A stretch of DNA of 64,000 bases, from positions 4,154,001 to 4,218,000 of the forward strand of contig NZ_JAFBCN010000001.1 of NCBI RefSeq assembly GCF_016907755.1, in the 5' to 3' direction. Positions 1 to 64,000 of the stretch are shown here, one piece after another. Numbering within the stretch: the stretch's first letter is position 1; each line of letters opens with the position of its first letter. Both the position numbers and the translations under genes were made by a program. The DNA is from Cellulosimicrobium cellulans (GTDB lineage: Bacteria; Actinomycetota; Actinomycetes; Actinomycetales; Cellulomonadaceae). The notes below the pieces were generated by a model. The model saw only the letters and a program-made list of their open reading frames with translations. It was not told where the DNA came from and searched no databases.

Positions 1-1203
1 GCGGTCCGTCTCGTCGTCGAGCGGCAGCGAGCCGTCCTGGCGGAACACCTTCATGCCGTTCCACTCGGGCGGGTTGTGGCTCGACGTGACGATGATGCCG
101 TAGGCCGCCCCGAGGTAGGGCGCGGCGAACGTCACGAGCGGGGTCGGGACGTCGTCGGGCAGGAGCGTGACCGCGATGTTGTTGCCCGCGAAGACCTCGG
201 CCGCCGCGATGGCCGACTCGCGCGAGAGGAAACGACGGTCGCCCCCGATCACGACGCCCTTGCCGTCGAGGCCGCGGCGGATCGTCTCGTTCGCGATCGC
301 CTGGCACAGCCGGCGCACGTTCGCGAGCGTGTACCCCTCGCCGATGACGGCGCGCCAGCCACCCGTGCCGAACACGATCTTGGTGTCCGTGTTCTTCTTC
401 GGGACGAACAGGCGCTTGAGCACGATGTCCGCCGCCTGCGCGAGCTCGTCCGGCGTGTTGATGCCGCGCACCTCGTCGACGTCGACGATCCGGTACGACG
501 AGATCCGCTTCCCCGCGCCGATGACGCGGCGAGCGAGCTCCGTGAGCCGGTGCTCGCCGTCGGACGCCATGCGCTCGAGCTCGCCGAACAGCAGGCCCGG
601 CGCCGCGACGTAGGCGCCGACGTTGATCTCCGTGCGCGGCTCGGCGACGCCGCCCGCCTCGGACGACTCGAGGATCGCCGCGATCTCGCCCTCGGCGCGG
701 ACCACGCGGCCGTAGCCGTCCGGGTCGTCCACGACGGCCGAGAGGAGCGACAGGTCGGCGCCCGTGAGCGTGTGGCGCGTGAGCAGGCCCAGGAGCGACT
801 CCGAGCGCAGCAACGGCGTGTCCGCGTACGCGACGAGCACCGGCTCGTCGACCCCGAGCCCCAGCACCGACGCGACCGCGCCGCGCGCGGCGAGGACCGC
901 GTCGCCCGTGCCGAGCGGCGCCTCCTGCTCCACGTAGACGACGTCCTCGCCGAGCAGCTCGCGCACGGTCGGGTCGTCCGGCGCCACGACGACGACGATG
1001 CGGCTCGCGTCGACCACGCGACGCACGTTCGCCACGGCCAGCTCGACGACCGTCGCGCTGCCCAGCGGCCGGGACAGGAGCTCGCGCGACGCGGCGTCGT
1101 GCCCCGCGGCGAGCACGACGGCGGCCCTCGCGGTCCGGCTGTGCGCGCCCCCTCGCGGTCGCGGGGTCGTGGCGCTGGGCTTCGCGGGCGTCGTCGCGGT
1201 CAT
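1..1203 (-). CDS. Sugar nucleotidyltransferase / phosphohexomutase fusion (3' end outside window)
   Basis: Partial: 401 codons are visible and the gene runs off the left edge. Residues ~25-250 form a GlmU-type nucleotidyltransferase domain (AVVLAAG near residue 28, EQEAPLGTGDAV, YADTPLL, DPDGYGRVVR, and GINTPDELAQA at its end). From residue ~270 a phosphohexomutase domain begins (KIVFGTGGWRAVIGEGYT), with the catalytic phosphoserine loop TSSHNP near residue 375. The order is therefore NTP-transferase then mutase, which would interconvert a hexose phosphate and make its nucleotide sugar, probably for cell-wall or exopolysaccharide precursors. Odd: the usual GxGTRM loop after LAAG reads HDAASRE, so the transferase half may be inactive or altered. 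ATG chosen because GAGGA lies 4-5 nt ahead. The family assignment of each half is firm; substrate and activity are unknown. Confidence 0.8.
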   Translation of the reverse strand, partial: MTATTPAKPSATTPRPRGGAHSRTARAAVVLAAGHDAASRELLSRPLGSATVVELAVANVRRVVDASRIVVVVAPDDPTVRELLGEDVVYVEQEAPLGTGDAVLAARGAVASVLGLGVDEPVLVAYADTPLLRSESLLGLLTRHTLTGADLSLLSAVVDDPDGYGRVVRAEGEIAAILESSEAGGVAEPRTEINVGAYVAAPGLLFGELERMASDGEHRLTELARRVIGAGKRISSYRIVDVDEVRGINTPDELAQAADIVLKRLFVPKKNTDTKIVFGTGGWRAVIGEGYTLANVRRLCQAIANETIRRGLDGKGVVIGGDRRFLSRESAIAAAEVFAGNNIAVTLLPDDVPTPLVTFAAPYLGAAYGIIVTSSHNPPEWNGMKVFRQDGSLPLDDETDR

Positions 1204-1382
1204 GGCGTCCTCACTGGTCGACCTCTGCCGGACAACGACTCATTTGTCAGGAGTCCGAACTACTGGCTCTCCCCGATCATAGGCACCCCGGGCCCGTCCA
1301 CGGAACCCGATCCGACCCACCAGGGCCGAAGGTCACCCGCGCCGTGTCCGCACGGAACCGCGAGCCGGGTGACAATAGGGAC

Positions 1383-2015
1383 ATGAGTGGCCCGGTCCAG
1401 CCGTACCCCCTGCACGGAAGCATCGAAGCCGAGGACGCGAAGGAGATCCTCCGCAAGGCCATCCGCACCAACCGCCAGGCGCGGTCCGAGCGGCTCCGCA
1501 AGGAAGCGGCCGCCGCCATCGCCGACGTCGTCGCGACCATCCCCGAGGTCGCGACCGCCACGTGCGTCGCGACCTACGCCGCCCGCCCCGCGGAGCCCGG
1601 CACCGCGGAGATGCTCGAACGCCTCTCCGCGCGCGGCGTACGCGTCCTGCTCCCGGTGCTCGGCGCCGGCCTGCAGCGCGACTGGGCCGTGTACGACGGC
1701 CCGGCCGACCTCCAGGTCCGCGCCCCCGGCCGACCGCCCGAACCCGGCACGCCGCCGCTCGGCGCCGAGGCGATCGCCCAGGCCGACGTCGTCGTCGCCC
1801 CCGCGCTCGCCGTCGACTCGCGCGGCGTCCGGCTCGGCCAGGGCGGCGGCTGGTACGACCGCGCCCTCGAGCACCTGAGCCCCGGGACCAAGGTCGTCGC
1901 CGTCGTCTTCCCCGAGGAGGTCTACGACGCCTCCGACCGCCCGCTCCCGGTCGAGTCCCACGACAAGACCGTCGACGCCGTCGCGACCCCCCTCGGCTGG
2001 CGCTGGCTCCCGTAG
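1383..2015 (+). CDS. 5-formyltetrahydrofolate cyclo-ligase
   Basis: ATP-dependent conversion of 5-formyl-THF to 5,10-methenyl-THF in cytosolic one-carbon metabolism. The 210-residue product has the family's basic N-terminal helix (KEILRKAIRTNRQARS) and the C-terminal phosphate/ATP-binding signature RLGQGGGWYDRAL near residue 153, which matches the G-x-GGG-x-YDR pattern. Length is normal for the family. A longer reading exists upstream, but ATG 1383 follows GACAAT (1371-1376) by 6 nt, which suggests a leaderless transcript, and conservation starts here. Divergent from the sugar nucleotidyltransferase fusion, with 179 bp between them. Pairs functionally with the folA-thyA locus at 17-18.6 kb. 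Confidence 0.92.
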   Translation: MSGPVQPYPLHGSIEAEDAKEILRKAIRTNRQARSERLRKEAAAAIADVVATIPEVATATCVATYAARPAEPGTAEMLERLSARGVRVLLPVLGAGLQRDWAVYDGPADLQVRAPGRPPEPGTPPLGAEAIAQADVVVAPALAVDSRGVRLGQGGGWYDRALEHLSPGTKVVAVVFPEEVYDASDRPLPVESHDKTVDAVATPLGWRWLP

Positions 2016-2242
2016 CACCGCCGCCCGGGCCACCTCCACGACCCGCACGGTCGGGCCGGGTCGGTCGGTTCAGGCCAGCCCGCCCGCGGGTCGGGTTGGG
2101 GTGGGTGATGCGCTCGGGCTGCCGCGCCGTCGCCGAGATCTCTCGGCCGTAGGTTCGAGGAGCGCGGCTCTCACGCTCGGCGGCCCCGCGCCCGACGTCG
2201 CCTCGTCCCGTCACGAGCCGCGCATGGTGACGAGAAGCGAGA

Positions 2243-2276
2243 AGTGGCCCCGAGGACGAGGCCCGCAGGGGCCACT
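2243..2276. terminator. Hairpin, 9-bp perfect stem
   Basis: AGTGGCCCC at 2243-2251 pairs with GGGGCCACT at 2268-2276 around a 16-nt loop. It lies 228 bp past the 5-FCL stop. There is no T-tract, so termination is possible but unproven. Confidence 0.4.
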
Positions 2277-2367
2277 ACTCGCATCTCGGCCGGGCCACGA
2301 CCACGCGCCCGGGTCGAGCGCGACCGCTGGACCCGGGCCGCGGGTCGTGCGGCGACGGGCAGGAAGA

Positions 2368-2479
2368 GCGGTGGGGTCGGACCGTGTGCGAAGGCCGTCA
2401 AAGGCGCACTCCTAGAACCCCCGCCCACACGACCGAGGTGACGGTGCGCCAGTCCGAGCACACGGTCCGACCCCACCGC
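2368..2479. repeat. 21-nt perfect inverted repeat with 70-nt spacer
   Basis: The arm at 2368-2388 (begins GCGGTGGGGTCGG) is the exact reverse complement of 2459-2479. The spacer contains a smaller pair GGCGCAC/GTGCGCC. It lies just beyond the 3' end of the penicillin acylase gene. It could be a large terminator hairpin or a mobile-repeat remnant. Confidence 0.6.
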
Positions 2480-2555
2480 GGACCCGACCCAGCGGGCAGC
2501 AGGACCCACCGACGGCGGCGGACCCGACCCTGCGGGCCGTGCACCGACCCGGGGA

Positions 2556-5219
2556 CTACGGGACGAGGGTGAGCTCGTCCTGGCTGGCGTCGGCGACCGC
2601 CTGCGTGGAGAACGGCCAGTCGTAGGTCTCGCCGCGAGCCCAGGTCTTGAGCTGGTCGGAGTAGTGCGTGGACGCGGGGTGGCCGGAGGTACCGGTGACG
2701 GTGACCCAGGTGGAGCGGTCGAGGTCGTCGAGGTCGACGACCATCCGCATCGACGGGCCTGCCGTGACGTCGAACGACCCGGAGGCCGCGTCCCACGCGG
2801 TCGCGTTGACGATCGAGGAGCCACCGGGCATGCCGACGGGGTCGGGGTTGACCCAGTTGCGGACGGGGCCGGGGATGGACTCGCCGCCGAGGATCGGGTG
2901 CTCGAGCGCGAGCACGTGAAGCTTGCCCCAGGCCCAGTCGGAGGGCTGCTTGCTCTGCTCGACGGTCAGGTCGAGGCGGGCCGAGACGAGCGCCTGGGTG
3001 AGGACCTCGTCACGCGTCTCGACGACGCTGACGGTCTGGCGGTCGTCCCAGAACGGGTCGGTCGGGTTCTCGAGGAGGTTCTGCACGACGGCGAGCCAGC
3101 GGCTCCCGCCGTTCGGCAGCGCCGACTCGGGCAGGTCGTCCCAGAAGGTGAGCTGGAGCAGGTTGCGCCAGACGGCGGCGAAGTAGGCGGCCGCGGCGGA
3201 GTCGGTGTCGGTCCGGTAGTCCCAGTCCGCGAGGAGCGCCTGCCCCTCGGCGGCGAAGCTGTCGTCGATCTCCTGGTCGAGGAGGGGCTGTACCAGCACC
3301 TCGGCGTAGGGGCTGCGGTCGTCGGTCTGGATCTCGTTCATCGTGTCGACGTCGACGGGTCGTCCGGCGGAGATCTCGGCCTCGAGGAGCTGGCGGATGC
3401 GCTGCGAACGGTAGCCGTAGTCCCAGTCGGTGGTGAGGAACGGCGCGACGCCGGTGGGCAGGACCGCCTGGTTGGCGGCCACGATGAACCCCTCGGCCGG
3501 GTCGACGACGCGCGGCATCTGCTCGCTCGGGACGTAGCCCTGCCAGTCGTAGCGCTCGTCGGAGCCGTCGCGCGGCCACGTGCCGTCGGAGGGCACCTCG
3601 GCGTCGGGCACCGCCTGGCGGACGGGGATCTTGCCGGGCGCCTGGTAGCCGATGTGACCGTCCGCCGTCGCGAAGACGATGTTCTGCGCGGGCACCTCGA
3701 AGAGCGCCGCGGCGGCCTGCATGTCGTCGGCGTCCTGGGCGAGGTTGAACGCGAAGACCGCGTCGGCGGTACGGCCCGGCTCGAGCGCGGTCCACTGGAG
3801 GGAGACGGCGTACTCGCCCAGGCGGGTGTCGAGGGCGGGGGTGTCGACGGCCGTCTCGGTCGCGGGGATCGCCTCGGACACGATCGGCCCGTGCACGGTC
3901 GAGCGGATCTCGAGGTCCACGTCCTCGCCGCCGGCGACGTGCAGCGTCTCGGTCCGGGTCTCGAGCGGCACCCACTCGTCGCCGCGCAGGTAGGTGTCGT
4001 CGCGCACGCGCTCGACGAAGAAGTCGGTGACGTCGGCGCCCATGTTCGTCAGGCCCCACGCGAGCTGCGCGTTGTGGCCGATGATGACGCCGGGGAACCC
4101 GGCGAACGAGAAGCCCGCGACGTCGAACGCGCACTGCGGCCCGACCTCGTTGCAGTGCAGCCCGACCTGCGCCCAGATCCCAGGGGCCCCGAGTGCGAGG
4201 TGCGGGTCGTTGGCGAGGATCGGCTTGCCGCTGGCGGTGTGGTCGCCGGAGACGACCCACGAGTTGGAGCCTGTGCCCTCGCCGCGCCCGATGAGCACGG
4301 GGACGGCGTCGAGCGCGCGGTCGGCGGCCTCGAGGGCGCTCCGGAGGTGGTCCGAGCCGTACTCGGCGCGGGCCTCGGGGCCGAGCTCGAGCGCGACCTG
4401 CTGGGGGTTGTCGAGCTCGCCGGGGTCGAGGATCGGCGCGTTGACGTCGGACGGGTAGGCGGGGAACAGCGCGGCGACGCGCCCGGTGTCCTGGAGGGTG
4501 CTGTACGACAGCGCGCGCTCGAGCTCGTCGTCGTAGTTGCCGCGCAGGTCCCACGCCATCGCCTTGAGCCAGGCGAGCGAGTCGACGGGGTCCCAGGGCT
4601 CGGGCTCCGCGACGTCGACCTGGAGGCCGAGCACGGTGTACTCGATCGCGATCTCGGACGGGCTGCGGTTCTCGAGGTACGCGTTGACGCCCTCGGCGTA
4701 GGCCTGGAGGTACGCCTTGGTCTCGGGCGAGACGACGTCCCACTCCTCCTCGGCGACCTGCCGCCAGCCGAACGTCCGCGTCACGGTGTCGGCGGCGATG
4801 GCGTCGGGGTTGTCGCCCACGAGCTCCGCGAGCCGGCCCGCGGTGACGTGCCGGCGGTAGTCCATCTCGAAGAAGCGGTCCTGCGCCTGGACGTAGCCCT
4901 GGGCACGGAACAGGTCCTCGGGGGTGTCCGCGTAGATCTGCGGCACGCCCTGGGCGTCGCGCAGCACCGTGACCTGGCCCTCGAGCCCGGGGACCTCGAT
5001 CTGGCCGGAGGTCTGCGGCAACGGTCGGCGCACGGTGACGACCACGAACGCGGCACCCGCGACGAGCGCGAGGACGAGCAGCACGGCCACACCGATCAGG
5101 ACGCGCCGACGGCCGGACCGACGGCGGCGGGGCGGAGCCGTGGTCTCGACCGGGGTCGCGGGGTCGGCACCGGGGACGGCGTCACCGGCGGGGGCCTCGG
5201 TGGGTTCGTGCGCAGACAC
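2556..5219 (-). CDS. Penicillin acylase (Ntn-hydrolase) family protein, membrane anchored
   Basis: 887 residues. A cytoplasmic basic Pro/Thr-rich head is followed by one membrane segment (VLIGVAVLLVLALVAGAAF, residues ~40-60), so the catalytic part should sit outside the membrane. The predicted self-cleavage site and N-terminal nucleophile is Ser318 in GTGSNSWVVSG, the classic penicillin acylase GSN-x-W motif. It is followed by PILANDPHLAL and FAGFPGVIIGHN, both typical of the family. Members cleave amides such as beta-lactam side chains or acyl-homoserine lactones; the substrate here cannot be read from sequence. GTG start; TAGTCT sits 7 nt upstream (5227-5232), suggesting a leaderless message. 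Divergent from the CIRCE/FmdB unit. Confidence 0.9.
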   Translation of the reverse strand: MSAHEPTEAPAGDAVPGADPATPVETTAPPRRRRSGRRRVLIGVAVLLVLALVAGAAFVVVTVRRPLPQTSGQIEVPGLEGQVTVLRDAQGVPQIYADTPEDLFRAQGYVQAQDRFFEMDYRRHVTAGRLAELVGDNPDAIAADTVTRTFGWRQVAEEEWDVVSPETKAYLQAYAEGVNAYLENRSPSEIAIEYTVLGLQVDVAEPEPWDPVDSLAWLKAMAWDLRGNYDDELERALSYSTLQDTGRVAALFPAYPSDVNAPILDPGELDNPQQVALELGPEARAEYGSDHLRSALEAADRALDAVPVLIGRGEGTGSNSWVVSGDHTASGKPILANDPHLALGAPGIWAQVGLHCNEVGPQCAFDVAGFSFAGFPGVIIGHNAQLAWGLTNMGADVTDFFVERVRDDTYLRGDEWVPLETRTETLHVAGGEDVDLEIRSTVHGPIVSEAIPATETAVDTPALDTRLGEYAVSLQWTALEPGRTADAVFAFNLAQDADDMQAAAALFEVPAQNIVFATADGHIGYQAPGKIPVRQAVPDAEVPSDGTWPRDGSDERYDWQGYVPSEQMPRVVDPAEGFIVAANQAVLPTGVAPFLTTDWDYGYRSQRIRQLLEAEISAGRPVDVDTMNEIQTDDRSPYAEVLVQPLLDQEIDDSFAAEGQALLADWDYRTDTDSAAAAYFAAVWRNLLQLTFWDDLPESALPNGGSRWLAVVQNLLENPTDPFWDDRQTVSVVETRDEVLTQALVSARLDLTVEQSKQPSDWAWGKLHVLALEHPILGGESIPGPVRNWVNPDPVGMPGGSSIVNATAWDAASGSFDVTAGPSMRMVVDLDDLDRSTWVTVTGTSGHPASTHYSDQLKTWARGETYDWPFSTQAVADASQDELTLVP

Positions 5220-5226
5220 GGATGCG

Positions 5227-5232
5227 AGACTA
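5227..5232 (-). promoter_or_regulatory. -10 element TAGTCT, leaderless start of the acylase gene
   Basis: TAGTCT on the minus strand ends 7 nt before the GTG at 5219, which places the transcription start at or next to the start codon. Confidence 0.5.
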
Positions 5233-5260
5233 CCCGGCCGGGGGCGAGCGCCGGGCCGCG

Positions 5261-5292
5261 TATGATTAGCACTCGGAAGTTTCGAGTGCCAG
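5261..5292 (+). promoter_or_regulatory. CIRCE-like HrcA operator overlapping a -10 box
   Basis: TTAGCACTC (5266-5274), a 9-nt spacer, then GAGTGCCAG (5284-5292). The HrcA operator CIRCE is TTAGCACTC-N9-GAGTGCTAA, so 16 of 18 arm positions match with the exact spacer length. A good -10 hexamer, TATGAT, occupies 5261-5266 and overlaps the left arm, so a bound repressor would cover the promoter. The next gene is the FmdB-type gene at 5384, with a ~110-nt leader. No hrcA, groES or groEL lies in the window. Confidence 0.75.
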
Positions 5293-5383
5293 GCGGTGTT
5301 GACACCGACGACCCGGCCGAGACCGACCCGATCCCGACCCGCCGGTGGCCGCCCGACGGCCGTCTCGTGAACGAGGAGAACCC

Positions 5384-5689
5384 GTGCCCACCTACGCGTA
5401 CACGTGCACCGCCTGCGGTCACGCCTTCGACATCCACCAGTCGTTCAGCGACGACGCCCTCACGGTCTGCCCCGAGTGCTCGGGCCGTCTGCGCAAGGTG
5501 TTCTCCTCTGTCGGCGTGACGTTCAAGGGCTCGGGCTTCTACCGCACGGACTCGCGCTCGGGCGGGAAGTCGTCGACGGCACCTGCCGCCTCGAAGCCCG
5601 CCTCCTCCTCTGCGACGTCCGGCGCGAGCAGCACGTCCGGGGGCGCGAGCAGCACCTCGTCCTCGTCCGGAAGCTCGACCGCCTCCTGA
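5384..5689 (+). CDS. FmdB-family zinc-ribbon protein
   Basis: 101 residues. The N-terminal zinc ribbon has two cysteine pairs, CTACGH and CPEC (residues ~7-30), followed by the family's KVFSSVGVTFKGSGFYRTD block. The C-terminal 40 residues are a Ser/Ala/Gly-rich tail. The family is named after a putative formamidase regulator, but its molecular role is unsettled. GTG 5384 is preferred over an upstream in-frame codon because GAGGAG lies 6-7 nt before it and the conserved VPTYAYTC begins there. It is downstream of the CIRCE-like element, which suggests heat-shock control. The FmdB/SAF/MscL order that follows is, from memory, common in actinobacteria. Confidence 0.88.
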   Translation: MPTYAYTCTACGHAFDIHQSFSDDALTVCPECSGRLRKVFSSVGVTFKGSGFYRTDSRSGGKSSTAPAASKPASSSATSGASSTSGGASSTSSSSGSSTAS

Positions 5690-5833
5690 TCTGACGCCCC
5701 GCGGGCGGGTCCGCGACGGTCGTTCCGACGTCGGTCGACCACAGCCCGCTCCGGACGGCCCGTCCGGGCGTCGACGCCGCGTTCCGTCCACAGGTCCGCA
5801 CCGGCCGGCGCCCGCCGTCGCCCGGAGCGCGGC

Positions 5834-5839
5834 TACGGT
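5834..5839 (+). promoter_or_regulatory. -10 element TACGGT, leaderless start
   Basis: TACGGT ends 7 nt before ATG 5847. No Shine-Dalgarno sequence is visible in the gap. Confidence 0.45.
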
Positions 5840-5846
5840 CGCGCCC

Positions 5847-6575
5847 ATGCTCCGCTCCCCCCGCTCGCCGGATCCCCGTCCGCGCCCTGACCGCTCGCCC
5901 GCGCGACGGCGGCTGCTGCGCGGGTTGTGGTGGCGGTCCCGCTTCGTCGTGGCCGCGCTCTGCTGCGGGGTCGCGGCCTCCGTGGTCGTCGGGGCGCTCC
6001 GCCCTCCCCCGCCGCCGACCGCACCGGCCGTCGTCACCACGCGCGAGGTGCCGGCGGGCGCCGTGCTGGCGGCGGCGGACCTCCGCGTGGACCACGTGTC
6101 CGCCGAGCTCGTCCCGGCCGGTTCGGCGGCACGGCCCGACGACGTGCTCGGGCGCCGCGCGACCGTCGCCCTGCCTGCGGGCACCCTGCTGCAGGACGCG
6201 CTCGTCGCCGGCGGCGAGCTCGCCGCCGCGGCTCCCCCGGGCACGGTCGTCGCACCCGTCCGGCTCGATCCCGGTGTCGCGGCCCTCCTCGGCCCGGGCG
6301 ACCGCGTCGACCTCCTCGCCGCCGGTGACCAGGCGCTCACGACGGCGCTCACCGACGTGCCGGGCGACGGCCAGGACCCGGTCGCCGCCGACCCCTACCT
6401 CGCCCGCGCTGCCGTCGTCGTGCCGGCACCCGAACCCGACGGCGGGGGCGGGCTGCTCGGCACGGGCGGGTCGGGCACGGACGCCGTGACGCTCGTCGCC
6501 GTCCGGCCCGAGGAGGCGGTCCGGCTCGCCGCCGTGAGCGGGCAGACGAGCGTCACGGCCGTCCTCGTGCCCTGA
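5847..6575 (+). CDS. SAF-domain protein, CpaB/RcpC-like
   Basis: 242 residues. Basic Pro/Arg-rich N-terminus, one membrane segment (FVVAALCCGVAASVVVGAL, ~residues 32-52), then an SAF domain beginning TTREVPAGAVLAAADLRVDHVSAELVP. This is the CpaB/RcpC arrangement seen in Flp/tad pilus assembly. No other tad genes (cpaF, tadB/C, flp) occur in the window, so a pilus role is not supported by context. The stand-alone form next to FmdB and mscL may have an envelope role. Probably leaderless (see -10 at 5834). Confidence 0.75.
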   Translation: MLRSPRSPDPRPRPDRSPARRRLLRGLWWRSRFVVAALCCGVAASVVVGALRPPPPPTAPAVVTTREVPAGAVLAAADLRVDHVSAELVPAGSAARPDDVLGRRATVALPAGTLLQDALVAGGELAAAAPPGTVVAPVRLDPGVAALLGPGDRVDLLAAGDQALTTALTDVPGDGQDPVAADPYLARAAVVVPAPEPDGGGGLLGTGGSGTDAVTLVAVRPEEAVRLAAVSGQTSVTAVLVP

Positions 6576-6734
6576 CGGGCGAGGTGGCCGGCGCGCCGAC
6601 GGGTGAACCGGACGCCGGTGCCCGACCCGCCGGGCCAGGCCGTTGCCCGTCGGCACCCGCGTTGGGAGGATCGCGTGCGCACCTGTCGTGGCCCCGCCGC
6701 CACGCGGACCACCGACCTGAGAGGGAAGCAGCAC

Positions 6735-7205
6735 ATGAAGGGCGTGTTCCAGGGATTCAAGGAGTTCGTGCTCCGAGGCAACGCGATCGACCTGGCGGTC
6801 GGCGTCGTCATCGGGGCGGCGTTCGCCTCGCTCGTCGACGCGATCGTCACCTACCTGATCAACCCGATCATCGGCGCCATCTTTGGCAAGCCGGACATCT
6901 CGAACCTGTGGGACATCACGCTGCGGCCGGCCCACGACGGGATCGAGGCATCGGTCCTCTCCGTCGGCGGCATCCTCAACGCGATCCTGCAGTTCCTCAT
7001 CATCGCGATCGCGCTCTACTTCGTCATCGTCCTCCCGATGAACAAGCTCGCCGAGCGTCGCAAGCAGGACGTCGAGCCCGAGCCCGAGGCACCGGCGGAG
7101 GACGTGCGCGTCCTCCAGGAGATCCGCGACCTCCTCGCCGCCCAGGCGGCCAGCGGTCCCGGCGGCGCGGCACCGGGCGGCCCCACGCCGCCGCGCGGCT
7201 TCTGA
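6735..7205 (+). CDS. mscL: Large-conductance mechanosensitive channel MscL
   Basis: 156 residues. N-terminal amphipathic helix (MKGVFQGFKEFVLRGN), TM1 (AIDLAVGVVIGAAFASLVDAI) with the conserved glycine-rich pore face, a periplasmic loop and TM2 (ILQFLIIAIALYFVIVLPMN), then a charged C-terminal helix and a Gly/Pro-rich tail. Forms a homopentamer in the cytoplasmic membrane that opens under hypo-osmotic tension. ATG 6735 is chosen because homology starts there; GAGGGAAG lies about 8 nt upstream. The upstream in-frame extension has no conserved sequence. Confidence 0.96.
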   Translation: MKGVFQGFKEFVLRGNAIDLAVGVVIGAAFASLVDAIVTYLINPIIGAIFGKPDISNLWDITLRPAHDGIEASVLSVGGILNAILQFLIIAIALYFVIVLPMNKLAERRKQDVEPEPEAPAEDVRVLQEIRDLLAAQAASGPGGAAPGGPTPPRGF

Positions 7206-7257
7206 GCACGTCCCACCCCGCCGCCGCCTGAGCTCACGCGGCGCGGCGCGCCCGGGA

Positions 7258-7313
7258 CGAACCCGGGGTCGCTCCTCACCTCACGCCGAGAGCGGGGAAC
7301 GACCCCGGGTTCG
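7258..7313. terminator. 14-bp perfect inverted repeat downstream of mscL
   Basis: CGAACCCGGGGTCG at 7258-7271 and its exact complement at 7300-7313, with a 28-nt loop. It lies between mscL and an opposing small gene, so it could serve both. The arm is nearly the same as the outer part of the 24493-24554 hairpin. No T-tract. Confidence 0.55.
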
Positions 7314-7365
7314 GCGCCGTCCGGACCGTGGTCGTGCCGGCGCCGGGCGCCGACGCGCAGGGCAC

Positions 7366-7393
7366 GTAGCGCGTAGCGCGTAGCGCGTAGCGC
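7366..7393. repeat. Tandem heptamer GTAGCGC x4
   Basis: Four perfect head-to-tail copies of GTAGCGC in non-coding DNA, with degenerate copies just after (GTAGTGC near 7401 and 7423). Likely a slippage-prone microsatellite. Confidence 0.85.
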
Positions 7394-7411
7394 AGGAAGC
7401 GTAGTGCGTGG

Positions 7412-7651
7412 TCAGTGCCGGCCGTAGTGCGGCGGGACGTCCCCGAGCAGGCGGTCGTCGTTCTCGCCCCGGACCCCACGTCCGGGCGCGGCCTCGTCGC
7501 CCCAGCCCTCGGACCGCTCGTCGGCGCTCACCCCGGACACGACCTCGCTCTCCGTCCCCCGCCGCACGGCCCGCCGCGGCCGCCGACGCCGCCCCGCGCC
7601 GTCGGGCGCGTCGTGCGTGCGGTCAGGACTCGGGTCGGACGCGGTGCTCAC
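7412..7651 (-). CDS. Small conserved hypothetical protein
   Basis: 79 residues, highly charged and predicted disordered. The C-terminal half, SADERSEGWGDEAAPG then DDRLLGDVPPHYGRH, looks like a short motif I have seen in small actinobacterial proteins (an S-x-DERxxGWG segment and a final PPHxG). GTG start; GGAGGC abuts the start codon and GACGAT lies 6 nt upstream. No TM segment or enzymatic motif. Function unknown; it might be spurious, though codon use is compatible with a gene. Confidence 0.5.
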   Translation of the reverse strand: MSTASDPSPDRTHDAPDGAGRRRRPRRAVRRGTESEVVSGVSADERSEGWGDEAAPGRGVRGENDDRLLGDVPPHYGRH

Positions 7652-7989
7652 GCCTCCATCGTCGCACCGCAGGAGCGTCAGAGGTCAGCCACCACCGCCC
7701 AAGCCGACGAGACTCGCGAGGACCCCCCACACACAGGAGCCGCGCGACAAGCAGACCTGCACAACGACCAGCACGCGTGATCGCCGGCAGCGCGGCCCAC
7801 GGTGTGACGACGTGGCGGGGTGGGAGGCGGCGCCGGGTCGTGGCGGGCCTGGCGGGAGCCGCGAGGAACGAGCGGCGGATGGTAGACCCGGCGCCGCCTC
7901 CCACCCCGCACCCAACCCGACCAGGCGGGCAGTCGCTCCCCCGCCGACCCCGCGCCCACGGTGACGACCCCGAACGGGTCGGCCGAGAG
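7652..7989. other. 338-bp intergenic region with a large inverted repeat
   Basis: Separates two minus-strand genes. The only clear structure is the 24-nt inverted repeat at 7815-7909. No conserved reading frame is seen. Confidence 0.6.
7815..7909. terminator. 24-nt perfect inverted repeat past the helicase-like gene
   Basis: Arm 7815-7838 (starts GCGGGGTGGGAGGCGG) is the exact reverse complement of 7886-7909; the 47-nt loop contains a nested GCCGC/GCGGC pair. It is 81 nt beyond the stop of the 1377-residue gene. A very stable structure; no T-tract. Confidence 0.6.
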
Positions 7990-10900
7990 TCAGAGGTCGT
8001 CGTCGCCGTGCTGCTCGTCGTCGTCGATCACCGGCACGACGACGATCCTGTCGCCCCCTCCGGTCTGCGCGACGCCCCCGGTCTCCGGGAGCCGCTCGTC
8101 GCGCACCGCCTGCACGACCCTCCGGATGCGCTCGGCCTCCTTGGCGGGGTCGAGGAACGCGGCGGCGGACCACACCTGCGCGACGGTCCACCCGATGCGC
8201 TCGAGGCGTTCGGCCACCTGCCGGTCCCGCACGCGCACGCTGCGCTCGGCGACGTACGCGGCGTCGTCGGTGAGGACGGCGACGAGGAGCTCGCCGGGCA
8301 GGTCGGGGTGGCCGACGACGAGCGGGATGCGGTCGCCGTCGCCGATGCCGTAGTCGGTCTCGACGACGAGGCCCGCGCGCCAGAGGCGCTCGGCGAGGTC
8401 GAGCACGAGCCGGTCGGGGCTGCCGCCGAGGTCGACGCCGTTGCCGAGGGTCACCTGGTCGGCGGCGCCGCTGCGCTGCTCGGCGAGGTCGAGGACCTCG
8501 GCGAGCAGCCGGGCGCCGGCCCCGCGCAGCCGCTCCGGGTCGAGGTCGCCCGCGGTGAAGCACGACACGACGTGGAGGCGACGGCGGGTGGCGCCGACGG
8601 AGTCGAGCAGCATGGCCTCGGCCCCGGGGGTGTTGAGGATGCCGAACCGGTGGAGCACCCGCCCGTGCGGCGTGCGGCCGAACCCGACGGACAGGACGAT
8701 CGTGTCGCGCACGAGCCCGGCGACGCCGGACACGTCGGCGACGACGACGGGTTCGGCGCGGGAACCGGAGAAGAAGCTGGCGAGCGCGGGGTTCTGGCGC
8801 ACCTCGACGAGGAGGGCGTCGCGGATGCGGTCGGCGTGCAGGGGCGTGACGGTGACGATCGCGAGGGACTCGTCGGGCCGCGTGAGCGCGTGCTCGATGG
8901 CGACCTCCACGACGCGGTCCACCTCGGCCTGGGTGCTCTCGACCGCGCCGGACGTCGGGTCGGGCATGCCGGCGCCGTCGACGACGTCGAGCTGGACGAG
9001 GACCTCGGCGCGGGGCAGGGGCGCGGGGCGCAGCACGCCGTCGTAGCCGTGCTCGGCGAGGAAGGTCGTGACGTACGGGTCGCGCCGCGACCCGTCGGCG
9101 AGGAGCTCGACCGTGGGCAGCAGCTCGGCGAGCTCTCGCACGGTCTCGGTCGAGGCGGCGCGCGGGTCGCCGACCGCGACGACCTGCCGCCCGCGGGCGA
9201 GCGCGGAGAGCACGAGCTCGACGGGCGCGTGCTCGATCGCGTCGAGGACGACGAGGTCGACGGTGCGCGTCGCGGGGACGAGGTGCGGCACGAGGGTCGG
9301 CGTGGCGACGAGCACGGGGCGCAGGCGCCGCAGCACGGCGGGGTGCTTCTCGGCCGTCTCCCGAAGGCTCACGAGGCGGCCTTCGAGCAGCTCGGTGAAC
9401 AGGTCCTCGGCCTCGTCCCGGTGCTCGCGCATCGCGGTCCCGAGGTGGTCGCGGACCGCCGCGCGGACGGGCGCGGCCAGCGACGCGACGTGCGTGCGGT
9501 CGAGGTCGCGGAACCGGCGCGCGAGCGCGTCGAGGCCGGCGCCGTCCTGACCGGCCAGGGCCTGGTCCTGCGCGAGCACCTGCTCGAACACGGAGCTCCA
9601 CCATGCGAGCTCCAGCTCGGGGCCGACGAAGTCGGGCTCGACGCGGCGCACGGCGAGGTCGGCGAGGAGCTCGCCGAGGCCGAGGTCGGTGAGCCGGCGC
9701 AGGATCGCGGTCCGCGCGGGGAGGGAGTCGAGGGACTCGGCGTCCTCGGCGAGCGCGTCGAGGCGCGTCGCGAGCGCGTCGAGCGGGGCGTCGAGGAGGT
9801 CCCCGCCCCCGGGGGTGCCGTCGAGCGCGGGCTCGAGCTCCTCCACGTCGATGCGCACGGCCTCGTGCGTGTCCTCGATCGCGGACAGCCCCTCGGGCAG
9901 CACGGGCCAGCCGCCGCGCGGGCACTGCTCCTGCCAGACCGCGCGCTGCGCCTGCACCTCGACGAGCGCGGCGTGCAGGTCGGGCACGCGGACGCCGGGC
10001 CGGACCATGTCGCGCGCCTGGCGGTGCAGCCGTCGGCGGGCGAACCAGCCCATCTCGATGCCGCGCTCCGCGCGCCACTGCTTGGTCGCGGTCGCCTCGA
10101 CCATGTCCTGCGCGGTGCGCTCGAAGATGAGGGGCTGGAACACGTCGAGCGTGCCGCGCATGCCGCCGAGCATGGTGAGCTGGTCGCCCCACTGGCGCAG
10201 CGTCGTCGCGGGCGTCAGCCCGGTGCGCTGGGCGACCTGGTCGACCTGCGCGCGCAGCTGCGGGAGCGTGTGCGTGCGCAGGCGCTCGACGCGCACGAGC
10301 GCGTCGTGGGCCTCCTGCGGCGTGGTGAGGGCGGCGCCGTACCAGGGGGTCGACGTCGCGCGCGCGGTGAAGGCGCCGAGCAGCGCGGCCTCGCGCAGCT
10401 CCGCTGCGATCCGCTCCCGCTGCGGCCCGACGCCGAGCACGACCTCGGTCGTGAGGCGCACCCGGGTGTCGGGGGCCGGTCGCTCGGAGGTGAGCCGGGC
10501 GAGCGCCTGGAGCGCGTCGTAGGCGGACACGCCCCACGGGTCGCGCACGAGGTGCAGCGCCTCGATGTACCCGGCGAGCCGGGCGCGCGCGCCGAGCAGC
10601 GCGTCGCGCGTGCGCGCGAGGTCCTCGTCCTCGCCCGGCTCGGGCTCGGTGGCCATCGCGGACAGGAGTCGGTGCGACGCCGTCTCGCGCCACGTCGGCT
10701 CGGGGACGACGTCGAGCACGAGGCCGCCCAGGCCCAGCTCGTCGAGCCGCGCGAGGAGCGCGTCCGCGGCCCGGCGGTGGCCCGGGACGTACAGCACGTG
10801 GCGCCCGGACGCCGCGGCCTCGGCGACGACGGCCGCGAGCGTGCCCGCGACGTCGGACCCGGCCGGGGCGTCGACGAAGAGGTGCGAACCGCTCGCGAGC

Positions 10901-12123
10901 ACGTCGACGACGTGGCGCTGGGACGGGTCGAGGTCGCCGGCGCCGCGCTCGTGCACCGGGTCCGCGTCGCCGACGCGCGGCGCGGGCAGCTCGGCACGCA
11001 GCGCGACGGCCGAGCGCTCGTCCCCGGCCAGCGCGGCGACGACCTCGTGCCGCTCGAGCGCCGGCGCGAGCTCGTCGAGGTCGTCGACGAGGACCTGCCC
11101 GGGGTGCACGAACGTGCCGACGAGGACGCGGTGGGTCAGGTCGAAGTCGTCGAGCACGGCCTGGCCGAGCGCGGCGATGCGACGGGTCGCGTCGCCGGGG
11201 TCGAAGCCCGCGCCGGTGAACGTGGAGCGCGCGAGCGTCACCGGGTCGAGGAGCGCGCCGTGCGCGCGCAGCGTGCGCGCGAGGAGCGGGTTGATCTCGG
11301 CCGTCGGCTCGAGGGTCAGCTCGTAGTCGGTCTCGCCGTCCCCGCGCGGGGTCACGGTCAGAGGACGCAGGAGCACGGGGGCGCGCACCGTCCGGGACGT
11401 CGGCTCCTGCTCGGTCTCGTCGACCTCGCCCCGGGGCTGACGGCCGGCTTCGGGGGCGTGCACGCCGTCGGACCCGTCCCGCTCGTCCGAGAGCGCGGGC
11501 TCGTCCTCCCTCGCGCCGTCACCGGGGCGGGTGCCGGATCCGGCCTCGCCGGGGCCCGCGACGTCGTCGTCCCCGCTCGGGACGACCGTCGCGGGGGCGC
11601 GGCCCGCGACCCGGGCGAGCACCGCGACGTCGTCCTCGGCCAGCGGCACCGAGAGGCTCTGGGTCCAGGTCGCGACCCCGATCGCCAGGTATGTGGGCGC
11701 GACGCCGTAGCGCTGGGCGTGCTCGGCGGCGCGGACCACGACGGCCCGTGCGCGGCGCCGCGCGGCGGGCAGCGACCCGCCCTCGCGGAACAGGTTCGAA
11801 AGCCGCGTCGGCCGCCCGGCGAAGAGCTGGGCGACGCCCGAGGGGTGGGCGGCCGTCAGGTCGACGACGGCGTCGCCGAGGAGCGAGACGTCGGCGAGCG
11901 ACGAGCCCCCGGCGAGCTCGACGAGGCCCGCGCGCCACCGCGTGACGGCCTCGTCGACGAGGTCCGCCGTCGTGGGCTCGGGGACGAGCACGGGGCGGGA
12001 CGCTGTCACGCCGTCGTCCGTCGCGGCGTCGGGCTGGTCGGTCCCACCGGGAGCGGTCGCGGGCAGCCGAGCAGGATCGGCCACGCTCCGGGCGGCTGAG
12101 CTGGTGCGGGCTGCGGCATTCAC
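7990..12123 (-). CDS. Large SF1 (DNA2/NAM7-like) helicase-related protein with degenerate ATPase and nuclease motifs
   Basis: 1377 residues. The centre (residues ~400-1150) has the layout of large DUF4011-type SF1 helicases: LDPSQRHVVDVLASG before motif I and VDLVVLDAIEHAP at motif II. The C-terminal ~110 residues resemble the MTES_1575 restriction-endonuclease-like domain (RLVLDLAERLWRAGLVVETDYG ... VRDRQVAERLERIGW). Key residues are missing: motif I reads DAPAGSDVAGT with no GKT lysine, the DE of motif II is absent, and the D/E-x-K nuclease positions are IPLVV and VAVLTDD. An inactive or repurposed DNA/RNA-binding scaffold is the best reading. GTG start; TAGCGT 6 nt upstream (leaderless). 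Confidence 0.7.
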   Translation of the reverse strand: MNAAARTSSAARSVADPARLPATAPGGTDQPDAATDDGVTASRPVLVPEPTTADLVDEAVTRWRAGLVELAGGSSLADVSLLGDAVVDLTAAHPSGVAQLFAGRPTRLSNLFREGGSLPAARRRARAVVVRAAEHAQRYGVAPTYLAIGVATWTQSLSVPLAEDDVAVLARVAGRAPATVVPSGDDDVAGPGEAGSGTRPGDGAREDEPALSDERDGSDGVHAPEAGRQPRGEVDETEQEPTSRTVRAPVLLRPLTVTPRGDGETDYELTLEPTAEINPLLARTLRAHGALLDPVTLARSTFTGAGFDPGDATRRIAALGQAVLDDFDLTHRVLVGTFVHPGQVLVDDLDELAPALERHEVVAALAGDERSAVALRAELPAPRVGDADPVHERGAGDLDPSQRHVVDVLASGSHLFVDAPAGSDVAGTLAAVVAEAAASGRHVLYVPGHRRAADALLARLDELGLGGLVLDVVPEPTWRETASHRLLSAMATEPEPGEDEDLARTRDALLGARARLAGYIEALHLVRDPWGVSAYDALQALARLTSERPAPDTRVRLTTEVVLGVGPQRERIAAELREAALLGAFTARATSTPWYGAALTTPQEAHDALVRVERLRTHTLPQLRAQVDQVAQRTGLTPATTLRQWGDQLTMLGGMRGTLDVFQPLIFERTAQDMVEATATKQWRAERGIEMGWFARRRLHRQARDMVRPGVRVPDLHAALVEVQAQRAVWQEQCPRGGWPVLPEGLSAIEDTHEAVRIDVEELEPALDGTPGGGDLLDAPLDALATRLDALAEDAESLDSLPARTAILRRLTDLGLGELLADLAVRRVEPDFVGPELELAWWSSVFEQVLAQDQALAGQDGAGLDALARRFRDLDRTHVASLAAPVRAAVRDHLGTAMREHRDEAEDLFTELLEGRLVSLRETAEKHPAVLRRLRPVLVATPTLVPHLVPATRTVDLVVLDAIEHAPVELVLSALARGRQVVAVGDPRAASTETVRELAELLPTVELLADGSRRDPYVTTFLAEHGYDGVLRPAPLPRAEVLVQLDVVDGAGMPDPTSGAVESTQAEVDRVVEVAIEHALTRPDESLAIVTVTPLHADRIRDALLVEVRQNPALASFFSGSRAEPVVVADVSGVAGLVRDTIVLSVGFGRTPHGRVLHRFGILNTPGAEAMLLDSVGATRRRLHVVSCFTAGDLDPERLRGAGARLLAEVLDLAEQRSGAADQVTLGNGVDLGGSPDRLVLDLAERLWRAGLVVETDYGIGDGDRIPLVVGHPDLPGELLVAVLTDDAAYVAERSVRVRDRQVAERLERIGWTVAQVWSAAAFLDPAKEAERIRRVVQAVRDERLPETGGVAQTGGGDRIVVVPVIDDDEQHGDDDL

Positions 12124-12129
12124 CCTCCG

Positions 12130-12135
12130 ACGCTA
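12130..12135 (-). promoter_or_regulatory. -10 element TAGCGT, leaderless start of the helicase-like gene
   Basis: TAGCGT on the minus strand ends 6 nt before GTG 12123. GGAGG is directly adjacent to the GTG, too close to act as a ribosome binding site. Confidence 0.5.
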
Positions 12136-12262
12136 ACCGTCCGCCTCGCGAGGCCCGGCGCGGCGCGCCGGAGGGTCGGCGACCCGGTGCACCGGGCGGC
12201 GGCGGGCCGGGGCCGCCCTCCGACGGGTCCTGCGCGCGGCCGACTGACGACGAGACGACGAA

Positions 12263-12298
12263 CGGCCCCGGATCACGAGAATTCGTGTTCCGAGGCCG
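12263..12298. terminator. 16-bp hairpin with one mismatch, AATT-type loop
   Basis: CGGCCCCGGATCACGA pairs with TCGTGTTCCGAGGCCG (15 of 16 including one G-T) around a 4-nt loop. It is isolated in the intergenic region; it could end a transcript from either side or be a small RNA element. Confidence 0.45.
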
Positions 12299-12817
12299 TC
12301 GTTCCGAGCTATTCCGGGGTGTTCTCCCGGAGAAGTATGAAACAGCGCGCACCGCGCAGGGGGCAGGCGATGCGCGCTGTCGAGGACTATCTTGCACGGC
12401 GAGATGGCGGGCGTCAACACGGCCCACGGTCCTGGACGGGTAAATCACCCGCGTGACCCCGGAGGCGTCTGAGAACCACCTGGACGAGCGTCCACAACAT
12501 GCGCGGGATTCCGCGAATTCGCGACCGCGCACCACTGCCTGCACCCTGTGGCGCACACCACACCGCGCGGCATGCGACGGGGTTCGCGTGAGAGCCGACG
12601 ACGGCCCGCGCAACCCCCGGCAGGATACGTCGCCGTCGTCGGGCCGCCCTCCTCGTCGCCCCGTCCCCGGGCCACCCGGGCGCGACGACGGGCGCCGGCG
12701 CGCACCACCGCGGCGCTCCGACCGGCGGCGTCACAGGATCTCTCCCGTTCCTCTGAGCCCCCGGCACGACGCCCCTGAGCAAGGTCCACACGAGCGGCCT
12801 ACCGTGGGAGGACGCCC

Positions 12818-13969
12818 GTGGCCCGACGCCGGTCCCTGGCGCGCGGCCGTCGTCCACGGCCGGTGGCGGCGGGTGGTCCTGCCCCGCCGACGACCGGAAA
12901 CCCGCACCACGTGACGACACCCCCCGCGCCCCGCCCCGAGAACGACGACTCCCCTGCCTCGCGCCCCGCGCCCCACGACGCCGGCCGCGAGGCGGGGCGT
13001 GCCGCCGCGGAGACCGCGCCCGCGAAGGAGCGCGAGGCCCCCGCCCGGCTCTCTCTCACGCAGGTCGTCGCGAGCTCGCTCGCCGCCGTGAGCACCACGG
13101 TGCTGCTGTCGTACTTCGGGACCGCCGGCACGATCATCGGCGCCGGCATCGCGAGCGCCCTCACCGTCGTCGCGAACTACGTCTACACGCGCTCGATCCA
13201 GAAGACGCGCGAGCAGCTCGTGCCCGTCGTCGGCAAGGTCGTGCAGGTGACCACCGGTGGGAGCACCCCGCGCGACCGCGCGACGACCACCACCGTCACG
13301 ACCGCCGTCGAGAGCGTGCCGCGCGGGACGGTGGTCGTGGCGGACACGGCAACCGCGCCCGATCCGGACGGTGCGTCGGACGCCGAGGCGACGAGCACCC
13401 TCCCCACCGACGGCGACCCCGTGGCCCCGGAGAGCACGGAGCCGGAGCAGCCGCAGAACGCCTGGCTGCGGCTCGTCGACCGCTACGGCCGTGGGCGGGT
13501 CCTGACGGTCTCGGCGCTCGCGCTGTTCGTCGTGGTGATGGGCGTCGTCCTCGTGGTCGAGCTCGCGATCGGCAAGCCGATCTCCGACGCCGTGCGGGGT
13601 GTGGAGGGCTCGGGGACGACGATCAGCCGCGAGCGCTCCGCCGGCACGGACGACCCCGCGACGCCCGCACCGTCGGGCCCGGCCGTGGACCCGTCGACCG
13701 TGCCGACCCAGGACCCTGCCCCGAACCCGACTCCGACGGACGAGCCGTCCACCACCCCGACCCCGGACCCCACCGAGAGCCCCACCGAGGAGCCTTCGCC
13801 GGAACCGACGACCCCGGACCCCGATCCCTCGACCACGCCCGACCCGGGCACGGGCACGGGCACCGGCAGCGGCGAGGGCTCGGAGGCCGAGACCGGCACC
13901 GGCGGGAGCGCGGGCACGGCGCCCACGCCGACACCGTCGACCGGACCGCCGACCGGCGCCTCGGCCTAG
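12818..13969 (+). CDS. Membrane protein with Pro/Thr-rich extracytoplasmic tail, unknown function
   Basis: 383 residues. A disordered basic/Pro-rich head (1-85) is followed by a hydrophobic pair of helices (VVASSLAAVSTTVLLSYFG, TIIGAGIASALTVVANYVY, ~90-130), a hydrophilic middle, a third helix (VLTVSALALFVVVMGVVLVV, ~228-250), and then a long PTPTDEPSTTPTPDP-type linker of ~130 residues. The topology suggests a cell-surface stalk. GTG 12818 was chosen for the GGGAGGA sequence 6 nt upstream. The gene's 3' end faces the GDPD gene with 21 bp between stops. No enzymatic domain recognised. Confidence 0.7.
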   Translation: MARRRSLARGRRPRPVAAGGPAPPTTGNPHHVTTPPAPRPENDDSPASRPAPHDAGREAGRAAAETAPAKEREAPARLSLTQVVASSLAAVSTTVLLSYFGTAGTIIGAGIASALTVVANYVYTRSIQKTREQLVPVVGKVVQVTTGGSTPRDRATTTTVTTAVESVPRGTVVVADTATAPDPDGASDAEATSTLPTDGDPVAPESTEPEQPQNAWLRLVDRYGRGRVLTVSALALFVVVMGVVLVVELAIGKPISDAVRGVEGSGTTISRERSAGTDDPATPAPSGPAVDPSTVPTQDPAPNPTPTDEPSTTPTPDPTESPTEEPSPEPTTPDPDPSTTPDPGTGTGTGSGEGSEAETGTGGSAGTAPTPTPSTGPPTGASA

Positions 13970-13990
13970 CACCGCGGTCGGGCGGTCACG

Positions 13991-15811
13991 TCACCAGCGG
14001 AGCGCCTCTCGGACCTGGTGCTCCAGCCGCGGCGCGACACCCGTCTCCGCCTCGACCTCGCCCCGCACCCGCACCGCGGTCTCGGGCGCACTCGTGATGA
14101 TCGCGTCCACGTCGCCCGCGCGCAGCACGGCCCGCAGCCCCGCGGTGTCGTTCACGGTCCACACGAGCAGGTCGACCCCCGCCGCGCGCGCCACGGCGCG
14201 CGTCCGGGCGCCGAGCGAGGACTGCTCCACGGCGAGGAAGTCGACGTCCGGGACCTCGCGCACGCCCCGCACGAGCGGGACGACGTACCCCACCTCGATC
14301 TCCGGGGCGGCGGCGTTCACCGCGTCGGCGAGGTCCGGGTAGATCGCCTGGACGAGGTACTCGTCGGCGACGCCCTCCTCGCGCAGCAGCGCGACGACGT
14401 CGGGCACGTACGACGCCGTCTCCCTGCCGTGGAGCTTCAGCTCGACGAGGAGCGGCTGGTCCAGCTCCTTCGCGCGCCGCACGAAGTCCCGCAGCGACGG
14501 GATCGTCGCCTCGTGCCCGCCCTGCCGGATCGTCGTCGCGGTGAGCTCGTCGAGCGTGAGGTCCCCGACCGCGCGCCCCGACCCGGCGAGGCGGCGCAGC
14601 GTCGTGTCGTGGAAGACCACGAGCCCCCCGTCGGAGGCCTGCAGCACGTCCAGCTCGACGTAGTCCACGCCCAGCGCGGCCGCGGCCTCGAGCGACGGGA
14701 TCGAGTTCTCGACCGCGGCGGCCGGGTGCCCGCGGTGGGCGACGACGCCGGGCAGGTGCTCCGTGACCCGGGAGACGGCCAGCGTGTTCGTGGCGACGAG
14801 CGCCAGGGCGCCGAGGACCGCCCCCGCGACGAGGAGGGCGCGCGTCGGGCCGGGCGGGACGACGGCGGGGCCCCCGGCCGCGGGTACCGGCACGAGGGGC
14901 GTCGTCACGGCCTCCTCGGACCCCGCGCGCCCGGGCCGTCGCTCCCGCGCCACGGCGACGAGCACGTGGGCCACGGTCGCCGCGACCGCGCCCGCGAGAA
15001 CGACTGCCAGCATCTGCACGACGGCGAGCCCGACTCCCGCCACGACCGCCGCCGCGCCGGGCGCCTGGGCGTCGGCGACCCGGGTCGGGACCAGGACGAG
15101 GGCGGCCGCAGCCCCCGCGACGACGAGGGCGGCGAGCCCGACGGGCACCAGCACGACGAGCAGCCGCAGGGTGGCCCGGCGCGTGGCGCGCCAGCTCGCC
15201 AGCATCGCGGCCGCGACCGTGCCGCCGTCCTCCACCAGGAACGTCGTCGTGAGGACCAGCCGCAGGTTCGCCCACAGCACCGCCACCAGGAATGCGACGT
15301 AGACCAGGAGGCCGCCCCGGAACTTCAGGAGCTCGGCGATGACGAAGTCCGGGATCGCGACTCCCCGGACGAGGAGCGCCGCCGTCCCGAGTCCGCCGAG
15401 CGGGACCAGGACGACCGCGTAGACGAGGAACAGGGCGAGCTGCGGGCTGCGCAGGCCTCGGGCGGCACGGCCCAGGTCGCGCAGGACTCCGCGCAGCGTC
15501 ACCGGCTCGCCCTGGTCGGCCCTCCACGCGACGGCGACGAACGCCCCGTGCTGCACGAGGACCACGACGCCGACGACCACGGCGAGCACCACGAGCAGCA
15601 GCACCGACAGGGGGGTGGTCAGGACATGGACCACGTTCTGGTGCGTCAGTGCCTGGACACCCGCCGCCGCCGCGCTCGCCCGCGCGAGCCACGACACCAC
15701 CGGCACGGTGACCGCGGAGAGCACGACGGCGAGGACGAGCACGCGGACCGTGACGCCGCGCAGCACGTACGACCGCCGTGTCGCGTCGCGCAGCAGTGCC
15801 CACGGGCTCAT
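13991..15811 (-). CDS. Glycerophosphodiester phosphodiesterase with N-terminal membrane domain
   Basis: 606 residues. The first ~330 residues hold several membrane segments (e.g. VTVRVLVLAVVLSAVTVPVV, LSVLLLVVLAVVVGVVVLV), the GDPD-associated membrane module. The C-terminal catalytic TIM barrel starts VVAHRGHPAAAVENS (H-R-G metal/substrate site), continues YVELDVLQASDGGLVVFHDTTLRR and ends VLVWTVNDTAGLR-like; all catalytic landmarks (HR, E-x-D, HD) are present. It hydrolyses glycerophosphodiesters from phospholipid turnover or teichoic acids, here probably at the membrane. ATG 15811; an overlapping shifted reading is a shadow. Confidence 0.9.
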   Translation of the reverse strand: MSPWALLRDATRRSYVLRGVTVRVLVLAVVLSAVTVPVVSWLARASAAAAGVQALTHQNVVHVLTTPLSVLLLVVLAVVVGVVVLVQHGAFVAVAWRADQGEPVTLRGVLRDLGRAARGLRSPQLALFLVYAVVLVPLGGLGTAALLVRGVAIPDFVIAELLKFRGGLLVYVAFLVAVLWANLRLVLTTTFLVEDGGTVAAAMLASWRATRRATLRLLVVLVPVGLAALVVAGAAAALVLVPTRVADAQAPGAAAVVAGVGLAVVQMLAVVLAGAVAATVAHVLVAVARERRPGRAGSEEAVTTPLVPVPAAGGPAVVPPGPTRALLVAGAVLGALALVATNTLAVSRVTEHLPGVVAHRGHPAAAVENSIPSLEAAAALGVDYVELDVLQASDGGLVVFHDTTLRRLAGSGRAVGDLTLDELTATTIRQGGHEATIPSLRDFVRRAKELDQPLLVELKLHGRETASYVPDVVALLREEGVADEYLVQAIYPDLADAVNAAAPEIEVGYVVPLVRGVREVPDVDFLAVEQSSLGARTRAVARAAGVDLLVWTVNDTAGLRAVLRAGDVDAIITSAPETAVRVRGEVEAETGVAPRLEHQVREALRW

Positions 15812-15879
15812 GGAACCTCGCTCCCGGTCTGGTCGTGCGAGGTGGCGGTCGGCCGGGGCGGCCCGTGCCGGACTCTCGG

Positions 15880-15952
15880 TGCGCCTGGCCAGATTCGAAC
15901 TGGCGACACCCGCTTTAGGAGAGCGGTGCTCTATCCCCTGAGCTACAGGCGC
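15880..15952 (-). tRNA. tRNA-Arg (anticodon CCU)
   Basis: Complete cloverleaf on the minus strand: acceptor GCGCCTG/CAGGCGC, D-stem GCTC/GAGC, anticodon stem CCGCT/AGCGG with loop CTCCTAA (anticodon CCT, reads AGG), variable loop GTGTC, T-stem GCCAG/CTGGC with TTCGAAT loop, discriminator A. CCA is not encoded. Confidence 0.97.
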
Positions 15953-16071
15953 GCGGCCCCGGGGAACGGGCCGGGGGACAGCCTAGCCGTCGGCGGCCGT
16001 CCGAGGCGAAGCGCGCTCGCGCCGACGGGGACCGTCGGGCCGGCGCGCGGCGCGCACGCGAGGATGGGCGC

Positions 16072-17034
16072 ATGCCCACCGGACGTGCCGACGCGCCACG
16101 ACGCGTCCTCCTCGACTGCGACCCCGGCCACGACGACGCGATCGCGATGCTGCTCGCGCACGGCAGCCCGGTCGTCGACCTCGTGGCCGTGACGACGGTC
16201 GCGGGGAACCAGACGCTGGAGAAGGTCACGCGCAACGCGCTCGCCGTCGCCGAGCTCGCGGGGATCGACGCCCCGGTCGCGGCCGGGTGCGACCGGCCGC
16301 TCGTCCGGCCGCGGATCGTCGCACCGGAGATCCACGGCGACTCCGGGATGGACGGGCCGGTCCTGCCCTCACCACGCCGCGCCGTCGACCGCCGCCACGC
16401 GGTGGACCTCATCGTGGACACGGTCATGGGCGCAGAGCCCGGCGAGATCACGCTCGTGCCGACCGGACCCCTGACGAACGTCGCGATGGCGGCGCGCAAG
16501 GAGCCGCGCATCGTGCCGCGCGTGCGGGAGGTGGTGATGATGGGCGGCGGCTACCACGTGGGCAACCGCACGCCGGTCGCGGAGTTCAACGTGCTCGCCG
16601 ACCCGGAGGCCGCGCACGTCGTGCTGGACGAGCCGTGGCCGGTGACGATGGTCGGGCTGGACCTCACGCACCAGGCGGTCGCGACGCCGGACGTGCGCGA
16701 CCTGCTCTCCGGGCTCGACACCGCCGCCGCGCGGTTCGTCGGCGAGCTGCTCGACTTCTACGGGGCGACGTACCGCTCCGCGCAGGGCTTCCTCTACCCG
16801 CCCGTCCACGACCCGTGCGCGGTGGCGTACGTCATCGACCCGGAGGTGATGACGACGCGCCGCGCCCCGCTGGACGTCGAGCTCCACGGCGCGCTGACCA
16901 CCGGCATGACGGTCGCGGACCTGCGCGGCGACGAGCCCGCCCCTGACGAGTGCCGCACCCAGGTCGCGGTCACCCTCGACCACACCCGCTTCTGGGACCT
17001 GGTCCTCGACGCCCTCCGACACCTCCCCGCCTGA
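16072..17034 (+). CDS. Nucleoside hydrolase (inosine-uridine preferring family)
   Basis: 320 residues. The N-terminal calcium-binding signature LLDCDPGHDDAIAMLLA (residues ~11-27) is diagnostic. Further family motifs are VTTVAGNQTLEKVTRNAL, HGDSGMDGP, LVPTGPLTNVA and VMMGGGYHVGNRTPVAEFN. It hydrolyses the N-glycosidic bond of ribonucleosides for purine/pyrimidine salvage in the cytosol; base preference is not certain. ATG 16072, with GAGGAT ending 6 nt before it (possible weak leaderless promoter). Its TGA stop is the base of a long hairpin shared with the convergent folA. Confidence 0.93.
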   Translation: MPTGRADAPRRVLLDCDPGHDDAIAMLLAHGSPVVDLVAVTTVAGNQTLEKVTRNALAVAELAGIDAPVAAGCDRPLVRPRIVAPEIHGDSGMDGPVLPSPRRAVDRRHAVDLIVDTVMGAEPGEITLVPTGPLTNVAMAARKEPRIVPRVREVVMMGGGYHVGNRTPVAEFNVLADPEAAHVVLDEPWPVTMVGLDLTHQAVATPDVRDLLSGLDTAAARFVGELLDFYGATYRSAQGFLYPPVHDPCAVAYVIDPEVMTTRRAPLDVELHGALTTGMTVADLRGDEPAPDECRTQVAVTLDHTRFWDLVLDALRHLPA

Positions 17035-17103
17035 CTGGGTTGTGGGCATGAGATGGGCCCGGTTCCGTCGAGGAAACCGGGCCCATCTCATGCCCACAAC
17101 CAG

Positions 17104-17106
<3 letters not shown>
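17032..17106. terminator. 32-bp inverted repeat embedding both convergent stop codons
   Basis: Left arm 17032-17064 and right arm 17075-17106 pair over 32 bp with a single bulged G and a 10-nt loop. The left end is the TGA of the nucleoside hydrolase gene and the right end is the TGA of folA on the other strand. Probably a bidirectional terminator; no T-tract. Confidence 0.75.
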
Positions 17107-18711
<1,605 letters not shown>

Positions 18712-18785
18712 TCACGCGGAGCGCCTCCGGTCGGTCGTACGGGTAGAGCGCCGGACGGACGCTCGTGGGCAACCAGGAGGCAGTG

Positions 18786-20192
18786 ATGGAACGCATCGTC
18801 GTCGTCGGTGGGGGCTACGCAGGGTTCACGGCGGCCCGGGAGCTCGAGCAGCGCCTGCGGCGCGAGCTGCGCCGCGGCGAGGTCGAGGTGGTCCTGGTCG
18901 ACCCGCGCCCGTACATGACGTACCAGCCGTTCCTGCCGGAGGTGGTCGCGGGCTCGGTCGAGGCGCGGCACGCCGCCGTCGCGCACCGCAGCCACCTGCG
19001 CCGGACCCGCCTGGTGGACGGGACGGTCGAGCGCGTGGACCACGCACGCCGCACGGTCGTCGTGCGGCCGCGCTCGGGCGAACCGTACGACCTGACGTAC
19101 GACACGGTCGTCGTGACCGCGGGCGCCGTGACGCGCGTGTTCCCCGTGCCGGGCGTCGCCGAGCACGCGATCGGCATGAAGCACGTCGAGGAGGCCGTCG
19201 CGATCCGCGACCGCCTGCTCACGTCGTTCGACCGCGCCGCGAGCCTGCCCGTCGGGCCGGAGCGCGAGCGGCTGCTCACGGTGACGTTCGTCGGTGGCGG
19301 GTTCTCGGGCGTCGAGGGGTTCGCCGAGCTCCTGTCGCTCGCGCACGACCTCACGCGCGTCTACCCCGAGATCGACCCGGCGGAGCTGCGGTTCCACCTC
19401 GTCGAGCGCAACCCGCGCCTCCTGCCGGAGGTGACCGAACGCCCGGGGCGGTGGGTCGTGCGCGAGCTCGAGCGCCGGGGCGCGCACGTGCACCTGGAGG
19501 CCGGGCTCGTGTCCGCCGAGGGTGGGGTCGTGACGCTCTCGACCGGCGAGTCGTTCGCCACGGGGCTGCTCGTGTGGACGGCGGGCAACGCGGCGAACCC
19601 CGTCGTCGCGACGCACACGGACCTGCCCGTGGACGCGCGCGGCTACCTCGTCACCCGGCCCGATCTGCGGGTCGGCACCGTGGACGACACGGTCCCCGAC
19701 GCGTGGGCCGCGGGCGACGGCGCCGCCGTCCCCGACCTGGCGGTCCCGCGGCCGGGCGCGCTCACGGTCCCTAACGCGCAGCACGCCGTGCGGCAGGGCC
19801 GGCTCCTGGCCCGCAACCTCGTCGCGGCCCGGCGCGGTCGGGCCACGCATCCCTACGTGCACGGCAGCCTCGGGGTCGTCGCGACGCTCGGCCTCGGCTC
19901 GGGCGTGTTCGAGTACCGGCGGATCGTCGTGCGCGGGCGCCTCGCGTGGCTCATGCACCGCGGGTACCACGTGCTCGCGATCCCGACCTGGGAGCGCACG
20001 GCCCGCGTGGTCGCCGTGTGGGCGACGGGCGCGCTGTTCGGGCGCGACGTCGTCTCGCTCGCCGCGGTGCAGCGCCCGCGCGAGGCGTTCGTCGCCGGGG
20101 CGACGGCGACCGCCGCCACCGCGAGCGTCACCACCACGCCGGCGCGACAGGTACCGGAACCCGCCGCGCAAGAACCTCTGCGCGCGGCCTGA
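18786..20192 (+). CDS. FAD/NAD(P)-dependent oxidoreductase, type II NADH dehydrogenase-like
   Basis: 468 residues. Two Rossmann motifs: IVVVGGGYAGFTAARELEQ at the N-terminus for FAD and VTFVGGGFSGVEGFAEL near residue 165 for NAD(P)H. LLVWTAGNAANPVV and the flavin motif AWAAGDGAAVPD follow, with NAQHAVRQGRLLARNL toward the C-terminus. This is the layout of single-subunit NADH:quinone oxidoreductases (Ndh) that feed electrons to the menaquinone pool from the cytoplasmic face. ATG 18786 has AGGAGG 7-8 nt upstream. The C-terminal ~40 residues are Ala/Thr-rich without motif. Confidence 0.88.
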   Translation: MERIVVVGGGYAGFTAARELEQRLRRELRRGEVEVVLVDPRPYMTYQPFLPEVVAGSVEARHAAVAHRSHLRRTRLVDGTVERVDHARRTVVVRPRSGEPYDLTYDTVVVTAGAVTRVFPVPGVAEHAIGMKHVEEAVAIRDRLLTSFDRAASLPVGPERERLLTVTFVGGGFSGVEGFAELLSLAHDLTRVYPEIDPAELRFHLVERNPRLLPEVTERPGRWVVRELERRGAHVHLEAGLVSAEGGVVTLSTGESFATGLLVWTAGNAANPVVATHTDLPVDARGYLVTRPDLRVGTVDDTVPDAWAAGDGAAVPDLAVPRPGALTVPNAQHAVRQGRLLARNLVAARRGRATHPYVHGSLGVVATLGLGSGVFEYRRIVVRGRLAWLMHRGYHVLAIPTWERTARVVAVWATGALFGRDVVSLAAVQRPREAFVAGATATAATASVTTTPARQVPEPAAQEPLRAA

Positions 20193-20367
20193 GACCGCCG
20201 TCCGGGTCCGACGGCCCGCCCCGACCGCCGGCCCCGGACGGCTGCACCGAGAGGCGCCGGAGAACGGGGAGAGCCACGGGGATCACGCGCCCGCCGTCCG
20301 CGTTCTCCGGGCGACCGACCGGTGGGCGACGAGCGCACCGGCACCGCACGAGTGCGAGGATCGACGC

Positions 20368-20859
20368 ATGACGACCGAGCCAGCCACCACGCCGCAGACG
20401 GGCACCGACGAGATCGCCCCGTCGTCGCCGTCGCCCACGGACGCCCTGTGGGTCGAGCGCACGGGCGTGCGCACGTACACGGGCCACTCCGCGCGCGGCG
20501 CGCAGGTGCTCATCGGGCCCGCGAGCGAGGGCGCGGTGTTCACGCCGGGCGAGCTGCTGAAGATCGCGCTGGCCGCGTGCGCGGGCATGAGCTCGGACCG
20601 CACGTTCGCGCGCCGCCTCGGCGACGACTACGCGGTGACGATCCACGCCGAGGGCGTCAAGGACCTGCCCGAGGACCGCTACCCCGAGATCACGGAGCGG
20701 TTCGAGATCGACCTGTCCTCGCTCGACGACGAGGCGCGCGAGCGCCTGCTCACGGTCGCCGAGCGGGCGATCGAGAAGACCTGCACAGTGGGACGGACGA
20801 TCAAGGCCGGCGCGACCGTGCACACGGTGTTCCAGCAGCCGGGCGGCAGCGTCGAGTGA
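20368..20859 (+). CDS. OsmC/Ohr-family peroxide-reducing protein
   Basis: 163 residues. The two reactive cysteines of the OsmC/Ohr fold are present: LAACAGMSSD near residue 71 and EKTCTVGRTI near residue 136. VFTPGELLKIALAACAG is the usual helix preceding the first. These proteins reduce organic hydroperoxides using dithiol donors. A ~30-residue Thr/Pro-rich head is variable. ATG 20368 follows GAGGAT by 6 nt (weak leaderless candidate); no clear ribosome binding site. Next gene begins 39 nt after its stop. Confidence 0.88.
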   Translation: MTTEPATTPQTGTDEIAPSSPSPTDALWVERTGVRTYTGHSARGAQVLIGPASEGAVFTPGELLKIALAACAGMSSDRTFARRLGDDYAVTIHAEGVKDLPEDRYPEITERFEIDLSSLDDEARERLLTVAERAIEKTCTVGRTIKAGATVHTVFQQPGGSVE

Positions 20860-20898
20860 CGACCGGGCCGTGAGGCCCGACCGACGACGGGAGGCGTG

Positions 20899-21840
20899 AT
20901 GGCGCACGAGCAGCCGTCCGGTACGCCGGACTACGGGACGTGGGACCCCCAGGGGACTCCCCCGTCGGACGCCGTCGCGCGGCGCGGTCGCCGCGGCGTC
21001 CGGGCCCCGCAGGACGCGCCCGTCGACGCGACGGACTGGGCCGCCTACCGGCCCACGCCGCTGCTCGACGCGGCGCTCGACAAGGCCGTGACGATCCCGT
21101 CCCACGTGATCCGGGCGCACGTGGACGGCGTGCGCCGCCGGAACCCGGAGGCGAGCCCCGCGCAGGTCGTGCGGATCCTCGAGCGCGAGTACCTGCTCGT
21201 CATCCAGGCCGCGGGCGGCGCCGTGGGCGCGGCCGCAGCCATCCCGTCGGTGGGCACCGGCGTGGGGATCGCGCTGACGTCGAGCGACATCGCGACCTTC
21301 TTCGCGTCGTCGGCCGCGTTCGCGCTCGCGGTGGCGGACGTGCACGGGATCGCCGTGGACGACGTCGCGCGCCGCCGCGCCCTCCTCCTCGCGACCGTGC
21401 TCGGCGAGAAGGGCGCCCGCGACGTCGAGCGCGCCACCCAGGGCTCCGGACTCGCGTGGGGCAAGGTCCTGCTCACGAGCATGCCCGCCGGGACGCTCGT
21501 CAAGGTGAACAAGGCGCTCGGCAACCGCTTCCTGCGCACCCAGCTCGCCAAGCAGTCCGGCCTCGCGATCGGCCGCCTCGTCCCGTTCGGCATCGGGGCG
21601 GTCGTGGGCGTCGCCGGGGCGCGAGCGCTCGGGCACGGCGTGATCGGCCAGTCCCGGCGCGCGTTCGGGCCGCCGCCGTCGGTGTTCGGGCGTCTGCTGG
21701 AGGTCGTCGAGTCACCGGTCGAGGACGCGCCGCCGCGGCTCGTCCCCGTGCCCGACGACGCGGCGAGCCCTCGGCGCCGCCGTCGCCTCCTGCCCGGGCG
21801 CGGGCGGCGGGACCACTCCCCCGCGCGCGACGCGGAGTGA
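20899..21840 (+). CDS. Conserved actinobacterial protein, EcsC-like
   Basis: 313 residues. Core (residues ~50-230): a helical segment VIRAHVDGVRRRNPEASPAQVVRILEREYL, then Gly/Ala-rich hydrophobic helices GAVGAAAAIPSVGTGVGIALTSSDIATF and GLAIGRLVPFGIGAVVGVAGAR. The Gly-rich 'PSVGTG' helix and following Asp resemble EcsC-family proteins, a weak recognition. Basic Pro-rich tail. ATG with GGGAGG 5 nt upstream; an adjacent GTG one codon earlier is less likely. Precedes the SRPBCC gene by 17 nt, probably one operon. Function unknown. Confidence 0.7.
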   Translation: MAHEQPSGTPDYGTWDPQGTPPSDAVARRGRRGVRAPQDAPVDATDWAAYRPTPLLDAALDKAVTIPSHVIRAHVDGVRRRNPEASPAQVVRILEREYLLVIQAAGGAVGAAAAIPSVGTGVGIALTSSDIATFFASSAAFALAVADVHGIAVDDVARRRALLLATVLGEKGARDVERATQGSGLAWGKVLLTSMPAGTLVKVNKALGNRFLRTQLAKQSGLAIGRLVPFGIGAVVGVAGARALGHGVIGQSRRAFGPPPSVFGRLLEVVESPVEDAPPRLVPVPDDAASPRRRRRLLPGRGRRDHSPARDAE

Positions 21841-21857
21841 CGCGCCCGGGCCGAGCC

Positions 21858-22388
21858 GTGCGGCGGGTCGCCGTGGCACGCGAGCTCGACGTCGACGCGT
21901 CCGTCGCGTTCGCGTGGGTCGCCGACCCGCGCACGCACCCGCGCTGGATCCCGCTCACCGTCCTGGCGACCCCCGCGGCCCGCGGCCCGGAGGTCGGCGA
22001 CCGCTTCACGATGGTGAGCGGGCCGCGCGTCGGGCGCACGGGGCGAGGCTTCACCGACCGCATGGTGGTCGAGTCGCTCGACCGCCCGTCCGTCGCGGCG
22101 GGCCCGACCGGGAGCACGCGGGTGCACAAGCTCGGTCCTGTCCTGCTCGGCGACGCGGGGTTCGACGTCGTCCCGCTCGGCCGCGGTCGCTGCCGCGTCG
22201 TGTGGTGGGAGGAGGCGTACCTCGCCGGACCGGTCCCCCGCGCGGTGACCGCACCGCTCGTCGGGCTCGCGCTGCGCGTGATGATGCACGTGTCGCTGCG
22301 ACGCCTCGAGGACCGTCTGTCCGCCCGCCGCTCGGGTGCGTCCCGCCGTCGTGCCGGGCGCTCACGCGGCAGCACCGGAAGTCGGTGA
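21858..22388 (+). CDS. SRPBCC-family (START-like) protein
   Basis: 176 residues. N-terminal strand-helix ARELDVDASVAFAWVADPRTHPRWIPLT is the classic polyketide-cyclase/START opening, followed by VGDRFTMVSGPRV and FTDRMVVESLDRP strands and a final amphipathic helix LRRLEDRLSARRSG. The fold binds hydrophobic ligands; ligand unknown. GTG 21858 is chosen as the first in-frame start after the upstream stop; GTG 21873 is an alternative. The last 27 nt overlap the convergent MFS gene's 3' end. Likely co-transcribed with the EcsC-like gene. Confidence 0.78.
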   Translation: MRRVAVARELDVDASVAFAWVADPRTHPRWIPLTVLATPAARGPEVGDRFTMVSGPRVGRTGRGFTDRMVVESLDRPSVAAGPTGSTRVHKLGPVLLGDAGFDVVPLGRGRCRVVWWEEAYLAGPVPRAVTAPLVGLALRVMMHVSLRRLEDRLSARRSGASRRRAGRSRGSTGSR

Positions 22389-23783
22389 GACCGCCGGCGC
22401 GCGGAGCGCAGGGGCGAGCACGGCCACGAGCGCTGCGGCGACGACGGCGAGCCAGAACGGCGTGGCGCCCGCGGCAGCGGGCCACCCTCCGGCGCCGGAG
22501 CCGCCGGCCGCAGCGAGGATCGCCGCCAGGACGGCGACCCCCAGCGCCCCGCCGAGCTGGTTGCCGATGAAGAGCACGGTGCTGCCCGAGGGGACGAGCG
22601 GGACCGGCAGCGCGCGGTAGACCGCGGAGACGGTCGGGCTGCCGATCGAGCCGAGGCCCAGCCCGATCGCGAGGGACGCGAGGACGAACACCGCGAACGG
22701 GGTCGAAGGTCCGCTCGTGACGAGGAGGACCGCTCCGACCAGGGCGACGACCGCGCCCGCCGCGACCGGGCGGGGCGCGCCGAGCCGGTCGCTCAACCGA
22801 CCCGCGACGGGCATCGCGACGAGCGTCCCGACGGCGTACGGCACGAGCATCGCGCCCGCGACGGACGCCGAGAGCCCGGCGACGCTCACGAGGTACTGCG
22901 GCAGGCCGAAGAACAGCGGGTAGATCGACAGGCCGAGCAGCGCCATGATGACGATGCCCGGGGCGAACCCCGGGTACCGGAACGTGCCGAGGTCGACGAT
23001 CGCCGCCGCCCCGCGACGCCGGGCGACGAGCACGAAGGCGACGAAGCCCAGCGCCGACACGACGACGAACGCGACGAGCCCGCCGTCGACACCGGCCGCG
23101 GCCCCGCGGGAGAGCGCGACGAGCGCGGTCGACGTCGCGGTGGCGAGGAGCGCGAGGCCGACCACGTCGAGCCGGACCGGCGTCCGCTCGGCGTCGCGGA
23201 CCGCCACGACCGACCCGACGAGCACGACCACCCCGAGCACGGCGATGAGCCCGAGCGACCACCGCCAGCCCACGGTGTCCGCGGCGACGCCGCCGAGCAC
23301 CGGCCCGGCGAGCGGGCCGATCGACATCGCGGCAGCGACGACGCCCATGACCCGGCCCATCCGCGCCGGGCCCGCGGCGCGCGCGACGGCGGTGAGCATG
23401 AGCGGCTCGAGCGCGCCGCCCCCGAGTCCCTGGACCCCGCGCGCGACGACGAGCGTCCCCAGGTCGGGGGCGAGCGCCGCCGCCGTCGCCCCGACGACGA
23501 ACACCGCGAGGCCCGTGAGCCACGTGGCGCGCACCCCGAACCGCAGGCTCGCCCACCCCCCGAGCGGGATCGCGACGGCGGTCGCGAGGAGGTACGCCGT
23601 CGTGACCCAGTGGACCGACGCTCCCGCGCCGAGCTCGGCCGACAGCGCGGGGACCGTGGCCCCGACGACCGTCGTGGCGAGCAGGGCCAGCACCCCGCCC
23701 GCGGTGAGGAGCACGATGCCGGCGCTGGAGCTCGTCGCGCCGCGGCGGGCGGTGAACTCGTCGGTAGTCTCTACTGAACTCAT
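22362..23783 (-). CDS. MFS multidrug efflux transporter, DHA2/EmrB-like
   Basis: 473 residues with about 14 hydrophobic segments. Motif A/B/C landmarks: GASVHWVTTAYLLATAVAIPLGGWASLRFGVR (loop 2-3), VVARGVQGLGGGALEP, and GPLAGPVLGGVAADTVGWRWSLGLIAVLG, the proton antiporter motif C of 14-TM drug exporters. Drug specificity cannot be told. It is divergent from a TetR regulator, and its start codon lies inside a palindromic operator. TATAGT ends 6 nt before ATG 23783, so the message is likely leaderless. Confidence 0.9.
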   Translation of the reverse strand: MSSVETTDEFTARRGATSSSAGIVLLTAGGVLALLATTVVGATVPALSAELGAGASVHWVTTAYLLATAVAIPLGGWASLRFGVRATWLTGLAVFVVGATAAALAPDLGTLVVARGVQGLGGGALEPLMLTAVARAAGPARMGRVMGVVAAAMSIGPLAGPVLGGVAADTVGWRWSLGLIAVLGVVVLVGSVVAVRDAERTPVRLDVVGLALLATATSTALVALSRGAAAGVDGGLVAFVVVSALGFVAFVLVARRRGAAAIVDLGTFRYPGFAPGIVIMALLGLSIYPLFFGLPQYLVSVAGLSASVAGAMLVPYAVGTLVAMPVAGRLSDRLGAPRPVAAGAVVALVGAVLLVTSGPSTPFAVFVLASLAIGLGLGSIGSPTVSAVYRALPVPLVPSGSTVLFIGNQLGGALGVAVLAAILAAAGGSGAGGWPAAAGATPFWLAVVAAALVAVLAPALRAPAVSPTSGAAA

Positions 23784-23809
23784 GCGTTCACTATACGCAC
23801 GAGTTCAGT
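23773..23809. promoter_or_regulatory. 37-bp palindromic TetR operator covering the MFS promoter and start
   Basis: ACTGAACTCATGCGT and ACGCACGAGTTCAGT are inverted (14 of 15) around TCACTAT. The MFS ATG (23781-23783) and its -10 TATAGT (23790-23795) are inside the element. On the other strand tetR has -10 TAGGAT at 23826-23831, 6 nt before ATG 23838. One bound repressor dimer pair would shut the exporter gene and likely affect tetR. Confidence 0.8.
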
Positions 23810-23837
23810 CTGCACAACCCCCCGGTAGGATCGGGTC

Positions 23838-24464
23838 ATGGTCACCGTCCAGCCCCGCACCGACCGCCGCGAGGCGATGCTCGACGCCGCGCTCGAGGTG
23901 TTCTCCCGCGACGGCTACGACGGCGGCAACATCGACGAGATCGCGCGGGTCGCGGGCGTCGCGAAGCCGACCGTCTACAGCCACTTCGGCGACAAGGCCA
24001 CGCTGTTCGAGGAGACCCTGCGCCGCGGCGCGCGGCGCGCGAACGAGCGGGTCGACACCGTGATCGACGCGATCGACCTCGACGGCGACGACCTGCGCGG
24101 CGAGCTGACGCGGCTCGGCGACGCCCTCGTCGGCTGCGTGACGCACGACGACGGGGCCGCCGTGATCCGGCTCCAGCTCGGCGAGCGCGCGCGGTTCCCC
24201 GAGGTCGTCGACGAGGTGAGCCGGGGCAGCCGGGAACGCACGATCGACCGGCTCGCGGGCAAGCTCGCCCAGCTCGCGACCGCGGGGCGGCTGCGCGTGC
24301 GCGACCCGCGTCGCGCGGCCCGCCAGCTCCTCGCGCTCGTGGCCGACGACGCGCTCGTCACGAGCGGGTACGGGTCGCGCGTGCTCGACCCGGGCGAGCT
24401 GCGCGGCACGATCGACGACGGCGTGGACACGTTCCTCGCGGCGTTCGGCCCGGGCGAGGACTGA
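23838..24464 (+). CDS. TetR/AcrR-family repressor of the adjacent exporter
   Basis: 208 residues. N-terminal helix-turn-helix: RREAMLDAALEVFSRDGYDGGNIDEIARVAGVAKPTVYSHFGDKATLFEETL (residues ~9-60). The C-terminal ligand domain contains RLQLGERARFPEVVDEV, as in AcrR-like multidrug sensors. Divergent from the MFS exporter with 54 bp between starts, and the shared 37-bp palindrome makes autoregulated control of the exporter very likely. ATG 23838 probably heads a leaderless mRNA. Convergent with padR; a 27-bp perfect hairpin lies between them. Confidence 0.92.
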   Translation: MVTVQPRTDRREAMLDAALEVFSRDGYDGGNIDEIARVAGVAKPTVYSHFGDKATLFEETLRRGARRANERVDTVIDAIDLDGDDLRGELTRLGDALVGCVTHDDGAAVIRLQLGERARFPEVVDEVSRGSRERTIDRLAGKLAQLATAGRLRVRDPRRAARQLLALVADDALVTSGYGSRVLDPGELRGTIDDGVDTFLAAFGPGED

Positions 24465-24492
24465 ACGCCCACCGGGTCGGCGGACGCAGAGA

Positions 24493-24554
24493 CGCCGAAC
24501 CCGGGGTTGCCGGCCACCCCTGGCTGCGGGTGGCCGGCAACCCCGGGTTCGGCG
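24493..24554. terminator. 27-bp perfect inverted repeat between convergent tetR and padR
   Basis: Arms 24493-24519 and 24528-24554 are exact complements (left arm begins CGCCGAACCCGGGGTTG) around an 8-nt loop. It lies 29 nt past the tetR stop and 15 nt past the padR stop. Likely bidirectional terminator; no T-tract on either strand. Confidence 0.8.
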
Positions 24555-24568
24555 GGGTGCGGCGAGGG

Positions 24569-25477
24569 TCAGGCCGTGGGCTCGTCCTCGGCCGGGGCGT
24601 CCGCGACGGGAGCGTCCTCGACCGCGGCGCCCGACGGCGCGGGGTCGTCGCTCGGCGCCGAGGCGTCCGGCACCGCCGGGCCCGCGAGGATCAGGTAGAG
24701 CTCGCGGCGCGTGCGCTCGAGGAGCTCCGCCGCGGCCTGCGCCTGCTCGTCGGTACCCGTGCGGGCGACCTGGTGGACCGCCGCGGCGACGGCCTCGACG
24801 CCCGCGCGCAGCTCGCGCCGCGAGCGCCCGCCGCGACCGGCGGCGTCGGCGAACGGGTCGCCCAGCTCGGCCGCGTGCTCCGCGACGTACGCGGTGCCCG
24901 CCTCGGTGAGCGTCGCGAGGCGGCGCCCGCCGTCGGCCGAGAGCTCGACGAGCCCCTCGTCCTGGAGCAGGTTCAGCGCCGGGTAGACCGCGCCGGGGCT
25001 CGGGCGCCACTGGCCCTCGCTCCGCTCGGCGATCTCCTGGATGACCTGGTAGCCGTGCATGGGCTGCTCCGCGAGGAGCAGCAGGACGGCGGCGCGGACG
25101 TCGCCGCGGCCGGCGCGACCGGGACCGCGACCCCGACCGCCGTGACGACGGCCGCCGTGGCCCGGGCCGAACCCGGGACCGCCGGGTCCGCCCGGCCCGA
25201 AGCCCGGGCCGAACCCTCGCCGGTCGTCGGCCGGCCCGCCGGGAACGAAGCCCCGTCCGCCGTCGGCCGGGCCGCCGAACCCGCGGCCACCGCCGCGGCG
25301 CGCGCCGCCCCGACCTCGGGGACCGTCGCCGCGGAACCAGGCCGCGTCGTCGGGCACGGGCGGGAAGCCGTCGCGACGACGGCGGTCCGGGCGCGGCCCG
25401 GGACGCTCGCCGAACGGCTGGGACATGTTCTGGACGTTGTCCGGGGTCCTGCCCCGGTGCTGGTGTGTGTAGCTCAT
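24569..25477 (-). CDS. PadR-family regulator with long Gly/Arg-rich N-terminal extension
   Basis: 302 residues. Residues ~1-120 are a Gly/Arg/Pro-rich low-complexity region (RGGGRGFGG, GFGPGFGPGG repeats). The winged-helix PadR domain follows: AVLLLLAEQPMHGYQVIQEIAERSEGQWRPSPGAVYPALNLLQDEGLVE. The C-terminal helix pair RRELRAGVEAVAAAVHQVAR and LERTRRELYLILAG should dimerise. Typical PadR proteins lack such a head; this form occurs near drug exporters in actinobacteria. ATG has AGGAGA ~8 nt upstream. The promoter (25586-25614) overlaps a palindrome, suggesting autoregulation; divergent from the DDAH/rocD operon. Confidence 0.88.
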   Translation of the reverse strand: MSYTHQHRGRTPDNVQNMSQPFGERPGPRPDRRRRDGFPPVPDDAAWFRGDGPRGRGGARRGGGRGFGGPADGGRGFVPGGPADDRRGFGPGFGPGGPGGPGFGPGHGGRRHGGRGRGPGRAGRGDVRAAVLLLLAEQPMHGYQVIQEIAERSEGQWRPSPGAVYPALNLLQDEGLVELSADGGRRLATLTEAGTAYVAEHAAELGDPFADAAGRGGRSRRELRAGVEAVAAAVHQVARTGTDEQAQAAAELLERTRRELYLILAGPAVPDASAPSDDPAPSGAAVEDAPVADAPAEDEPTA

Positions 25478-25573
25478 GGGATGTGTCTCCTGTGTTCGTG
25501 GGGCTCCGGGTGATCCGCGGAGCGGTGGCGGGCCGGTGCGGCCTCGCGGTGGTCGCGAGCCGCGTCTCGGCTC

Positions 25574-25614
25574 AGCGATACGGTAACGATATATCGCTAG
25601 ACTATCGATGTCAA
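25574..25614 (-). promoter_or_regulatory. padR promoter overlapped by a palindromic operator
   Basis: On the minus strand: -35 TTGACA (25609-25614), 17-nt spacer, -10 TATCGT (25586-25591). The palindrome AGCGATA-N11-TATCGCT (25574-25598), with an inner CGATATATCG (25587-25596), covers the -10. This AT-rich island is striking in such GC-rich DNA and fits a PadR binding site. Confidence 0.7.
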
Positions 25615-25781
25615 CACCCTATGCACGAGCGCGTCGCCCCAGGACGCGCGCGGGCGGCGGACGTACGCTGGCATCCAGCAGCCAACCGGCAGCCCACCAG
25701 CACCACCGGACGCCAACCCTCGTCCGGCCACCACCCGGGCCGCACCACCCCGGCGGGCCCGGCTCCCGCGAGGAGGCGGCG

Positions 25782-26696
25782 ATGCGCCCAGGCCAGCCCC
25801 GGCACTACCTCATGTGCCGGCCCACGTACTTCACCGTGAGCTACGAGATCAACCCGTGGATGGACCGGCGCACCCCGGTCGACACCCCGCTCGCGGTCGC
25901 CCAGTGGGAGCGCCTGCGCGACACCTACCGCGACCTCGGCCACGCCGTCGAGACGATCGATCCCGTCCCAGGCCTGCCGGACATGGTCTACGCCGCGAAC
26001 GGCGCGACCGTCGTCGACGGCCTCGTCTACTCCGCGCGCTTCGCCCACCCCGAGCGCGGCCCCGAGGGCCCCGCCTACCTCAAGTGGTTCGCCGACCACG
26101 GCTACGTCACCCACCTCGCCGAGCACGTCAACGAGGGCGAGGGCGACCTCCTCGTGGCGGGCGACGTCGTGCTCGCCGGGACGGGCTTCCGCACCGAGCG
26201 CGCCGCGCACGCCGAGGCCGCCGCGCTGTGGGGGCGCGAGGTCGTGACGCTCGAGCTCGTCGACCCGCGCTTCTACCACCTCGACACCGCGCTCACCGTG
26301 CTGCGCGGAGGATCCGGCTCGGCCCCCGGTGCCCAGGTGCCCGACGGCGACGCCCACCCCGGCCTCACCGGCCCGCCGCCCGTGGACGTCGTCTACTACC
26401 CGCCCGCGTTCTCGCCCGCGGCGCAGGAGGTGCTCCGCGAGCGCTACCCCGACGCGCTCCTCGCGACCGAGGAGGACGCCGTCGTGCTCGGCCTCAACGC
26501 GGTGAGCGACGGGGCGCACGTCGTGCACGCCCCGCGCGCCGAGGGGCTCGCCGCCGCGCTGCGGGAGCGCGGCTACGAGACGATCGCCGTCGACACGTCC
26601 GAGCTGCTGCGCGGAGGCGGCGGCGCCAAGTGCTGCACGTTGGAGATCCGCGAGCTGACGCCCGGGTCGCGGTCCACGACGGGGAGCGCGTCGTGA
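25782..26696 (+). CDS. Dimethylarginine dimethylaminohydrolase (DDAH)-type amidinohydrolase
   Basis: 304 residues, guanidino-modifying (pentein) fold. Motifs: MCRPTYFTVSYEINPWM near the start, PDMVYAANGATVVDG, GEGDLLVAGDVVLAGTGFRTE, catalytic His166 in FYHLDTAL and a catalytic cysteine (284 or 285) in GGGAKCCTLEIR. DDAH yields citrulline from methylarginine; related enzymes act on arginine to give citrulline or ornithine. Context favours arginine/ornithine catabolism because the next gene is ornithine aminotransferase. ATG 25782 follows AGGAGG by 5 nt; an earlier in-frame start lacks homology. GTGA stop/start overlap with rocD. Confidence 0.86.
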   Translation: MRPGQPRHYLMCRPTYFTVSYEINPWMDRRTPVDTPLAVAQWERLRDTYRDLGHAVETIDPVPGLPDMVYAANGATVVDGLVYSARFAHPERGPEGPAYLKWFADHGYVTHLAEHVNEGEGDLLVAGDVVLAGTGFRTERAAHAEAAALWGREVVTLELVDPRFYHLDTALTVLRGGSGSAPGAQVPDGDAHPGLTGPPPVDVVYYPPAFSPAAQEVLRERYPDALLATEEDAVVLGLNAVSDGAHVVHAPRAEGLAAALRERGYETIAVDTSELLRGGGGAKCCTLEIRELTPGSRSTTGSAS

Positions 26697-27952
26697 CCGC
26701 GCAGGACGTCCGCCCGGTCGCCGGGGCGGCGGACGACGGCCCGCGCGACGCGCTCGCGCACAACTACCACCCGCTGCCCGTGACGGTCGCGACCGCCGAG
26801 GGGTCGTGGGTCACCGACGTCGACGGGCGCCGCTACCTCGACTTCCTCGCGGGCTACTCGGCCCTCAACTTCGGGCACCGGCACCCCGCGCTCGTCGCCG
26901 CCGCGACCCACCAGCTCGGGCGCGTCACGCTCACGTCACGCGCCTTCGACCACGACCTCCTGCAGCCGTTCGCCACCGCGCTCGCCGCGCTCGTCGGGCC
27001 GCTCACCACCGGAGGGACGGGCTCCCTGGTGCTCCCGATGAACACCGGCGCCGAGGCCGTCGAGACCGCGGTCAAGACCGCGCGCAAGTGGGGGTACGAC
27101 GTCAAGGGCGTGCGCCCCGGAGAGGCGACGATCGTCGTCGGCTCCGGGAACTTCCACGGCCGCACGACGACGATCGTGTCCTTCTCCGACGACGAGGACG
27201 CGCGCCGCGGGTTCGACCCGTACACGCCCGGCTTCCGGCTCGTGCCGTACGGCGACGCCGACGCGGTCGCCGCCGCGATCGACGAGACCACCGTCGCCGT
27301 CCTGCTGGAACCGGTCCAGGGCGAGTCGGGCGTCGTCGTGCCGCCCGCCGACTACTGGCCGCGCCTGCGTGCCCTCACGGCCGAGCGGGACGTGCTGCTC
27401 GTCGCCGACGAGATCCAGTCCGGGCTCGGCCGCGCCGGCACGACGCTCGCGGTCGAGACGTGGGGCGTGCGCCCCGACCTCGTGACGCTCGGCAAGGCGC
27501 TCGGCGGCGGGATCCTGCCCGTGTCCGCGGTGGTGGGCCGCCGCGACGTGCTGGAGGTGCTCACCCCGGGCACGCACGGCAGCACGTTCGGCGGCAACCC
27601 GCTCGCGTGCGCGGTGGCGCTCGCGGTCGTGGACCTCTTGGCGAGCGGCGAGCCGCAGCGCCGGGCGCGCGAGCTCGGCGCCCGGTTCCACGGGCGGCTC
27701 GCCGGGTTCGTGGAGGCCGGCCTGCTCGACGACGTCCGCGGCCTCGGGCTGTGGGCGGGGCTCGACCTCGACCCCGCGCGCGGGACGGGTCGTGACCTGT
27801 GCGAGGCGCTGCTCGCGCGCGGCGTCCTCGCCAAGGACACGCACGGTTCGACCATCCGCCTCGCTCCCCCGCTGACCATCTCCGCCGACGACCTCGAGAC
27901 CGGGCTGTCCGCCCTGGAGGACGCGCTCACGGGCCTTGCGCGGGGTCGGTAG
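26693..27952 (+). CDS. rocD: Ornithine--oxo-acid aminotransferase
   Basis: 419 residues, class III PLP aminotransferase. It converts ornithine plus 2-oxoglutarate to glutamate semialdehyde plus glutamate. Landmarks: FLAGYSALNFGHRHP, LPMNTGAEAVETAVKTARKWGY, GNFHGRTTTIVSFSDD, LLEPVQGESGVVVP, VLLVADEIQSGLGRAG and the PLP lysine K268 in LVTLGKALGGG, then HGSTFGGNPLACAVAL. The GTG start overlaps the preceding stop by 4 nt, so translation is probably coupled. Together the pair would feed arginine-derived ornithine into glutamate/proline metabolism. Confidence 0.94.
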   Translation: MTAQDVRPVAGAADDGPRDALAHNYHPLPVTVATAEGSWVTDVDGRRYLDFLAGYSALNFGHRHPALVAAATHQLGRVTLTSRAFDHDLLQPFATALAALVGPLTTGGTGSLVLPMNTGAEAVETAVKTARKWGYDVKGVRPGEATIVVGSGNFHGRTTTIVSFSDDEDARRGFDPYTPGFRLVPYGDADAVAAAIDETTVAVLLEPVQGESGVVVPPADYWPRLRALTAERDVLLVADEIQSGLGRAGTTLAVETWGVRPDLVTLGKALGGGILPVSAVVGRRDVLEVLTPGTHGSTFGGNPLACAVALAVVDLLASGEPQRRARELGARFHGRLAGFVEAGLLDDVRGLGLWAGLDLDPARGTGRDLCEALLARGVLAKDTHGSTIRLAPPLTISADDLETGLSALEDALTGLARGR

Positions 27953-27955
27953 AGT
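27950..27955 (+). promoter_or_regulatory. -10 element TAGAGT, leaderless start of the aminotransferase gene
   Basis: TAGAGT begins with the TAG stop codon of rocD and ends 7 nt before GTG 27963, giving the next gene its own promoter inside the end of rocD. Confidence 0.5.
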
Positions 27956-27962
27956 CCGGAGG

Positions 27963-29246
27963 GTGACCACGCCCGAGCACCCCGCACCCGGTACCACCAC
28001 CCTCGCGTCGTCCCTGGACGACCTGCGTCGCGCGTACGCCGACCTGCAGGCCCTGGGACTGAAGCTGGACCTCACGCGCGGCAAGCCCTCGGCCGAGCAG
28101 CTCGACCTCTCCGAGGCCCTGCTCGCGCTCCCGGGCGAGGGCGTGCACACCGACGCCGACGGCACCGACGTCCGCAACTACGGCGGCCTCGACGGCCTCC
28201 CGCAGCTCCGGGAGATCTTCGCCGAGCTGCTCGGCGTGCCCGTCGCGCAGCTCCTCGCGGGCGGCAACGCGAGCCTCACGCTCATGTACGACACGCTCGC
28301 GTACGCGACCCTCTTCGGCGTCCCCGGCTCCGAGCGCCCGTGGGGCCGCGAGGAGAAGGTCCGCTGGATCTGCCCCGTGCCCGGCTACGACCGCCACTTC
28401 TCCGTGTGCGAGGCGCTCGGCATCGAGATGGTCACCGTGCCTGTGACGGCCGAGGGCCCCGACGCCGCCGCCGTCGCCGAGCTCGTCGCGAACGACCCCA
28501 CCATCAAGGGCATGTGGGTCGTGCCGACCTACGCGAACCCCGACGGGTCGGTCGTCGCCGAGGACGTCGCGCGCGCGCTCGTGTCCGTGCCCGCCGCCGC
28601 CCCCGACTTCCGCATCCTCTGGGACAACGCGTACGCGCTGCACCACCTCACCGACGACGAGGTCCGGAGCGCCGACGCGCTCTCGCTCGCCGCCGAGGCC
28701 GGGCACCCCGACCGCGTGATCCTCTACGCCTCGACGTCGAAGATCACCTTCGCCGGTGCGGGCGTCGCCTTCCTCGCGTCGTCGCCCGCGAACGTCGCCT
28801 GGTACAAGAAGCACCTGTCCGTGCAGTCCATCGGCCCGGACAAGGTCAACCAGCTCCGCCACGCGCTGTTCTTCGGCGACGCCGACGGCGTGCGCGCGCA
28901 CATGCGCAAGCACCGCGACATCATCGCGCCCAAGTTCGACGCCGTGACGAGCATCCTCGCCGAGCGCCTCGACAGCACCGGCGTCGCGTCGTGGACCGAG
29001 CCCAAGGGCGGCTACTTCGTCAGCCTCGAGGTCGTCCCCGGCACCGCGTCGCACGTCGTCGAGCTCGCGAAGGCCGCCGGCATCGCCCTCACGCCCGCCG
29101 GCGCGCCGTTCCCCTACGGCAAGGACCCCGAGGACAAGGTCCTGCGCCTCGCCCCGACCCTCCCTCCGATCGAGGAGGTCCGCGTCGCCATGGACGGCGT
29201 CGCGACGTGCGTCCTCCTCGCCGCGGCGGAGGCCGCCGCGCGGTAG
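27963..29246 (+). CDS. Aspartate aminotransferase-type class I PLP enzyme (PF12897-like)
   Basis: 427 residues. N-terminal LKLDLTRGKPSAEQLDLSEALLALPG matches the MocR-like/type Ic aspartate aminotransferase group. PLP site: K260 in LYASTSKITFAGAGVAF; DNAYALHHLTDD and VVPTYANPDGSV give the cofactor-ring contacts. Probable reaction: aspartate/2-oxoglutarate transamination. A longer upstream reading is less likely because TAGAGT lies 7 nt before GTG 27963. It follows rocD by 10 nt but probably has its own leaderless promoter. Confidence 0.85.
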   Translation: MTTPEHPAPGTTTLASSLDDLRRAYADLQALGLKLDLTRGKPSAEQLDLSEALLALPGEGVHTDADGTDVRNYGGLDGLPQLREIFAELLGVPVAQLLAGGNASLTLMYDTLAYATLFGVPGSERPWGREEKVRWICPVPGYDRHFSVCEALGIEMVTVPVTAEGPDAAAVAELVANDPTIKGMWVVPTYANPDGSVVAEDVARALVSVPAAAPDFRILWDNAYALHHLTDDEVRSADALSLAAEAGHPDRVILYASTSKITFAGAGVAFLASSPANVAWYKKHLSVQSIGPDKVNQLRHALFFGDADGVRAHMRKHRDIIAPKFDAVTSILAERLDSTGVASWTEPKGGYFVSLEVVPGTASHVVELAKAAGIALTPAGAPFPYGKDPEDKVLRLAPTLPPIEEVRVAMDGVATCVLLAAAEAAAR

Positions 29247-29258
29247 AGGGTTCCGACC

Positions 29259-29331
29259 CGCGAGATAGAGCCTCCGGTCGCGAGGTAGAGCCCCACGGGT
29301 TCTACCTCGCGACCGGAGGCTCTACTTCGCG
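29259..29331. terminator. 34-nt near-perfect inverted repeat with GAGGTAGA motif
   Basis: Arms 29259-29292 and 29298-29331 match at 31 of 34 positions around a 5-nt loop. Each arm contains a CCTCCGGTCGCGAGGTAGA core. It lies 13 nt past the aminotransferase stop and ahead of the ABC operon; probable terminator. Confidence 0.7.
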
Positions 29332-29466
29332 CAACCACACTCCGCGGCGCAGGATGGAAGACGTGCGCGACCGATGAGTTCTGCCGACCCCGACGGTCGG
29401 TGGGTGGGTGGCCCGGAGAGCCGGGCGGCTCGCCGGCTCCGGCGAACGACCACCCGCGGAGGGGAC

Positions 29467-30468
29467 ATGACCGACACTGCACGCGGCGACCTCGCCGTCG
29501 AGGCACGCGGCCTCGTCAAGCACTTCACGACCGGGAAGTCCGTGACCAAGGCGGTCGACGGCATCGACCTGCTCATCCCGGAGGGCACCGTGTTCGGCGT
29601 GCTCGGGCCGAACGGCGCGGGCAAGACGACAGCGGTCCGCATGCTCGCGACGCTCCTGCGCCCCGACGCGGGGACGGCGCGCGTGCTGGGCCACGACGTG
29701 GTGCACGACGCCGACAAGGTGCGCTCCGTCGTCGGGCTCACGGGCCAGTACGCGTCGGTGGACGAGGACCTCACGGGGACGGAGAACCTCGTGATGCTCG
29801 CGCGGCTCTACGGGTTCCTGGGCGGCACGGCACGCGGGCGCTCGGCGGAGCTTCTGGAGGCGTTCGGCCTCGGGGACGCGGGCGACCGCCAGGTGAAGAC
29901 GTACTCGGGCGGCATGCGGCGCCGGATCGACCTCGCGGCGAGCCTCGTGATGAGCCCGCGCGTCATCTTCCTCGACGAGCCGACCACCGGGCTCGACCCG
30001 CGCAGCCGCAACCAGGTGTGGGACATCGTGCGCGTGCTCGTCGCGGACGGCGCGACGGTCCTGCTGACGACGCAGTACCTGGAGGAGGCGGACCAGCTCG
30101 CCGACCGGATCGCCGTGATCGACCACGGGAAGGTCATCGCCGAGGGCACCGCGACGGAGCTCAAGCGCTCCGTGGGCGAAGGTGCGGTCCAGGTGCGGCT
30201 CGCGGACGCGACGCAGCGGGGCCGCGCGGCGGAGGTCGTCGGGGTGCTGCTGGGCACGGAGATCACGCTCGCGAACGACCCGTACGCGTTCACCGCGCGC
30301 GTGCCCGACGACGGCGCCGCGGACGTCGCGCGCATCCTGCCCGCGCTCGGGGACGAGGGCATCGTGGTCCCCGAGTTCACGCTCGGCCAGCCGAGCCTCG
30401 ACGAGGTGTTCCTCGCGCTGACAGGCCAGCCCATGGACGACGACGAGACGACCGAGGAGGTGGCCTGA
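29467..30468 (+). CDS. ABC transporter ATP-binding protein, DrrA-type
   Basis: 333 residues. Walker [15 protein letters not shown] (~residue 47), Q-loop [18 protein letters not shown] signature [16 protein letters not shown], Walker [14 protein letters not shown] and switch region [15 protein letters not shown]. The C-terminal ~90 residues are the daunorubicin-resistance-type extension ending LTGQP. Powers export through the following permease. ATG 29467 has GGAGG 5 nt upstream. Overlaps the permease start (TGATG). Confidence 0.94.
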
Positions 30469-31319
30469 TGGCCGCGGACCCCACCATCACCGCCGCGGAG
30501 CTGCGCGCGCCGGAGGCGAACGCGCTGCGGGCCGCGGTCGCGCTCGAGCAGCGGCCCTCGCGCCCCTCGCCCGTGTCCGCGACCTTCACCTACACGTGGC
30601 GCGCGCTGCTCAAGATCAAGCACGTGCCGGAGCAGCTCTTCGACGTCACGGTCTCGCCGATCATCTTCACGCTCATGTTCACGTACCTGTTCGGTGGCGC
30701 GCTCGCCGGGGACGTGCAGAGCTACCTGCAGTTCCTGCTGCCCGGCATCCTGGTGCAGGCGGTGCTCTTCACGACGATCTACACCGGGTACACGATGAAC
30801 ACGGACATCAGCAAGGGCGTGTTCGACCGGTTCCGGTCGCTGCCGGTGTGGCGGCCTGCCCCGATCGTCGGAGCGCTGCTCGGCGACACCGTCCGCTACA
30901 CGATCGCGTCGGTCGTGACCCTCGCGCTCGGCCTCGTGCTGGGCTTCCGCCCGCCGGGCGGCGTCGTGGGGGTGGTCCTCGGGATCGTGCTGCTGCTCGT
31001 GTTCGCGTTCGCGCTGAGCTGGGTGTTCACGGCGCTCGGGCTCGTGCTGCGCTCCCCCAACGCCGTGATGGGCACGTCGATGCTCGTGCTCATGCCGCTG
31101 ACGTTCGCGTCGAACATCTTCGTCGACCCGTCGACGATGCCCGTCGTGCTGCAGCGGTTCGTGGACGTCAACCCCGTCACGCACCTCGTGACCGCGGTCC
31201 GCGGCCTCATGGCGGGAGAGCCCGCGACGGAGGGGATCGTCTGGGTCCTCGTCGCGTCAGTCGTCCTCACCGCGGTCCTCGCGCCGATCACGATGCGGCT
31301 CTACCGCAACCGCAGCTGA
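30468..31319 (+). CDS. ABC-2 type permease, DrrB-like
   Basis: 283 residues with about six TM segments: FDVTVSPIIFTLMFTYLFGGAL, FLLPGILVQAVLFTTIYTGY, YTIASVVTLALGLVLGF, GVVLGIVLLLVFAFALSWVF, MGTSMLVLMPLTFASNIFV, WVLVASVVLTAVLAP. The FDRFRSLPVWRPAPIVGALLGD loop after TM3 is characteristic of the ABC2 membrane family. ATG overlaps the stop of the ATPase gene by one base, so the two are coupled and together form a lipophilic-drug exporter; substrate unknown. Confidence 0.93.
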   Translation: MAADPTITAAELRAPEANALRAAVALEQRPSRPSPVSATFTYTWRALLKIKHVPEQLFDVTVSPIIFTLMFTYLFGGALAGDVQSYLQFLLPGILVQAVLFTTIYTGYTMNTDISKGVFDRFRSLPVWRPAPIVGALLGDTVRYTIASVVTLALGLVLGFRPPGGVVGVVLGIVLLLVFAFALSWVFTALGLVLRSPNAVMGTSMLVLMPLTFASNIFVDPSTMPVVLQRFVDVNPVTHLVTAVRGLMAGEPATEGIVWVLVASVVLTAVLAPITMRLYRNRS

Positions 31320-31340
31320 CGGGTCGCCGGGGCACCTGGA

Positions 31341-31377
31341 GCCGGATCCGCGGGGCGCACCGCACCGCGGATCCGGC
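31341..31377. terminator. 13-bp perfect hairpin between convergent genes
   Basis: GCCGGATCCGCGG pairs with CCGCGGATCCGGC around an 11-nt loop, between the ABC permease and uspA stop codons. Likely bidirectional. Confidence 0.65.
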
Positions 31378-31400
31378 GCTCGCGATGGTCGCCGAGCGGC

Positions 31401-32351
31401 TCAGCCGTCCTCGGGGGTGGCCGGCGCGCCGTCGTCGCACTTCTTGGTCACGACCATGACGGGACACGCCGAGTGGTGCAGGACAGCCTGGCTCGTGGAA
31501 CCGAGGAGGAGCCCGCGGAAGCCACCACGGCCACGGGACCCGACGACGATGAGGTCGGAGGCCGTCGAGAACTCCGTTAGCAGCTCCGCGCCCGTGCCGT
31601 CGAGGACGATGCGCTTGATGGTGAGCCCCGGGTGCTCCGACTCGTGCCGGTCGATGATGACGTTCAGACCCTCGGTGATGTCCGCGAGGACCTGCTCGTG
31701 GTCGATCGACGCGGGCAGCCACGCGAGGAGACCAGCGCCGGCCCCGACCGGGACGCCGGCGACCGCGACGAGCTCCGCGTCCCACGCCTGGGCCTGACGG
31801 ATCGCGTGGCGCAGGGCGATCTCCGCGGACGGCGACCCGTCGACGCCGACGACGATGCGTCGTAGCGGCTTCACGGCGGACGCCTCTTGCGGCTCGCCCT
31901 CTGCGTCTTTCGCGTCGGAGCGGTACGGCACGACGACGGTCGGGCAGTGGGCGTGCGCGGGCAGTGCCGACGACACGGTGCCGAGCAGGCGCTCGGTGAA
32001 GCCACCCCGGCCGCGCGTGCCGACGACGACGAGCGAGTGCTCGCGCGACATCTCGACGAGCACGCCCGCGGCGTCGCCCGTCGTCACGGTGGCGGTGGTC
32101 CGGACCCCGGCGGACTCGGAGCGGGCGCGCGCCTCCTCGAGGACGGCACGGGCGCCCTCCTGGATGGCCGAGTCGTCGAGCGCCGCGTAGCCGCCGTCGA
32201 GCGAGGCCGCCGTGAACGACGGCAGCGAATAGGTACAGACGATGTGGAGCGGCCAGCCCACCTGCAGCGCGTACGCCGCGGCCCAGTCCAGGGCGTGGAG
32301 GCTCGGTGCCGAGCCGTCGACGCCGACGAGGACGGATTCCGTGCGGGTCAT
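31401..32351 (-). CDS. Universal stress protein, tandem UspA domains
   Basis: 316 residues made of two UspA domains (~1-145 and ~155-305). Each has the ATP-binding loop: GTRGRGGFTERLLGTVSSAL in the first and GSRGRGGFRGLLLGSTSQAVL in the second, matching G-x2-G-x9-G(S/T). Each domain starts with LVGVDGS or VVGVDGS. Such actinobacterial tandem Usps bind ATP and respond to hypoxia, starvation or oxidative stress. ATG 32351 has GGAGAG 7 nt upstream; a longer reading upstream is unconvincing. Confidence 0.93.
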   Translation of the reverse strand: MTRTESVLVGVDGSAPSLHALDWAAAYALQVGWPLHIVCTYSLPSFTAASLDGGYAALDDSAIQEGARAVLEEARARSESAGVRTTATVTTGDAAGVLVEMSREHSLVVVGTRGRGGFTERLLGTVSSALPAHAHCPTVVVPYRSDAKDAEGEPQEASAVKPLRRIVVGVDGSPSAEIALRHAIRQAQAWDAELVAVAGVPVGAGAGLLAWLPASIDHEQVLADITEGLNVIIDRHESEHPGLTIKRIVLDGTGAELLTEFSTASDLIVVGSRGRGGFRGLLLGSTSQAVLHHSACPVMVVTKKCDDGAPATPEDG

Positions 32352-32454
32352 GAGCGACTCTCCTCTCGACGGCCCGGTGCCATCGGACGACCAACCTAGC
32401 CGAGACCAGCGCGCCCGTCCGTCTGCCACGAGTCACGAACACGTCAAGAATGCC

Positions 32455-32500
32455 ACGAACCCCGCCTCCTCGCGACGACGCGCGAGGTGACGGGGTTCGT
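32455..32500. terminator. Hairpin terminator past the NlpC/P60 gene
   Basis: ACGAACCCCG pairs with CGGGGTTCGT (10 bp), then after a 3x3 internal loop CCTCGCG pairs with CGCGAGG (7 bp) around ACGACG. It is 37 nt downstream of the peptidase stop. Confidence 0.65.
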
Positions 32501-32537
32501 CAGGCCAGTGACCGCTGGGGCCCTGAGAGCGTGGGGA

Positions 32538-33338
32538 TCAGGCCACGCGGATGAAGGTGGGGTTCGACTGCCAGATCTGACGGAACTGGACGGTCTTCCC
32601 GGGGCGCGGGGCGTCGATCATCATGTTGTCGCCCGCGTAGATCGCGATGTGGCCCGGCGTCCAGATGAGGTCGCCCGGCTGCGCCTGGTCGCGCGACACC
32701 TTGGTGCCGACGGAGCCCTGCGCGCTCGACGTGCGCGGCAGGCTGATGCCGACCTGCGCGTAGACGTAGCTGGTGAAGCCCGAGCAGTCGAAGCCGTCGG
32801 GGGTGGTGCCGCCGTAGACGTAGGGGACACCCACGTAGCGCGCGGCGATCGAGACGATGGTCGAGCCGTAGGCCGAGGCCGGGACGTCGACGGACGCCTC
32901 CTGCTGGGCAGGGGCCTCGGACTGGGTGGACTGACGCTCCTGCGTGCGGCTCGTCTGCTGGGTGCGGACGGGCTCCGGCTCCGGCTCCGGCTCCGGGGCC
33001 GGGGTCACGGTGACCGGGGCGGCCGCCTGCTCGATCGTGAACGCCGCGTCAGCCGCGACGGTCACTGCGGGTGCGGCCTCGAGCGCCTGGCGCGCCTGCG
33101 CGGTGAGGGCGCTGAGGTCGACGGCGTTGAGCTTGCCGGACTCGTTGTCGACGGGGGCCGCGGTCGCCGGGGCGGCGGCACCGATCATCGAGACGATGAG
33201 GCCCGAGGACGCGGCGACGACGGCGGTGCGGCGACCGACGGTCGACATCTGGTCCGACGCGGCCTGGGCGATTGAGCTGAGTGGCGTCACGGGACGCCGC
33301 GCCGCGCGGTGGCGGGCGCGAGTCGTGCTCACGGTCAC
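32538..33338 (-). CDS. Secreted NlpC/P60 (C40) peptidoglycan endopeptidase
   Basis: 266 residues. Long signal-type N-terminus: basic head, hydrophobic RRTAVVAASSGLIVSMIGAAA, cleavage likely after APATA-AP. A helical middle is followed by an EPEPEPEP linker encoded by a GGCTCC tandem repeat (32971-32996). The C-terminal C40 domain (~150-266) has VGVPYVYGG, catalytic Cys in GFDCSGFTSYVYAQVGI, PGDLIW and catalytic His in PGHIAIYAGD. Cleaves peptide stems in the wall. GTG 33338 is chosen because GGAGAGG lies 6 nt before it. The leader is a c-di-AMP riboswitch. Confidence 0.93.
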   Translation of the reverse strand: MTVSTTRARHRAARRPVTPLSSIAQAASDQMSTVGRRTAVVAASSGLIVSMIGAAAPATAAPVDNESGKLNAVDLSALTAQARQALEAAPAVTVAADAAFTIEQAAAPVTVTPAPEPEPEPEPVRTQQTSRTQERQSTQSEAPAQQEASVDVPASAYGSTIVSIAARYVGVPYVYGGTTPDGFDCSGFTSYVYAQVGISLPRTSSAQGSVGTKVSRDQAQPGDLIWTPGHIAIYAGDNMMIDAPRPGKTVQFRQIWQSNPTFIRVA

Positions 33339-33351
33339 TTTGTGCCTCTCC

Positions 33352-33524
33352 AAGACGCCTGCGAGGTCAGCTGTCGGGTTCGGGTGGAAGAGTCACCCGG
33401 CCCGCCGGACCGAGGTCCGTCGGGCTTCACCCCAAGGGCGCTGTCTCCAGCACCCGGAAGTGGGTCCCCCGTCCCTGTCATCGGGTCGTCGTTGGCCTCT
33501 TGCGGTGACAGGGTTAGGCGTTCC
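33352..33524 (-). ncRNA. Cyclic di-AMP riboswitch (ydaO/yuaA type)
   Basis: The minus-strand leader of the NlpC/P60 gene carries the conserved blocks of this class in order: AACGCCTAACCCTG at the 5' end, CGGGGGACCCA, TTGGGGTGAAGCCC, GACTCTTCCACCCGAACCCG, CAGCTGACCTCG, and a closing AGGCGT that pairs with ACGCCT at the 5' end (P1). Such elements typically turn off wall-hydrolase and K+/osmolyte genes when c-di-AMP is high, a known association with NlpC/P60 and Rpf genes in actinobacteria. The P1 3' strand ends 3-5 nt before the GGAGAGG ribosome site, so translational control is plausible; no separate terminator is seen. Confidence 0.9.
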
Positions 33525-33668
33525 GCGCGAGGACTCCGTCGAATGGGTATTCCGATGGAGCAGCACCGACCGTACAGGACGCCTCGGCAAAAGTCACGTT
33601 CCCATTACGAATCGATGCGGACGATCGCATCGTCGCTGGTCAGCGCCATTTTGCCGGTGAACGGACGG

Positions 33669-34379
33669 CTAGCCCCGGGCGACGAAGAGGTGCCGCGCGA
33701 CGTCGTCGGGCAGGTCCAGCACGACCCCCGCGCCCTCTCCCTGCACGGTCACGCCGCCGTCGCCCGTCGACCGCACGACGAGGGTCCGGCGGGGCAGCAC
33801 CTCGGCCTCCGCGAGCCGCGAGAGCAGCTCGACGTCGACCTGGATCGGCTCGGCGATCCGCTGCAGCACGACGCGCGCCTCCGCGCCGTCCCGACCGTGC
33901 TCCGCGAGGAACACGGGCAGCGAGACGACACCGTCGAGGAAGTCGACCTCCTCGAACTGCTCCCCCAGCTCCGGCAGGCCCGGGATCGGGTTCCCGTACG
34001 GGTCGAAGTGCGGGTGGTCGAGCAACCCGATCAGGCGCTCCTCGACGAGCTCGCTCATGACGTGCTCCCAGCGGCACGCCTCGGTGTGCACGTACTCCCA
34101 GTCGAGCTTGATCACGTCGGTGAGCAGCCGCTCCGCGAGCCGGTGCTTGCGCATGACGCGCGTGGCCTTGTCGTGGCCGACGGACGTGAGCTCCAGGTGG
34201 CGGTCGCCCGTGACGACCACGAGACCGTCGCGCTCCATGCGCGCGACCGTCTGCGACACCGTGGGTCCCGAGTGGCCGAGGCGCTCCGCGATGCGCGCGC
34301 GCAGCGGGACGATGCCCTCTTCCACGAGCTCGTAGATCGTCTTCAGATACATCTCGGTGGTATCGATCAGATCGGTCAC
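33669..34379 (-). CDS. ideR: Iron-dependent repressor, DtxR/IdeR family
   Basis: 236 residues and close to IdeR. The winged helix VPLRARIAERLGHSGPTVSQTVARMERDGLVVV (~23-56) is nearly canonical. The metal ligands are visible: Met10 (DTTEMYL), His79-region in MRKHRLAERLL, and Cys/Glu/His in EACRWEHVMSE (~100-106). The dimer/metal domain runs to PYGNPIPGL, then a divergent linker and an SH3-like C-terminal domain. Fe(II)-loaded protein represses iron uptake genes. GTG 34379 with GGGAG 7 nt upstream; the longer upstream reading is rejected. Its 3' end faces the riboswitch region. Confidence 0.92.
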   Translation of the reverse strand: MTDLIDTTEMYLKTIYELVEEGIVPLRARIAERLGHSGPTVSQTVARMERDGLVVVTGDRHLELTSVGHDKATRVMRKHRLAERLLTDVIKLDWEYVHTEACRWEHVMSELVEERLIGLLDHPHFDPYGNPIPGLPELGEQFEEVDFLDGVVSLPVFLAEHGRDGAEARVVLQRIAEPIQVDVELLSRLAEAEVLPRRTLVVRSTGDGGVTVQGEGAGVVLDLPDDVARHLFVARG

Positions 34380-34614
34380 GTCACGCTCCCAGTCGCTCGT
34401 CGGCTCGGGGCGCCCGGTCGTCGTCGCCGCGGGGCGCCTGCCCGCACCGGCGGGCCGCTGGGGACAGTCTATGGCGAGCCCGTGACCCGGCCCGGGGGCC
34501 GCGCGGGAGAACCCGTGGTGCCGGTCCGTACCGGACGCTCCGGCACCCGGCCGCGACCCGGCGACCGTCGTCGCTCGTCCGCGGACACCGCTCCCGGCCC
34601 GTGTGCCACGCGCG

Positions 34615-35769
<1,155 letters not shown>

Positions 35770-35791
35770 CGACCACGACCCTCCCCCGCGT

Positions 35792-35846
35792 CGAACACGA
35801 CCTTGGTGTCGCTCTGGGGGCCAGAGCGACACCAAGGTCGTGTTCG
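35792..35846. terminator. 26-bp perfect inverted repeat between serC and MFS gene
   Basis: Arms 35792-35817 and 35821-35846 are exact complements (CGAACACGACCTTGG at the left start) with only a 3-nt loop. Convergent gene ends lie 23 and 18 nt away. No T-tract; probable bidirectional terminator. Confidence 0.8.
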
Positions 35847-35863
35847 GCGGAGGGACCGGGGGG

Positions 35864-37210
35864 TCAGGCGGCGCGGGCCGCCTCCTCCGCGTCCTCGATC
35901 CCGAGGCGACGGCTCGTCTCGGCGCGGGCCGAGCGGTCCGCCGGGGTGCCCGCGTCGAGGTAGCGCACCACCAGGTGCGGGCGCTGGAGGACGCGGTAGC
36001 GGACCTCGAGGTGCCAGTTGCGCACCGCCCACACGGCCGCGCCCACGGCGACGAGGCCGGCGGTGATCGATCCGACCCCGATGGCCCAGCGTGGGCCCCA
36101 GGCCTCGGCGATCCAGCCGACGAGCGGCGACCCGACCGGCGTCGCGCCGAGGAACACGATCATGTAGAGCGACATGACCCGCCCCCGCATGACCGGGTCG
36201 ACGGACATCTGGATCGTGGAGTTGGCGGCGGTCATCATCGTGAGCGACGCGAGACCCACGGGGATGCAGGCGATCGCGTAGCTCGGGTAGGTCGGCATGA
36301 GGGCCATGACGCCCGTCGCGACGGCGAACCCGAACGCGGACCCGATGACGAGCCGGACGCGCGGCCGCTCGCGCCGTGCGGCGAGCAGGGCGCCGGTCAA
36401 CGACCCGATCGCGAGGATGGACCCGAGGATCCCGTACTCCCCCGGCCCCTTGCCGAACTCGACCTTGGCCATCATCGCGGACGTGAGCTGGAAGTTGAGC
36501 CCGAACGTCGACACGACGCCGACGACGACCATGATGACGATGATGTCGGTGCGCCGGCGCACGTACCGGATGCCCTCGCGGATCTGTCCCTTCTCGCGGG
36601 GTGCGCTGGGCAGGACGTGGAGCTCGCGCGTGCGCATGTACATGAGCGCGAGGATCGTCGCCCCGAACGTCACGCCGTTGAGGATGAAGAGCCAGCCCGA
36701 GCCGACGGCCGCGATGAGCAGCCCGGCGACGCCCGGCCCGACGAGGCGCGCGGCGTTGAACGACGCGCTGTTGAGCCCGACGGCGTTGGACAGCTTGTCG
36801 GCGGGGACCATCTCGGCGACGAAGGTCTGGCGCACCGGGTTGTCGAACGCGGTGACGACACCGAGGAGCCCGGCGAACACGTAGACGTGCCAGAGCTCGA
36901 CGCGCCCGGACAGGACGAGGGCACCGAGACCGAGGGCGAGCACACCCATCGCGCCCTGCGTGGCCATGAGGAGCCGGCGGCGCGGGAGGCGGTCGGCGAG
37001 CAGGCCCGCCCACGCGGACAGGGCGAGCACGGGCGCGAACTGCAGCGCTGTCACGACGCCGACGGCGATGCCGGAGTTGTCGGTGAGGTCGGTGAGGACG
37101 AGCCAGTCCTGCGCGACACGCTGCATCCAGGTGCCGACGTTCGCGACGAGCGCGGCACCGAACCAGACGCGGTAGTTGTAGTACTTCAGGGAGGAGAACG
37201 TCGCGCTCAT
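35864..37210 (-). CDS. MFS transporter, MFS_3/EntS-like
   Basis: 448 residues, about 12 TM segments. N-terminal YYNYRVWFGAALVANVGTWMQRVAQDWLVL and loop LLADRLPRRRLLMATQG are typical of the MFS_3 (EntS/macrolide efflux) group; FDNPVRQTFVAEMVP follows TM4. About 15 residues of basic tail at the end. Substrate unknown; the MarR partner suggests a toxic-compound or antibiotic exporter. Start ATG overlaps the marR stop by 4 nt (ATGA), so the genes are translationally coupled. Confidence 0.92.
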   Translation of the reverse strand: MSATFSSLKYYNYRVWFGAALVANVGTWMQRVAQDWLVLTDLTDNSGIAVGVVTALQFAPVLALSAWAGLLADRLPRRRLLMATQGAMGVLALGLGALVLSGRVELWHVYVFAGLLGVVTAFDNPVRQTFVAEMVPADKLSNAVGLNSASFNAARLVGPGVAGLLIAAVGSGWLFILNGVTFGATILALMYMRTRELHVLPSAPREKGQIREGIRYVRRRTDIIVIMVVVGVVSTFGLNFQLTSAMMAKVEFGKGPGEYGILGSILAIGSLTGALLAARRERPRVRLVIGSAFGFAVATGVMALMPTYPSYAIACIPVGLASLTMMTAANSTIQMSVDPVMRGRVMSLYMIVFLGATPVGSPLVGWIAEAWGPRWAIGVGSITAGLVAVGAAVWAVRNWHLEVRYRVLQRPHLVVRYLDAGTPADRSARAETSRRLGIEDAEEAARAA

Positions 37211-37665
37211 CGGGCGGCGATCCGGGTCAACAGCTCACTGGCGCGGGCCAAGGTCTCTCTTTCATCGGGGGTGAGGGAGGACAGCTGCTGCGTGAGCCAC
37301 GCGTCCCGGCGGCGGCGGGTCTCCTTGACCTCGCGCACACCGGCGTCGGTGAGCCGCACGACGACCTGGCGGCGGTCGCTCGGGTGCTCGCTCTTCTCCA
37401 CGAGCCCCATCTCGACGAGGGCGTTGACGGCCCGGGTCATCGACGGCGGCCGGACGCGCTCGTGCTCGGCGAGCTCGCTCGGCGACATGGCGCCGTGCTT
37501 GTGCAGCACCGTGAGGACGCCGAACCGACCCTCGGGCAGGTCGGCCTCGCCGCGCTGGGCGCGCAGACGGCGCGAGATACGGGTGAGCGCCACGCGGAGC
37601 TCGCCGCCGAGGGTGGCGGGCCGGCACTGGCTCCGGGAGGGGGCAGTGGGGTCCGCAGCAGGCAT
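37207..37665 (-). CDS. MarR-family transcriptional regulator
   Basis: 152 residues. Winged helix with dimer helices at both ends: LRVALTRISRRLRAQRG, then LTVLHKHGAMSPSELAEHERVRPPSMTRAVNALVEMGLVEKSEHPSDRRQVVVRLTDAG, the wing with the conserved D-x-R. It should repress its own operon with the exporter and release on ligand binding. TAAGGT ends 7 nt before ATG 37665, so the transcript is likely leaderless and starts inside the operator region. Confidence 0.92.
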   Translation of the reverse strand: MPAADPTAPSRSQCRPATLGGELRVALTRISRRLRAQRGEADLPEGRFGVLTVLHKHGAMSPSELAEHERVRPPSMTRAVNALVEMGLVEKSEHPSDRRQVVVRLTDAGVREVKETRRRRDAWLTQQLSSLTPDERETLARASELLTRIAAR

Positions 37666-37668
37666 GAT

Positions 37669-37699
37669 AGTTACCTTAACTCATTACCTAGAGTAATGA
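37669..37699. promoter_or_regulatory. Two adjacent palindromes, MarR operator candidates
   Basis: AGTTA-CCT-TAACT (37669-37681) and TCATTAC-CTAGA-GTAATGA (37681-37699) lie back to back just ahead of marR. The first overlaps the -10 TAAGGT (minus strand 37673-37678). AT-rich and symmetric, as expected for autorepression. Confidence 0.65.
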
Positions 37700-37749
37700 A
37701 AGAGGCGCACGTCACCCTCGCGGGCGGAGGCGAGAGGTCCGCGCCCTGA

Positions 37750-39123
37750 TCAGGGCACGTAGGCGACGACGGCGCGGCCGTCGCCGCGCGCGACCACCGG
37801 ACCCGTCCCGTGCGGGACGAAGACCGACTCGCCGCGCGCCAGGCGTAGCTCGACGGAGCGCGCGCCGGAGCCTCCGGCGAGCGTCACCGCACCGTCCAGG
37901 CACAGCACGACGCGCGGACCGGCGTCGGGCAGCGGCACCGGACCCGTGATCCGACCCGCCCGCAGCGCGAACTCCGCGACGGGCGGGCGGTAGGTGACGA
38001 GTCCGGACCCGTCGTCGACCAGCCGCGGGCGCGCCGCGGGACCGGGCGTGCAGGTCGCGCACTCGAGCAGCGCGTCGACGTCGACGAGCTTGCTCGTGAG
38101 CCCGGCGCGCAGGACGTTGTCCGAGCTCGCCATGACCTCGACCGCGCAGCCGGACAGGTAGGCGTGGACGTGGCCGGACGGCACGAACATCGACTCCCCG
38201 GGCGCGAGCGTGACCCGGTTGAGCATGAGAGAGACGACGGCGCCCGGGTCGCCCGGGTGCTGCTCGGCGAGCGCGAGCACCGTGGCGTCGGCACGCCTCG
38301 ACGTGCGGCGGGGGGCGCCGGGAGCCGCCGCGGCACCGGGACCGGCCGGGGTCCCGGCCGGAGCGTCGGCCCGGGCCCGCACCGACGCGACGGTCCGTGC
38401 GAGGTCCGCCGCGACGTCGGGCTCGGACCGCGCGTGCAGCGCCAGCGTGAACGCCGCGCGGACGCCCGCCTCCGTGGGGCGCGCGACGAGGGCCGCCCGC
38501 ATGCGCCCGACGAGGTCGCCGTCGAGGCCGTCGAGGAGCTCGAGGATGCGGGTCGGCCGACGGAAGCCCGACAGGCCCTCGAAGCGCGACACCGCCACGA
38601 CCATCTCGGGCTTGTGCTGGTCGTCGTGGAAGCTGCGCAGCGGCGAGTCGCGCGCCACGCCCTCCCGGTTCTCGCGGTTGAACCCGGCGCGCGCGAGGTG
38701 CGGTCGTGGGTGGACCTGCAGCGAGAGCGCGCGCTCGGCGGCGAGCACCTTGAGGAGGTACGGCAGCCGGGGACCGTACTGGTCGAGCACGCGCTGGCCC
38801 AGCACCCCCACCGGGTCCGCGCGCACCAGGTCGGCGAGCGTCGAGCCCGACGCTGCCGCCCCGCCCGGGCGCGGTGCCCCGCCCGGGCGATCCTCGCCGT
38901 CGGGCACCACGCGCGACGGCGCGAGCGGGTGCGCGCCCATCCAGAGCTCGGCCGCCGGACGACCGTCCGGGTCCACCCCCAGGAGCTCCTGGATCGCCGA
39001 CGTCGAGCCCCAGTCGTAGGGCTGGACCGTGTTGTCCAGCCGGTAGAACGCGGGCGGACGACCGGCGGGGACGGCGTCGTCGACCGACACCTCTCCCGAC
39101 CGCTCGTCCGCCGCGCTCGTCAT
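37750..39123 (-). CDS. manA: Mannose-6-phosphate isomerase, class I
   Basis: 457 residues. Interconverts fructose-6-P and mannose-6-P, supplying GDP-mannose for wall and polysaccharide synthesis. Zinc-site landmarks: LDNTVQPYDWGS at the start, KVLAAERALSLQVHPRPHLA with the Q-x-H ligands, SFHDDQHKPEMVVAV, and FVPSGHVHAYLSGCAVEVMASSDN. Two low-complexity insertions (around residues 75-93 and a ~40-residue Ala/Gly/Pro stretch near 255-290) make it longer than the usual ~400. Lies 9 nt downstream of the permease gene, same operon. Confidence 0.93.
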   Translation of the reverse strand: MTSAADERSGEVSVDDAVPAGRPPAFYRLDNTVQPYDWGSTSAIQELLGVDPDGRPAAELWMGAHPLAPSRVVPDGEDRPGGAPRPGGAAASGSTLADLVRADPVGVLGQRVLDQYGPRLPYLLKVLAAERALSLQVHPRPHLARAGFNRENREGVARDSPLRSFHDDQHKPEMVVAVSRFEGLSGFRRPTRILELLDGLDGDLVGRMRAALVARPTEAGVRAAFTLALHARSEPDVAADLARTVASVRARADAPAGTPAGPGAAAAPGAPRRTSRRADATVLALAEQHPGDPGAVVSLMLNRVTLAPGESMFVPSGHVHAYLSGCAVEVMASSDNVLRAGLTSKLVDVDALLECATCTPGPAARPRLVDDGSGLVTYRPPVAEFALRAGRITGPVPLPDAGPRVVLCLDGAVTLAGGSGARSVELRLARGESVFVPHGTGPVVARGDGRAVVAYVP

Positions 39124-39132
39124 GGGCCGAGC

Positions 39133-40608
39133 CTAGACGCCCAGTGCTTCCCGGATCGGGCCGAGGAGGAAGTACACGAGGAACATCGCCGACGCGACCC
39201 ACATGAGCGGGTGGATCGCGCGGATCTTCCCGAGCGCGAGCTTGATCACGACGAACGCGAGGAAGCCCGCGCCGATGCCGTCCGCGATCGAGTAGGTGAA
39301 CGGCATGACGATGATGGTGAGGAAGGCCGGGATCGCGATCTCGACGTTCTTCCAGGAGATGCCGGCGATCTGGGTCATCATGAGGAACCCGACGAAGACC
39401 AGCGCCGGTGCGGCGGCCTCGTAGGGCACGAGCGCGACGAGCGGCGACAGGAACGTCGCGAGCAGGAACGCGACGCCCGTGACGACCGAGGCGAGACCCG
39501 TGCGCGCCCCCTCGCCCGCGCCGGTCGTGGACTCGACGAAGCTCGTGTTCGACGACACGGAGCCCGCGCCGCCCGCGGCCGCGGCGAGCGAGTCGACCAC
39601 GAGGATCGCGCGCGAGCGCGGCGGGACGCCGTCGGCGTCGTTGAGCCGCGCCTCGGCGCCGACGGCGACCATGGTGCCCATCGTGTCGAAGAAGTCCGCG
39701 AGCAGGAGCGAGAACACCAGCAGGATCACGGTGACGGTCGCGATGTTCTGGAACGAGCCCAGGAGCGAGAACTGGCCGAGGAGGCCGAAGTCCGGGACCT
39801 GCACGACGCCGTCGAACGTGGGCGCGTTGAGGTTGAAGCCGTCCGGGTTGGAGCCGTCGGGCGCCTTGGCGCCGATGTGCAGCGTGTTCTCCAGCACGAC
39901 GGCGAGCGCGGTGGCCGTGAGGATCGCGACGAGCAGCGCGCCCTTGACCTTGCGGACCCACAGCACGATCGTCAGCACGAGCCCGACCACGAACACGAGG
40001 ATCGGCCACGTGCCGAGGTTGCCGAGCGCGAGGAGCGTGCCGCTGCCCGCCGTGACGAAGCCCGCGTTGACGAGGCCGATGAGCGCGATGAAGAGGCCGA
40101 TGCCCACGCTGATGGCCGTCTTCAGCTCGACCGGGACCGCGCGGAAGACCGCCTCGCGGAACCCGGTGAGCACGAGGAGCAGGATGATGAGGCCCTCGAT
40201 GACGACGAGGCCCATCGCGTCCGCCCAGGTCACCCCCGGCAGCGAGGCGATGGAGTACGCCACGACCGCGTTGAGGCCCAGCCCGGCCGCGAGACCGAGG
40301 GGGAAGTTCGCGAAGACGCCCATGGCGATCGTCATGACGCCCGCGACGAGCGCGGTCGCCGCGGCGATCTTGCCGAAGTCGGGCGCGTCGCCACCACCGA
40401 GGAACTGGCCCGTGCCGTCCTGGACCGTCCCGATGATCAGCGGGTTCAGCACGATGATGTAGGCCATCGCGAAGAACGTGACGAGACCACCACGGATCTC
40501 GGTGCCGATCGTCGAGCCGCGCTCGGTGATCTTGAAGAAGCGGTCGATCGCGCCGGACGCGGGGGCAGGCGCCTGCTCGTCCTCGTGGACGGAGGTGGGT
40601 GTGGACAT
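39133..40608 (-). CDS. NCS2 purine permease, AzgA-like
   Basis: 491 residues with about 12-14 TM segments. AzgA-type signature: GLVTFFAMAYIIVLNPLIIG, NFPLGLAAGLGLNAVVAYS, EGLIILLLVLTGFREAVFRAVP, ISVGIGLFIALIGLVNAG, ADFFDTMGTMVAVGAEA and SSNTSFVESTTGAGEGARTGLASV. Probably a proton-coupled adenine/guanine/hypoxanthine importer, complementing the nucleoside hydrolase at 16 kb. ATG 40608 is chosen because the conserved head starts there; the upstream in-frame extension lacks homology. Operon with manA. Confidence 0.9.
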   Translation of the reverse strand: MSTPTSVHEDEQAPAPASGAIDRFFKITERGSTIGTEIRGGLVTFFAMAYIIVLNPLIIGTVQDGTGQFLGGGDAPDFGKIAAATALVAGVMTIAMGVFANFPLGLAAGLGLNAVVAYSIASLPGVTWADAMGLVVIEGLIILLLVLTGFREAVFRAVPVELKTAISVGIGLFIALIGLVNAGFVTAGSGTLLALGNLGTWPILVFVVGLVLTIVLWVRKVKGALLVAILTATALAVVLENTLHIGAKAPDGSNPDGFNLNAPTFDGVVQVPDFGLLGQFSLLGSFQNIATVTVILLVFSLLLADFFDTMGTMVAVGAEARLNDADGVPPRSRAILVVDSLAAAAGGAGSVSSNTSFVESTTGAGEGARTGLASVVTGVAFLLATFLSPLVALVPYEAAAPALVFVGFLMMTQIAGISWKNVEIAIPAFLTIIVMPFTYSIADGIGAGFLAFVVIKLALGKIRAIHPLMWVASAMFLVYFLLGPIREALGV

Positions 40609-40693
40609 GGTGAGAATGCTGCCAGAACCCTGTGACCGCGCGGTAACACGGGGGACACGGTCCGGCATCGCCCCCGGGGGGTGTCCGCGCACG

Positions 40694-41440
40694 TCAGGCG
40701 GCGCCGACCGCGACGAGCGCCGCGACGGGTGTGCTCGACGCCACGTCGGCGTCGTCGCGCCCGCCGTCGCGGAGTCCGTCGAGGGTCGCGAGGCGCGGTG
40801 TGCCCGCGCCGTGCCCGAGCCCCTCCGCCGTCGCGAGGTCGGTGACGGTCCGGGGAGCGCCCGTCGCGAGCTGCACCGCGTGGAGCGCGTCGAGGATCGC
40901 GGCCGCCCGCTCCCCGGCCGGGCCGGCGGGGACCCCGTGGACGAGCCGCGGCGGGTGCAGGAGGTCGACGACGGCGTGCCCGGTCCGGTGCTCGTCGGGC
41001 ACCCACGCGACGGTCGCCCGGACGCCGTCGGCGACGAGGCCTGCCGCGAGCCACTCCGCGGTCCCGGCCGGGACGCGGGCGCGCCCGACGACCAGGTCCC
41101 CGGGGCCGAGGTGCGGGGCGAGGTCGTCGAGCGCGTCGCGGAGCGTCACCACGCGCGAGACGCCGTCGGGGTCGGGGTCCGGGCCGGCACCGACGCACAG
41201 GACGTGCACGCGCGCACCGGCGACCGCCGTCCGGTCCGTCGTGGGGCGCAGCCGGCCGCTCACGAGGCCGAGCGCGAGGAGCCGGTGGAGACGCGGCTCA
41301 GCGGTACGGCTCAGACCCGTGCGGAGCGCGTCGAGGGCGCCGGGGTTCGTGTCGTGGAGCACGACCTCGTGGCCCGCCGCGGCGAGGCAGGCCGCGTGCA
41401 GGACGCCGCGGCGACCGCATCCCGAGACCGAGACCCGCAC
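40694..41440 (-). CDS. Degenerate/short UDP-glucose-dehydrogenase-like protein
   Basis: 248 residues corresponding only to the N-terminal NAD-binding half of UDP-sugar dehydrogenases. Recognisable: MRVSVSGCGRRGVLHAACLA (family GCGYLGAVHAA), LASGRL-like LVSGRLRPTTD, HVLCVG, DLVVGRARVPAGTA (family GKSTVPVGT) and PPRLVHGV, VTDLATAE. Missing: the K of GKSTVPVGT, the catalytic Glu region (WNPEFLREG reads WVPDEHRTG), and the whole C-terminal half with the catalytic cysteine. Yet it has GGGGAGG 7 nt before GTG and follows the sugar-transferase gene by 39 nt. A non-catalytic partner or an early pseudogene. Confidence 0.65.
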   Translation of the reverse strand: MRVSVSGCGRRGVLHAACLAAAGHEVVLHDTNPGALDALRTGLSRTAEPRLHRLLALGLVSGRLRPTTDRTAVAGARVHVLCVGAGPDPDPDGVSRVVTLRDALDDLAPHLGPGDLVVGRARVPAGTAEWLAAGLVADGVRATVAWVPDEHRTGHAVVDLLHPPRLVHGVPAGPAGERAAAILDALHAVQLATGAPRTVTDLATAEGLGHGAGTPRLATLDGLRDGGRDDADVASSTPVAALVAVGAA

Positions 41441-41479
41441 GACGCACCTCCCCGCGCCCGACCCTGCACCCCGCCGGCC

Positions 41480-42994
41480 TCAGTAGGCCCCGGAGCCGGA
41501 GAACACCGCGCGCGCCGTGCGCGCGAGGATGAGGAAGTCGCCGAACATCGTCCAGTTCTCGACGTAGTAGACGTCCAGGCGGACGCTCTCCTCCCACGAC
41601 AGGTCCGACCTGCCGCCGACCTGCCACAGTCCCGTGAGGCCGGGCTTGACCAGGAGGCGACGGCGCACCTTCTTCTCATACTTCTGGACCTCGCGCGGCA
41701 GCGGTGGCCGCGGTCCGACGAGGCTCATGTCGCCGCGCAGCACGTTGAAGAGCTGCGGGAGCTCGTCGAGCGAGTAGCGGCGCAGCACGCGACCGACGCG
41801 CGTGACGCGCGGGTCGTCGCGCATCTTGAACAGCGGCCCGGCGCCGTCGTTCTGCTCCTCGAGGTGCTGGACCTCGCGGTCGGCGCCGGAGCGCATCGAC
41901 CGGAACTTGAACATGGGGAACGTCCGACCGTTGCGGCCGACGCGCTCCTGGCGGAACAGCACCGGGCCGCGGCTGGTGATGCGGACGGCGAGCGCGACGA
42001 GCACGAGCACCGGCAGCGCGGCGAGCGTGATGAGCGCCGCGCCGGCCCAGTCGATGACCGACTTCACGGCGAACTTGGGGCCCGTGAAGCGGGGCGCGTC
42101 GACGTGCAGGAGCGAGACGCTCTCCGCGGGCGTGATGGTGATGCGGGGCCCGGCGACGTCCGCGAGCTCTGCCGTGAGCATGAGGTCGACGCCGTACGGC
42201 TCGAGCTCCCAGCCCAGCCGCCGGACGACCTCGGCCGTGATGGCGTCCGAGCCCGACACGGCGACGACGTCCGCACCGACCCGCGTGGCGACCTCGCCCG
42301 CGTGCCGCAGCTCCCCGAGGACCGGGACGCCGCGGATCTCCTCGCCCGCCCCGAACCCGCCCGACGGGACGCACACGCCGACGACGCGGTACCCCGACTC
42401 GTCGCGGCCGTTGAGGTCGCGGATGAGCCGCTCGGCCTGGTCGCGGTGGCCGATCGCGAGCACCGCGGAGCGCATGCGCCCGTGGGCCCGCTGACCGTGC
42501 AGCCACTGCCGCCACGCGTACCGGCCGAGGAGGAGGCCGCCGAGGCCGATCGGGAACGCGAACGCGAGGTAGCCCCGCGCCTCCGGGAAGCGGAGCAGGA
42601 ACGCGAGGACCGCGAGGACCGCGAAGAGGCGCCACGACGCGTCGAAGATCCGGTGGTACTCGGTGGGACCGCTCCCCATGACCCGCGGGTCGCGCGTCCG
42701 GCTCGCGACGAGCGAGAGGGACCAGGCGACGCCGACGAGGAGGCTCAGCACCACGTACGGCACGCGAGCCTCGCGGACGGGCTCGTCGATGAACTGGTCC
42801 CAGCGGAGGAAGTAGGCGACGAGGACGGCGACGACGATCACGGCGGTGTCCGTGAGCAGGAGGCGGCGGCGGTAGGCGACCTCCCAGCCCTGCGCGGCGA
42901 ACGCGGCGCGCGCAGCCCGGATCCGGGCCGCGGGAGTCGTGGCGAGAAGGGTGCGCAGGCTCCGCCTGGCGTCCTCGGTGACGCTGTGGGACAT
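41480..42994 (-). CDS. Exopolysaccharide polyprenyl-phosphate sugar-1-P transferase (WbaP/CpsE type)
   Basis: 504 residues. N-terminal part with four TM segments (LLLTDTAVIVVAVLVAYFLRW, VVLSLLVGVAWSLSLVAS, RLFAVLAVLAFLLRFPE, LAFAFPIGLGGLLLGRYA), a CoA-binding-like domain, then the catalytic domain: VKSVIDWAGAALITLAAL, GPVLFRQERVGRNGRTFPMFKFRSMR, RRYSLDELPQLFNVLRGDMSLVGPRP and KPGLTGLWQVGGRSDL. First committed step of exopolysaccharide assembly at the membrane. ATG 42994 has GGAGG 7 nt ahead; a longer in-frame ATG (43027) follows TAGGAT by 8 nt and may be used. No glycosyltransferase cluster adjoins it. Confidence 0.9.
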   Translation of the reverse strand: MSHSVTEDARRSLRTLLATTPAARIRAARAAFAAQGWEVAYRRRLLLTDTAVIVVAVLVAYFLRWDQFIDEPVREARVPYVVLSLLVGVAWSLSLVASRTRDPRVMGSGPTEYHRIFDASWRLFAVLAVLAFLLRFPEARGYLAFAFPIGLGGLLLGRYAWRQWLHGQRAHGRMRSAVLAIGHRDQAERLIRDLNGRDESGYRVVGVCVPSGGFGAGEEIRGVPVLGELRHAGEVATRVGADVVAVSGSDAITAEVVRRLGWELEPYGVDLMLTAELADVAGPRITITPAESVSLLHVDAPRFTGPKFAVKSVIDWAGAALITLAALPVLVLVALAVRITSRGPVLFRQERVGRNGRTFPMFKFRSMRSGADREVQHLEEQNDGAGPLFKMRDDPRVTRVGRVLRRYSLDELPQLFNVLRGDMSLVGPRPPLPREVQKYEKKVRRRLLVKPGLTGLWQVGGRSDLSWEESVRLDVYYVENWTMFGDFLILARTARAVFSGSGAY

Positions 42995-43441
42995 GCGTCC
43001 ACCTCCGGTCGGTTCCACACCCTGCATGGCGACTCATCCTAGGGTTTAGAAACTGTGGGAACGAGGGTTGCCAGGGGGTTTCACCCGGGTGAGAAGACGT
43101 TCCGCACAGTCTCGGTCGGAGTCGTCCTGAGGGGCAGGATCCTGCGGATCCGACGTCGCACTAGCCGCTCGGAGAAATAGATTGGACGGGTGTCCAGATT
43201 CCACGTTCTGCCGAAGGTCCGGATACATCCGACGAAGGTCCCGAAGCGATGTGCGGCCCGGCGCCGGCCAGATCCACCTGGACGAGTGACCATCTGTGGA
43301 GGCCGTAGCGCGGCGCCTGCATCCTAGCGTGCCGTTGCGAGTGGTCCCGACGTGTGTTCACACCAGAAGGAGATGTGGTGCAGGTCACGGGTGTGACACC
43401 CGGGTGCGGGTGAAAAACCGCGCGGTGGCTACGATGCCCCT
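42995..43441. other. ~450-bp divergent intergenic region
   Basis: Lies between the sugar-transferase gene (minus) and the DUF2530 gene (plus) and holds both promoters. Visible symmetric sites: GCAGGATCCTGC near 43135-43146, GGAC-GGGT-GTCC near 43187-43200 and CGGGTGT-G-ACACCCG at 43388-43402. No conserved reading frame. Confidence 0.5.
43430..43435 (+). promoter_or_regulatory. -10 element TACGAT, leaderless start
   Basis: TACGAT ends 6 nt before GTG 43442. Confidence 0.45.
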
Positions 43442-43705
43442 GTGCCCTCGTTCGTCACGCTGCTGCTCCACCCCGACCGCCGCCGCCCCGACCCCGGGCC
43501 CTGGCGGGTCGACCTGCGCGTCGTGATCCTCGTCGGCATGGGCCTCTGGACGGTCGCGCTCGTCGTGTGCACGGTCCTGCTCGTGACCGGCACGATCGCC
43601 CCGCGCGCCGTCGCGACGTGCGGCGTCGGCCTCGTCCTCGGCCTGCTCGGCCTCGTGTGGGAGCGCCGGAACCGCACCCGCTACGGGGCGTCGTCGGACG
43701 ACTGA
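43442..43705 (+). CDS. Small membrane protein, DUF2530-like
   Basis: 87 residues with two TM helices: VVILVGMGLWTVALVVCTVLL and ATCGVGLVLGLLGLVWERR. The HPDRRRPDPGPWRVDLR lead-in and ending LGLVWERRNRTRYG fit DUF2530, a short actinobacterial membrane family of unknown function. GTG start, probably leaderless. The last 25 nt overlap the convergent sacsin-like gene, so both stop codons lie inside the other's coding end. Confidence 0.75.
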   Translation: MPSFVTLLLHPDRRRPDPGPWRVDLRVVILVGMGLWTVALVVCTVLLVTGTIAPRAVATCGVGLVLGLLGLVWERRNRTRYGASSDD

Positions 43706-46700
43706 GGGTCGTCCCAGGCCGTCCGCGCGAGCGCGTCCTGCGCCGCGTCCGGGTCGCGGAGCGCCTCCTCGAGCACGAACCGCGCGCCGTGGCGTCCCGT
43801 CGCGACCGCGAGCCCCGCCGCGAGCCCGGCCGGCCCGGTCGCGTGCACGACGGCGTCCGCTCCCCCGCCGCGCTCCACCCACCACGAGACTGCGACCCCG
43901 CCCACGCGCAGGTCGTCGTGACGTTCCCAGGTGCGAGGCGCCGGACCGTCGAGGACCGCGCGCACCGCCTCGGGGACGTCGCCACGACGGCCGGGGGCGT
44001 CGGGGGCGGGAGCGGTGCGCGGGACGGTCCGGACGTCCAGGAGGTCGGCGACCTCGGCCAGGAGCCCCGGCGGCGCCGGGAGGACCGCACGGACGGGTGA
44101 CCACATCGGGTCGGGGGCGACGGCGACGTCGTCCGCACCGACCACGACCACGGCGCCGGCACGCAGCGCGGGCACCCGGTCGGGCGGCGGGTCCAGCCGC
44201 TCGCCCCGGGCCGCGAGGACGCCGAGCGCACGCCAGAGCGTCAGCGCGGCCCGCGCGTCGACCGCCTCTCCGACGTCGGGCAGGTCGTCCAGCAGCTCGA
44301 CCCACTCGTCCGGCTCGAGCTCCGCGAGGTCCCGTACGCCGCCCAGCGCGGCCAGCACCTCGTCGTCGAGCCCTGCCACCTCCGGCGGGGCCGGACGCAG
44401 GAACGGGACGTACCGGGGGCCCGAGCCGAGCGCGAACGCCCCGCCGAGCTCCTCGCGCAGCCACCACGCGGTGTAGGAGCGCGCCGTGGTGGTCCGACCT
44501 CCCTCGGCCCGCACCGGGGCGAGCAGCGCCTCCCGGGTGGCGGGATCCGTGGAGAGGCGCGCGAGCGCGTCCGGCCACGCCGCGTCGGCGACCGCGTCGA
44601 GGTCCGCGACCGCGACGACGTCGCCCACGTACGCCTCGGGACCGAGCGTCGCCGCGAGGTACGCGAGGTACCCGCCCCAGTCGGACAGCCAGCCCTCCGG
44701 GGCGTGCGGGTCCAGGTCCGGCTCGTCGTCGGCCGACGCGGGCGTGAGCACGTCGCGCACCTGCAGCACCCCCAGCCCGTCGGCCGCGCCCACCGCGCGC
44801 AGCACCGGCCCGCCCCAGCGGTCGACGACCGCGGGATCGACCAGGTCGAGCGTGTCGAGCGCGTCCGCGGCCCACGTCCCGGGCAGCGCGCAGCCGCGCA
44901 CGGGCGACCATTCGTCGTCGGCCGTCGGGACGGGCAGCTCACCCCACCAGAACGGCAGCCCCGCCCGTGCCGGGTCCGGTGCCGCACGCACCGCGGTCGC
45001 GACCAGCGCGAGCAGCCGCTCCACGTCCGCCGTCGGGTCGTCGCCCGCGTCCGCCGTGTCCGCCGCCGCGAGGACGCGCTCGCGCACGGCCCCGTCGGAG
45101 AGCACCGTCCGCAGGTCGGTCACCCGTGCCCCGAGGCGCTCGAGCAGCGGGTGCGCGGCGCGCGGGTCGACCACGCGCAGCCCGAGCCCGGTCGCGTCGC
45201 GCGCATCGATCACCCCGCCGTCCGACGGCGCGCCCGACCCGGCGTCCAGGAGCAGCAGGCCCCGCGCACCGCGCACGACCCGCCCGCCGAGCAGCGGCAC
45301 GGGGAGCGCCCCCAGCGCCTCGAGCACCGACCGGTCGCCGGCGTGCGGCGCGAGGGCGTCGTACAGGTCGCGCCAGCGCGCCGGGTCGGCGACGAGCGGG
45401 AGGTCGTCCACGACGTCCGCGAGGTCCACGACCTGCGCACCGAGCGACCGCGCGACCGCGCGGAGCGGCCCCGGGACGTCCACGAGGTGCGCGAGCCCGA
45501 GCTCGGCCCGCACGCGCGCGTCGCCCACGTCCCCCGTGAGGACGCGCGCTTCGGCGGGCGTGACCAGGGCTCGCCGGTCGGCCGCAGCCCCGGCCTCGTC
45601 GTCGGCCACCCCGAGCGGCTCCTCGGCACCCCGCGCGGGCAGCGCGTCGAGCGGGAGGAGCGGGGTCCGGGCGAGCGCCGCCTCCGCCGCTGCTCGGACC
45701 TCTGCGTCGACCGTGCTCGCCGGGAGCCCGGTCGGGACGAGGGCGAGCACGTCCGCGCCACGCGTGTGCGCGAGCTCCGCGAGCAGCTCCGCGTACGCCC
45801 GCCCGGCCGCGCGCGCGACGTGCACGGTGACCGGGCCGGGCGGGACGTGGCGGCGCGCCGGGTCCAGCGGGAACGTCGCCAGGAGCAGCGCGGGGAACGT
45901 GAGGCGCTCGTCGGTGGGGGTCGGGGCGTGCAGGACCTCGGTGCGCGCACCGTCGTCGGGCAGCGCCCACGTGACCGCCCACCGCGTCGTCGCGCGCTCC
46001 TCGACCGGGCGGTCCGCGAGCAGCGCCGGGTCGATCGACCCCTCGCGCCGCAGGACGGTCCACCGGTCGGCGACGTCCGCGACACGGCGCTGCTCGACGC
46101 CGTCCCCGGTCACGACGACCTCGGCGAGGGCAGGGAGCGCGAGCAGGAGCGGGTCGCCCACGTCGGCGAGCTCCGCGCGGACCGCGGCGAGCGCGTCCGC
46201 GTCGCGCAGCTCGACCTCGACGACCGTGTCGTAGCCCGCCGGCACCTCGACGCGGGTCGGGAACGGGAGGCGCAGCACCGGGAGCCGGTCGCCGCGGCGC
46301 GCCACCTCGGCGGCGAGGTCGGGACGGTCGGCGACCACGTCGTCGACCGCGGCGCGCGTGCGCTCGAGCGACAGCTCGACGGCGCTCTCCCCCGCCCCGA
46401 CCCGCACCCGGTCGGAGACCGACCGGACCGCCGCGAAGCCGACCCCGAAACGGCCGACCGTGGACGCCCGGCCGTCGGCGTCGCGCGTACCGCGCCCCGT
46501 CGCGGACGCGCGCAGCGCGACGAGCGACGCGACGCCCGAGGCGTCCAGCGGCTCGCCGGTGTTCGCCGCGCGCAGCACCCAGGGCTCGTCCGGGCCCGAC
46601 GGCGCGTGCAGGCTCAGGCGCAGCCGCCCCGGGACCCCGGCGCGGGCCGCGGCGTCCGCGGCGTTCTGCGCGAGCTCGACGACGACCCGCCCCCGGTACG

Positions 46701-46818
46701 ACCCGTGGGCGTGGTCCTCCTCGGTGTTCGCGTCCTCGCGCAGACGCGTCGGCGACGACCGCCACGCCTCCAGGACCGCACGGCGCAGCGCGGCCGTCCC
46801 GAAGACGTCGTCCGTCAC
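43681..46818 (-). CDS. Sacsin-like GHKL ATPase, very large
   Basis: 1045 residues. The N-terminal ~230 residues form an HSP90/sacsin-type GHKL ATPase: EDANTEEDHAHGSYRGRVV, N-box E48/N52 in VELAQNAADAA, and the glycine motif TVGRFGVGFAAVRSVSDRV near 120-140. The remaining ~800 residues are Ala/Asp/Val-rich repeats without recognised domains. Sacsin relatives are chaperone-like; the bacterial role is unknown. GTG 46818 overlaps the DUF3027 stop by 4 nt (GTGA), so the gene is coupled to it; the longer upstream reading is a shadow. Third gene of a cold shock/DUF3027/ATPase operon. Confidence 0.82.
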   Translation of the reverse strand: MTDDVFGTAALRRAVLEAWRSSPTRLREDANTEEDHAHGSYRGRVVVELAQNAADAAARAGVPGRLRLSLHAPSGPDEPWVLRAANTGEPLDASGVASLVALRASATGRGTRDADGRASTVGRFGVGFAAVRSVSDRVRVGAGESAVELSLERTRAAVDDVVADRPDLAAEVARRGDRLPVLRLPFPTRVEVPAGYDTVVEVELRDADALAAVRAELADVGDPLLLALPALAEVVVTGDGVEQRRVADVADRWTVLRREGSIDPALLADRPVEERATTRWAVTWALPDDGARTEVLHAPTPTDERLTFPALLLATFPLDPARRHVPPGPVTVHVARAAGRAYAELLAELAHTRGADVLALVPTGLPASTVDAEVRAAAEAALARTPLLPLDALPARGAEEPLGVADDEAGAAADRRALVTPAEARVLTGDVGDARVRAELGLAHLVDVPGPLRAVARSLGAQVVDLADVVDDLPLVADPARWRDLYDALAPHAGDRSVLEALGALPVPLLGGRVVRGARGLLLLDAGSGAPSDGGVIDARDATGLGLRVVDPRAAHPLLERLGARVTDLRTVLSDGAVRERVLAAADTADAGDDPTADVERLLALVATAVRAAPDPARAGLPFWWGELPVPTADDEWSPVRGCALPGTWAADALDTLDLVDPAVVDRWGGPVLRAVGAADGLGVLQVRDVLTPASADDEPDLDPHAPEGWLSDWGGYLAYLAATLGPEAYVGDVVAVADLDAVADAAWPDALARLSTDPATREALLAPVRAEGGRTTTARSYTAWWLREELGGAFALGSGPRYVPFLRPAPPEVAGLDDEVLAALGGVRDLAELEPDEWVELLDDLPDVGEAVDARAALTLWRALGVLAARGERLDPPPDRVPALRAGAVVVVGADDVAVAPDPMWSPVRAVLPAPPGLLAEVADLLDVRTVPRTAPAPDAPGRRGDVPEAVRAVLDGPAPRTWERHDDLRVGGVAVSWWVERGGGADAVVHATGPAGLAAGLAVATGRHGARFVLEEALRDPDAAQDALARTAWDDPQSSDDAP

Positions 46819-47780
46819 TCCTGCGGCTCGTCCGCCGCCGGCTCGGAGGCCGGCTGGGCGTCGGCCGGCCGGGACTCCAGCGCGGCTCCCGGCTCCGGGG
46901 CGTCGGCCGTCGGCTCGGGGGCGACGGCGTCGGCCTCCGGCTCCGCCACCGTCTCCTCGGCGGGCTCTGCCGGCGGGGCGACGGACTCGAGCAGCGAGAC
47001 GATCTCGACGTGCAGCTCGTCGACCAGGGGGTCGGCGTCCGGCCAGTCGCTCCGGTGCGGCTCGACGTCGGTCTCCGAGTGCGCGCCGCAGCCGTGGTCG
47101 AGGCTCACGACCTTGCCGTCGTCGGGCGACCACGCGTTCGCGCACACGCCGAACACCTGGCCGAGGCTGCCCTGGAGCGTGACGAGGAAGCCGCACGACC
47201 CGCACTCGGCGGCCGAGGCCACGGCGCCGCGCGCCGTCGGTCCGCGAGAGCCGCGGTACCAGCGCTCGGCGGCCTCGTCACGGCCCTGCGGGGACAGCAC
47301 GCGGGCACGCGCGAGGGCGAGCTCGTCGATAGCGACCGCGTCCTGCTCCTCGTCGCCGGTGGGGACGTAGCCGGGCTCGAGACGCGGGTCGTCGGCGCGG
47401 AACGGGAGCACGTCGCCCGGCCCCACGTCGCCCGGCTGCAGGCGCTCGGACCACGGGAGCCACGACGGCGCGAGCAGCGCGCCGTCGCCCGGCAGCAGCT
47501 CGACCTCGCACACCGTGGCCGTCCGGCCGCGCGGCACGCGCGCGAGGGTGACGGTCCAGTGCCAGCCGCGGTAGCCGCGCATCGTGCACGCGAACCGGTG
47601 GGAGATGAGGCGGTCCGCCTCCGCGAACGTGCCGAGGTGCTCCCCGACGTCCTCGGGGCGCTCGGCGACCTCCTGGGCCGCGGCGCGCGCGAGCTCGACC
47701 GCGCCCGTGAGCACGGCGTCCCGCGCGGCACGCGCGGACACTCCCCGGGAACGCTCCTCGGCGGCAGCCACGGCGACCAT
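46815..47780 (-). CDS. DUF3027-family protein
   Basis: 321 residues. Conserved core: LISHRFACTMRGYRGWHWTVTLARVPRG, VCEVELLPGDGALLAPSWLPWSERLQPGDVGPGDVLP and a zinc-like cluster AECGSCGFLVTLQGSLGQVFGVCANAWSPDDG followed by LDHGCGAHSETDV. DUF3027 is a conserved actinobacterial family without known function; the cysteines could bind metal. The last ~90 residues are an acidic Ala/Pro/Glu tail. ATG one nucleotide after the cold shock gene's stop, so the two are coupled. Confidence 0.85.
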   Translation of the reverse strand: MVAVAAAEERSRGVSARAARDAVLTGAVELARAAAQEVAERPEDVGEHLGTFAEADRLISHRFACTMRGYRGWHWTVTLARVPRGRTATVCEVELLPGDGALLAPSWLPWSERLQPGDVGPGDVLPFRADDPRLEPGYVPTGDEEQDAVAIDELALARARVLSPQGRDEAAERWYRGSRGPTARGAVASAAECGSCGFLVTLQGSLGQVFGVCANAWSPDDGKVVSLDHGCGAHSETDVEPHRSDWPDADPLVDELHVEIVSLLESVAPPAEPAEETVAEPEADAVAPEPTADAPEPGAALESRPADAQPASEPAADEPQE

Positions 47781-47781
47781 G

Positions 47782-48165
47782 TCAGCCCTCGATCTCGTCG
47801 GCGACCACGCGCAGGACCTTGGCGACCATCGTGGCCTTGCCCTTCTCCGGGTAGCGGCCCTTGCCGAGCCCGTCGCGGATCCGGTCGAGCTCCTTGATGA
47901 GGTCCTCCACGATGACCGCCATCTCGTCCGCCGAGCGGCGCTTCGCCTTGACCACGGACGGGGCCGGGTCGAGGAGCGTGACCGCGAGCGCCTGCGGGCC
48001 GCGACGCCCGTCGGCGACGCCGAAGTCCACCCGGGCGCCCGGCTTGGGCGCGGGGGCGTCCGCGGGCAGCGCGGAGGCGTGCAGGAAGACCTCGCCGCCG
48101 TCGTCGTTGGCGATGAAGCCGAACCCGCGTTCGGTGTCGAACCACTTGACCTTGCCGGTGGGCAC
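47782..48165 (-). CDS. Cold shock domain protein with C-terminal extension
   Basis: 127 residues. Cold shock domain (1-65): VPTGKVKWFDTERGFGFIANDDGGEVFLHASAL holds RNP-1 (GFGFI) and RNP-2 (VFLHASAL). The C-terminal ~60 residues (SADEMAVIVEDLIKELDRIRDGLGKGRYPEKGK) are an actinobacterial extension. Binds single-stranded RNA/DNA. GTG 48165, with GAGG 5 nt upstream. First gene of the operon with DUF3027 and the sacsin-like ATPase. Longer in-frame readings upstream are shadows. Confidence 0.92.
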   Translation of the reverse strand: MPTGKVKWFDTERGFGFIANDDGGEVFLHASALPADAPAPKPGARVDFGVADGRRGPQALAVTLLDPAPSVVKAKRRSADEMAVIVEDLIKELDRIRDGLGKGRYPEKGKATMVAKVLRVVADEIEG

Positions 48166-48205
48166 GTGGACCTCGTTCGTGCTCGTAGGAACCAGAACCC
48201 CCAGG

Positions 48206-48955
48206 CTACCGGCCGGACGGCGGCAAGGCCGCATCCGTCCCGCGTGGGACGACCCCGGCGTCGGCGCCGACGCGCAGGGCGACGGCGTCGAACCACTGCG
48301 CGTAGTCCGCGACGGTGCGGTGGAGGTGGCCGAACAGCTCGAAGGAGACCGTGCCGAACAGGGTCGTCCAGGCGACGAGCGTGCGTACGACGGCCTCCGC
48401 CGGGGCGTCGGCGCCGACGAGCCCGCGCGACGCGACGTACGCGACGGCGGGAGCGACGAGCGCGCCCGCGTCACCGGCCGACGGCGGGGCGGGCGCGGGG
48501 CCCTCGCCGTCCGCCCAGGAGTCGGCGACGACCCGGACGAGGGTCCGCACGACGCGCGTCGCCGGCTCGACGGTGTCCTGCGGCGCCGCGTACCCCGGGA
48601 CGGGCGTGCCGTAGAGGAGGGCGAAGTCGCCGGGGCGCTGGACGCACCACGACCGCAGCGCCCGGCAGGCGGCGAGCCACCGGCCGGTCAGGTCGTCGCG
48701 CGCGACGGCGGCCTCCGCAGCCTCGACGGCGGCGCCGAGCTCGTCGTAGCACTCGACGAGGAGCGCGGTGAGCAGCGCGTCGCGGCTCGGGAAGTACCGG
48801 TAGACGGCGGACGACACCATGCCGACGTCGCGCGCGACGGCCCGCAGCGAGAGCGCGGCGGGGCCGTCGGCCACGAGGCGCGCGCGGGCGGCGTCGAGGA
48901 TGTCGCGCGTCAGGGTCTCGCGCGCGAGGGCGCGTGCCGTGCGAGGAGCCGTCAT
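48206..48955 (-). CDS. TetR-family regulator
   Basis: 249 residues. HTH: RDILDAARARLVADGPAALSLRAVARDVGMVSSAVYRYFPSRDALLTALLVE (~18-70), with the YRYFPSR recognition end typical of the family. C-terminal helices PAEAVVRTLVAWTTLFGTVSFELFGHLH fit the TetR_C_13 (WHG-like) type. Divergent from the NAD-dependent epimerase gene. Palindromic sites at 48973-49062 suggest it represses itself and that gene. ATG 48955; the very long reading that contains it is an artefact across opposite-strand genes. Confidence 0.9.
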   Translation of the reverse strand: MTAPRTARALARETLTRDILDAARARLVADGPAALSLRAVARDVGMVSSAVYRYFPSRDALLTALLVECYDELGAAVEAAEAAVARDDLTGRWLAACRALRSWCVQRPGDFALLYGTPVPGYAAPQDTVEPATRVVRTLVRVVADSWADGEGPAPAPPSAGDAGALVAPAVAYVASRGLVGADAPAEAVVRTLVAWTTLFGTVSFELFGHLHRTVADYAQWFDAVALRVGADAGVVPRGTDAALPPSGR

Positions 48956-48972
48956 CCCGTCAGGGTGGCAGA

Positions 48973-49062
48973 CGAGAGCGCCGCCCACAAACGAGAGCAC
49001 CGCTCTTGCGCAAGCGGACGGTGCGTGCCATGCTCCTCGACGAAGCGAGAGCACTGCTCTCG
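48973..49062. promoter_or_regulatory. TetR operator sites CGAGAGC-N3-GCTCTYG
   Basis: Site 1: CGAGAGC-ACC-GCTCTTG (48992-49008). Site 2: CGAGAGC-ACT-GCTCTCG (49046-49062), a perfect palindrome. A half-site CGAGAGC occurs at 48973-48979. Spacing between the two sites is 54 nt. They sit between the divergent tetR and epimerase genes. Confidence 0.75.
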
Positions 49063-49075
49063 GAAAGGAGACCCC

Positions 49076-50014
49076 ATGTCCAGCGCACCTTCCTCGGCCG
49101 ACCGGCACGTCGTCGTCGGCGCCGGGCCCGTCGGCCGGCACGTCGCCGCGGAGCTCGCCACCCGCGGGTCGCACGTCACCGTCGTCACCCGTAGCGGCCG
49201 GGACACCGGCGTCGCGGGCGCCACGCACCTCGCTCTCGACGCCTCCGACGCGGACGCCCTCGCCCGTGTCGCCGAGGGCGCCGACGTGCTCTACAACTGC
49301 GCCAACCCCGGCGACTACACGCAGTGGGAGCGCGTGTGGCCGCCCCTCGCGACGGCGATGCTCACCGCCGTCGAGCGCACCGGCGCCGTCTACGCGATCA
49401 CGGGCAACCTCTACCCGTACGGCCCCGTCGACGGGCCGATGACCGAAGACCTGCCCGACGTCGCGACCGACCACAAGGGCGTCCTGCGCGCCCGGCTGTG
49501 GGCCGACGCGCTCGCCGCGCACCGCGCCGGTCGCGCGCGCGTCGTCGAGGTGCGCAGCTCCGACTTCGTCGGGCCCGGGGTCGGGAGCAACGGGCACGTC
49601 TCGCGCGTCGTCCCGGCCGCCCTGCGCGGGCGTGCCGTGACCATGATCGGGCGCACCGACCTGCCGCACTCGTTCACCGACGTCCAGGACGCCGCCCGCA
49701 CGCTGGTCGCGGCGGCGGCCGACCCCGACGCTCACGGCCGCACGTGGCACACGCCGAGCAACCCGCCCCGCACCCAGCGCGAGGCGCTCACCGACGTCCT
49801 CGCGAGCGCCGGGCACCCGCCCGTCCGGGTCCGCTCGCTGCGCGGCGCCGGCCTCGCCGCCGCCGGACTCTTCTCGCCGCTGCTGCGCGAGCTCCGCGAC
49901 CTCGCCTACCAGTGGGACCGCCCCTACGTGCTCGACGACACGGCAGCGCGTGCCCGCTTCGGGATCGAGCCGACGCCCTGGGACGAGGTCTGCCGGCGCA
50001 CCGCCCGCGGCTGA
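49076..50014 (+). CDS. NAD-dependent epimerase/dehydratase-like protein
   Basis: 312 residues, extended SDR. Rossmann motif DRHVVVGAGPVGRHVAAELATRG (~10-32), YNCANPGDYTQWERVW, and YAITGNLYPYGPVDGPMTEDLP in place of the S-x-YxxxK catalytic pattern, an atypical SDR. VEVRSSDFVGPGVG and FTDVQDAARTL are family landmarks. Substrate unknown; the TetR partner suggests inducible detoxification or sugar/steroid modification. ATG 49076 with AAGGAG about 5 nt upstream. Confidence 0.87.
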   Translation: MSSAPSSADRHVVVGAGPVGRHVAAELATRGSHVTVVTRSGRDTGVAGATHLALDASDADALARVAEGADVLYNCANPGDYTQWERVWPPLATAMLTAVERTGAVYAITGNLYPYGPVDGPMTEDLPDVATDHKGVLRARLWADALAAHRAGRARVVEVRSSDFVGPGVGSNGHVSRVVPAALRGRAVTMIGRTDLPHSFTDVQDAARTLVAAAADPDAHGRTWHTPSNPPRTQREALTDVLASAGHPPVRVRSLRGAGLAAAGLFSPLLRELRDLAYQWDRPYVLDDTAARARFGIEPTPWDEVCRRTARG

Positions 50015-50052
50015 GCACCCGGACCGTCCGCCGGCCGTGGCCGAGCGGCGCG

Positions 50053-50058
50053 TAACAT
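50053..50058 (+). promoter_or_regulatory. -10 element TAACAT, leaderless start
   Basis: TAACAT ends 7 nt before ATG 50066; GGCGCG upstream, no ribosome site. Confidence 0.5.
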
Positions 50059-50065
50059 CGAACGG

Positions 50066-52534
50066 ATGGCCACCTCCCGGCCCGAGCGGGCTCCGACGTA
50101 CAGCGAGTCGCTGCGCCAGCGCGACGACGCCGCCCTGGTCGCGCTGCTCCGGCGGCGGCCCGACCTCGCGACCCCGTCGCCCTCGACACTCCTCTCGCTC
50201 GCCGCGCGCGCGATGAACCGGACAAGCCTGGAACGGGCGCTCGCGGGGCTGGACGAGCTCACGCTGCACGTCCTGGAGTCGGTGCTGGTCCTCGACTCGG
50301 TGGGGTCGTCCGCGACGGCGGCGACGGTCGCCCGCGCGACGGGCGTCGACCGGGCGCGTGTCACCGCGGCGCTCGCCCTTCTCGACGAGCTCGCGCTCGT
50401 GTGGACGCCGGGCGCGCGGGCGGCCGGGTCCCGCCCGGCGCCGGGTCTCGCCGAGGTCCTGGGTCCGCACCCCGCCGGCCTGGGCCCGGTCGCGACCGCG
50501 CCCGGCGCGTCGGCCGCCGGCCCTCCGTCCGACCTGCCCGACGACGCGCCGCCGGGCGCCCGGGCCATCCTCGACGCGCTGACGTGGGGACCGCCCGTCG
50601 GCGTCGCTCCCCGGTCGGACCCGTCGGCCCGGCGTGCGACGGACTGGCTCGTGGGCCACGGCTACCTGCGCGCGACCGACGAGCGCCACGTGGTGCTGCC
50701 GCGCGAGGTCGGGCTCGCCCTGCGCGGCGACCGCACCCACCGCGACGTCCGGACGGCGCCGCCCGTCCCGGACGTCCGCGAGCTCCCGACGGCGACGGTC
50801 GCCGCCGAGTCCGCGAGCGCCGGGCTCGAGGCCGTGCGGCTCGTCGCGCGGCTCGTGACGCACTGGACCGAGCACCCGCCGGGCGTGCTGCGCGCGGGCG
50901 GGCTCGGGGTGCGCGACCTGCGGCGGGCCGCCGTCGCGCTCGAGGTGGACGACCCGACGGCGGCCGCGGTCGTCGAGCTGGCGGCGGCGGCCGGGCTCGT
51001 GGCCGACGACGGCGACGACCCGCCCACGTTCACCCCGACCCTCGCGGCGGAGGACTGGCTCGACGACGACCTGGGCGACCGGTGGGCGACGCTCGCCCGC
51101 GGCTGGTGGCGTTCGCGCCGCACTCCCTGGCTCGTGGGCAGCCGCGACGAGAAGGGAGCCCTGCGCGCCGCGCTCGACCCGGAGCTGTGGCGCCCGTGGG
51201 TGCCCCGGCTCCGCCGGTCCGTCCTGGACGTCCTCGACCTCGCCCCCGGGCGCCCGCTCGCCGCGGCCGACGTCGTCGCCGTCCTGCGGTGGCGTACGCC
51301 GCGCGCGGTGCCGCCGGAGCAGGCGGTCGCGGGGCTGCTGCGCGAGGCCGCGCTGCTCGGGGTGACGGGGGCCGGCGCCCTCGCTCCCCCGGGCCGGGTC
51401 CTCCTCGGGGCCGACGACGCGGCGTCGCCGTCCGGGACCGGGCCGGCCGACCTCGGCGCCGCCTTCGAGGCGGTGCTCCCGACCGAGGTCGACGACCTGC
51501 TGCTCCAGGGCGACCTCACGGGCATCGTGCCGGGGCGGCCGTCGCGCACGCTCGAGCGGCTCGTGGAGGTCGCGGCCGACGTCGAGTCGCGCGGCGCCGC
51601 GACGACGGTCCGCTTCACCCCGGACTCCGTCCTGCGCGCGCTCGACCGGGGCGCGACGGCCGACGAGCTCCTGGGCGACCTCGCGGCGCACTCGCGCACG
51701 CCCGTGCCCCAGCCGCTGGAGTACCTGGTGCGGGACACGGCCCGCCGCCACGGTCGGGTCCGTGTGGGGACGGCGTCGTCGTACGTGCGCGCCGAGGACC
51801 CGGTGCTGCTCGCGGGGATCGCGGAGGACCCGGTCCTGCGCGGGCTGGGCCTCGTGCTCCTCGCGCCCACGGTCCTCGCGTCCTCGGCACCCGCCGGGGA
51901 GCTGCAGGAGGCGCTGCGCGCGCGCGGCGTCCCGGCCGTCGTGGAGGGCCCGGACGGGCGCGTGCTCGTCGCGGACCGGGCGGCACGTCGGGGCGGGCCC
52001 GACGACGTCGCACCGCCCCGGCGCGGACGGCTCGCCACCGCGGGCCGACGCGGACGGGCGCGGACGGGAGTCGTCCCGGGGTCCGGTGCGCGCGTCGACG
52101 AACCCGGTTCTGGCCCCGACCGGGGGGAAGCGCGCTTCGCGGACCTCGTGGCGCGGCTGCGCGCCGCCGACTCCCGCGCCGCCGCGCAGGCCGACGGCGG
52201 CACGGGCCGGGCCACGGGTGACCGCAGCGTGTCGAGCGGGGGCGACCGGGCGCCGTCGGGCACGAACGGGCACAGCGGGTCCAGCGGGTACGACCTCGGG
52301 GAGGGAACATCCGACCCGGTGGCCGCGTTGGGTCTGCTGCGCGAGGCCATCGCGGACGGGGCGATGGTCTGGCTCGAGGTGGTGGGGCCGACCGGAGGGC
52401 AGGACCGCCGCCGCGTCCGACCCCTCACCCTCGACGCGGGACGGCTGCGCGCGCAGGACCCGGCGCGCGACGCCGAGCTCACGGTCGCGGTCCACCGCAT
52501 CGCCTCCGTCACCCCGGACGCCCCGCCGAGGTAG
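50066..52534 (+). CDS. Helicase-associated protein (Helicase_C_3 / XPB N-terminal-like)
   Basis: 822 residues. N-terminal winged-helix-like region SLAARAMNRTSLERALAGLDELTLHVLESVLVLDSVG, then repeats of similar helices; no Walker A/B, so it is not an active helicase itself. The C-terminal WYL-like beta part (GAMVWLEVVGPTGGQDRRRVRPLTLDAGRLRAQDPA) follows a low-complexity linker (residues ~670-745). In actinobacteria this family is found directly upstream of XPB and is presumed to work with it. Leaderless start. Its TAG stop is part of a GAGGTAGA hairpin arm before the XPB gene. Confidence 0.87.
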   Translation: MATSRPERAPTYSESLRQRDDAALVALLRRRPDLATPSPSTLLSLAARAMNRTSLERALAGLDELTLHVLESVLVLDSVGSSATAATVARATGVDRARVTAALALLDELALVWTPGARAAGSRPAPGLAEVLGPHPAGLGPVATAPGASAAGPPSDLPDDAPPGARAILDALTWGPPVGVAPRSDPSARRATDWLVGHGYLRATDERHVVLPREVGLALRGDRTHRDVRTAPPVPDVRELPTATVAAESASAGLEAVRLVARLVTHWTEHPPGVLRAGGLGVRDLRRAAVALEVDDPTAAAVVELAAAAGLVADDGDDPPTFTPTLAAEDWLDDDLGDRWATLARGWWRSRRTPWLVGSRDEKGALRAALDPELWRPWVPRLRRSVLDVLDLAPGRPLAAADVVAVLRWRTPRAVPPEQAVAGLLREAALLGVTGAGALAPPGRVLLGADDAASPSGTGPADLGAAFEAVLPTEVDDLLLQGDLTGIVPGRPSRTLERLVEVAADVESRGAATTVRFTPDSVLRALDRGATADELLGDLAAHSRTPVPQPLEYLVRDTARRHGRVRVGTASSYVRAEDPVLLAGIAEDPVLRGLGLVLLAPTVLASSAPAGELQEALRARGVPAVVEGPDGRVLVADRAARRGGPDDVAPPRRGRLATAGRRGRARTGVVPGSGARVDEPGSGPDRGEARFADLVARLRAADSRAAAQADGGTGRATGDRSVSSGGDRAPSGTNGHSGSSGYDLGEGTSDPVAALGLLREAIADGAMVWLEVVGPTGGQDRRRVRPLTLDAGRLRAQDPARDAELTVAVHRIASVTPDAPPR

Positions 52535-52586
52535 AGCCCTGGTCACGACCACGCCTCCACCTCGCGGCACCACGGTTCTACCTCGG
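52526..52586. terminator. Hairpin with GAGGTAGA arms between the two helicase genes
   Basis: 18-nt arms 52526-52543 and 52569-52586 match at 16 positions. The left arm contains the TAG stop of the preceding gene. It may attenuate read-through into XPB. Shares the CGAGGTAGARCC motif with 29259-29331. Confidence 0.5.
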
Positions 52587-52597
52587 CAAGGAGACAC

Positions 52598-54277
52598 ATG
52601 ACCGACGGACCCCTCATCGTCCAGAGCGACAAGTCGCTGCTGCTCGAGGTCGACCACCCCCGCGCCGACGACGCGCGGCGGGCCATCGCGCCGTTCGCCG
52701 AGCTCGAGCGCGCCCCCGAGCACGTCCACACCTACCGGCTCACGCCGCTCGGCCTGTGGAACGCGCGCGCGGCCGGGCACGACGCCGAGCAGGTCGTCAA
52801 CACGCTCATCGAGTACTCGCGCTACCCGGTGCCGCACGCGCTGCTCGTCGACGTCGCGGAGACCATGTCGCGGTACGGGCGGCTCACGCTCGCGCAGCAC
52901 CCGACGCACGGGCTCGTGCTCGAGGCGACGGACCGCGCCGTCCTCGCCGAGGTCCTCAAGTCCAAGCGCACCGCCGGGCTGGTGGGCGACCGGATCGACG
53001 ACACGACCGTCGTCGTGCACCCGTCCGAGCGCGGCCACCTCAAGCAGGTCCTCGTGAAGCTCGGCTGGCCCGCCGAGGACCTCGCGGGGTACGTCGACGG
53101 CGAGAAGCACGCCATCGCGCTCAGCCCGACGACGCCGCCGCGCGTCGAGGGCGAGGAGCCGAAGCCCTGGGAGATGCGCCCGTACCAGGCCCAGGCCGTG
53201 GACGGGTTCTGGCACGGCGGCAGCGGCGTCGTCGTGCTGCCGTGCGGCGCGGGCAAGACGATCGTCGGCGCGGGCGCCATGGCGAAGTCCGGGACGACGA
53301 CGCTCATCCTCGTGACGAACACCGTGAGCGCGCGGCAGTGGCGCGACGAGCTCGTGCGGCGCACGACGCTCACCGAGGACGAGATCGGCGAGTACTCCGG
53401 TGCGCGCAAGGAGATCAAGCCCGTCACGATCGCGACCTACCAGGTGCTGACGACCAAGCGGAAGGGCGTGTACACGCACCTCGAGCTGCTCGACGCGCGC
53501 GACTGGGGCCTCGTGGTCTACGACGAGGTGCACCTGCTGCCCGCGCCGATCTTCCGCATGACGGCGGACCTCCAGGCGCGCCGCCGCCTCGGGCTCACCG
53601 CGACGCTCGTGCGCGAGGACGGCCGCGAGGACGAGGTGTTCTCGCTCATCGGGCCCAAGCGGTACGACGCCCCGTGGAAGGACATCGAGGCGCAGGGGTA
53701 CATCGCGCCCGCGGACTGCGTGGAGGTGCGCCTCACGCTGCCCGAGTCCGACCGCATGACGTACGCCGTCGCTGAACCGGAGGACAAGTACCGGCTCGCC
53801 GCCACCGCCGCGGGCAAGAACCGGGTCGTGGAGCAGATCGTCGCGCAGCACCCGGACGACCAGGTGCTCGTGATCGGCCAGTACCTGGACCAGCTCGAGG
53901 AGCTGAGCAACCACCTCGACGCGCCGCTCATCACGGGTGCGACGACGGTCCGCGAGCGCCAGCGCCTCTTCGAGGCGTTCCGCTCGGGCGAGATCTCGCG
54001 GCTGGTCGTGTCGAAGGTCGCGAACTTCTCCATCGACCTGCCCGAGGCGTCCGTCGCGATCCAGGTCTCGGGGTCGTTCGGGTCCCGCCAGGAGGAGGCC
54101 CAGCGCCTCGGCCGCGTCATGCGCCCCAAGTCCGACGGCCGCACCGCGCATTTCTACGCCGTCGTCGCCCGCGACACGGTCGACCAGGACTTCGCCGCCC
54201 ACCGCCAGCGCTTCCTGGCGGAGCAGGGGTACGCCTACCGCATCGTCGACGCGGAGGACCTGGGCGTCGTGCAGTGA
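52598..54277 (+). CDS. DNA repair helicase XPB
   Basis: 559 residues, SF2 helicase. N-terminal damage-recognition-like domain, then Q/Walker A K220 in VLPCGAGKTIVGAGAMAKSG, motif Ia NTVSARQWRDEL, DEVH box at D309 (VVYDEVHLLPA), motif III LGLTATLVREDGRED (RED motif), the thumb-like insert, and motifs V/VI VSKVANFSIDLPEASVAIQVSGSFGSRQEEAQRLGRVMRP. Unwinds DNA 3'-5' and is proposed to act in nucleotide excision repair and transcription-associated repair. ATG 52598 with AAGGAG 5-6 nt upstream. The last codons are duplicated downstream (54355). Confidence 0.96.
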   Translation: MTDGPLIVQSDKSLLLEVDHPRADDARRAIAPFAELERAPEHVHTYRLTPLGLWNARAAGHDAEQVVNTLIEYSRYPVPHALLVDVAETMSRYGRLTLAQHPTHGLVLEATDRAVLAEVLKSKRTAGLVGDRIDDTTVVVHPSERGHLKQVLVKLGWPAEDLAGYVDGEKHAIALSPTTPPRVEGEEPKPWEMRPYQAQAVDGFWHGGSGVVVLPCGAGKTIVGAGAMAKSGTTTLILVTNTVSARQWRDELVRRTTLTEDEIGEYSGARKEIKPVTIATYQVLTTKRKGVYTHLELLDARDWGLVVYDEVHLLPAPIFRMTADLQARRRLGLTATLVREDGREDEVFSLIGPKRYDAPWKDIEAQGYIAPADCVEVRLTLPESDRMTYAVAEPEDKYRLAATAAGKNRVVEQIVAQHPDDQVLVIGQYLDQLEELSNHLDAPLITGATTVRERQRLFEAFRSGEISRLVVSKVANFSIDLPEASVAIQVSGSFGSRQEEAQRLGRVMRPKSDGRTAHFYAVVARDTVDQDFAAHRQRFLAEQGYAYRIVDAEDLGVVQ

Positions 54278-54377
54278 CGGGTGGGGGTCCCGCGACGCAG
54301 GAGCGCGGCACCCGCCCGGCACGGAACGACGCCCAGGGCCGACCGAAAACACCGGGACCTGGGCGTCGTGCAGTGAC
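54256..54377 (+). repeat. 23-bp direct repeat spanning the XPB stop codon
   Basis: 54256-54278 (the last six XPB codons, stop and one base) recurs exactly at 54355-54377, 99 bp apart. Between them ACGACGCCCAGG (54326-54337) can pair with CCTGGGCGTCGT (54358-54369), or with the first copy. Could be an old recombination scar or a duplicated terminator half. Confidence 0.85.
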
Positions 54378-54388
54378 CGCTCCCCGTC

Positions 54389-54444
54389 GAGTGCGTGAAA
54401 TCTGTCGTCCCGAACCGGTTCGGGGCGACATTTTTCCTGCACTC
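54389..54444 (+). terminator. Long intrinsic terminator with T-tract
   Basis: 26-nt arms 54389-54414 and 54419-54444 pair at 23 positions (including wobbles) around CCGG. The inner 12-bp stem TGTCGTCCCGAA/TTCGGGGCGACA is followed by TTTTTCC, the clearest rho-independent terminator in the window. It ends the XPB transcript. Confidence 0.85.
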
Positions 54445-54463
54445 ACGGGTTCGTCCCACGATG

Positions 54464-54515
54464 TGAGAGCGCTCCCAGCGAGTTACTGACAAGACAGTCA
54501 GTTGTGCCCTAGGCT
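54464..54515 (+). promoter_or_regulatory. CelR/CebR-type operator plus promoter
   Basis: TGAGAGCGCTCCCA (54464-54477) matches 13 of 14 of the TGGGAGCGCTCCCA box bound by LacI-type cellobiose repressors CebR/CelR. Promoter: -35 CTGACA (54486-54491), 18-nt spacer, -10 TAGGCT (54510-54515). A further palindrome ACTGAC-N6-GTCAGT (54485-54502) overlaps the -35 and may bind a second regulator. Confidence 0.75.
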
Positions 54516-54588
54516 CCCCGCATCGGCGCGACGTCGCGCCGGCGTCGGTGCGCTGCGCCGACCCCCCGTTCGAAGGAGAACACCCACC

Positions 54589-56787
54589 GTGACCCTCTCG
54601 ACGACCATCCCCGGCGCGAGCAGGCCGGCCCGTCGTGCCCGTGCCGCAGGCGCGGGCGTGGCGGCGCTCGCCGTGGCCGCGACGGGCGTGGCTCTCGGCG
54701 CGCCCGCGACGGCCGCCCCCGCCACCGACCCCGACCTCGGACCCAACGTCGTCTTCATCGACGACTCGTGGTCGGTGGACCAGATCAACACCTATCTCGC
54801 GTCGATCAACGACGAGGCGGAGTTCAGCCAGGACCGGCACGCCGTGTTCTTCGAGCCCGGCGTCTACGGCGACGCGTCCGGCGCGAACGACCCGGCGACG
54901 GCGACGGGCATCGTCAACGCCGAGGTCGGCTACTACACCGCGATCGCCGGTCTCGGCGCGCAGCCGGACGACGTGCTCATCAACGGCGCGCTGAGCGTGC
55001 AGCCGGTCGTGAGCTGCCCGAACAACCCGTGGAGCTGCCAGGACCCGGGCTCGCTCACGCGCTTCTGGCGCTCGCTGAGCAACGTCGCGATCAACCCGAT
55101 CCAGCGCCCGGTCGACGAGGACGTGAACCGCCCGTTCCCGGCGGGGATCACCGACCCGCACCAGCTCCGGTTCGCGGTGTCGCAGGCCGCGCCGCTGCGT
55201 CGCGTCGACATCCAGGGCGACCTCACGGTGTTCGGCCGGTTCGGCGAGTACGCGAGCGGTGGCTACCTCGCCAACTCGCGCGTCTCCGGCCGCCTCGTGA
55301 CCGGCTCGCAGCAGCAGTGGTACACGCGCAACTCCGAGGTCGGCACCTGGGACGGCGGCGTGTGGAACATGGTCTTCTCCGGCGTCGAGGGCGCCCCCGC
55401 CACGGACTTCGGCCCCCAGCCCGACGGCACCGCGGGCAACAAGACGACGCTCGACACGACCCCGCTGAGCCGGGAGGCGCCGTTCCTCTTCCGCGACGGC
55501 GAGGACCTCGCCGTGTTCGTGCCGAACGCGCGGACCGAGACGCGCGGCGTCGACTGGTCGACCGACGCCGACGCGGGCCAGAAGCTGTCCCTCGACAGCT
55601 TCTTCGTCGCCCACGAGGGCGACTCGGCGGCGGAGATCAACGCGGCCCTCGCGACCGGCAAGAACCTCCTGCTCACCCCCGGCGTCTACCACCTCGACGA
55701 GGCGATCCAGGTCGAGAACCCCGACACGGTCGTGCTGGGCCTCGGCTACGCGTCCCTCGCGCCGACGTCGGGCACCGCGGCGCTGGAGATCGGCGACGTC
55801 GCGGGCGTGAAGGTCGCGGGCATCACGGTCGACGCCGGACCGGTCGAGTCGGACGTCCTCGTGCGCGTCGGTCCGGCGGACGCGCACGTGGCGGACGCCG
55901 CCGACCCGACCACGCTCACCGACGTGTTCGTCCGCGTCGGCGGACCGTGGGTCGGCAAGGCGACGACGAGCATCGAGGTCAACAGCGACCACGTGCTCCT
56001 GGACCACATCTGGGCCTGGCGCGGCGACCACGGCGCCGGCATCGGGTGGGACCAGAACACCGGTGACCACGGCGTCGTCGTGAACGGCGACGACGTGACC
56101 GCCACGGGCCTGTTCGTCGAGCACTACCAGAAGAACCAGACGATCTGGAACGGCGAGCGCGGCCGCACGGTCTTCTACCAGAGCGAGATCCCCTACGACG
56201 TGCCGAGCCAGGCCGCGTTCATGGACGGCGACCGCAAGGGGTACGCGTCGTACCGGGTGGGCGACCACGTCCAGCGGCACGACGCCGTCGGCCTGGGCGT
56301 GTACTCGTTCTTCAACCAGGGCGTCGACGTACGCGTCGCGAGCGGCGTCCAGACGCCGGTCCGCGCGGGCGTGACGTTCCGGTCGATGACGAGCGTCTTC
56401 CTCAACGGCTCGGGCGGCATCGACCACGTCGTCAACGACACGGGCGCGCCCGCCGTCGGCTCGTTCGCCTCCCCGCAGGTCGTCGCGTACCCGACCGACC
56501 TCCCCGCGGAGGCGGACGTCACGGTCGAGGCCTCGACCCGCTGCCTCGCGGGCAAGGCGTACGTCGCGGTCCGGGCGACCAACGGGGGCGCGGCGCCGCT
56601 CGCGGTGACGCTCTCGACGCCGTTCGGGTCGCGCACCGTCGCGAGCGTCACCCCGGGCGCGAACGCGTACCAGTCGTTCGCGGTGCGCGCCGCCTCGGTG
56701 GCGGCGGGCGACGCCGTCGTCAGCGCGGTCGTCGGAGGGGTCACGAGCGAGGTCAGCGCGCCGTACGCGGCGCTGACGTGCGGCTGA
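54589..56787 (+). CDS. Secreted right-handed beta-helix protein, likely polysaccharide-active
   Basis: 732 residues. Signal peptide: RRARAAGAGVAALAVAATGV, cleavage probable after ATA-AP. The mature part has two beta-helix-type halves; conserved blocks VFFEPGVYG, LANSRVSGRLVTGSQQQWYTRNSEVG, LLLTPGVYHLDEAIQVENPDTVVLGLG, IWAWRGDHGAGIG and GRTVFYQSEIPYDVP. The family is common in actinobacteria and is often labelled 'adenylyl cyclase' or 'coagulation factor 5/8 domain'; neither label is supported by a catalytic motif here. The two-lobed layout resembles GH55 glucanases. GTG 54589 with GGAG ~10 nt upstream. CelR-type control suggests cellulose/glucan induction. Confidence 0.75.
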   Translation: MTLSTTIPGASRPARRARAAGAGVAALAVAATGVALGAPATAAPATDPDLGPNVVFIDDSWSVDQINTYLASINDEAEFSQDRHAVFFEPGVYGDASGANDPATATGIVNAEVGYYTAIAGLGAQPDDVLINGALSVQPVVSCPNNPWSCQDPGSLTRFWRSLSNVAINPIQRPVDEDVNRPFPAGITDPHQLRFAVSQAAPLRRVDIQGDLTVFGRFGEYASGGYLANSRVSGRLVTGSQQQWYTRNSEVGTWDGGVWNMVFSGVEGAPATDFGPQPDGTAGNKTTLDTTPLSREAPFLFRDGEDLAVFVPNARTETRGVDWSTDADAGQKLSLDSFFVAHEGDSAAEINAALATGKNLLLTPGVYHLDEAIQVENPDTVVLGLGYASLAPTSGTAALEIGDVAGVKVAGITVDAGPVESDVLVRVGPADAHVADAADPTTLTDVFVRVGGPWVGKATTSIEVNSDHVLLDHIWAWRGDHGAGIGWDQNTGDHGVVVNGDDVTATGLFVEHYQKNQTIWNGERGRTVFYQSEIPYDVPSQAAFMDGDRKGYASYRVGDHVQRHDAVGLGVYSFFNQGVDVRVASGVQTPVRAGVTFRSMTSVFLNGSGGIDHVVNDTGAPAVGSFASPQVVAYPTDLPAEADVTVEASTRCLAGKAYVAVRATNGGAAPLAVTLSTPFGSRTVASVTPGANAYQSFAVRAASVAAGDAVVSAVVGGVTSEVSAPYAALTCG

Positions 56788-56806
56788 CCGACAGCGTCTC
56801 CTGAGC

Positions 56807-56842
56807 GCGAGGCCCGTCTCCCGAGGGGGAGGCGGGCCTCGC
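56807..56842. terminator. Hairpin terminator after the beta-helix gene
   Basis: GCGAGGCCCG-t-CTCCC pairs with GGGAG-g-CGGGCCTCGC (16 bp with one mismatch) around a 4-nt loop, 20 nt past the stop. Confidence 0.7.
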
Positions 56843-56923
56843 CGTCGTCTGCGGATGACGACGGCACGCGAGCAGCCACCGGTAGCGATTGCGGGACCCC
56901 GGGGGCTGGGAAAGGATCGGCGC

Positions 56924-58990
56924 GTGAGCACGGCCCACCGTCCCTCGCTCCCCCGCGCCGCCGCGGACCGTGGCGCCCGCGCGCTCCGCGCCCTCGTCGC
57001 GACGCGCCTCGCTCTGACGGCGGTCGCGCTGCTGACCGGGCTCGCGCTGCTGGCTCCCGCCGGGACCGCGCACGCCGTCCCTCCGATGGACGTCGCCGGC
57101 GAGATCACGGACCCCGACGGCGTCCTGGGCGACCGGACCGACGAGGTCCAGGACGCGCTCGACCGCCTCGCGCAGGACACCGACCTCCAGCTCTTCGTCG
57201 TGTACGTGCCGAGCTTCGACGGCATGGACGGCGTCGACTGGGCGAACGCCACGGCCAACACGTCCGGGCTCGGGGTGGACGACCTGCTCCTCGCCGTCGC
57301 GACCGAGGACCGCCGCTACGGGCTCTCCTACGACAACAACGTGTCGCTCACCGACGCAGAGCTCGACCGGATCTCCGCCGCCGTGGAGGACGAGCTGCGG
57401 GACGACGACTGGCCGGGTGCCGCGATCGCCGCCGCCGAGGTCGCGCGCGGCGCGAGCCAGGGCTCCGGGGGCGTGTCCTGGTTCTGGGTCCTGCTCGGCC
57501 TCGGCGTGCTCGTCCTCGTGGTCGTGCTGGTCGTGCGAGCGGTCGCCAGGCGCCGCCGCGCCGCCCCGGGCGGGGCTCCCGCGGAGGGTGGCCTCGCGGC
57601 CCTGCCCACCGACGAGCTCAACCGGCGCGCGAGCGCCGCGCTCGTCGCGATCGACGACGCCGTGAAGACCTCGGAGCAGGAGCTCGGCTTCGCCCAGGCC
57701 CAGTTCGGGCTCGAAGCGACGCAGCAGTTCTCCGCGGTGCTCGCCGAGGCCAAGCAGAAGGTGTCCGAGGCGTTCGCGCTGCGCCAGCAGCTCGACGACG
57801 ACCGGCCCGAGACCGAGCCTCAGGCCCGGGACGCGATGGCCCGCATCGTCGCACTGTGCGACGACGTCGCGGAGTCCCTCGACGCTCAGTCGCGCACGTT
57901 CGACGAGCTGCGCGACCTCCAGGCGCGCGCGCCGCAGGTGCTCGACGAGACCGACCAGCGCGCGAGCGAGGTGCTCGCCCGCGTCGAGCCTGCACGCGCG
58001 ACCGTCGAGGGTCTCGCCCGCACGTACCCCCCGACGTCGCTCGCCTCCGTCGCGCAGAACCCCGACCAGGCGCAGGCGCTCGTCGCGAACGCGCGCGAGT
58101 CTGTCGCGCGCGGCCGTGAGGCGCTCGCCGGCAAGGACCGGGCGGCGGCCGTCGCCCTCGCCCGGGCCGCGCAGAACGCCGTCGGGCAGGCGGTCACGCT
58201 GCTCGACGCCGTCGACCGGGCCGGCACGGACCTCGCCGAGTCGGGCCCGCGCCTCGACCGGGGCCTCGCCTCGATCACGTCCGACATCGCCGACGCCGGC
58301 CGGCTCGCCCCCGCGGACCCTTCCGTGGCCCCGGCCCTCGCGGAGGCGCAGGCCGCCGCGGCCGCGGCCGGAGCAGCGCGCGACGGCGGAGACCCCCTCG
58401 CCGCACTACGGCGCCTCACCGAGGCCGAGGCCGCGCTCGACGCCACGCTCGCCCCCTTCCGCGAGCGTGCCGAGCAGGCAGCGCGCGCGAACGCGCTCCT
58501 GCGCGACACGCTCGCGCGCGTCGACTCGCAGGTCCGCGCGACGAACGACTTCATCGAGACCCGGCGCGGCGCCGTCGGGCCCGAGGCGCGCACCCGGCTC
58601 TCGGAGGCCATCCGCCTGCTCGGCGAGGCCCGCGCCCTCCAGCCGACCGATCCCGTCGCCGCGCTCGACCGCGCGCAGCAGGCCGACGCCCAGGCCCAGT
58701 CCGCCGCGCAGCGCGCCCAGCAGGACGCGTCGAGCTGGCAGTCGTCGCAGGGCGGCGGGATGTTCGGCGGTGGTGGCGGCGGCGGGAGCAACGTCGGGGG
58801 CATGGTGCTCGGCGGCATCCTGCTCGACTCGATCCTGCGCGGCGGCGGGGGCGGCGGCCGGTCCGGCGGGTTCGGTGGCGGAAGCTTCGGCGGCGGGTCC
58901 GGGGGCGGCGGCTTCGGCGGCGGCCGGTCGGGCGGGCGCTCCGGCGGCCGCTCGTCGGGCGGGCGCTCGGGCCGCGGCGGGCGCTTCTGA
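56924..58990 (+). CDS. TPM-domain membrane protein with long coiled-coil and Gly-rich tail
   Basis: 688 residues. Signal segment LALTAVALLTGLALLAPAGTAHA (cleavage AHA-VPP), then a TPM domain (DPDGVLGDRTDEVQDALDRLAQDTDLQLFVVYVPSFDGMDG ... LLLAVATEDRRYGLSY), a TM helix (WFWVLLGLGVLVLVVVLVVR, ~180-205), and ~400 residues of Ala/Arg/Glu-rich helices likely coiled-coil. The end is Gly/Ser-rich (SGGRSGRGGRF type). TPM domains occur in PSII-repair and membrane-stress proteins. GTG 56924; AAAGGA ~8 nt upstream. Followed by pspA 67 nt later, so a membrane-stress module is likely. Confidence 0.85.
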   Translation: MSTAHRPSLPRAAADRGARALRALVATRLALTAVALLTGLALLAPAGTAHAVPPMDVAGEITDPDGVLGDRTDEVQDALDRLAQDTDLQLFVVYVPSFDGMDGVDWANATANTSGLGVDDLLLAVATEDRRYGLSYDNNVSLTDAELDRISAAVEDELRDDDWPGAAIAAAEVARGASQGSGGVSWFWVLLGLGVLVLVVVLVVRAVARRRRAAPGGAPAEGGLAALPTDELNRRASAALVAIDDAVKTSEQELGFAQAQFGLEATQQFSAVLAEAKQKVSEAFALRQQLDDDRPETEPQARDAMARIVALCDDVAESLDAQSRTFDELRDLQARAPQVLDETDQRASEVLARVEPARATVEGLARTYPPTSLASVAQNPDQAQALVANARESVARGREALAGKDRAAAVALARAAQNAVGQAVTLLDAVDRAGTDLAESGPRLDRGLASITSDIADAGRLAPADPSVAPALAEAQAAAAAAGAARDGGDPLAALRRLTEAEAALDATLAPFRERAEQAARANALLRDTLARVDSQVRATNDFIETRRGAVGPEARTRLSEAIRLLGEARALQPTDPVAALDRAQQADAQAQSAAQRAQQDASSWQSSQGGGMFGGGGGGGSNVGGMVLGGILLDSILRGGGGGGRSGGFGGGSFGGGSGGGGFGGGRSGGRSGGRSSGGRSGRGGRF

Positions 58991-59057
58991 CGAGACGGAC
59001 GAACGACCAGCACACAGCACCGACCAGCACGAGACGGCTCACCAGAGAGGGACGACC

Positions 59058-59861
59058 ATGGCGGAGAAGCAGAGCATCTTCGGACGGATCGCGCAGCTCG
59101 CCCGCGCGAACATCAACGCGCTCCTGGACAACGCGGAGGACCCGCAGAAGATGCTGGACCAGCTCGTGCGCGACTACACGAACAACATCGCCGACGCCGA
59201 GCAGGCCGTGGCGCAGACCATCGGCAACCTGCGCCTCGCCGAGCAGGACTACAACGAGGACGTCGCCGCCGTCCAGGAGTGGGGCCAGAAGGCCGTCGCC
59301 GCCTCCGCGCAGGCCGACCGCTACCGGCAGCAGGGCGACACGGCCAACGCCGACAAGTTCGACAACCTCGCCAAGGTCGCGCTCGGCAAGCAGATCTCCG
59401 CCGAGGGCGAGGTCCGCCAGGCCGAGCCGCTCATCGCCTCGCAGCGCGAGTCGGTGGAGAAGCTCAAGTCCGGCCTCGCGATGATGAAGGACAAGCTCGG
59501 CGAGCTGAAGTCCCGGCGCGACACGCTCGTCGCCCGCCAGAAGAGCGCCCAGGCGCAGCAGACCGTCCAGGGCGCCATCAGCTCGATCAACGTGCTCGAC
59601 CCCACGAGCGAGATCTCCCGCTACGAGGAGATCGTGCGCCGCGAGGAGGCGCAGGCGATCGGCCAGGCCGAGGTCGCGGCGTCGAGCATCGACTCCCAGT
59701 TCGCCGAGCTCGAGACGTCCGGCGAGGCCGTCGAGATCGAGGCACGCCTCGCCGCCCTCAAGCAGGGCTCGTCGCCCGCACCGCAGGTGTCACCCACGCA
59801 GGTCACGCCCGCGATCGAGTCCGGCACCACCACCCAGGACGCCCCGACCTCCGACTGGTAG
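59058..59861 (+). CDS. PspA/IM30-family membrane-stress protein
   Basis: 267 residues. N-terminal amphipathic helix then a long coiled-coil: IFGRIAQLARANINALLDNAEDPQKMLDQLVRDYTNNIADAEQAVAQT is the standard PspA opening. Helical hairpin to residue ~220, then a Pro/Thr-rich tail. Forms membrane-bound scaffolds that protect the cytoplasmic membrane; ESCRT-III-like. ATG 59058 with GAGAGGG 7-8 nt upstream. Downstream partner of the TPM protein. Confidence 0.94.
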   Translation: MAEKQSIFGRIAQLARANINALLDNAEDPQKMLDQLVRDYTNNIADAEQAVAQTIGNLRLAEQDYNEDVAAVQEWGQKAVAASAQADRYRQQGDTANADKFDNLAKVALGKQISAEGEVRQAEPLIASQRESVEKLKSGLAMMKDKLGELKSRRDTLVARQKSAQAQQTVQGAISSINVLDPTSEISRYEEIVRREEAQAIGQAEVAASSIDSQFAELETSGEAVEIEARLAALKQGSSPAPQVSPTQVTPAIESGTTTQDAPTSDW

Positions 59862-59912
59862 GTGACCGTGGCGAGGTAGGACCCAGGTCCGCCGAGGTAG
59901 AGGCCGGCGACG

Positions 59913-60680
59913 TCAGGCCGGGACGCTCTGCCCGACCGTCGTGCGGACCTCGGCGACGAAGGCCTCGGCGAGGCGACGCCCGCCGTCGAGGATCTCCGCC
60001 GCGTGCTCGTCGAACCCGGCCAGGGCTGCCGCGGTGTCGACGTCGTCGTACGCGTCGCACCACGCCTCGAAGCCCGCGCGCGTCGTCTCGGGGTGGAACT
60101 GGACACCGAGCGCCGAGCCGAGGCGGAACGCCTGGTACGGGTACATGTTGGACGACCCGAGCCAGACGGCGCCGCGCGGGAGGTCGACGATCGCGTCGGC
60201 GTGCATGCTCGTCACGTACCGCACGGGCGCGTCCCCCGCGACGGGCCCCGCGAGCGCGGAGAGCACGGGGTCGGTCTCGGCGTCGGCCCGCCAGAAGACG
60301 CGGGTCGCGCCGGCCTCGCGCCCCGGAGGCGCGCTCACCTGGACGTGGCCGCCCCCGGCGACGGCGAGGAGCTGGGCACCGAGGCAGATGCCGAGCGTCG
60401 GGACGCCGGTCGTCGCGGCGGCGAGCAGGGTCTCGCGCAGCGCGGGCAGCCAGGTTGCACGCACGTCGTCGTGCGCGGACATGTGTCCGCCGAGGACGAC
60501 GAGGCCGTCGCCGAGCGCGTCCGCCGGGGGTATCGCGTCACCCTCGAACGCGCGCACGACCCGCAGGTCGGCGGCGAGCAGGTCGGCGTAGGCGTCCAGC
60601 CGGACGTCCGGGGAGTTCTGGACGACCGTGATCCGGACGGTTCCGGTTGCGGCCGTGGCGTCGGTGTCGTACGTGGTCAC
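59913..60680 (-). CDS. Class I glutamine amidotransferase
   Basis: 255 residues. The nucleophile elbow GICLGAQLL carries Cys99, with the catalytic His-Glu pair in LGVQFHPETTRAGFEAW. No synthetase domain is attached, so it belongs to the stand-alone GMP-synthase-like GATase1 group (gamma-glutamyl hydrolase or amidotransfer; substrate unknown). GTG 60680; TACCGT lies 8 nt upstream, possibly a leaderless start. Divergent from the NYN gene, with 92 bp between starts. Confidence 0.86.
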   Translation of the reverse strand: MTTYDTDATAATGTVRITVVQNSPDVRLDAYADLLAADLRVVRAFEGDAIPPADALGDGLVVLGGHMSAHDDVRATWLPALRETLLAAATTGVPTLGICLGAQLLAVAGGGHVQVSAPPGREAGATRVFWRADAETDPVLSALAGPVAGDAPVRYVTSMHADAIVDLPRGAVWLGSSNMYPYQAFRLGSALGVQFHPETTRAGFEAWCDAYDDVDTAAALAGFDEHAAEILDGGRRLAEAFVAEVRTTVGQSVPA

Positions 60681-60759
60681 GAGGTCCGACGGTACCCACT
60701 CCGGGGTACCCCGACGCAAACACCCACGTCGTGGACATGGCAGGCGACCGTCGCGCGGA

Positions 60760-60765
60760 TAGGCT
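60760..60765 (+). promoter_or_regulatory. -10 element TAGGCT, leaderless start of the NYN gene
   Basis: TAGGCT ends 7 nt before ATG 60773. Confidence 0.5.
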
Positions 60766-60772
60766 GACCAGC

Positions 60773-61372
60773 ATGTCCGACCTCCAGACCCCCGACGGCC
60801 GAACGCTGACGACGCCGCGCCGCACCTACCTCGTCGTCGACGGCGAGAACATCGACGCGACGCTCGGCATGAACGTCCTCGGGCACCGGCCCGCGCCGGA
60901 GGAGCGGCCACGGTGGGACCGCATCGTGGAGTTCGCCCGCCAGGCCTGGGGCCAGGACGTCACGCCGCTGTTCTTCCTCAACGCGTCGTCGGGCCAGATG
61001 CCGATGTCGTTCGTGCAGGCGTTGCTCGCGATGGGCTACCGGCCGATCCCGCTCGCCGGCTCGAGCAGCGAGAAGGTCGTGGACATCGGCATCCAGCGCA
61101 TGCTGGACGCGATCGTCGACCAGCCGGGCGACGTGCTCCTCGCGAGCCACGACGGCGACTTCCTGCCGCAGGTCGAGACGCTGCTCGACGACCCCGACCG
61201 CCGCGTCGGCGTCCTCGCCTTCCGTGAGTTCGTCAACGTGCGGCTCACGGAGCTCACGGGGCGCGGGCTGCAGGTGTTCGACCTGGAGGACCACGCGGGG
61301 GCGTTCACGACCGTCCTGCCGCGCGTGCGCATCATCCCGCTCGACGAGTTCGACCCGCTGCGCTACCTCTGA
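60773..61372 (+). CDS. NYN-domain nuclease-like protein
   Basis: 199 residues. NYN/PIN-like fold with its acidic residues: YLVVDGENIDATLGMN (D near residue 25, N29), QRMLDAIVDQPGDVLLASHDGDFLPQVETLL (two Asp of SHDGDF). Such domains bind Mg2+ and cleave RNA; targets are unknown. ATG 60773 preceded by TAGGCT; a longer upstream reading lacks conservation. Convergent with the winged-helix gene; a 25-nt hairpin lies between them. Confidence 0.85.
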   Translation: MSDLQTPDGRTLTTPRRTYLVVDGENIDATLGMNVLGHRPAPEERPRWDRIVEFARQAWGQDVTPLFFLNASSGQMPMSFVQALLAMGYRPIPLAGSSSEKVVDIGIQRMLDAIVDQPGDVLLASHDGDFLPQVETLLDDPDRRVGVLAFREFVNVRLTELTGRGLQVFDLEDHAGAFTTVLPRVRIIPLDEFDPLRYL

Positions 61373-61379
61373 CCGACCT

Positions 61380-61439
61380 GCTGAGTACGGGGTGTTCGTC
61401 GTCGCGGCTCCCGTCGACGACGAATACCCAGCACTCAGC
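61380..61439. terminator. 25-nt inverted repeat between convergent genes
   Basis: Arms 61380-61404 and 61415-61439 pair at 23 of 25 including one wobble, loop 10 nt. Probable bidirectional terminator, no T-tract. Confidence 0.7.
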
Positions 61440-61452
61440 CGGGGCTCCGCGG

Positions 61453-62682
61453 TCAGGCGTGGAGCTCGCGGTACAGGGGCGTCGGGAACGACGCCGTCAC
61501 GCCGTCGCCGCCGAGGAGCGCCGCGATCCGCTCGGCCTCCGCGGCGACGGCGCGCTCGGCGTCCGACCCCACGTCCTCGAGGAGCCGGAACGCGGGCTCC
61601 CCGCCGGGGCGCACGACCCACGCCCCGACGATCCGGCCCTCCCACCAGACCGTCGCGCCGGCGTTGCCGATCGTGTCGAAGACCGCGGCCTTGTGGGGGC
61701 CGAGGTACCAGTCGCGCGCGGCCCAGCCCATCGTCGTCGGGTCGAGCGACGGCAGGAGCGCGACGCTCCCCTCCAGCGGCGACTCCGCGACGCCGGGCAG
61801 GTCCGTCCCGGCGAGCATGACGCCGGGCTGCGGGGCCGGGTCGTCCGGCGCACCCGTCTCGACCTCCACGTCGACGACGTCGAGCTCCGCGAGCGCGGCG
61901 CGCGTGTCCCGCTGGTTCCAGCCGGTCCACCACGCGAGGTCCTTGACCGTCGCGGGGCCGAACACCTCGAGCCAGGATCCGGCGAGCGCCACGCGCGCGG
62001 CCGGCTCCTCCATCGCGGGGATGCCGCCCGGGAACCAGTCCTCGACCGGTGACCAGACGTGCCGGTTGGACGACCACGACCCGCGCGGCTCGCCCCGCAC
62101 GACGGCGCCCTCCGCGGAGAGCAGCGCCGTGAGCTGGGACGTCATGGTGCGACGCACGTCCCACGTCTTGGCGGTGGTGGGCAGGAACGCGGTGCGCAGC
62201 AAGGGCGCGGCCCTCGACAGGCTCGCGCCGTCCATCGGTCCGTGCTCGGCGAGCGCGCCGTGCACCTGGGCCTCGACGGCGGCGAGGAAGGTCGCCGCGT
62301 CGTCGACGGGCGGGTCCGTGGGCAGCGTCGCGAGCTCCTTGAGCAGGCGGGCGCGCAGCCGTCGGGCGACCGCGAGCGCCGCGGCGGCGTGCACGACGGG
62401 CACGGTCTCGCGGCGCACGACGAACATCGTGCGCCGCATGGCGAGCACCTTGACCAGGGTGCGCCGCCGGAACACGGCGTCCCGGACGTCGTCGAGCACG
62501 AGGCCGGGGACGCGCGCGAGGACGGAGAGGTAGACGCTCGGGGCGTCGGTGGCGTGCAGCGCGAGCAGCCGGTCGACGACGTCCTCGGGGGTGCGGGCCG
62601 CCGGACGTCCGGGCAGGTCCGTCGCGAGCGCGAGCTGTTGCGCGACGAGCCGCCGTCGCCTCTGGTCCACCGTGATCCGCAC
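61453..62682 (-). CDS. Winged-helix DNA-binding protein, HTH_42/AlkZ family
   Basis: 409 residues matching the AlkZ/YcaQ-type tandem winged-helix family (PF06224): LLALHATDAPSVYLSVLARVPG, FRRRTLVKVLAMRRTMFVVRRE, VWSPVEDWFPGG, VKDLAWWTGWNQRDTRAALAEL and GRIVGAWVVRPGGEP. Some members are DNA glycosylases that unhook interstrand crosslinks. I cannot confirm the catalytic Q-x-Q/Q-x-D residues, so glycosylase activity is uncertain. GTG 62682; CAGGAT 6 nt upstream is a possible leaderless -10. Divergent from the response regulator gene. Confidence 0.82.
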   Translation of the reverse strand: MRITVDQRRRRLVAQQLALATDLPGRPAARTPEDVVDRLLALHATDAPSVYLSVLARVPGLVLDDVRDAVFRRRTLVKVLAMRRTMFVVRRETVPVVHAAAALAVARRLRARLLKELATLPTDPPVDDAATFLAAVEAQVHGALAEHGPMDGASLSRAAPLLRTAFLPTTAKTWDVRRTMTSQLTALLSAEGAVVRGEPRGSWSSNRHVWSPVEDWFPGGIPAMEEPAARVALAGSWLEVFGPATVKDLAWWTGWNQRDTRAALAELDVVDVEVETGAPDDPAPQPGVMLAGTDLPGVAESPLEGSVALLPSLDPTTMGWAARDWYLGPHKAAVFDTIGNAGATVWWEGRIVGAWVVRPGGEPAFRLLEDVGSDAERAVAAEAERIAALLGGDGVTASFPTPLYRELHA

Positions 62683-62798
62683 GCCGCCATCCTGCCTGAC
62701 GCCGCCCACGCGCACCGCGCGAGAACCGGCCCGGGAGCGGGCCGCGGGTGGAGCCCGTTCCCAGGCGACTCCCAGACCGCGGGAGGACACTGGAGGGC

Positions 62799-63542
62799 AT
62801 GAGCACCACCCCTGAGGCACGCCTCGTCGTCGTCGACGACGAGCCGAACATCCGCGAGCTGCTGGCCACGTCCCTGCGCTTCGCCGGGTTCGAGGTCCAC
62901 GCCGCCGCGGACGGGCAGAGCGCCCTGCGGCTCGTGCGCGACGTCGAGCCCGACCTCGTCGTGCTCGACGTCATGCTGCCGGACATGGACGGGTTCACCG
63001 TCACGCGCCGCCTGCGCGAGAAGGGGCAGCACACGCCCGTCGTCTTCCTCACCGCGAAGGACGACACGCGCGACAAGATCACCGGCCTCACCGTCGGCGG
63101 CGACGACTACGTGACGAAGCCGTTCAGCCTGGAGGAGGTCGTGGCGCGCATCCGCGCGGTCCTGCGCCGCACGCACGCCGAGCCCGTCGAGGACGCGGTG
63201 CTGCGCTTCGCCGACCTGGAGATGGACGAGGACTCGCACGAGGTCCGCCGCGCGGGCATCGACGTCGACCTCTCCCCCACGGAGTTCAAGCTCCTGCGCT
63301 ACCTCATGCTCAACGCGGGCCGCGTGCTGTCGAAGGCGCAGATCCTCGACCACGTGTGGCAGTACGACTGGGGCGGCGACGCGAACATCGTCGAGTCGTA
63401 CATCTCCTACCTGCGCCGCAAGATCGACAACCTCACGGTGCCCGGCCCGGACGGCGAGCCCGTCGCGCTCCCGCCGCTCATCCACACCAAGCGCGGCGTG
63501 GGCTACCTGCTGCGTCAGCCCCCCGGCGCGTCGACGACATGA
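62799..63542 (+). CDS. OmpR/PhoB-type response regulator
   Basis: 247 residues. Receiver domain: LVVVDDEPNIRELLATSLRFAG, phosphoacceptor D57 in LVVLDVMLPDMDG, FLTAKDD (Thr switch), and YVTKPF lysine. C-terminal winged helix: LRFADLEMDEDSHEVRRAGIDVDLSPTEFKLLRYLMLNAGRVLSK and the recognition helix VWQYDWGGDANIVESYISYLRRKID. ATG with GGAGGG 2-6 nt upstream. Stop overlaps the kinase start (ATGA), so the pair is coupled. Target genes unknown. Confidence 0.94.
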   Translation: MSTTPEARLVVVDDEPNIRELLATSLRFAGFEVHAAADGQSALRLVRDVEPDLVVLDVMLPDMDGFTVTRRLREKGQHTPVVFLTAKDDTRDKITGLTVGGDDYVTKPFSLEEVVARIRAVLRRTHAEPVEDAVLRFADLEMDEDSHEVRRAGIDVDLSPTEFKLLRYLMLNAGRVLSKAQILDHVWQYDWGGDANIVESYISYLRRKIDNLTVPGPDGEPVALPPLIHTKRGVGYLLRQPPGASTT

Positions 63543-64000
63543 CGGCCGGCCCCGACCGCGCGGAGGCGGGCGCCCGCCCTGTCCCGCCGCCTCCCCCGGG
63601 GCGCCGCGCCCTCTCGGCCGACATCTCGGCCGGCACCGCGACGTCGGGACCGGGCGGTCCTCCCTCCGAGGCGTCGTCGTCCGGGGGACCGGGCGAGGCG
63701 GGCCCGACGGCGGAGCGCCCCTACGGCCGGCCCGTCCCCACCGAGGGGTGGAGCTGGTTCGCGCGCGTGCCGCTGCGCGCCCGGCTCGTCGCGATCACGG
63801 TGCTCCTGCTGGCCGCGGGGCTCGGGCTCGCGTCGGCGGTCACGACGACGGTCGTGTCGAGCTACCTGGTCGGCCAGGTCGACTCGCAGCTCGAGCGTTC
63901 GGCCGAGGACGTCGCCAGCTCGACGATCCGGCAGACTCCCGCGGCGGCGACGTCGCTCCCGAGCGACTACTACGTGCTCGTGCGCTACCTCGACGGCAAC
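63539..64000 (+). CDS. Sensor histidine kinase (5' part, runs off the window)
   Basis: 154 codons visible. Pro/Gly-rich cytoplasmic head (~75 residues), then TM1 RLVAITVLLLAAGLGLASAVTTTVV (~95-120), and the start of an extracytoplasmic sensor with YLVGQVDSQLERSAEDVASST, as in TrcS/MprB-like kinases. The kinase core lies outside the window. ATG overlaps the regulator stop by 4 nt, so both are co-translated. Confidence 0.88.
   Translation, partial: MTAGPDRAEAGARPVPPPPPGRRALSADISAGTATSGPGGPPSEASSSGGPGEAGPTAERPYGRPVPTEGWSWFARVPLRARLVAITVLLLAAGLGLASAVTTTVVSSYLVGQVDSQLERSAEDVASSTIRQTPAAATSLPSDYYVLVRYLDGN

Follow-up and report, generated by a model that had tools for sequence, protein, structure and literature searches.

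The heat-shock repressor HrcA controls groES, groEL and hrcA operons through the inverted repeat CIRCE. A 2020 paper on M. tuberculosis reported that HrcA represses the gene Rv0991c (ruc) and that SigH induces it, and described the zinc-binding product, Ruc, as a chaperone that is activated by oxidation and promotes Hsp70 folding (PMC7448276). That paper also describes overlapping SigH and HrcA sites at Rv0991c, names cysteines 8, 11, 29 and 32 in the primers for this gene, and likens Ruc to Hsp33 on account of zinc-binding cysteines and activation by oxidation, adding that the two sequences are dissimilar (PMC7448276). A second source gives the M. tuberculosis HrcA units as groEL2, groES-groEL1, rv0991c-rv0990c and hrcA-dnaJ2, so that Rv0991c is listed beside groES, groEL2 and hrcA (PMC8557902). 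Rv0991c also appears in a table of SigH-dependent expression in M. tuberculosis, and the same paper states the SigH consensus as GGAAYR-N17-18-GTT (PMC4803200). The accessible part of a study on SigH of C. glutamicum leaves CIRCE unmentioned (PMC3489674).

We analysed a 64,000-nt stretch (hereafter, the window) of a Cellulosimicrobium cellulans genome of 4.79 Mb in one contig, in which a predicted CIRCE operator precedes a gene for an FmdB-type zinc-ribbon protein (Table 1). The open reading frame of this gene is listed from a GTG at 5345; however, its domain matches start with the first residue of the frame 5384-5686, and we therefore place the start at the GTG at 5384. The protein scored 60.2 bits against Pfam Zn_ribbon_8 (cut-off 34.4) and 72.5 bits against TIGR02605, the FmdB family zinc ribbon protein (cut-off 31.3). 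Its zinc ribbon has the form CxxC-N17-CxxC, with cysteines at positions 8, 11, 29 and 32, and is followed by a serine-rich C-terminal tail (Ser/Gly/Thr/Ala-rich in the translation) that is probably disordered. The closest named matches come from Cellulosimicrobium cellulans, C. composti and another Cellulosimicrobium (97-98% identity over 60 residues). At a Mycobacterium locus (L136), the order reads galU, 5-formyltetrahydrofolate cyclo-ligase, FmdB, SAF-domain protein and MscL, the labels galU, cyclo-ligase and MscL having been read from translations. The window presents cyclo-ligase, amidase (on the reverse strand), FmdB, SAF and MscL. Between the two loci, identity amounts to 75% over 60 residues for the FmdB proteins and to 34% (77/228 aligned positions) for the SAF proteins; the latter would correspond to Rv0990c in M. 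tuberculosis. Gene order, the 75% identity and the four cysteines, numbered as in the Rv0991c primers, therefore identify the gene by sequence as orthologous to ruc of mycobacteria (M. tuberculosis Rv0991c), and we refer to it as ruc.

Table 1. Positions of the features discussed, numbered from the first base of the window.
Feature	Position	Strand	Basis or remark
5-formyltetrahydrofolate cyclo-ligase gene	1344..2015	+	start codon uncertain; on the other side of ruc
Penicillin-amidase-family gene	2556..5219	-	divergent from ruc; between the cyclo-ligase gene and ruc
-10 box TATGAT, housekeeping-type promoter (predicted)	5261..5266	+	fused to the first base of CIRCE
CIRCE operator (predicted HrcA binding site)	5266..5292	+	TTAGCACTC-N9-GAGTGCCAG
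SigH/SigR-type promoter (predicted)	5275..5300	+	GGAAG 5275-5279 in the CIRCE loop, N18, GTT 5298-5300
FmdB-type zinc-ribbon gene, ortholog of mycobacterial ruc	5384..5689	+	Zn_ribbon_8, TIGR02605, orthology
SAF-domain (CpaB-like) gene	5847..6575	+	next in the conserved block after ruc
MscL gene	6735..7205	+	from the ATG inside the listed frame 6603-7205; neighbour of ruc at the Mycobacterium locus too

Elsewhere in the window, the reverse strand encodes a 1377-residue protein (7993-12123) with an MTES_1575 nuclease-like domain at its C-terminus. Its matches to the NCBIfam anti-phage proteins ProA (312.6 bits, cut-off 1500) and Hhe (148.2 bits, cut-off 2000) fall well under the cut-offs, so it may be related to these defence proteins in shortened form.

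The operator reads TTAGCACTC GGAAGTTTC GAGTGCCAG, and the full stretch from the first base of the -10 box to its end (5261-5292) is TATGATTAGCACTCGGAAGTTTCGAGTGCCAG. Scored against the 9-9-9 inverted-repeat consensus TTAGCACTC-N9-GAGTGCTAA, it carries two mismatches, that is, 16/18 arm positions agree. It is the sole match with up to three mismatches in the window, and none of 100 dinucleotide shuffles contained any. A previous sequence-only reading had noted, within 5261-5383 and ahead of the FmdB gene, a 16/18 CIRCE-like palindrome overlapping TATGAT; both the description and its coordinates were right, the -10 box and the operator having T5266 in common. This palindrome is very probably a real site for HrcA, as predicted from its sequence and context.

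The same reading had called for a search for HrcA and for all CIRCE sites, which uncovered an HrcA gene (188.9 bits, cut-off 22.2) and five sites with at most three mismatches across the whole genome, against none for the reversed pattern. These sites lie at groES (Cpn10, L001), groEL (Cpn60, L004, two in tandem), hrcA (L003) and ruc, the genes other than ruc having been assigned by Pfam scans, in which most of the ten frames around the other sites gave no match. The first genes thus correspond to those of the M. tuberculosis HrcA units, whereas the whole transcription units may differ between the two genomes. Indeed, no groEL was found in the ~1 kb behind groES (L001, 1528-3027), where a MerR-type gene and, on the opposite strand, a WhiB gene were identified instead; groES and groEL thus seem to be separate units here. 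The two CIRCE copies at groEL (L004, around 1501) are 35 bases apart, start to start, and similar close pairs occur in several of the genomes listed from the family set. In the 61 genomes of that set, HrcA was found in 60, and all 61 contain three to seven CIRCE sites with up to three mismatches, compared with zero to three for the reversed pattern.

Conservation of the operator upstream of ruc, which the sequence-only reading had set as a test of its proposal, extends over many lineages and is absent in others. We counted a site when CIRCE with no more than four mismatches lay within 400 bases upstream of the FmdB gene. The FmdB gene was found in 58 of the 61 family genomes, and 55 of these 58 loci carry the site, the remaining three having 8-9 mismatches. 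Among 80 named actinomycete loci, which are those listed from a larger number of relatives found and share some contigs with the family set (e.g., L016 and L072), it is present in 43, and the other 37 show 6-10 mismatches. Mononucleotide shuffles of the family and named loci reached four mismatches once in 2760 and never fewer. A class-level search located FmdB in 139 of 148 genomes; in a sample of 89 of these loci, made up of the best 29 (the window's own not counted) and a further 60 chosen manually for coverage of genera, the site occurs in 69, the rest having at least six mismatches, and none of 890 shuffles had four or fewer. Counted by taxon, 61 of the 73 genera and 32 of the 37 families in this sample have at least one examined locus with CIRCE.

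Named loci with the operator include Cellulomonas, Promicromonospora, Nocardia, Rhodococcus, Gordonia, Mycobacterium, Pseudonocardia and Kineococcus, as well as all four Arthrobacter and six of the seven Nocardioides loci named to genus. It was not found at any of the examined loci of Microbacterium (nine), Leucobacter (three), Brevibacterium (two), Nesterenkonia (two) or Ornithinimicrobium (one). These counts imply that CIRCE at ruc either dates far back in the class or arose on many occasions, and that some lineages lost or never acquired it. Of the 37 named genomes without it, we tested 29 (omitting L075, L081, L083, L104, L111, L135, L138 and L141), and all 29 keep HrcA and three to five CIRCE sites elsewhere, with zero to two matches to the reversed pattern; control of ruc by HrcA is therefore not obligatory. 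When 93 loci were profiled column by column, conservation was evident in the CIRCE arms and the -10 box but not in the flanks, with partial conservation at two loop positions (G and A). The left arm reads TTAGCAGTC or TTGGCAGTC in 29 of the 69 class-level sites (e.g., L176, L184-L188 and L216), an interruption of the palindrome at a single base that is found repeatedly in related families, and the right arm contains GAGTGC in 68 of the 69. The open-licence literature yielded no report on the breadth of CIRCE at ruc beyond M. tuberculosis, nor any paper pairing CIRCE with FmdB.

A TANNNT hexamer ends on the first T of CIRCE in 81 of 94 non-redundant CIRCE loci, while each of nine other offsets scored zero or one. 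In the same register of the class sample, the full pattern occurs in 24 of 69 loci, which makes the box weaker there than in the first sample, and an A in second and a T in last position in 56 of 69, often as CATCAT or CACAAT. The hrcA promoter of the host genome shows the same fusion, TAGGAT-TGGCACTC. No recognizable -35 hexamer was seen 17 bases upstream of TATGAT. In this predicted promoter, the -10 box and the operator overlap, and occlusion by HrcA would be the simplest mechanism of control. Altogether, we consider it highly likely, on these sequence grounds, that HrcA controls this ruc ortholog.

The CIRCE loop of the window also contains GGAAG, the -35 part of a candidate SigH/SigR-type promoter. 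Compared with GGAAY-N18(-19)-GTT, the spacing fits, but the fifth base is G rather than the optimal C or T. The host genome encodes SigH (356.6 bits, cut-off 251.55) and, beside it, RsrA (83 bits, cut-off 62.5). We searched the 94 non-redundant CIRCE loci for GGAA[CTG]-Nn-GTT with n from 8 to 30 and obtained a peak at n=18 (21 loci), with 4 at n=19, 2 at n=13, 1 each at n=12 and n=16, and none at any other spacing; shuffled controls (300 runs) at n=18 averaged 0.29, with a maximum of 3. The class sample repeated the pattern, with 11 of 69 at n=18, one at n=19 and none at other spacings from 12 to 23 (300 shuffling runs at n=18: mean 0.20, maximum 2). Among loci without CIRCE, the N18 form was present in 5 of 40 and, at class level, in 1 of 20. 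The 21 matches belong to related loci of about eight genera and are not independent events: by our own grouping, five are from Cellulosimicrobium, four from Myceligenerans and a similar genus, three from one further genus, three from Nocardia, two each from Rhodococcus and Pseudonocardia, and one each from Gordonia and Nocardioides. Relative to the first base of CIRCE, they start at -30 (8), +9 (6), -24 (5), -29 (1) and -33 (1), and the 11 class-level matches at -24 (3), +9 (2), -30 (2), -26, -41, -47 and -48 (one each). Most thus begin at -30, -24 or +9 and overlap or abut CIRCE, whereas the three at -41, -47 and -48 lie well upstream of it. The window element is of the +9 kind, as are those of a Gordonia (L098) and of two class-level genomes of one genus (L164 and L169). 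Within Cellulosimicrobium, the element is kept in L007, L008, L065, L066 and L067 and absent in L012 (GGC for GTT) and in L016 (= L072) and L073 (no GGAA in the loop). We found no published report, in the open-licence literature, of a sigma element embedded in the CIRCE loop at ruc.

Two further observations concern promoter elements around CIRCE. A SigH -10 element at a fixed place downstream of CIRCE in all loci was considered and rejected, because the columns there are unconserved; the search in any register recovered the element in part of the loci. In the host genome, the CIRCE loop at groES (L001, 1501-1560) contains TTGACC, followed 17 bases later by TAGATT; the placing of -35 elements inside operator loops may thus be more widespread.

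The strongest challenge concerns this second promoter. HrcA could act at CIRCE while GGAAG-N18-GTT is there by chance and the housekeeping start alone matters, as would fit the absence of the element from three loci under the same genus name, its G in fifth position, and the many CIRCE-bearing ruc loci in which the N18 form was not found (73 of 94, and 58 of 69 at class level). Against this weigh the N18 peak, far over shuffles in two samples, the identical in-loop placement in the Gordonia locus and the two class-level genomes, and the reported SigH dependence of Rv0991c in M. tuberculosis (PMC4803200). We regard a chance element as a serious but lesser possibility, and a second, SigH/SigR-dependent start at ruc, as predicted from the sequence, as somewhat the better supported.

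A different objection addresses the protein. The table row of one source carries the database name 'putative regulatory protein, FmdB family protein' (PMC11022373), and names of this sort would make the product a regulator rather than a chaperone. However, its ortholog Rv0991c is reported to be an oxidation-activated chaperone promoting Hsp70 folding (PMC7448276), and CIRCE groups the FmdB-type gene with groES, groEL and hrcA, which leaves a regulatory role unlikely.

Less probable still is that the palindrome serves the divergent penicillin-amidase gene instead of ruc. It does lie only 46 bases from the amidase start codon, in an intergenic region common to both genes, but the -10 box fused to CIRCE faces ruc; a CIRCE-bearing Mycobacterium locus has no listed frame of amidase size in the 2.5 kb before ruc; and the site precedes ruc in the 61 of 73 genera counted above, a figure that refers to position relative to ruc alone. 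The direction of the box and the conserved placing of CIRCE ahead of ruc thus make this role very improbable. On the amidase side, TAGTCT at 5227-5232 on the reverse strand resembles a -10 box; lying 7 bases upstream of the start codon, it would give a divergent transcript with almost no leader. The corresponding forward-strand sequence GAGACTACC recurs in several relatives.

Finally, a non-regulatory chance repeat or terminator-like hairpin, which has the palindromic form in its favour and nothing more, can be practically dismissed in view of the shuffles, the reversed-pattern controls in this genome (0 vs 5) and in the 61 family genomes (0-3 vs 3-7), and the conservation of the site.

Control of ruc by HrcA, with a probable second start, suggests the following scheme, in which HrcA binding and both transcription starts are deduced from the sequence. 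In unstressed cells, HrcA on CIRCE would keep ruc off by covering the -10 box together with the start region, as it presumably represses groES, groEL and hrcA of the same genome. Upon heat shock, HrcA would leave the operator and housekeeping RNA polymerase could initiate at TATGAT. SigH/SigR, the thiol-stress sigma factor, would provide a second start through GGAAG-N18-GTT; since the -35 part of this element lies inside the CIRCE loop, HrcA should block that start too. With its four cysteines oxidised, Ruc would act as a holdase for unfolded proteins, an activity reported for the M. tuberculosis protein; by analogy, we infer chaperone activity in this species as well. The sequence-only reading had suggested that an FmdB gene in the HrcA regulon would link this poorly understood family to protein-folding stress. 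That link is sound but not new, because Rv0991c had already been reported in 2020 as HrcA-repressed and SigH-induced (PMC7448276).

Taken as a whole, we give even chances to a joint reading in which ruc belonged ancestrally to the HrcA regulon of Actinomycetes and left it in several lineages that keep HrcA, while a SigH/SigR start was placed repeatedly, at different registers, and is gated by HrcA release upon heat. If true, ruc would be governed by a two-input switch, heat and thiol stress, for a chaperone that itself requires oxidation, and the operator loop would double as a sigma -35 element in part of Cellulosimicrobium, a Gordonia and two other relatives. The presence of the site in 32 of 37 sampled actinomycete families suggests that FmdB, a poorly named family, belongs to the core HrcA regulon of most of them, and that the chaperone function described for Ruc in M. 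tuberculosis would reach far beyond that pathogen. The co-occurring SigH/SigR-type element offers a simple hypothesis for the integration of heat and thiol-oxidation signals, and lineages devoid of CIRCE at ruc constitute natural comparisons.

Set against the known systems, the locus most resembles M. tuberculosis ruc, with which it shares the zinc-ribbon cysteines, an alike neighbourhood (as judged from the other Mycobacterium locus, L136) and, as predicted here, HrcA control and a CIRCE that overlaps a candidate SigH-type site. It differs in belonging to another genus and family, in the penicillin-amidase gene inserted between the cyclo-ligase gene and ruc, and in a SigH-type -35 element inside the CIRCE loop, the mycobacterial promoter being known here by its published description. 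With the groES, groEL and hrcA systems it has in common the same inverted repeat and, in the case of hrcA of this genome, the same fusion of -10 box and CIRCE, but the gene under control is ruc and not a chaperonin or hrcA. As for the actinomycete SigH/SigR thiol-stress regulon, the spacing of GGAA[CTG]-N18-GTT equals that of GGAAYR-N17-GTT and the SigH and RsrA genes are present; unlike the promoters of that regulon, the window element is a prediction from sequence alone, with G in place of C or T as its fifth base.
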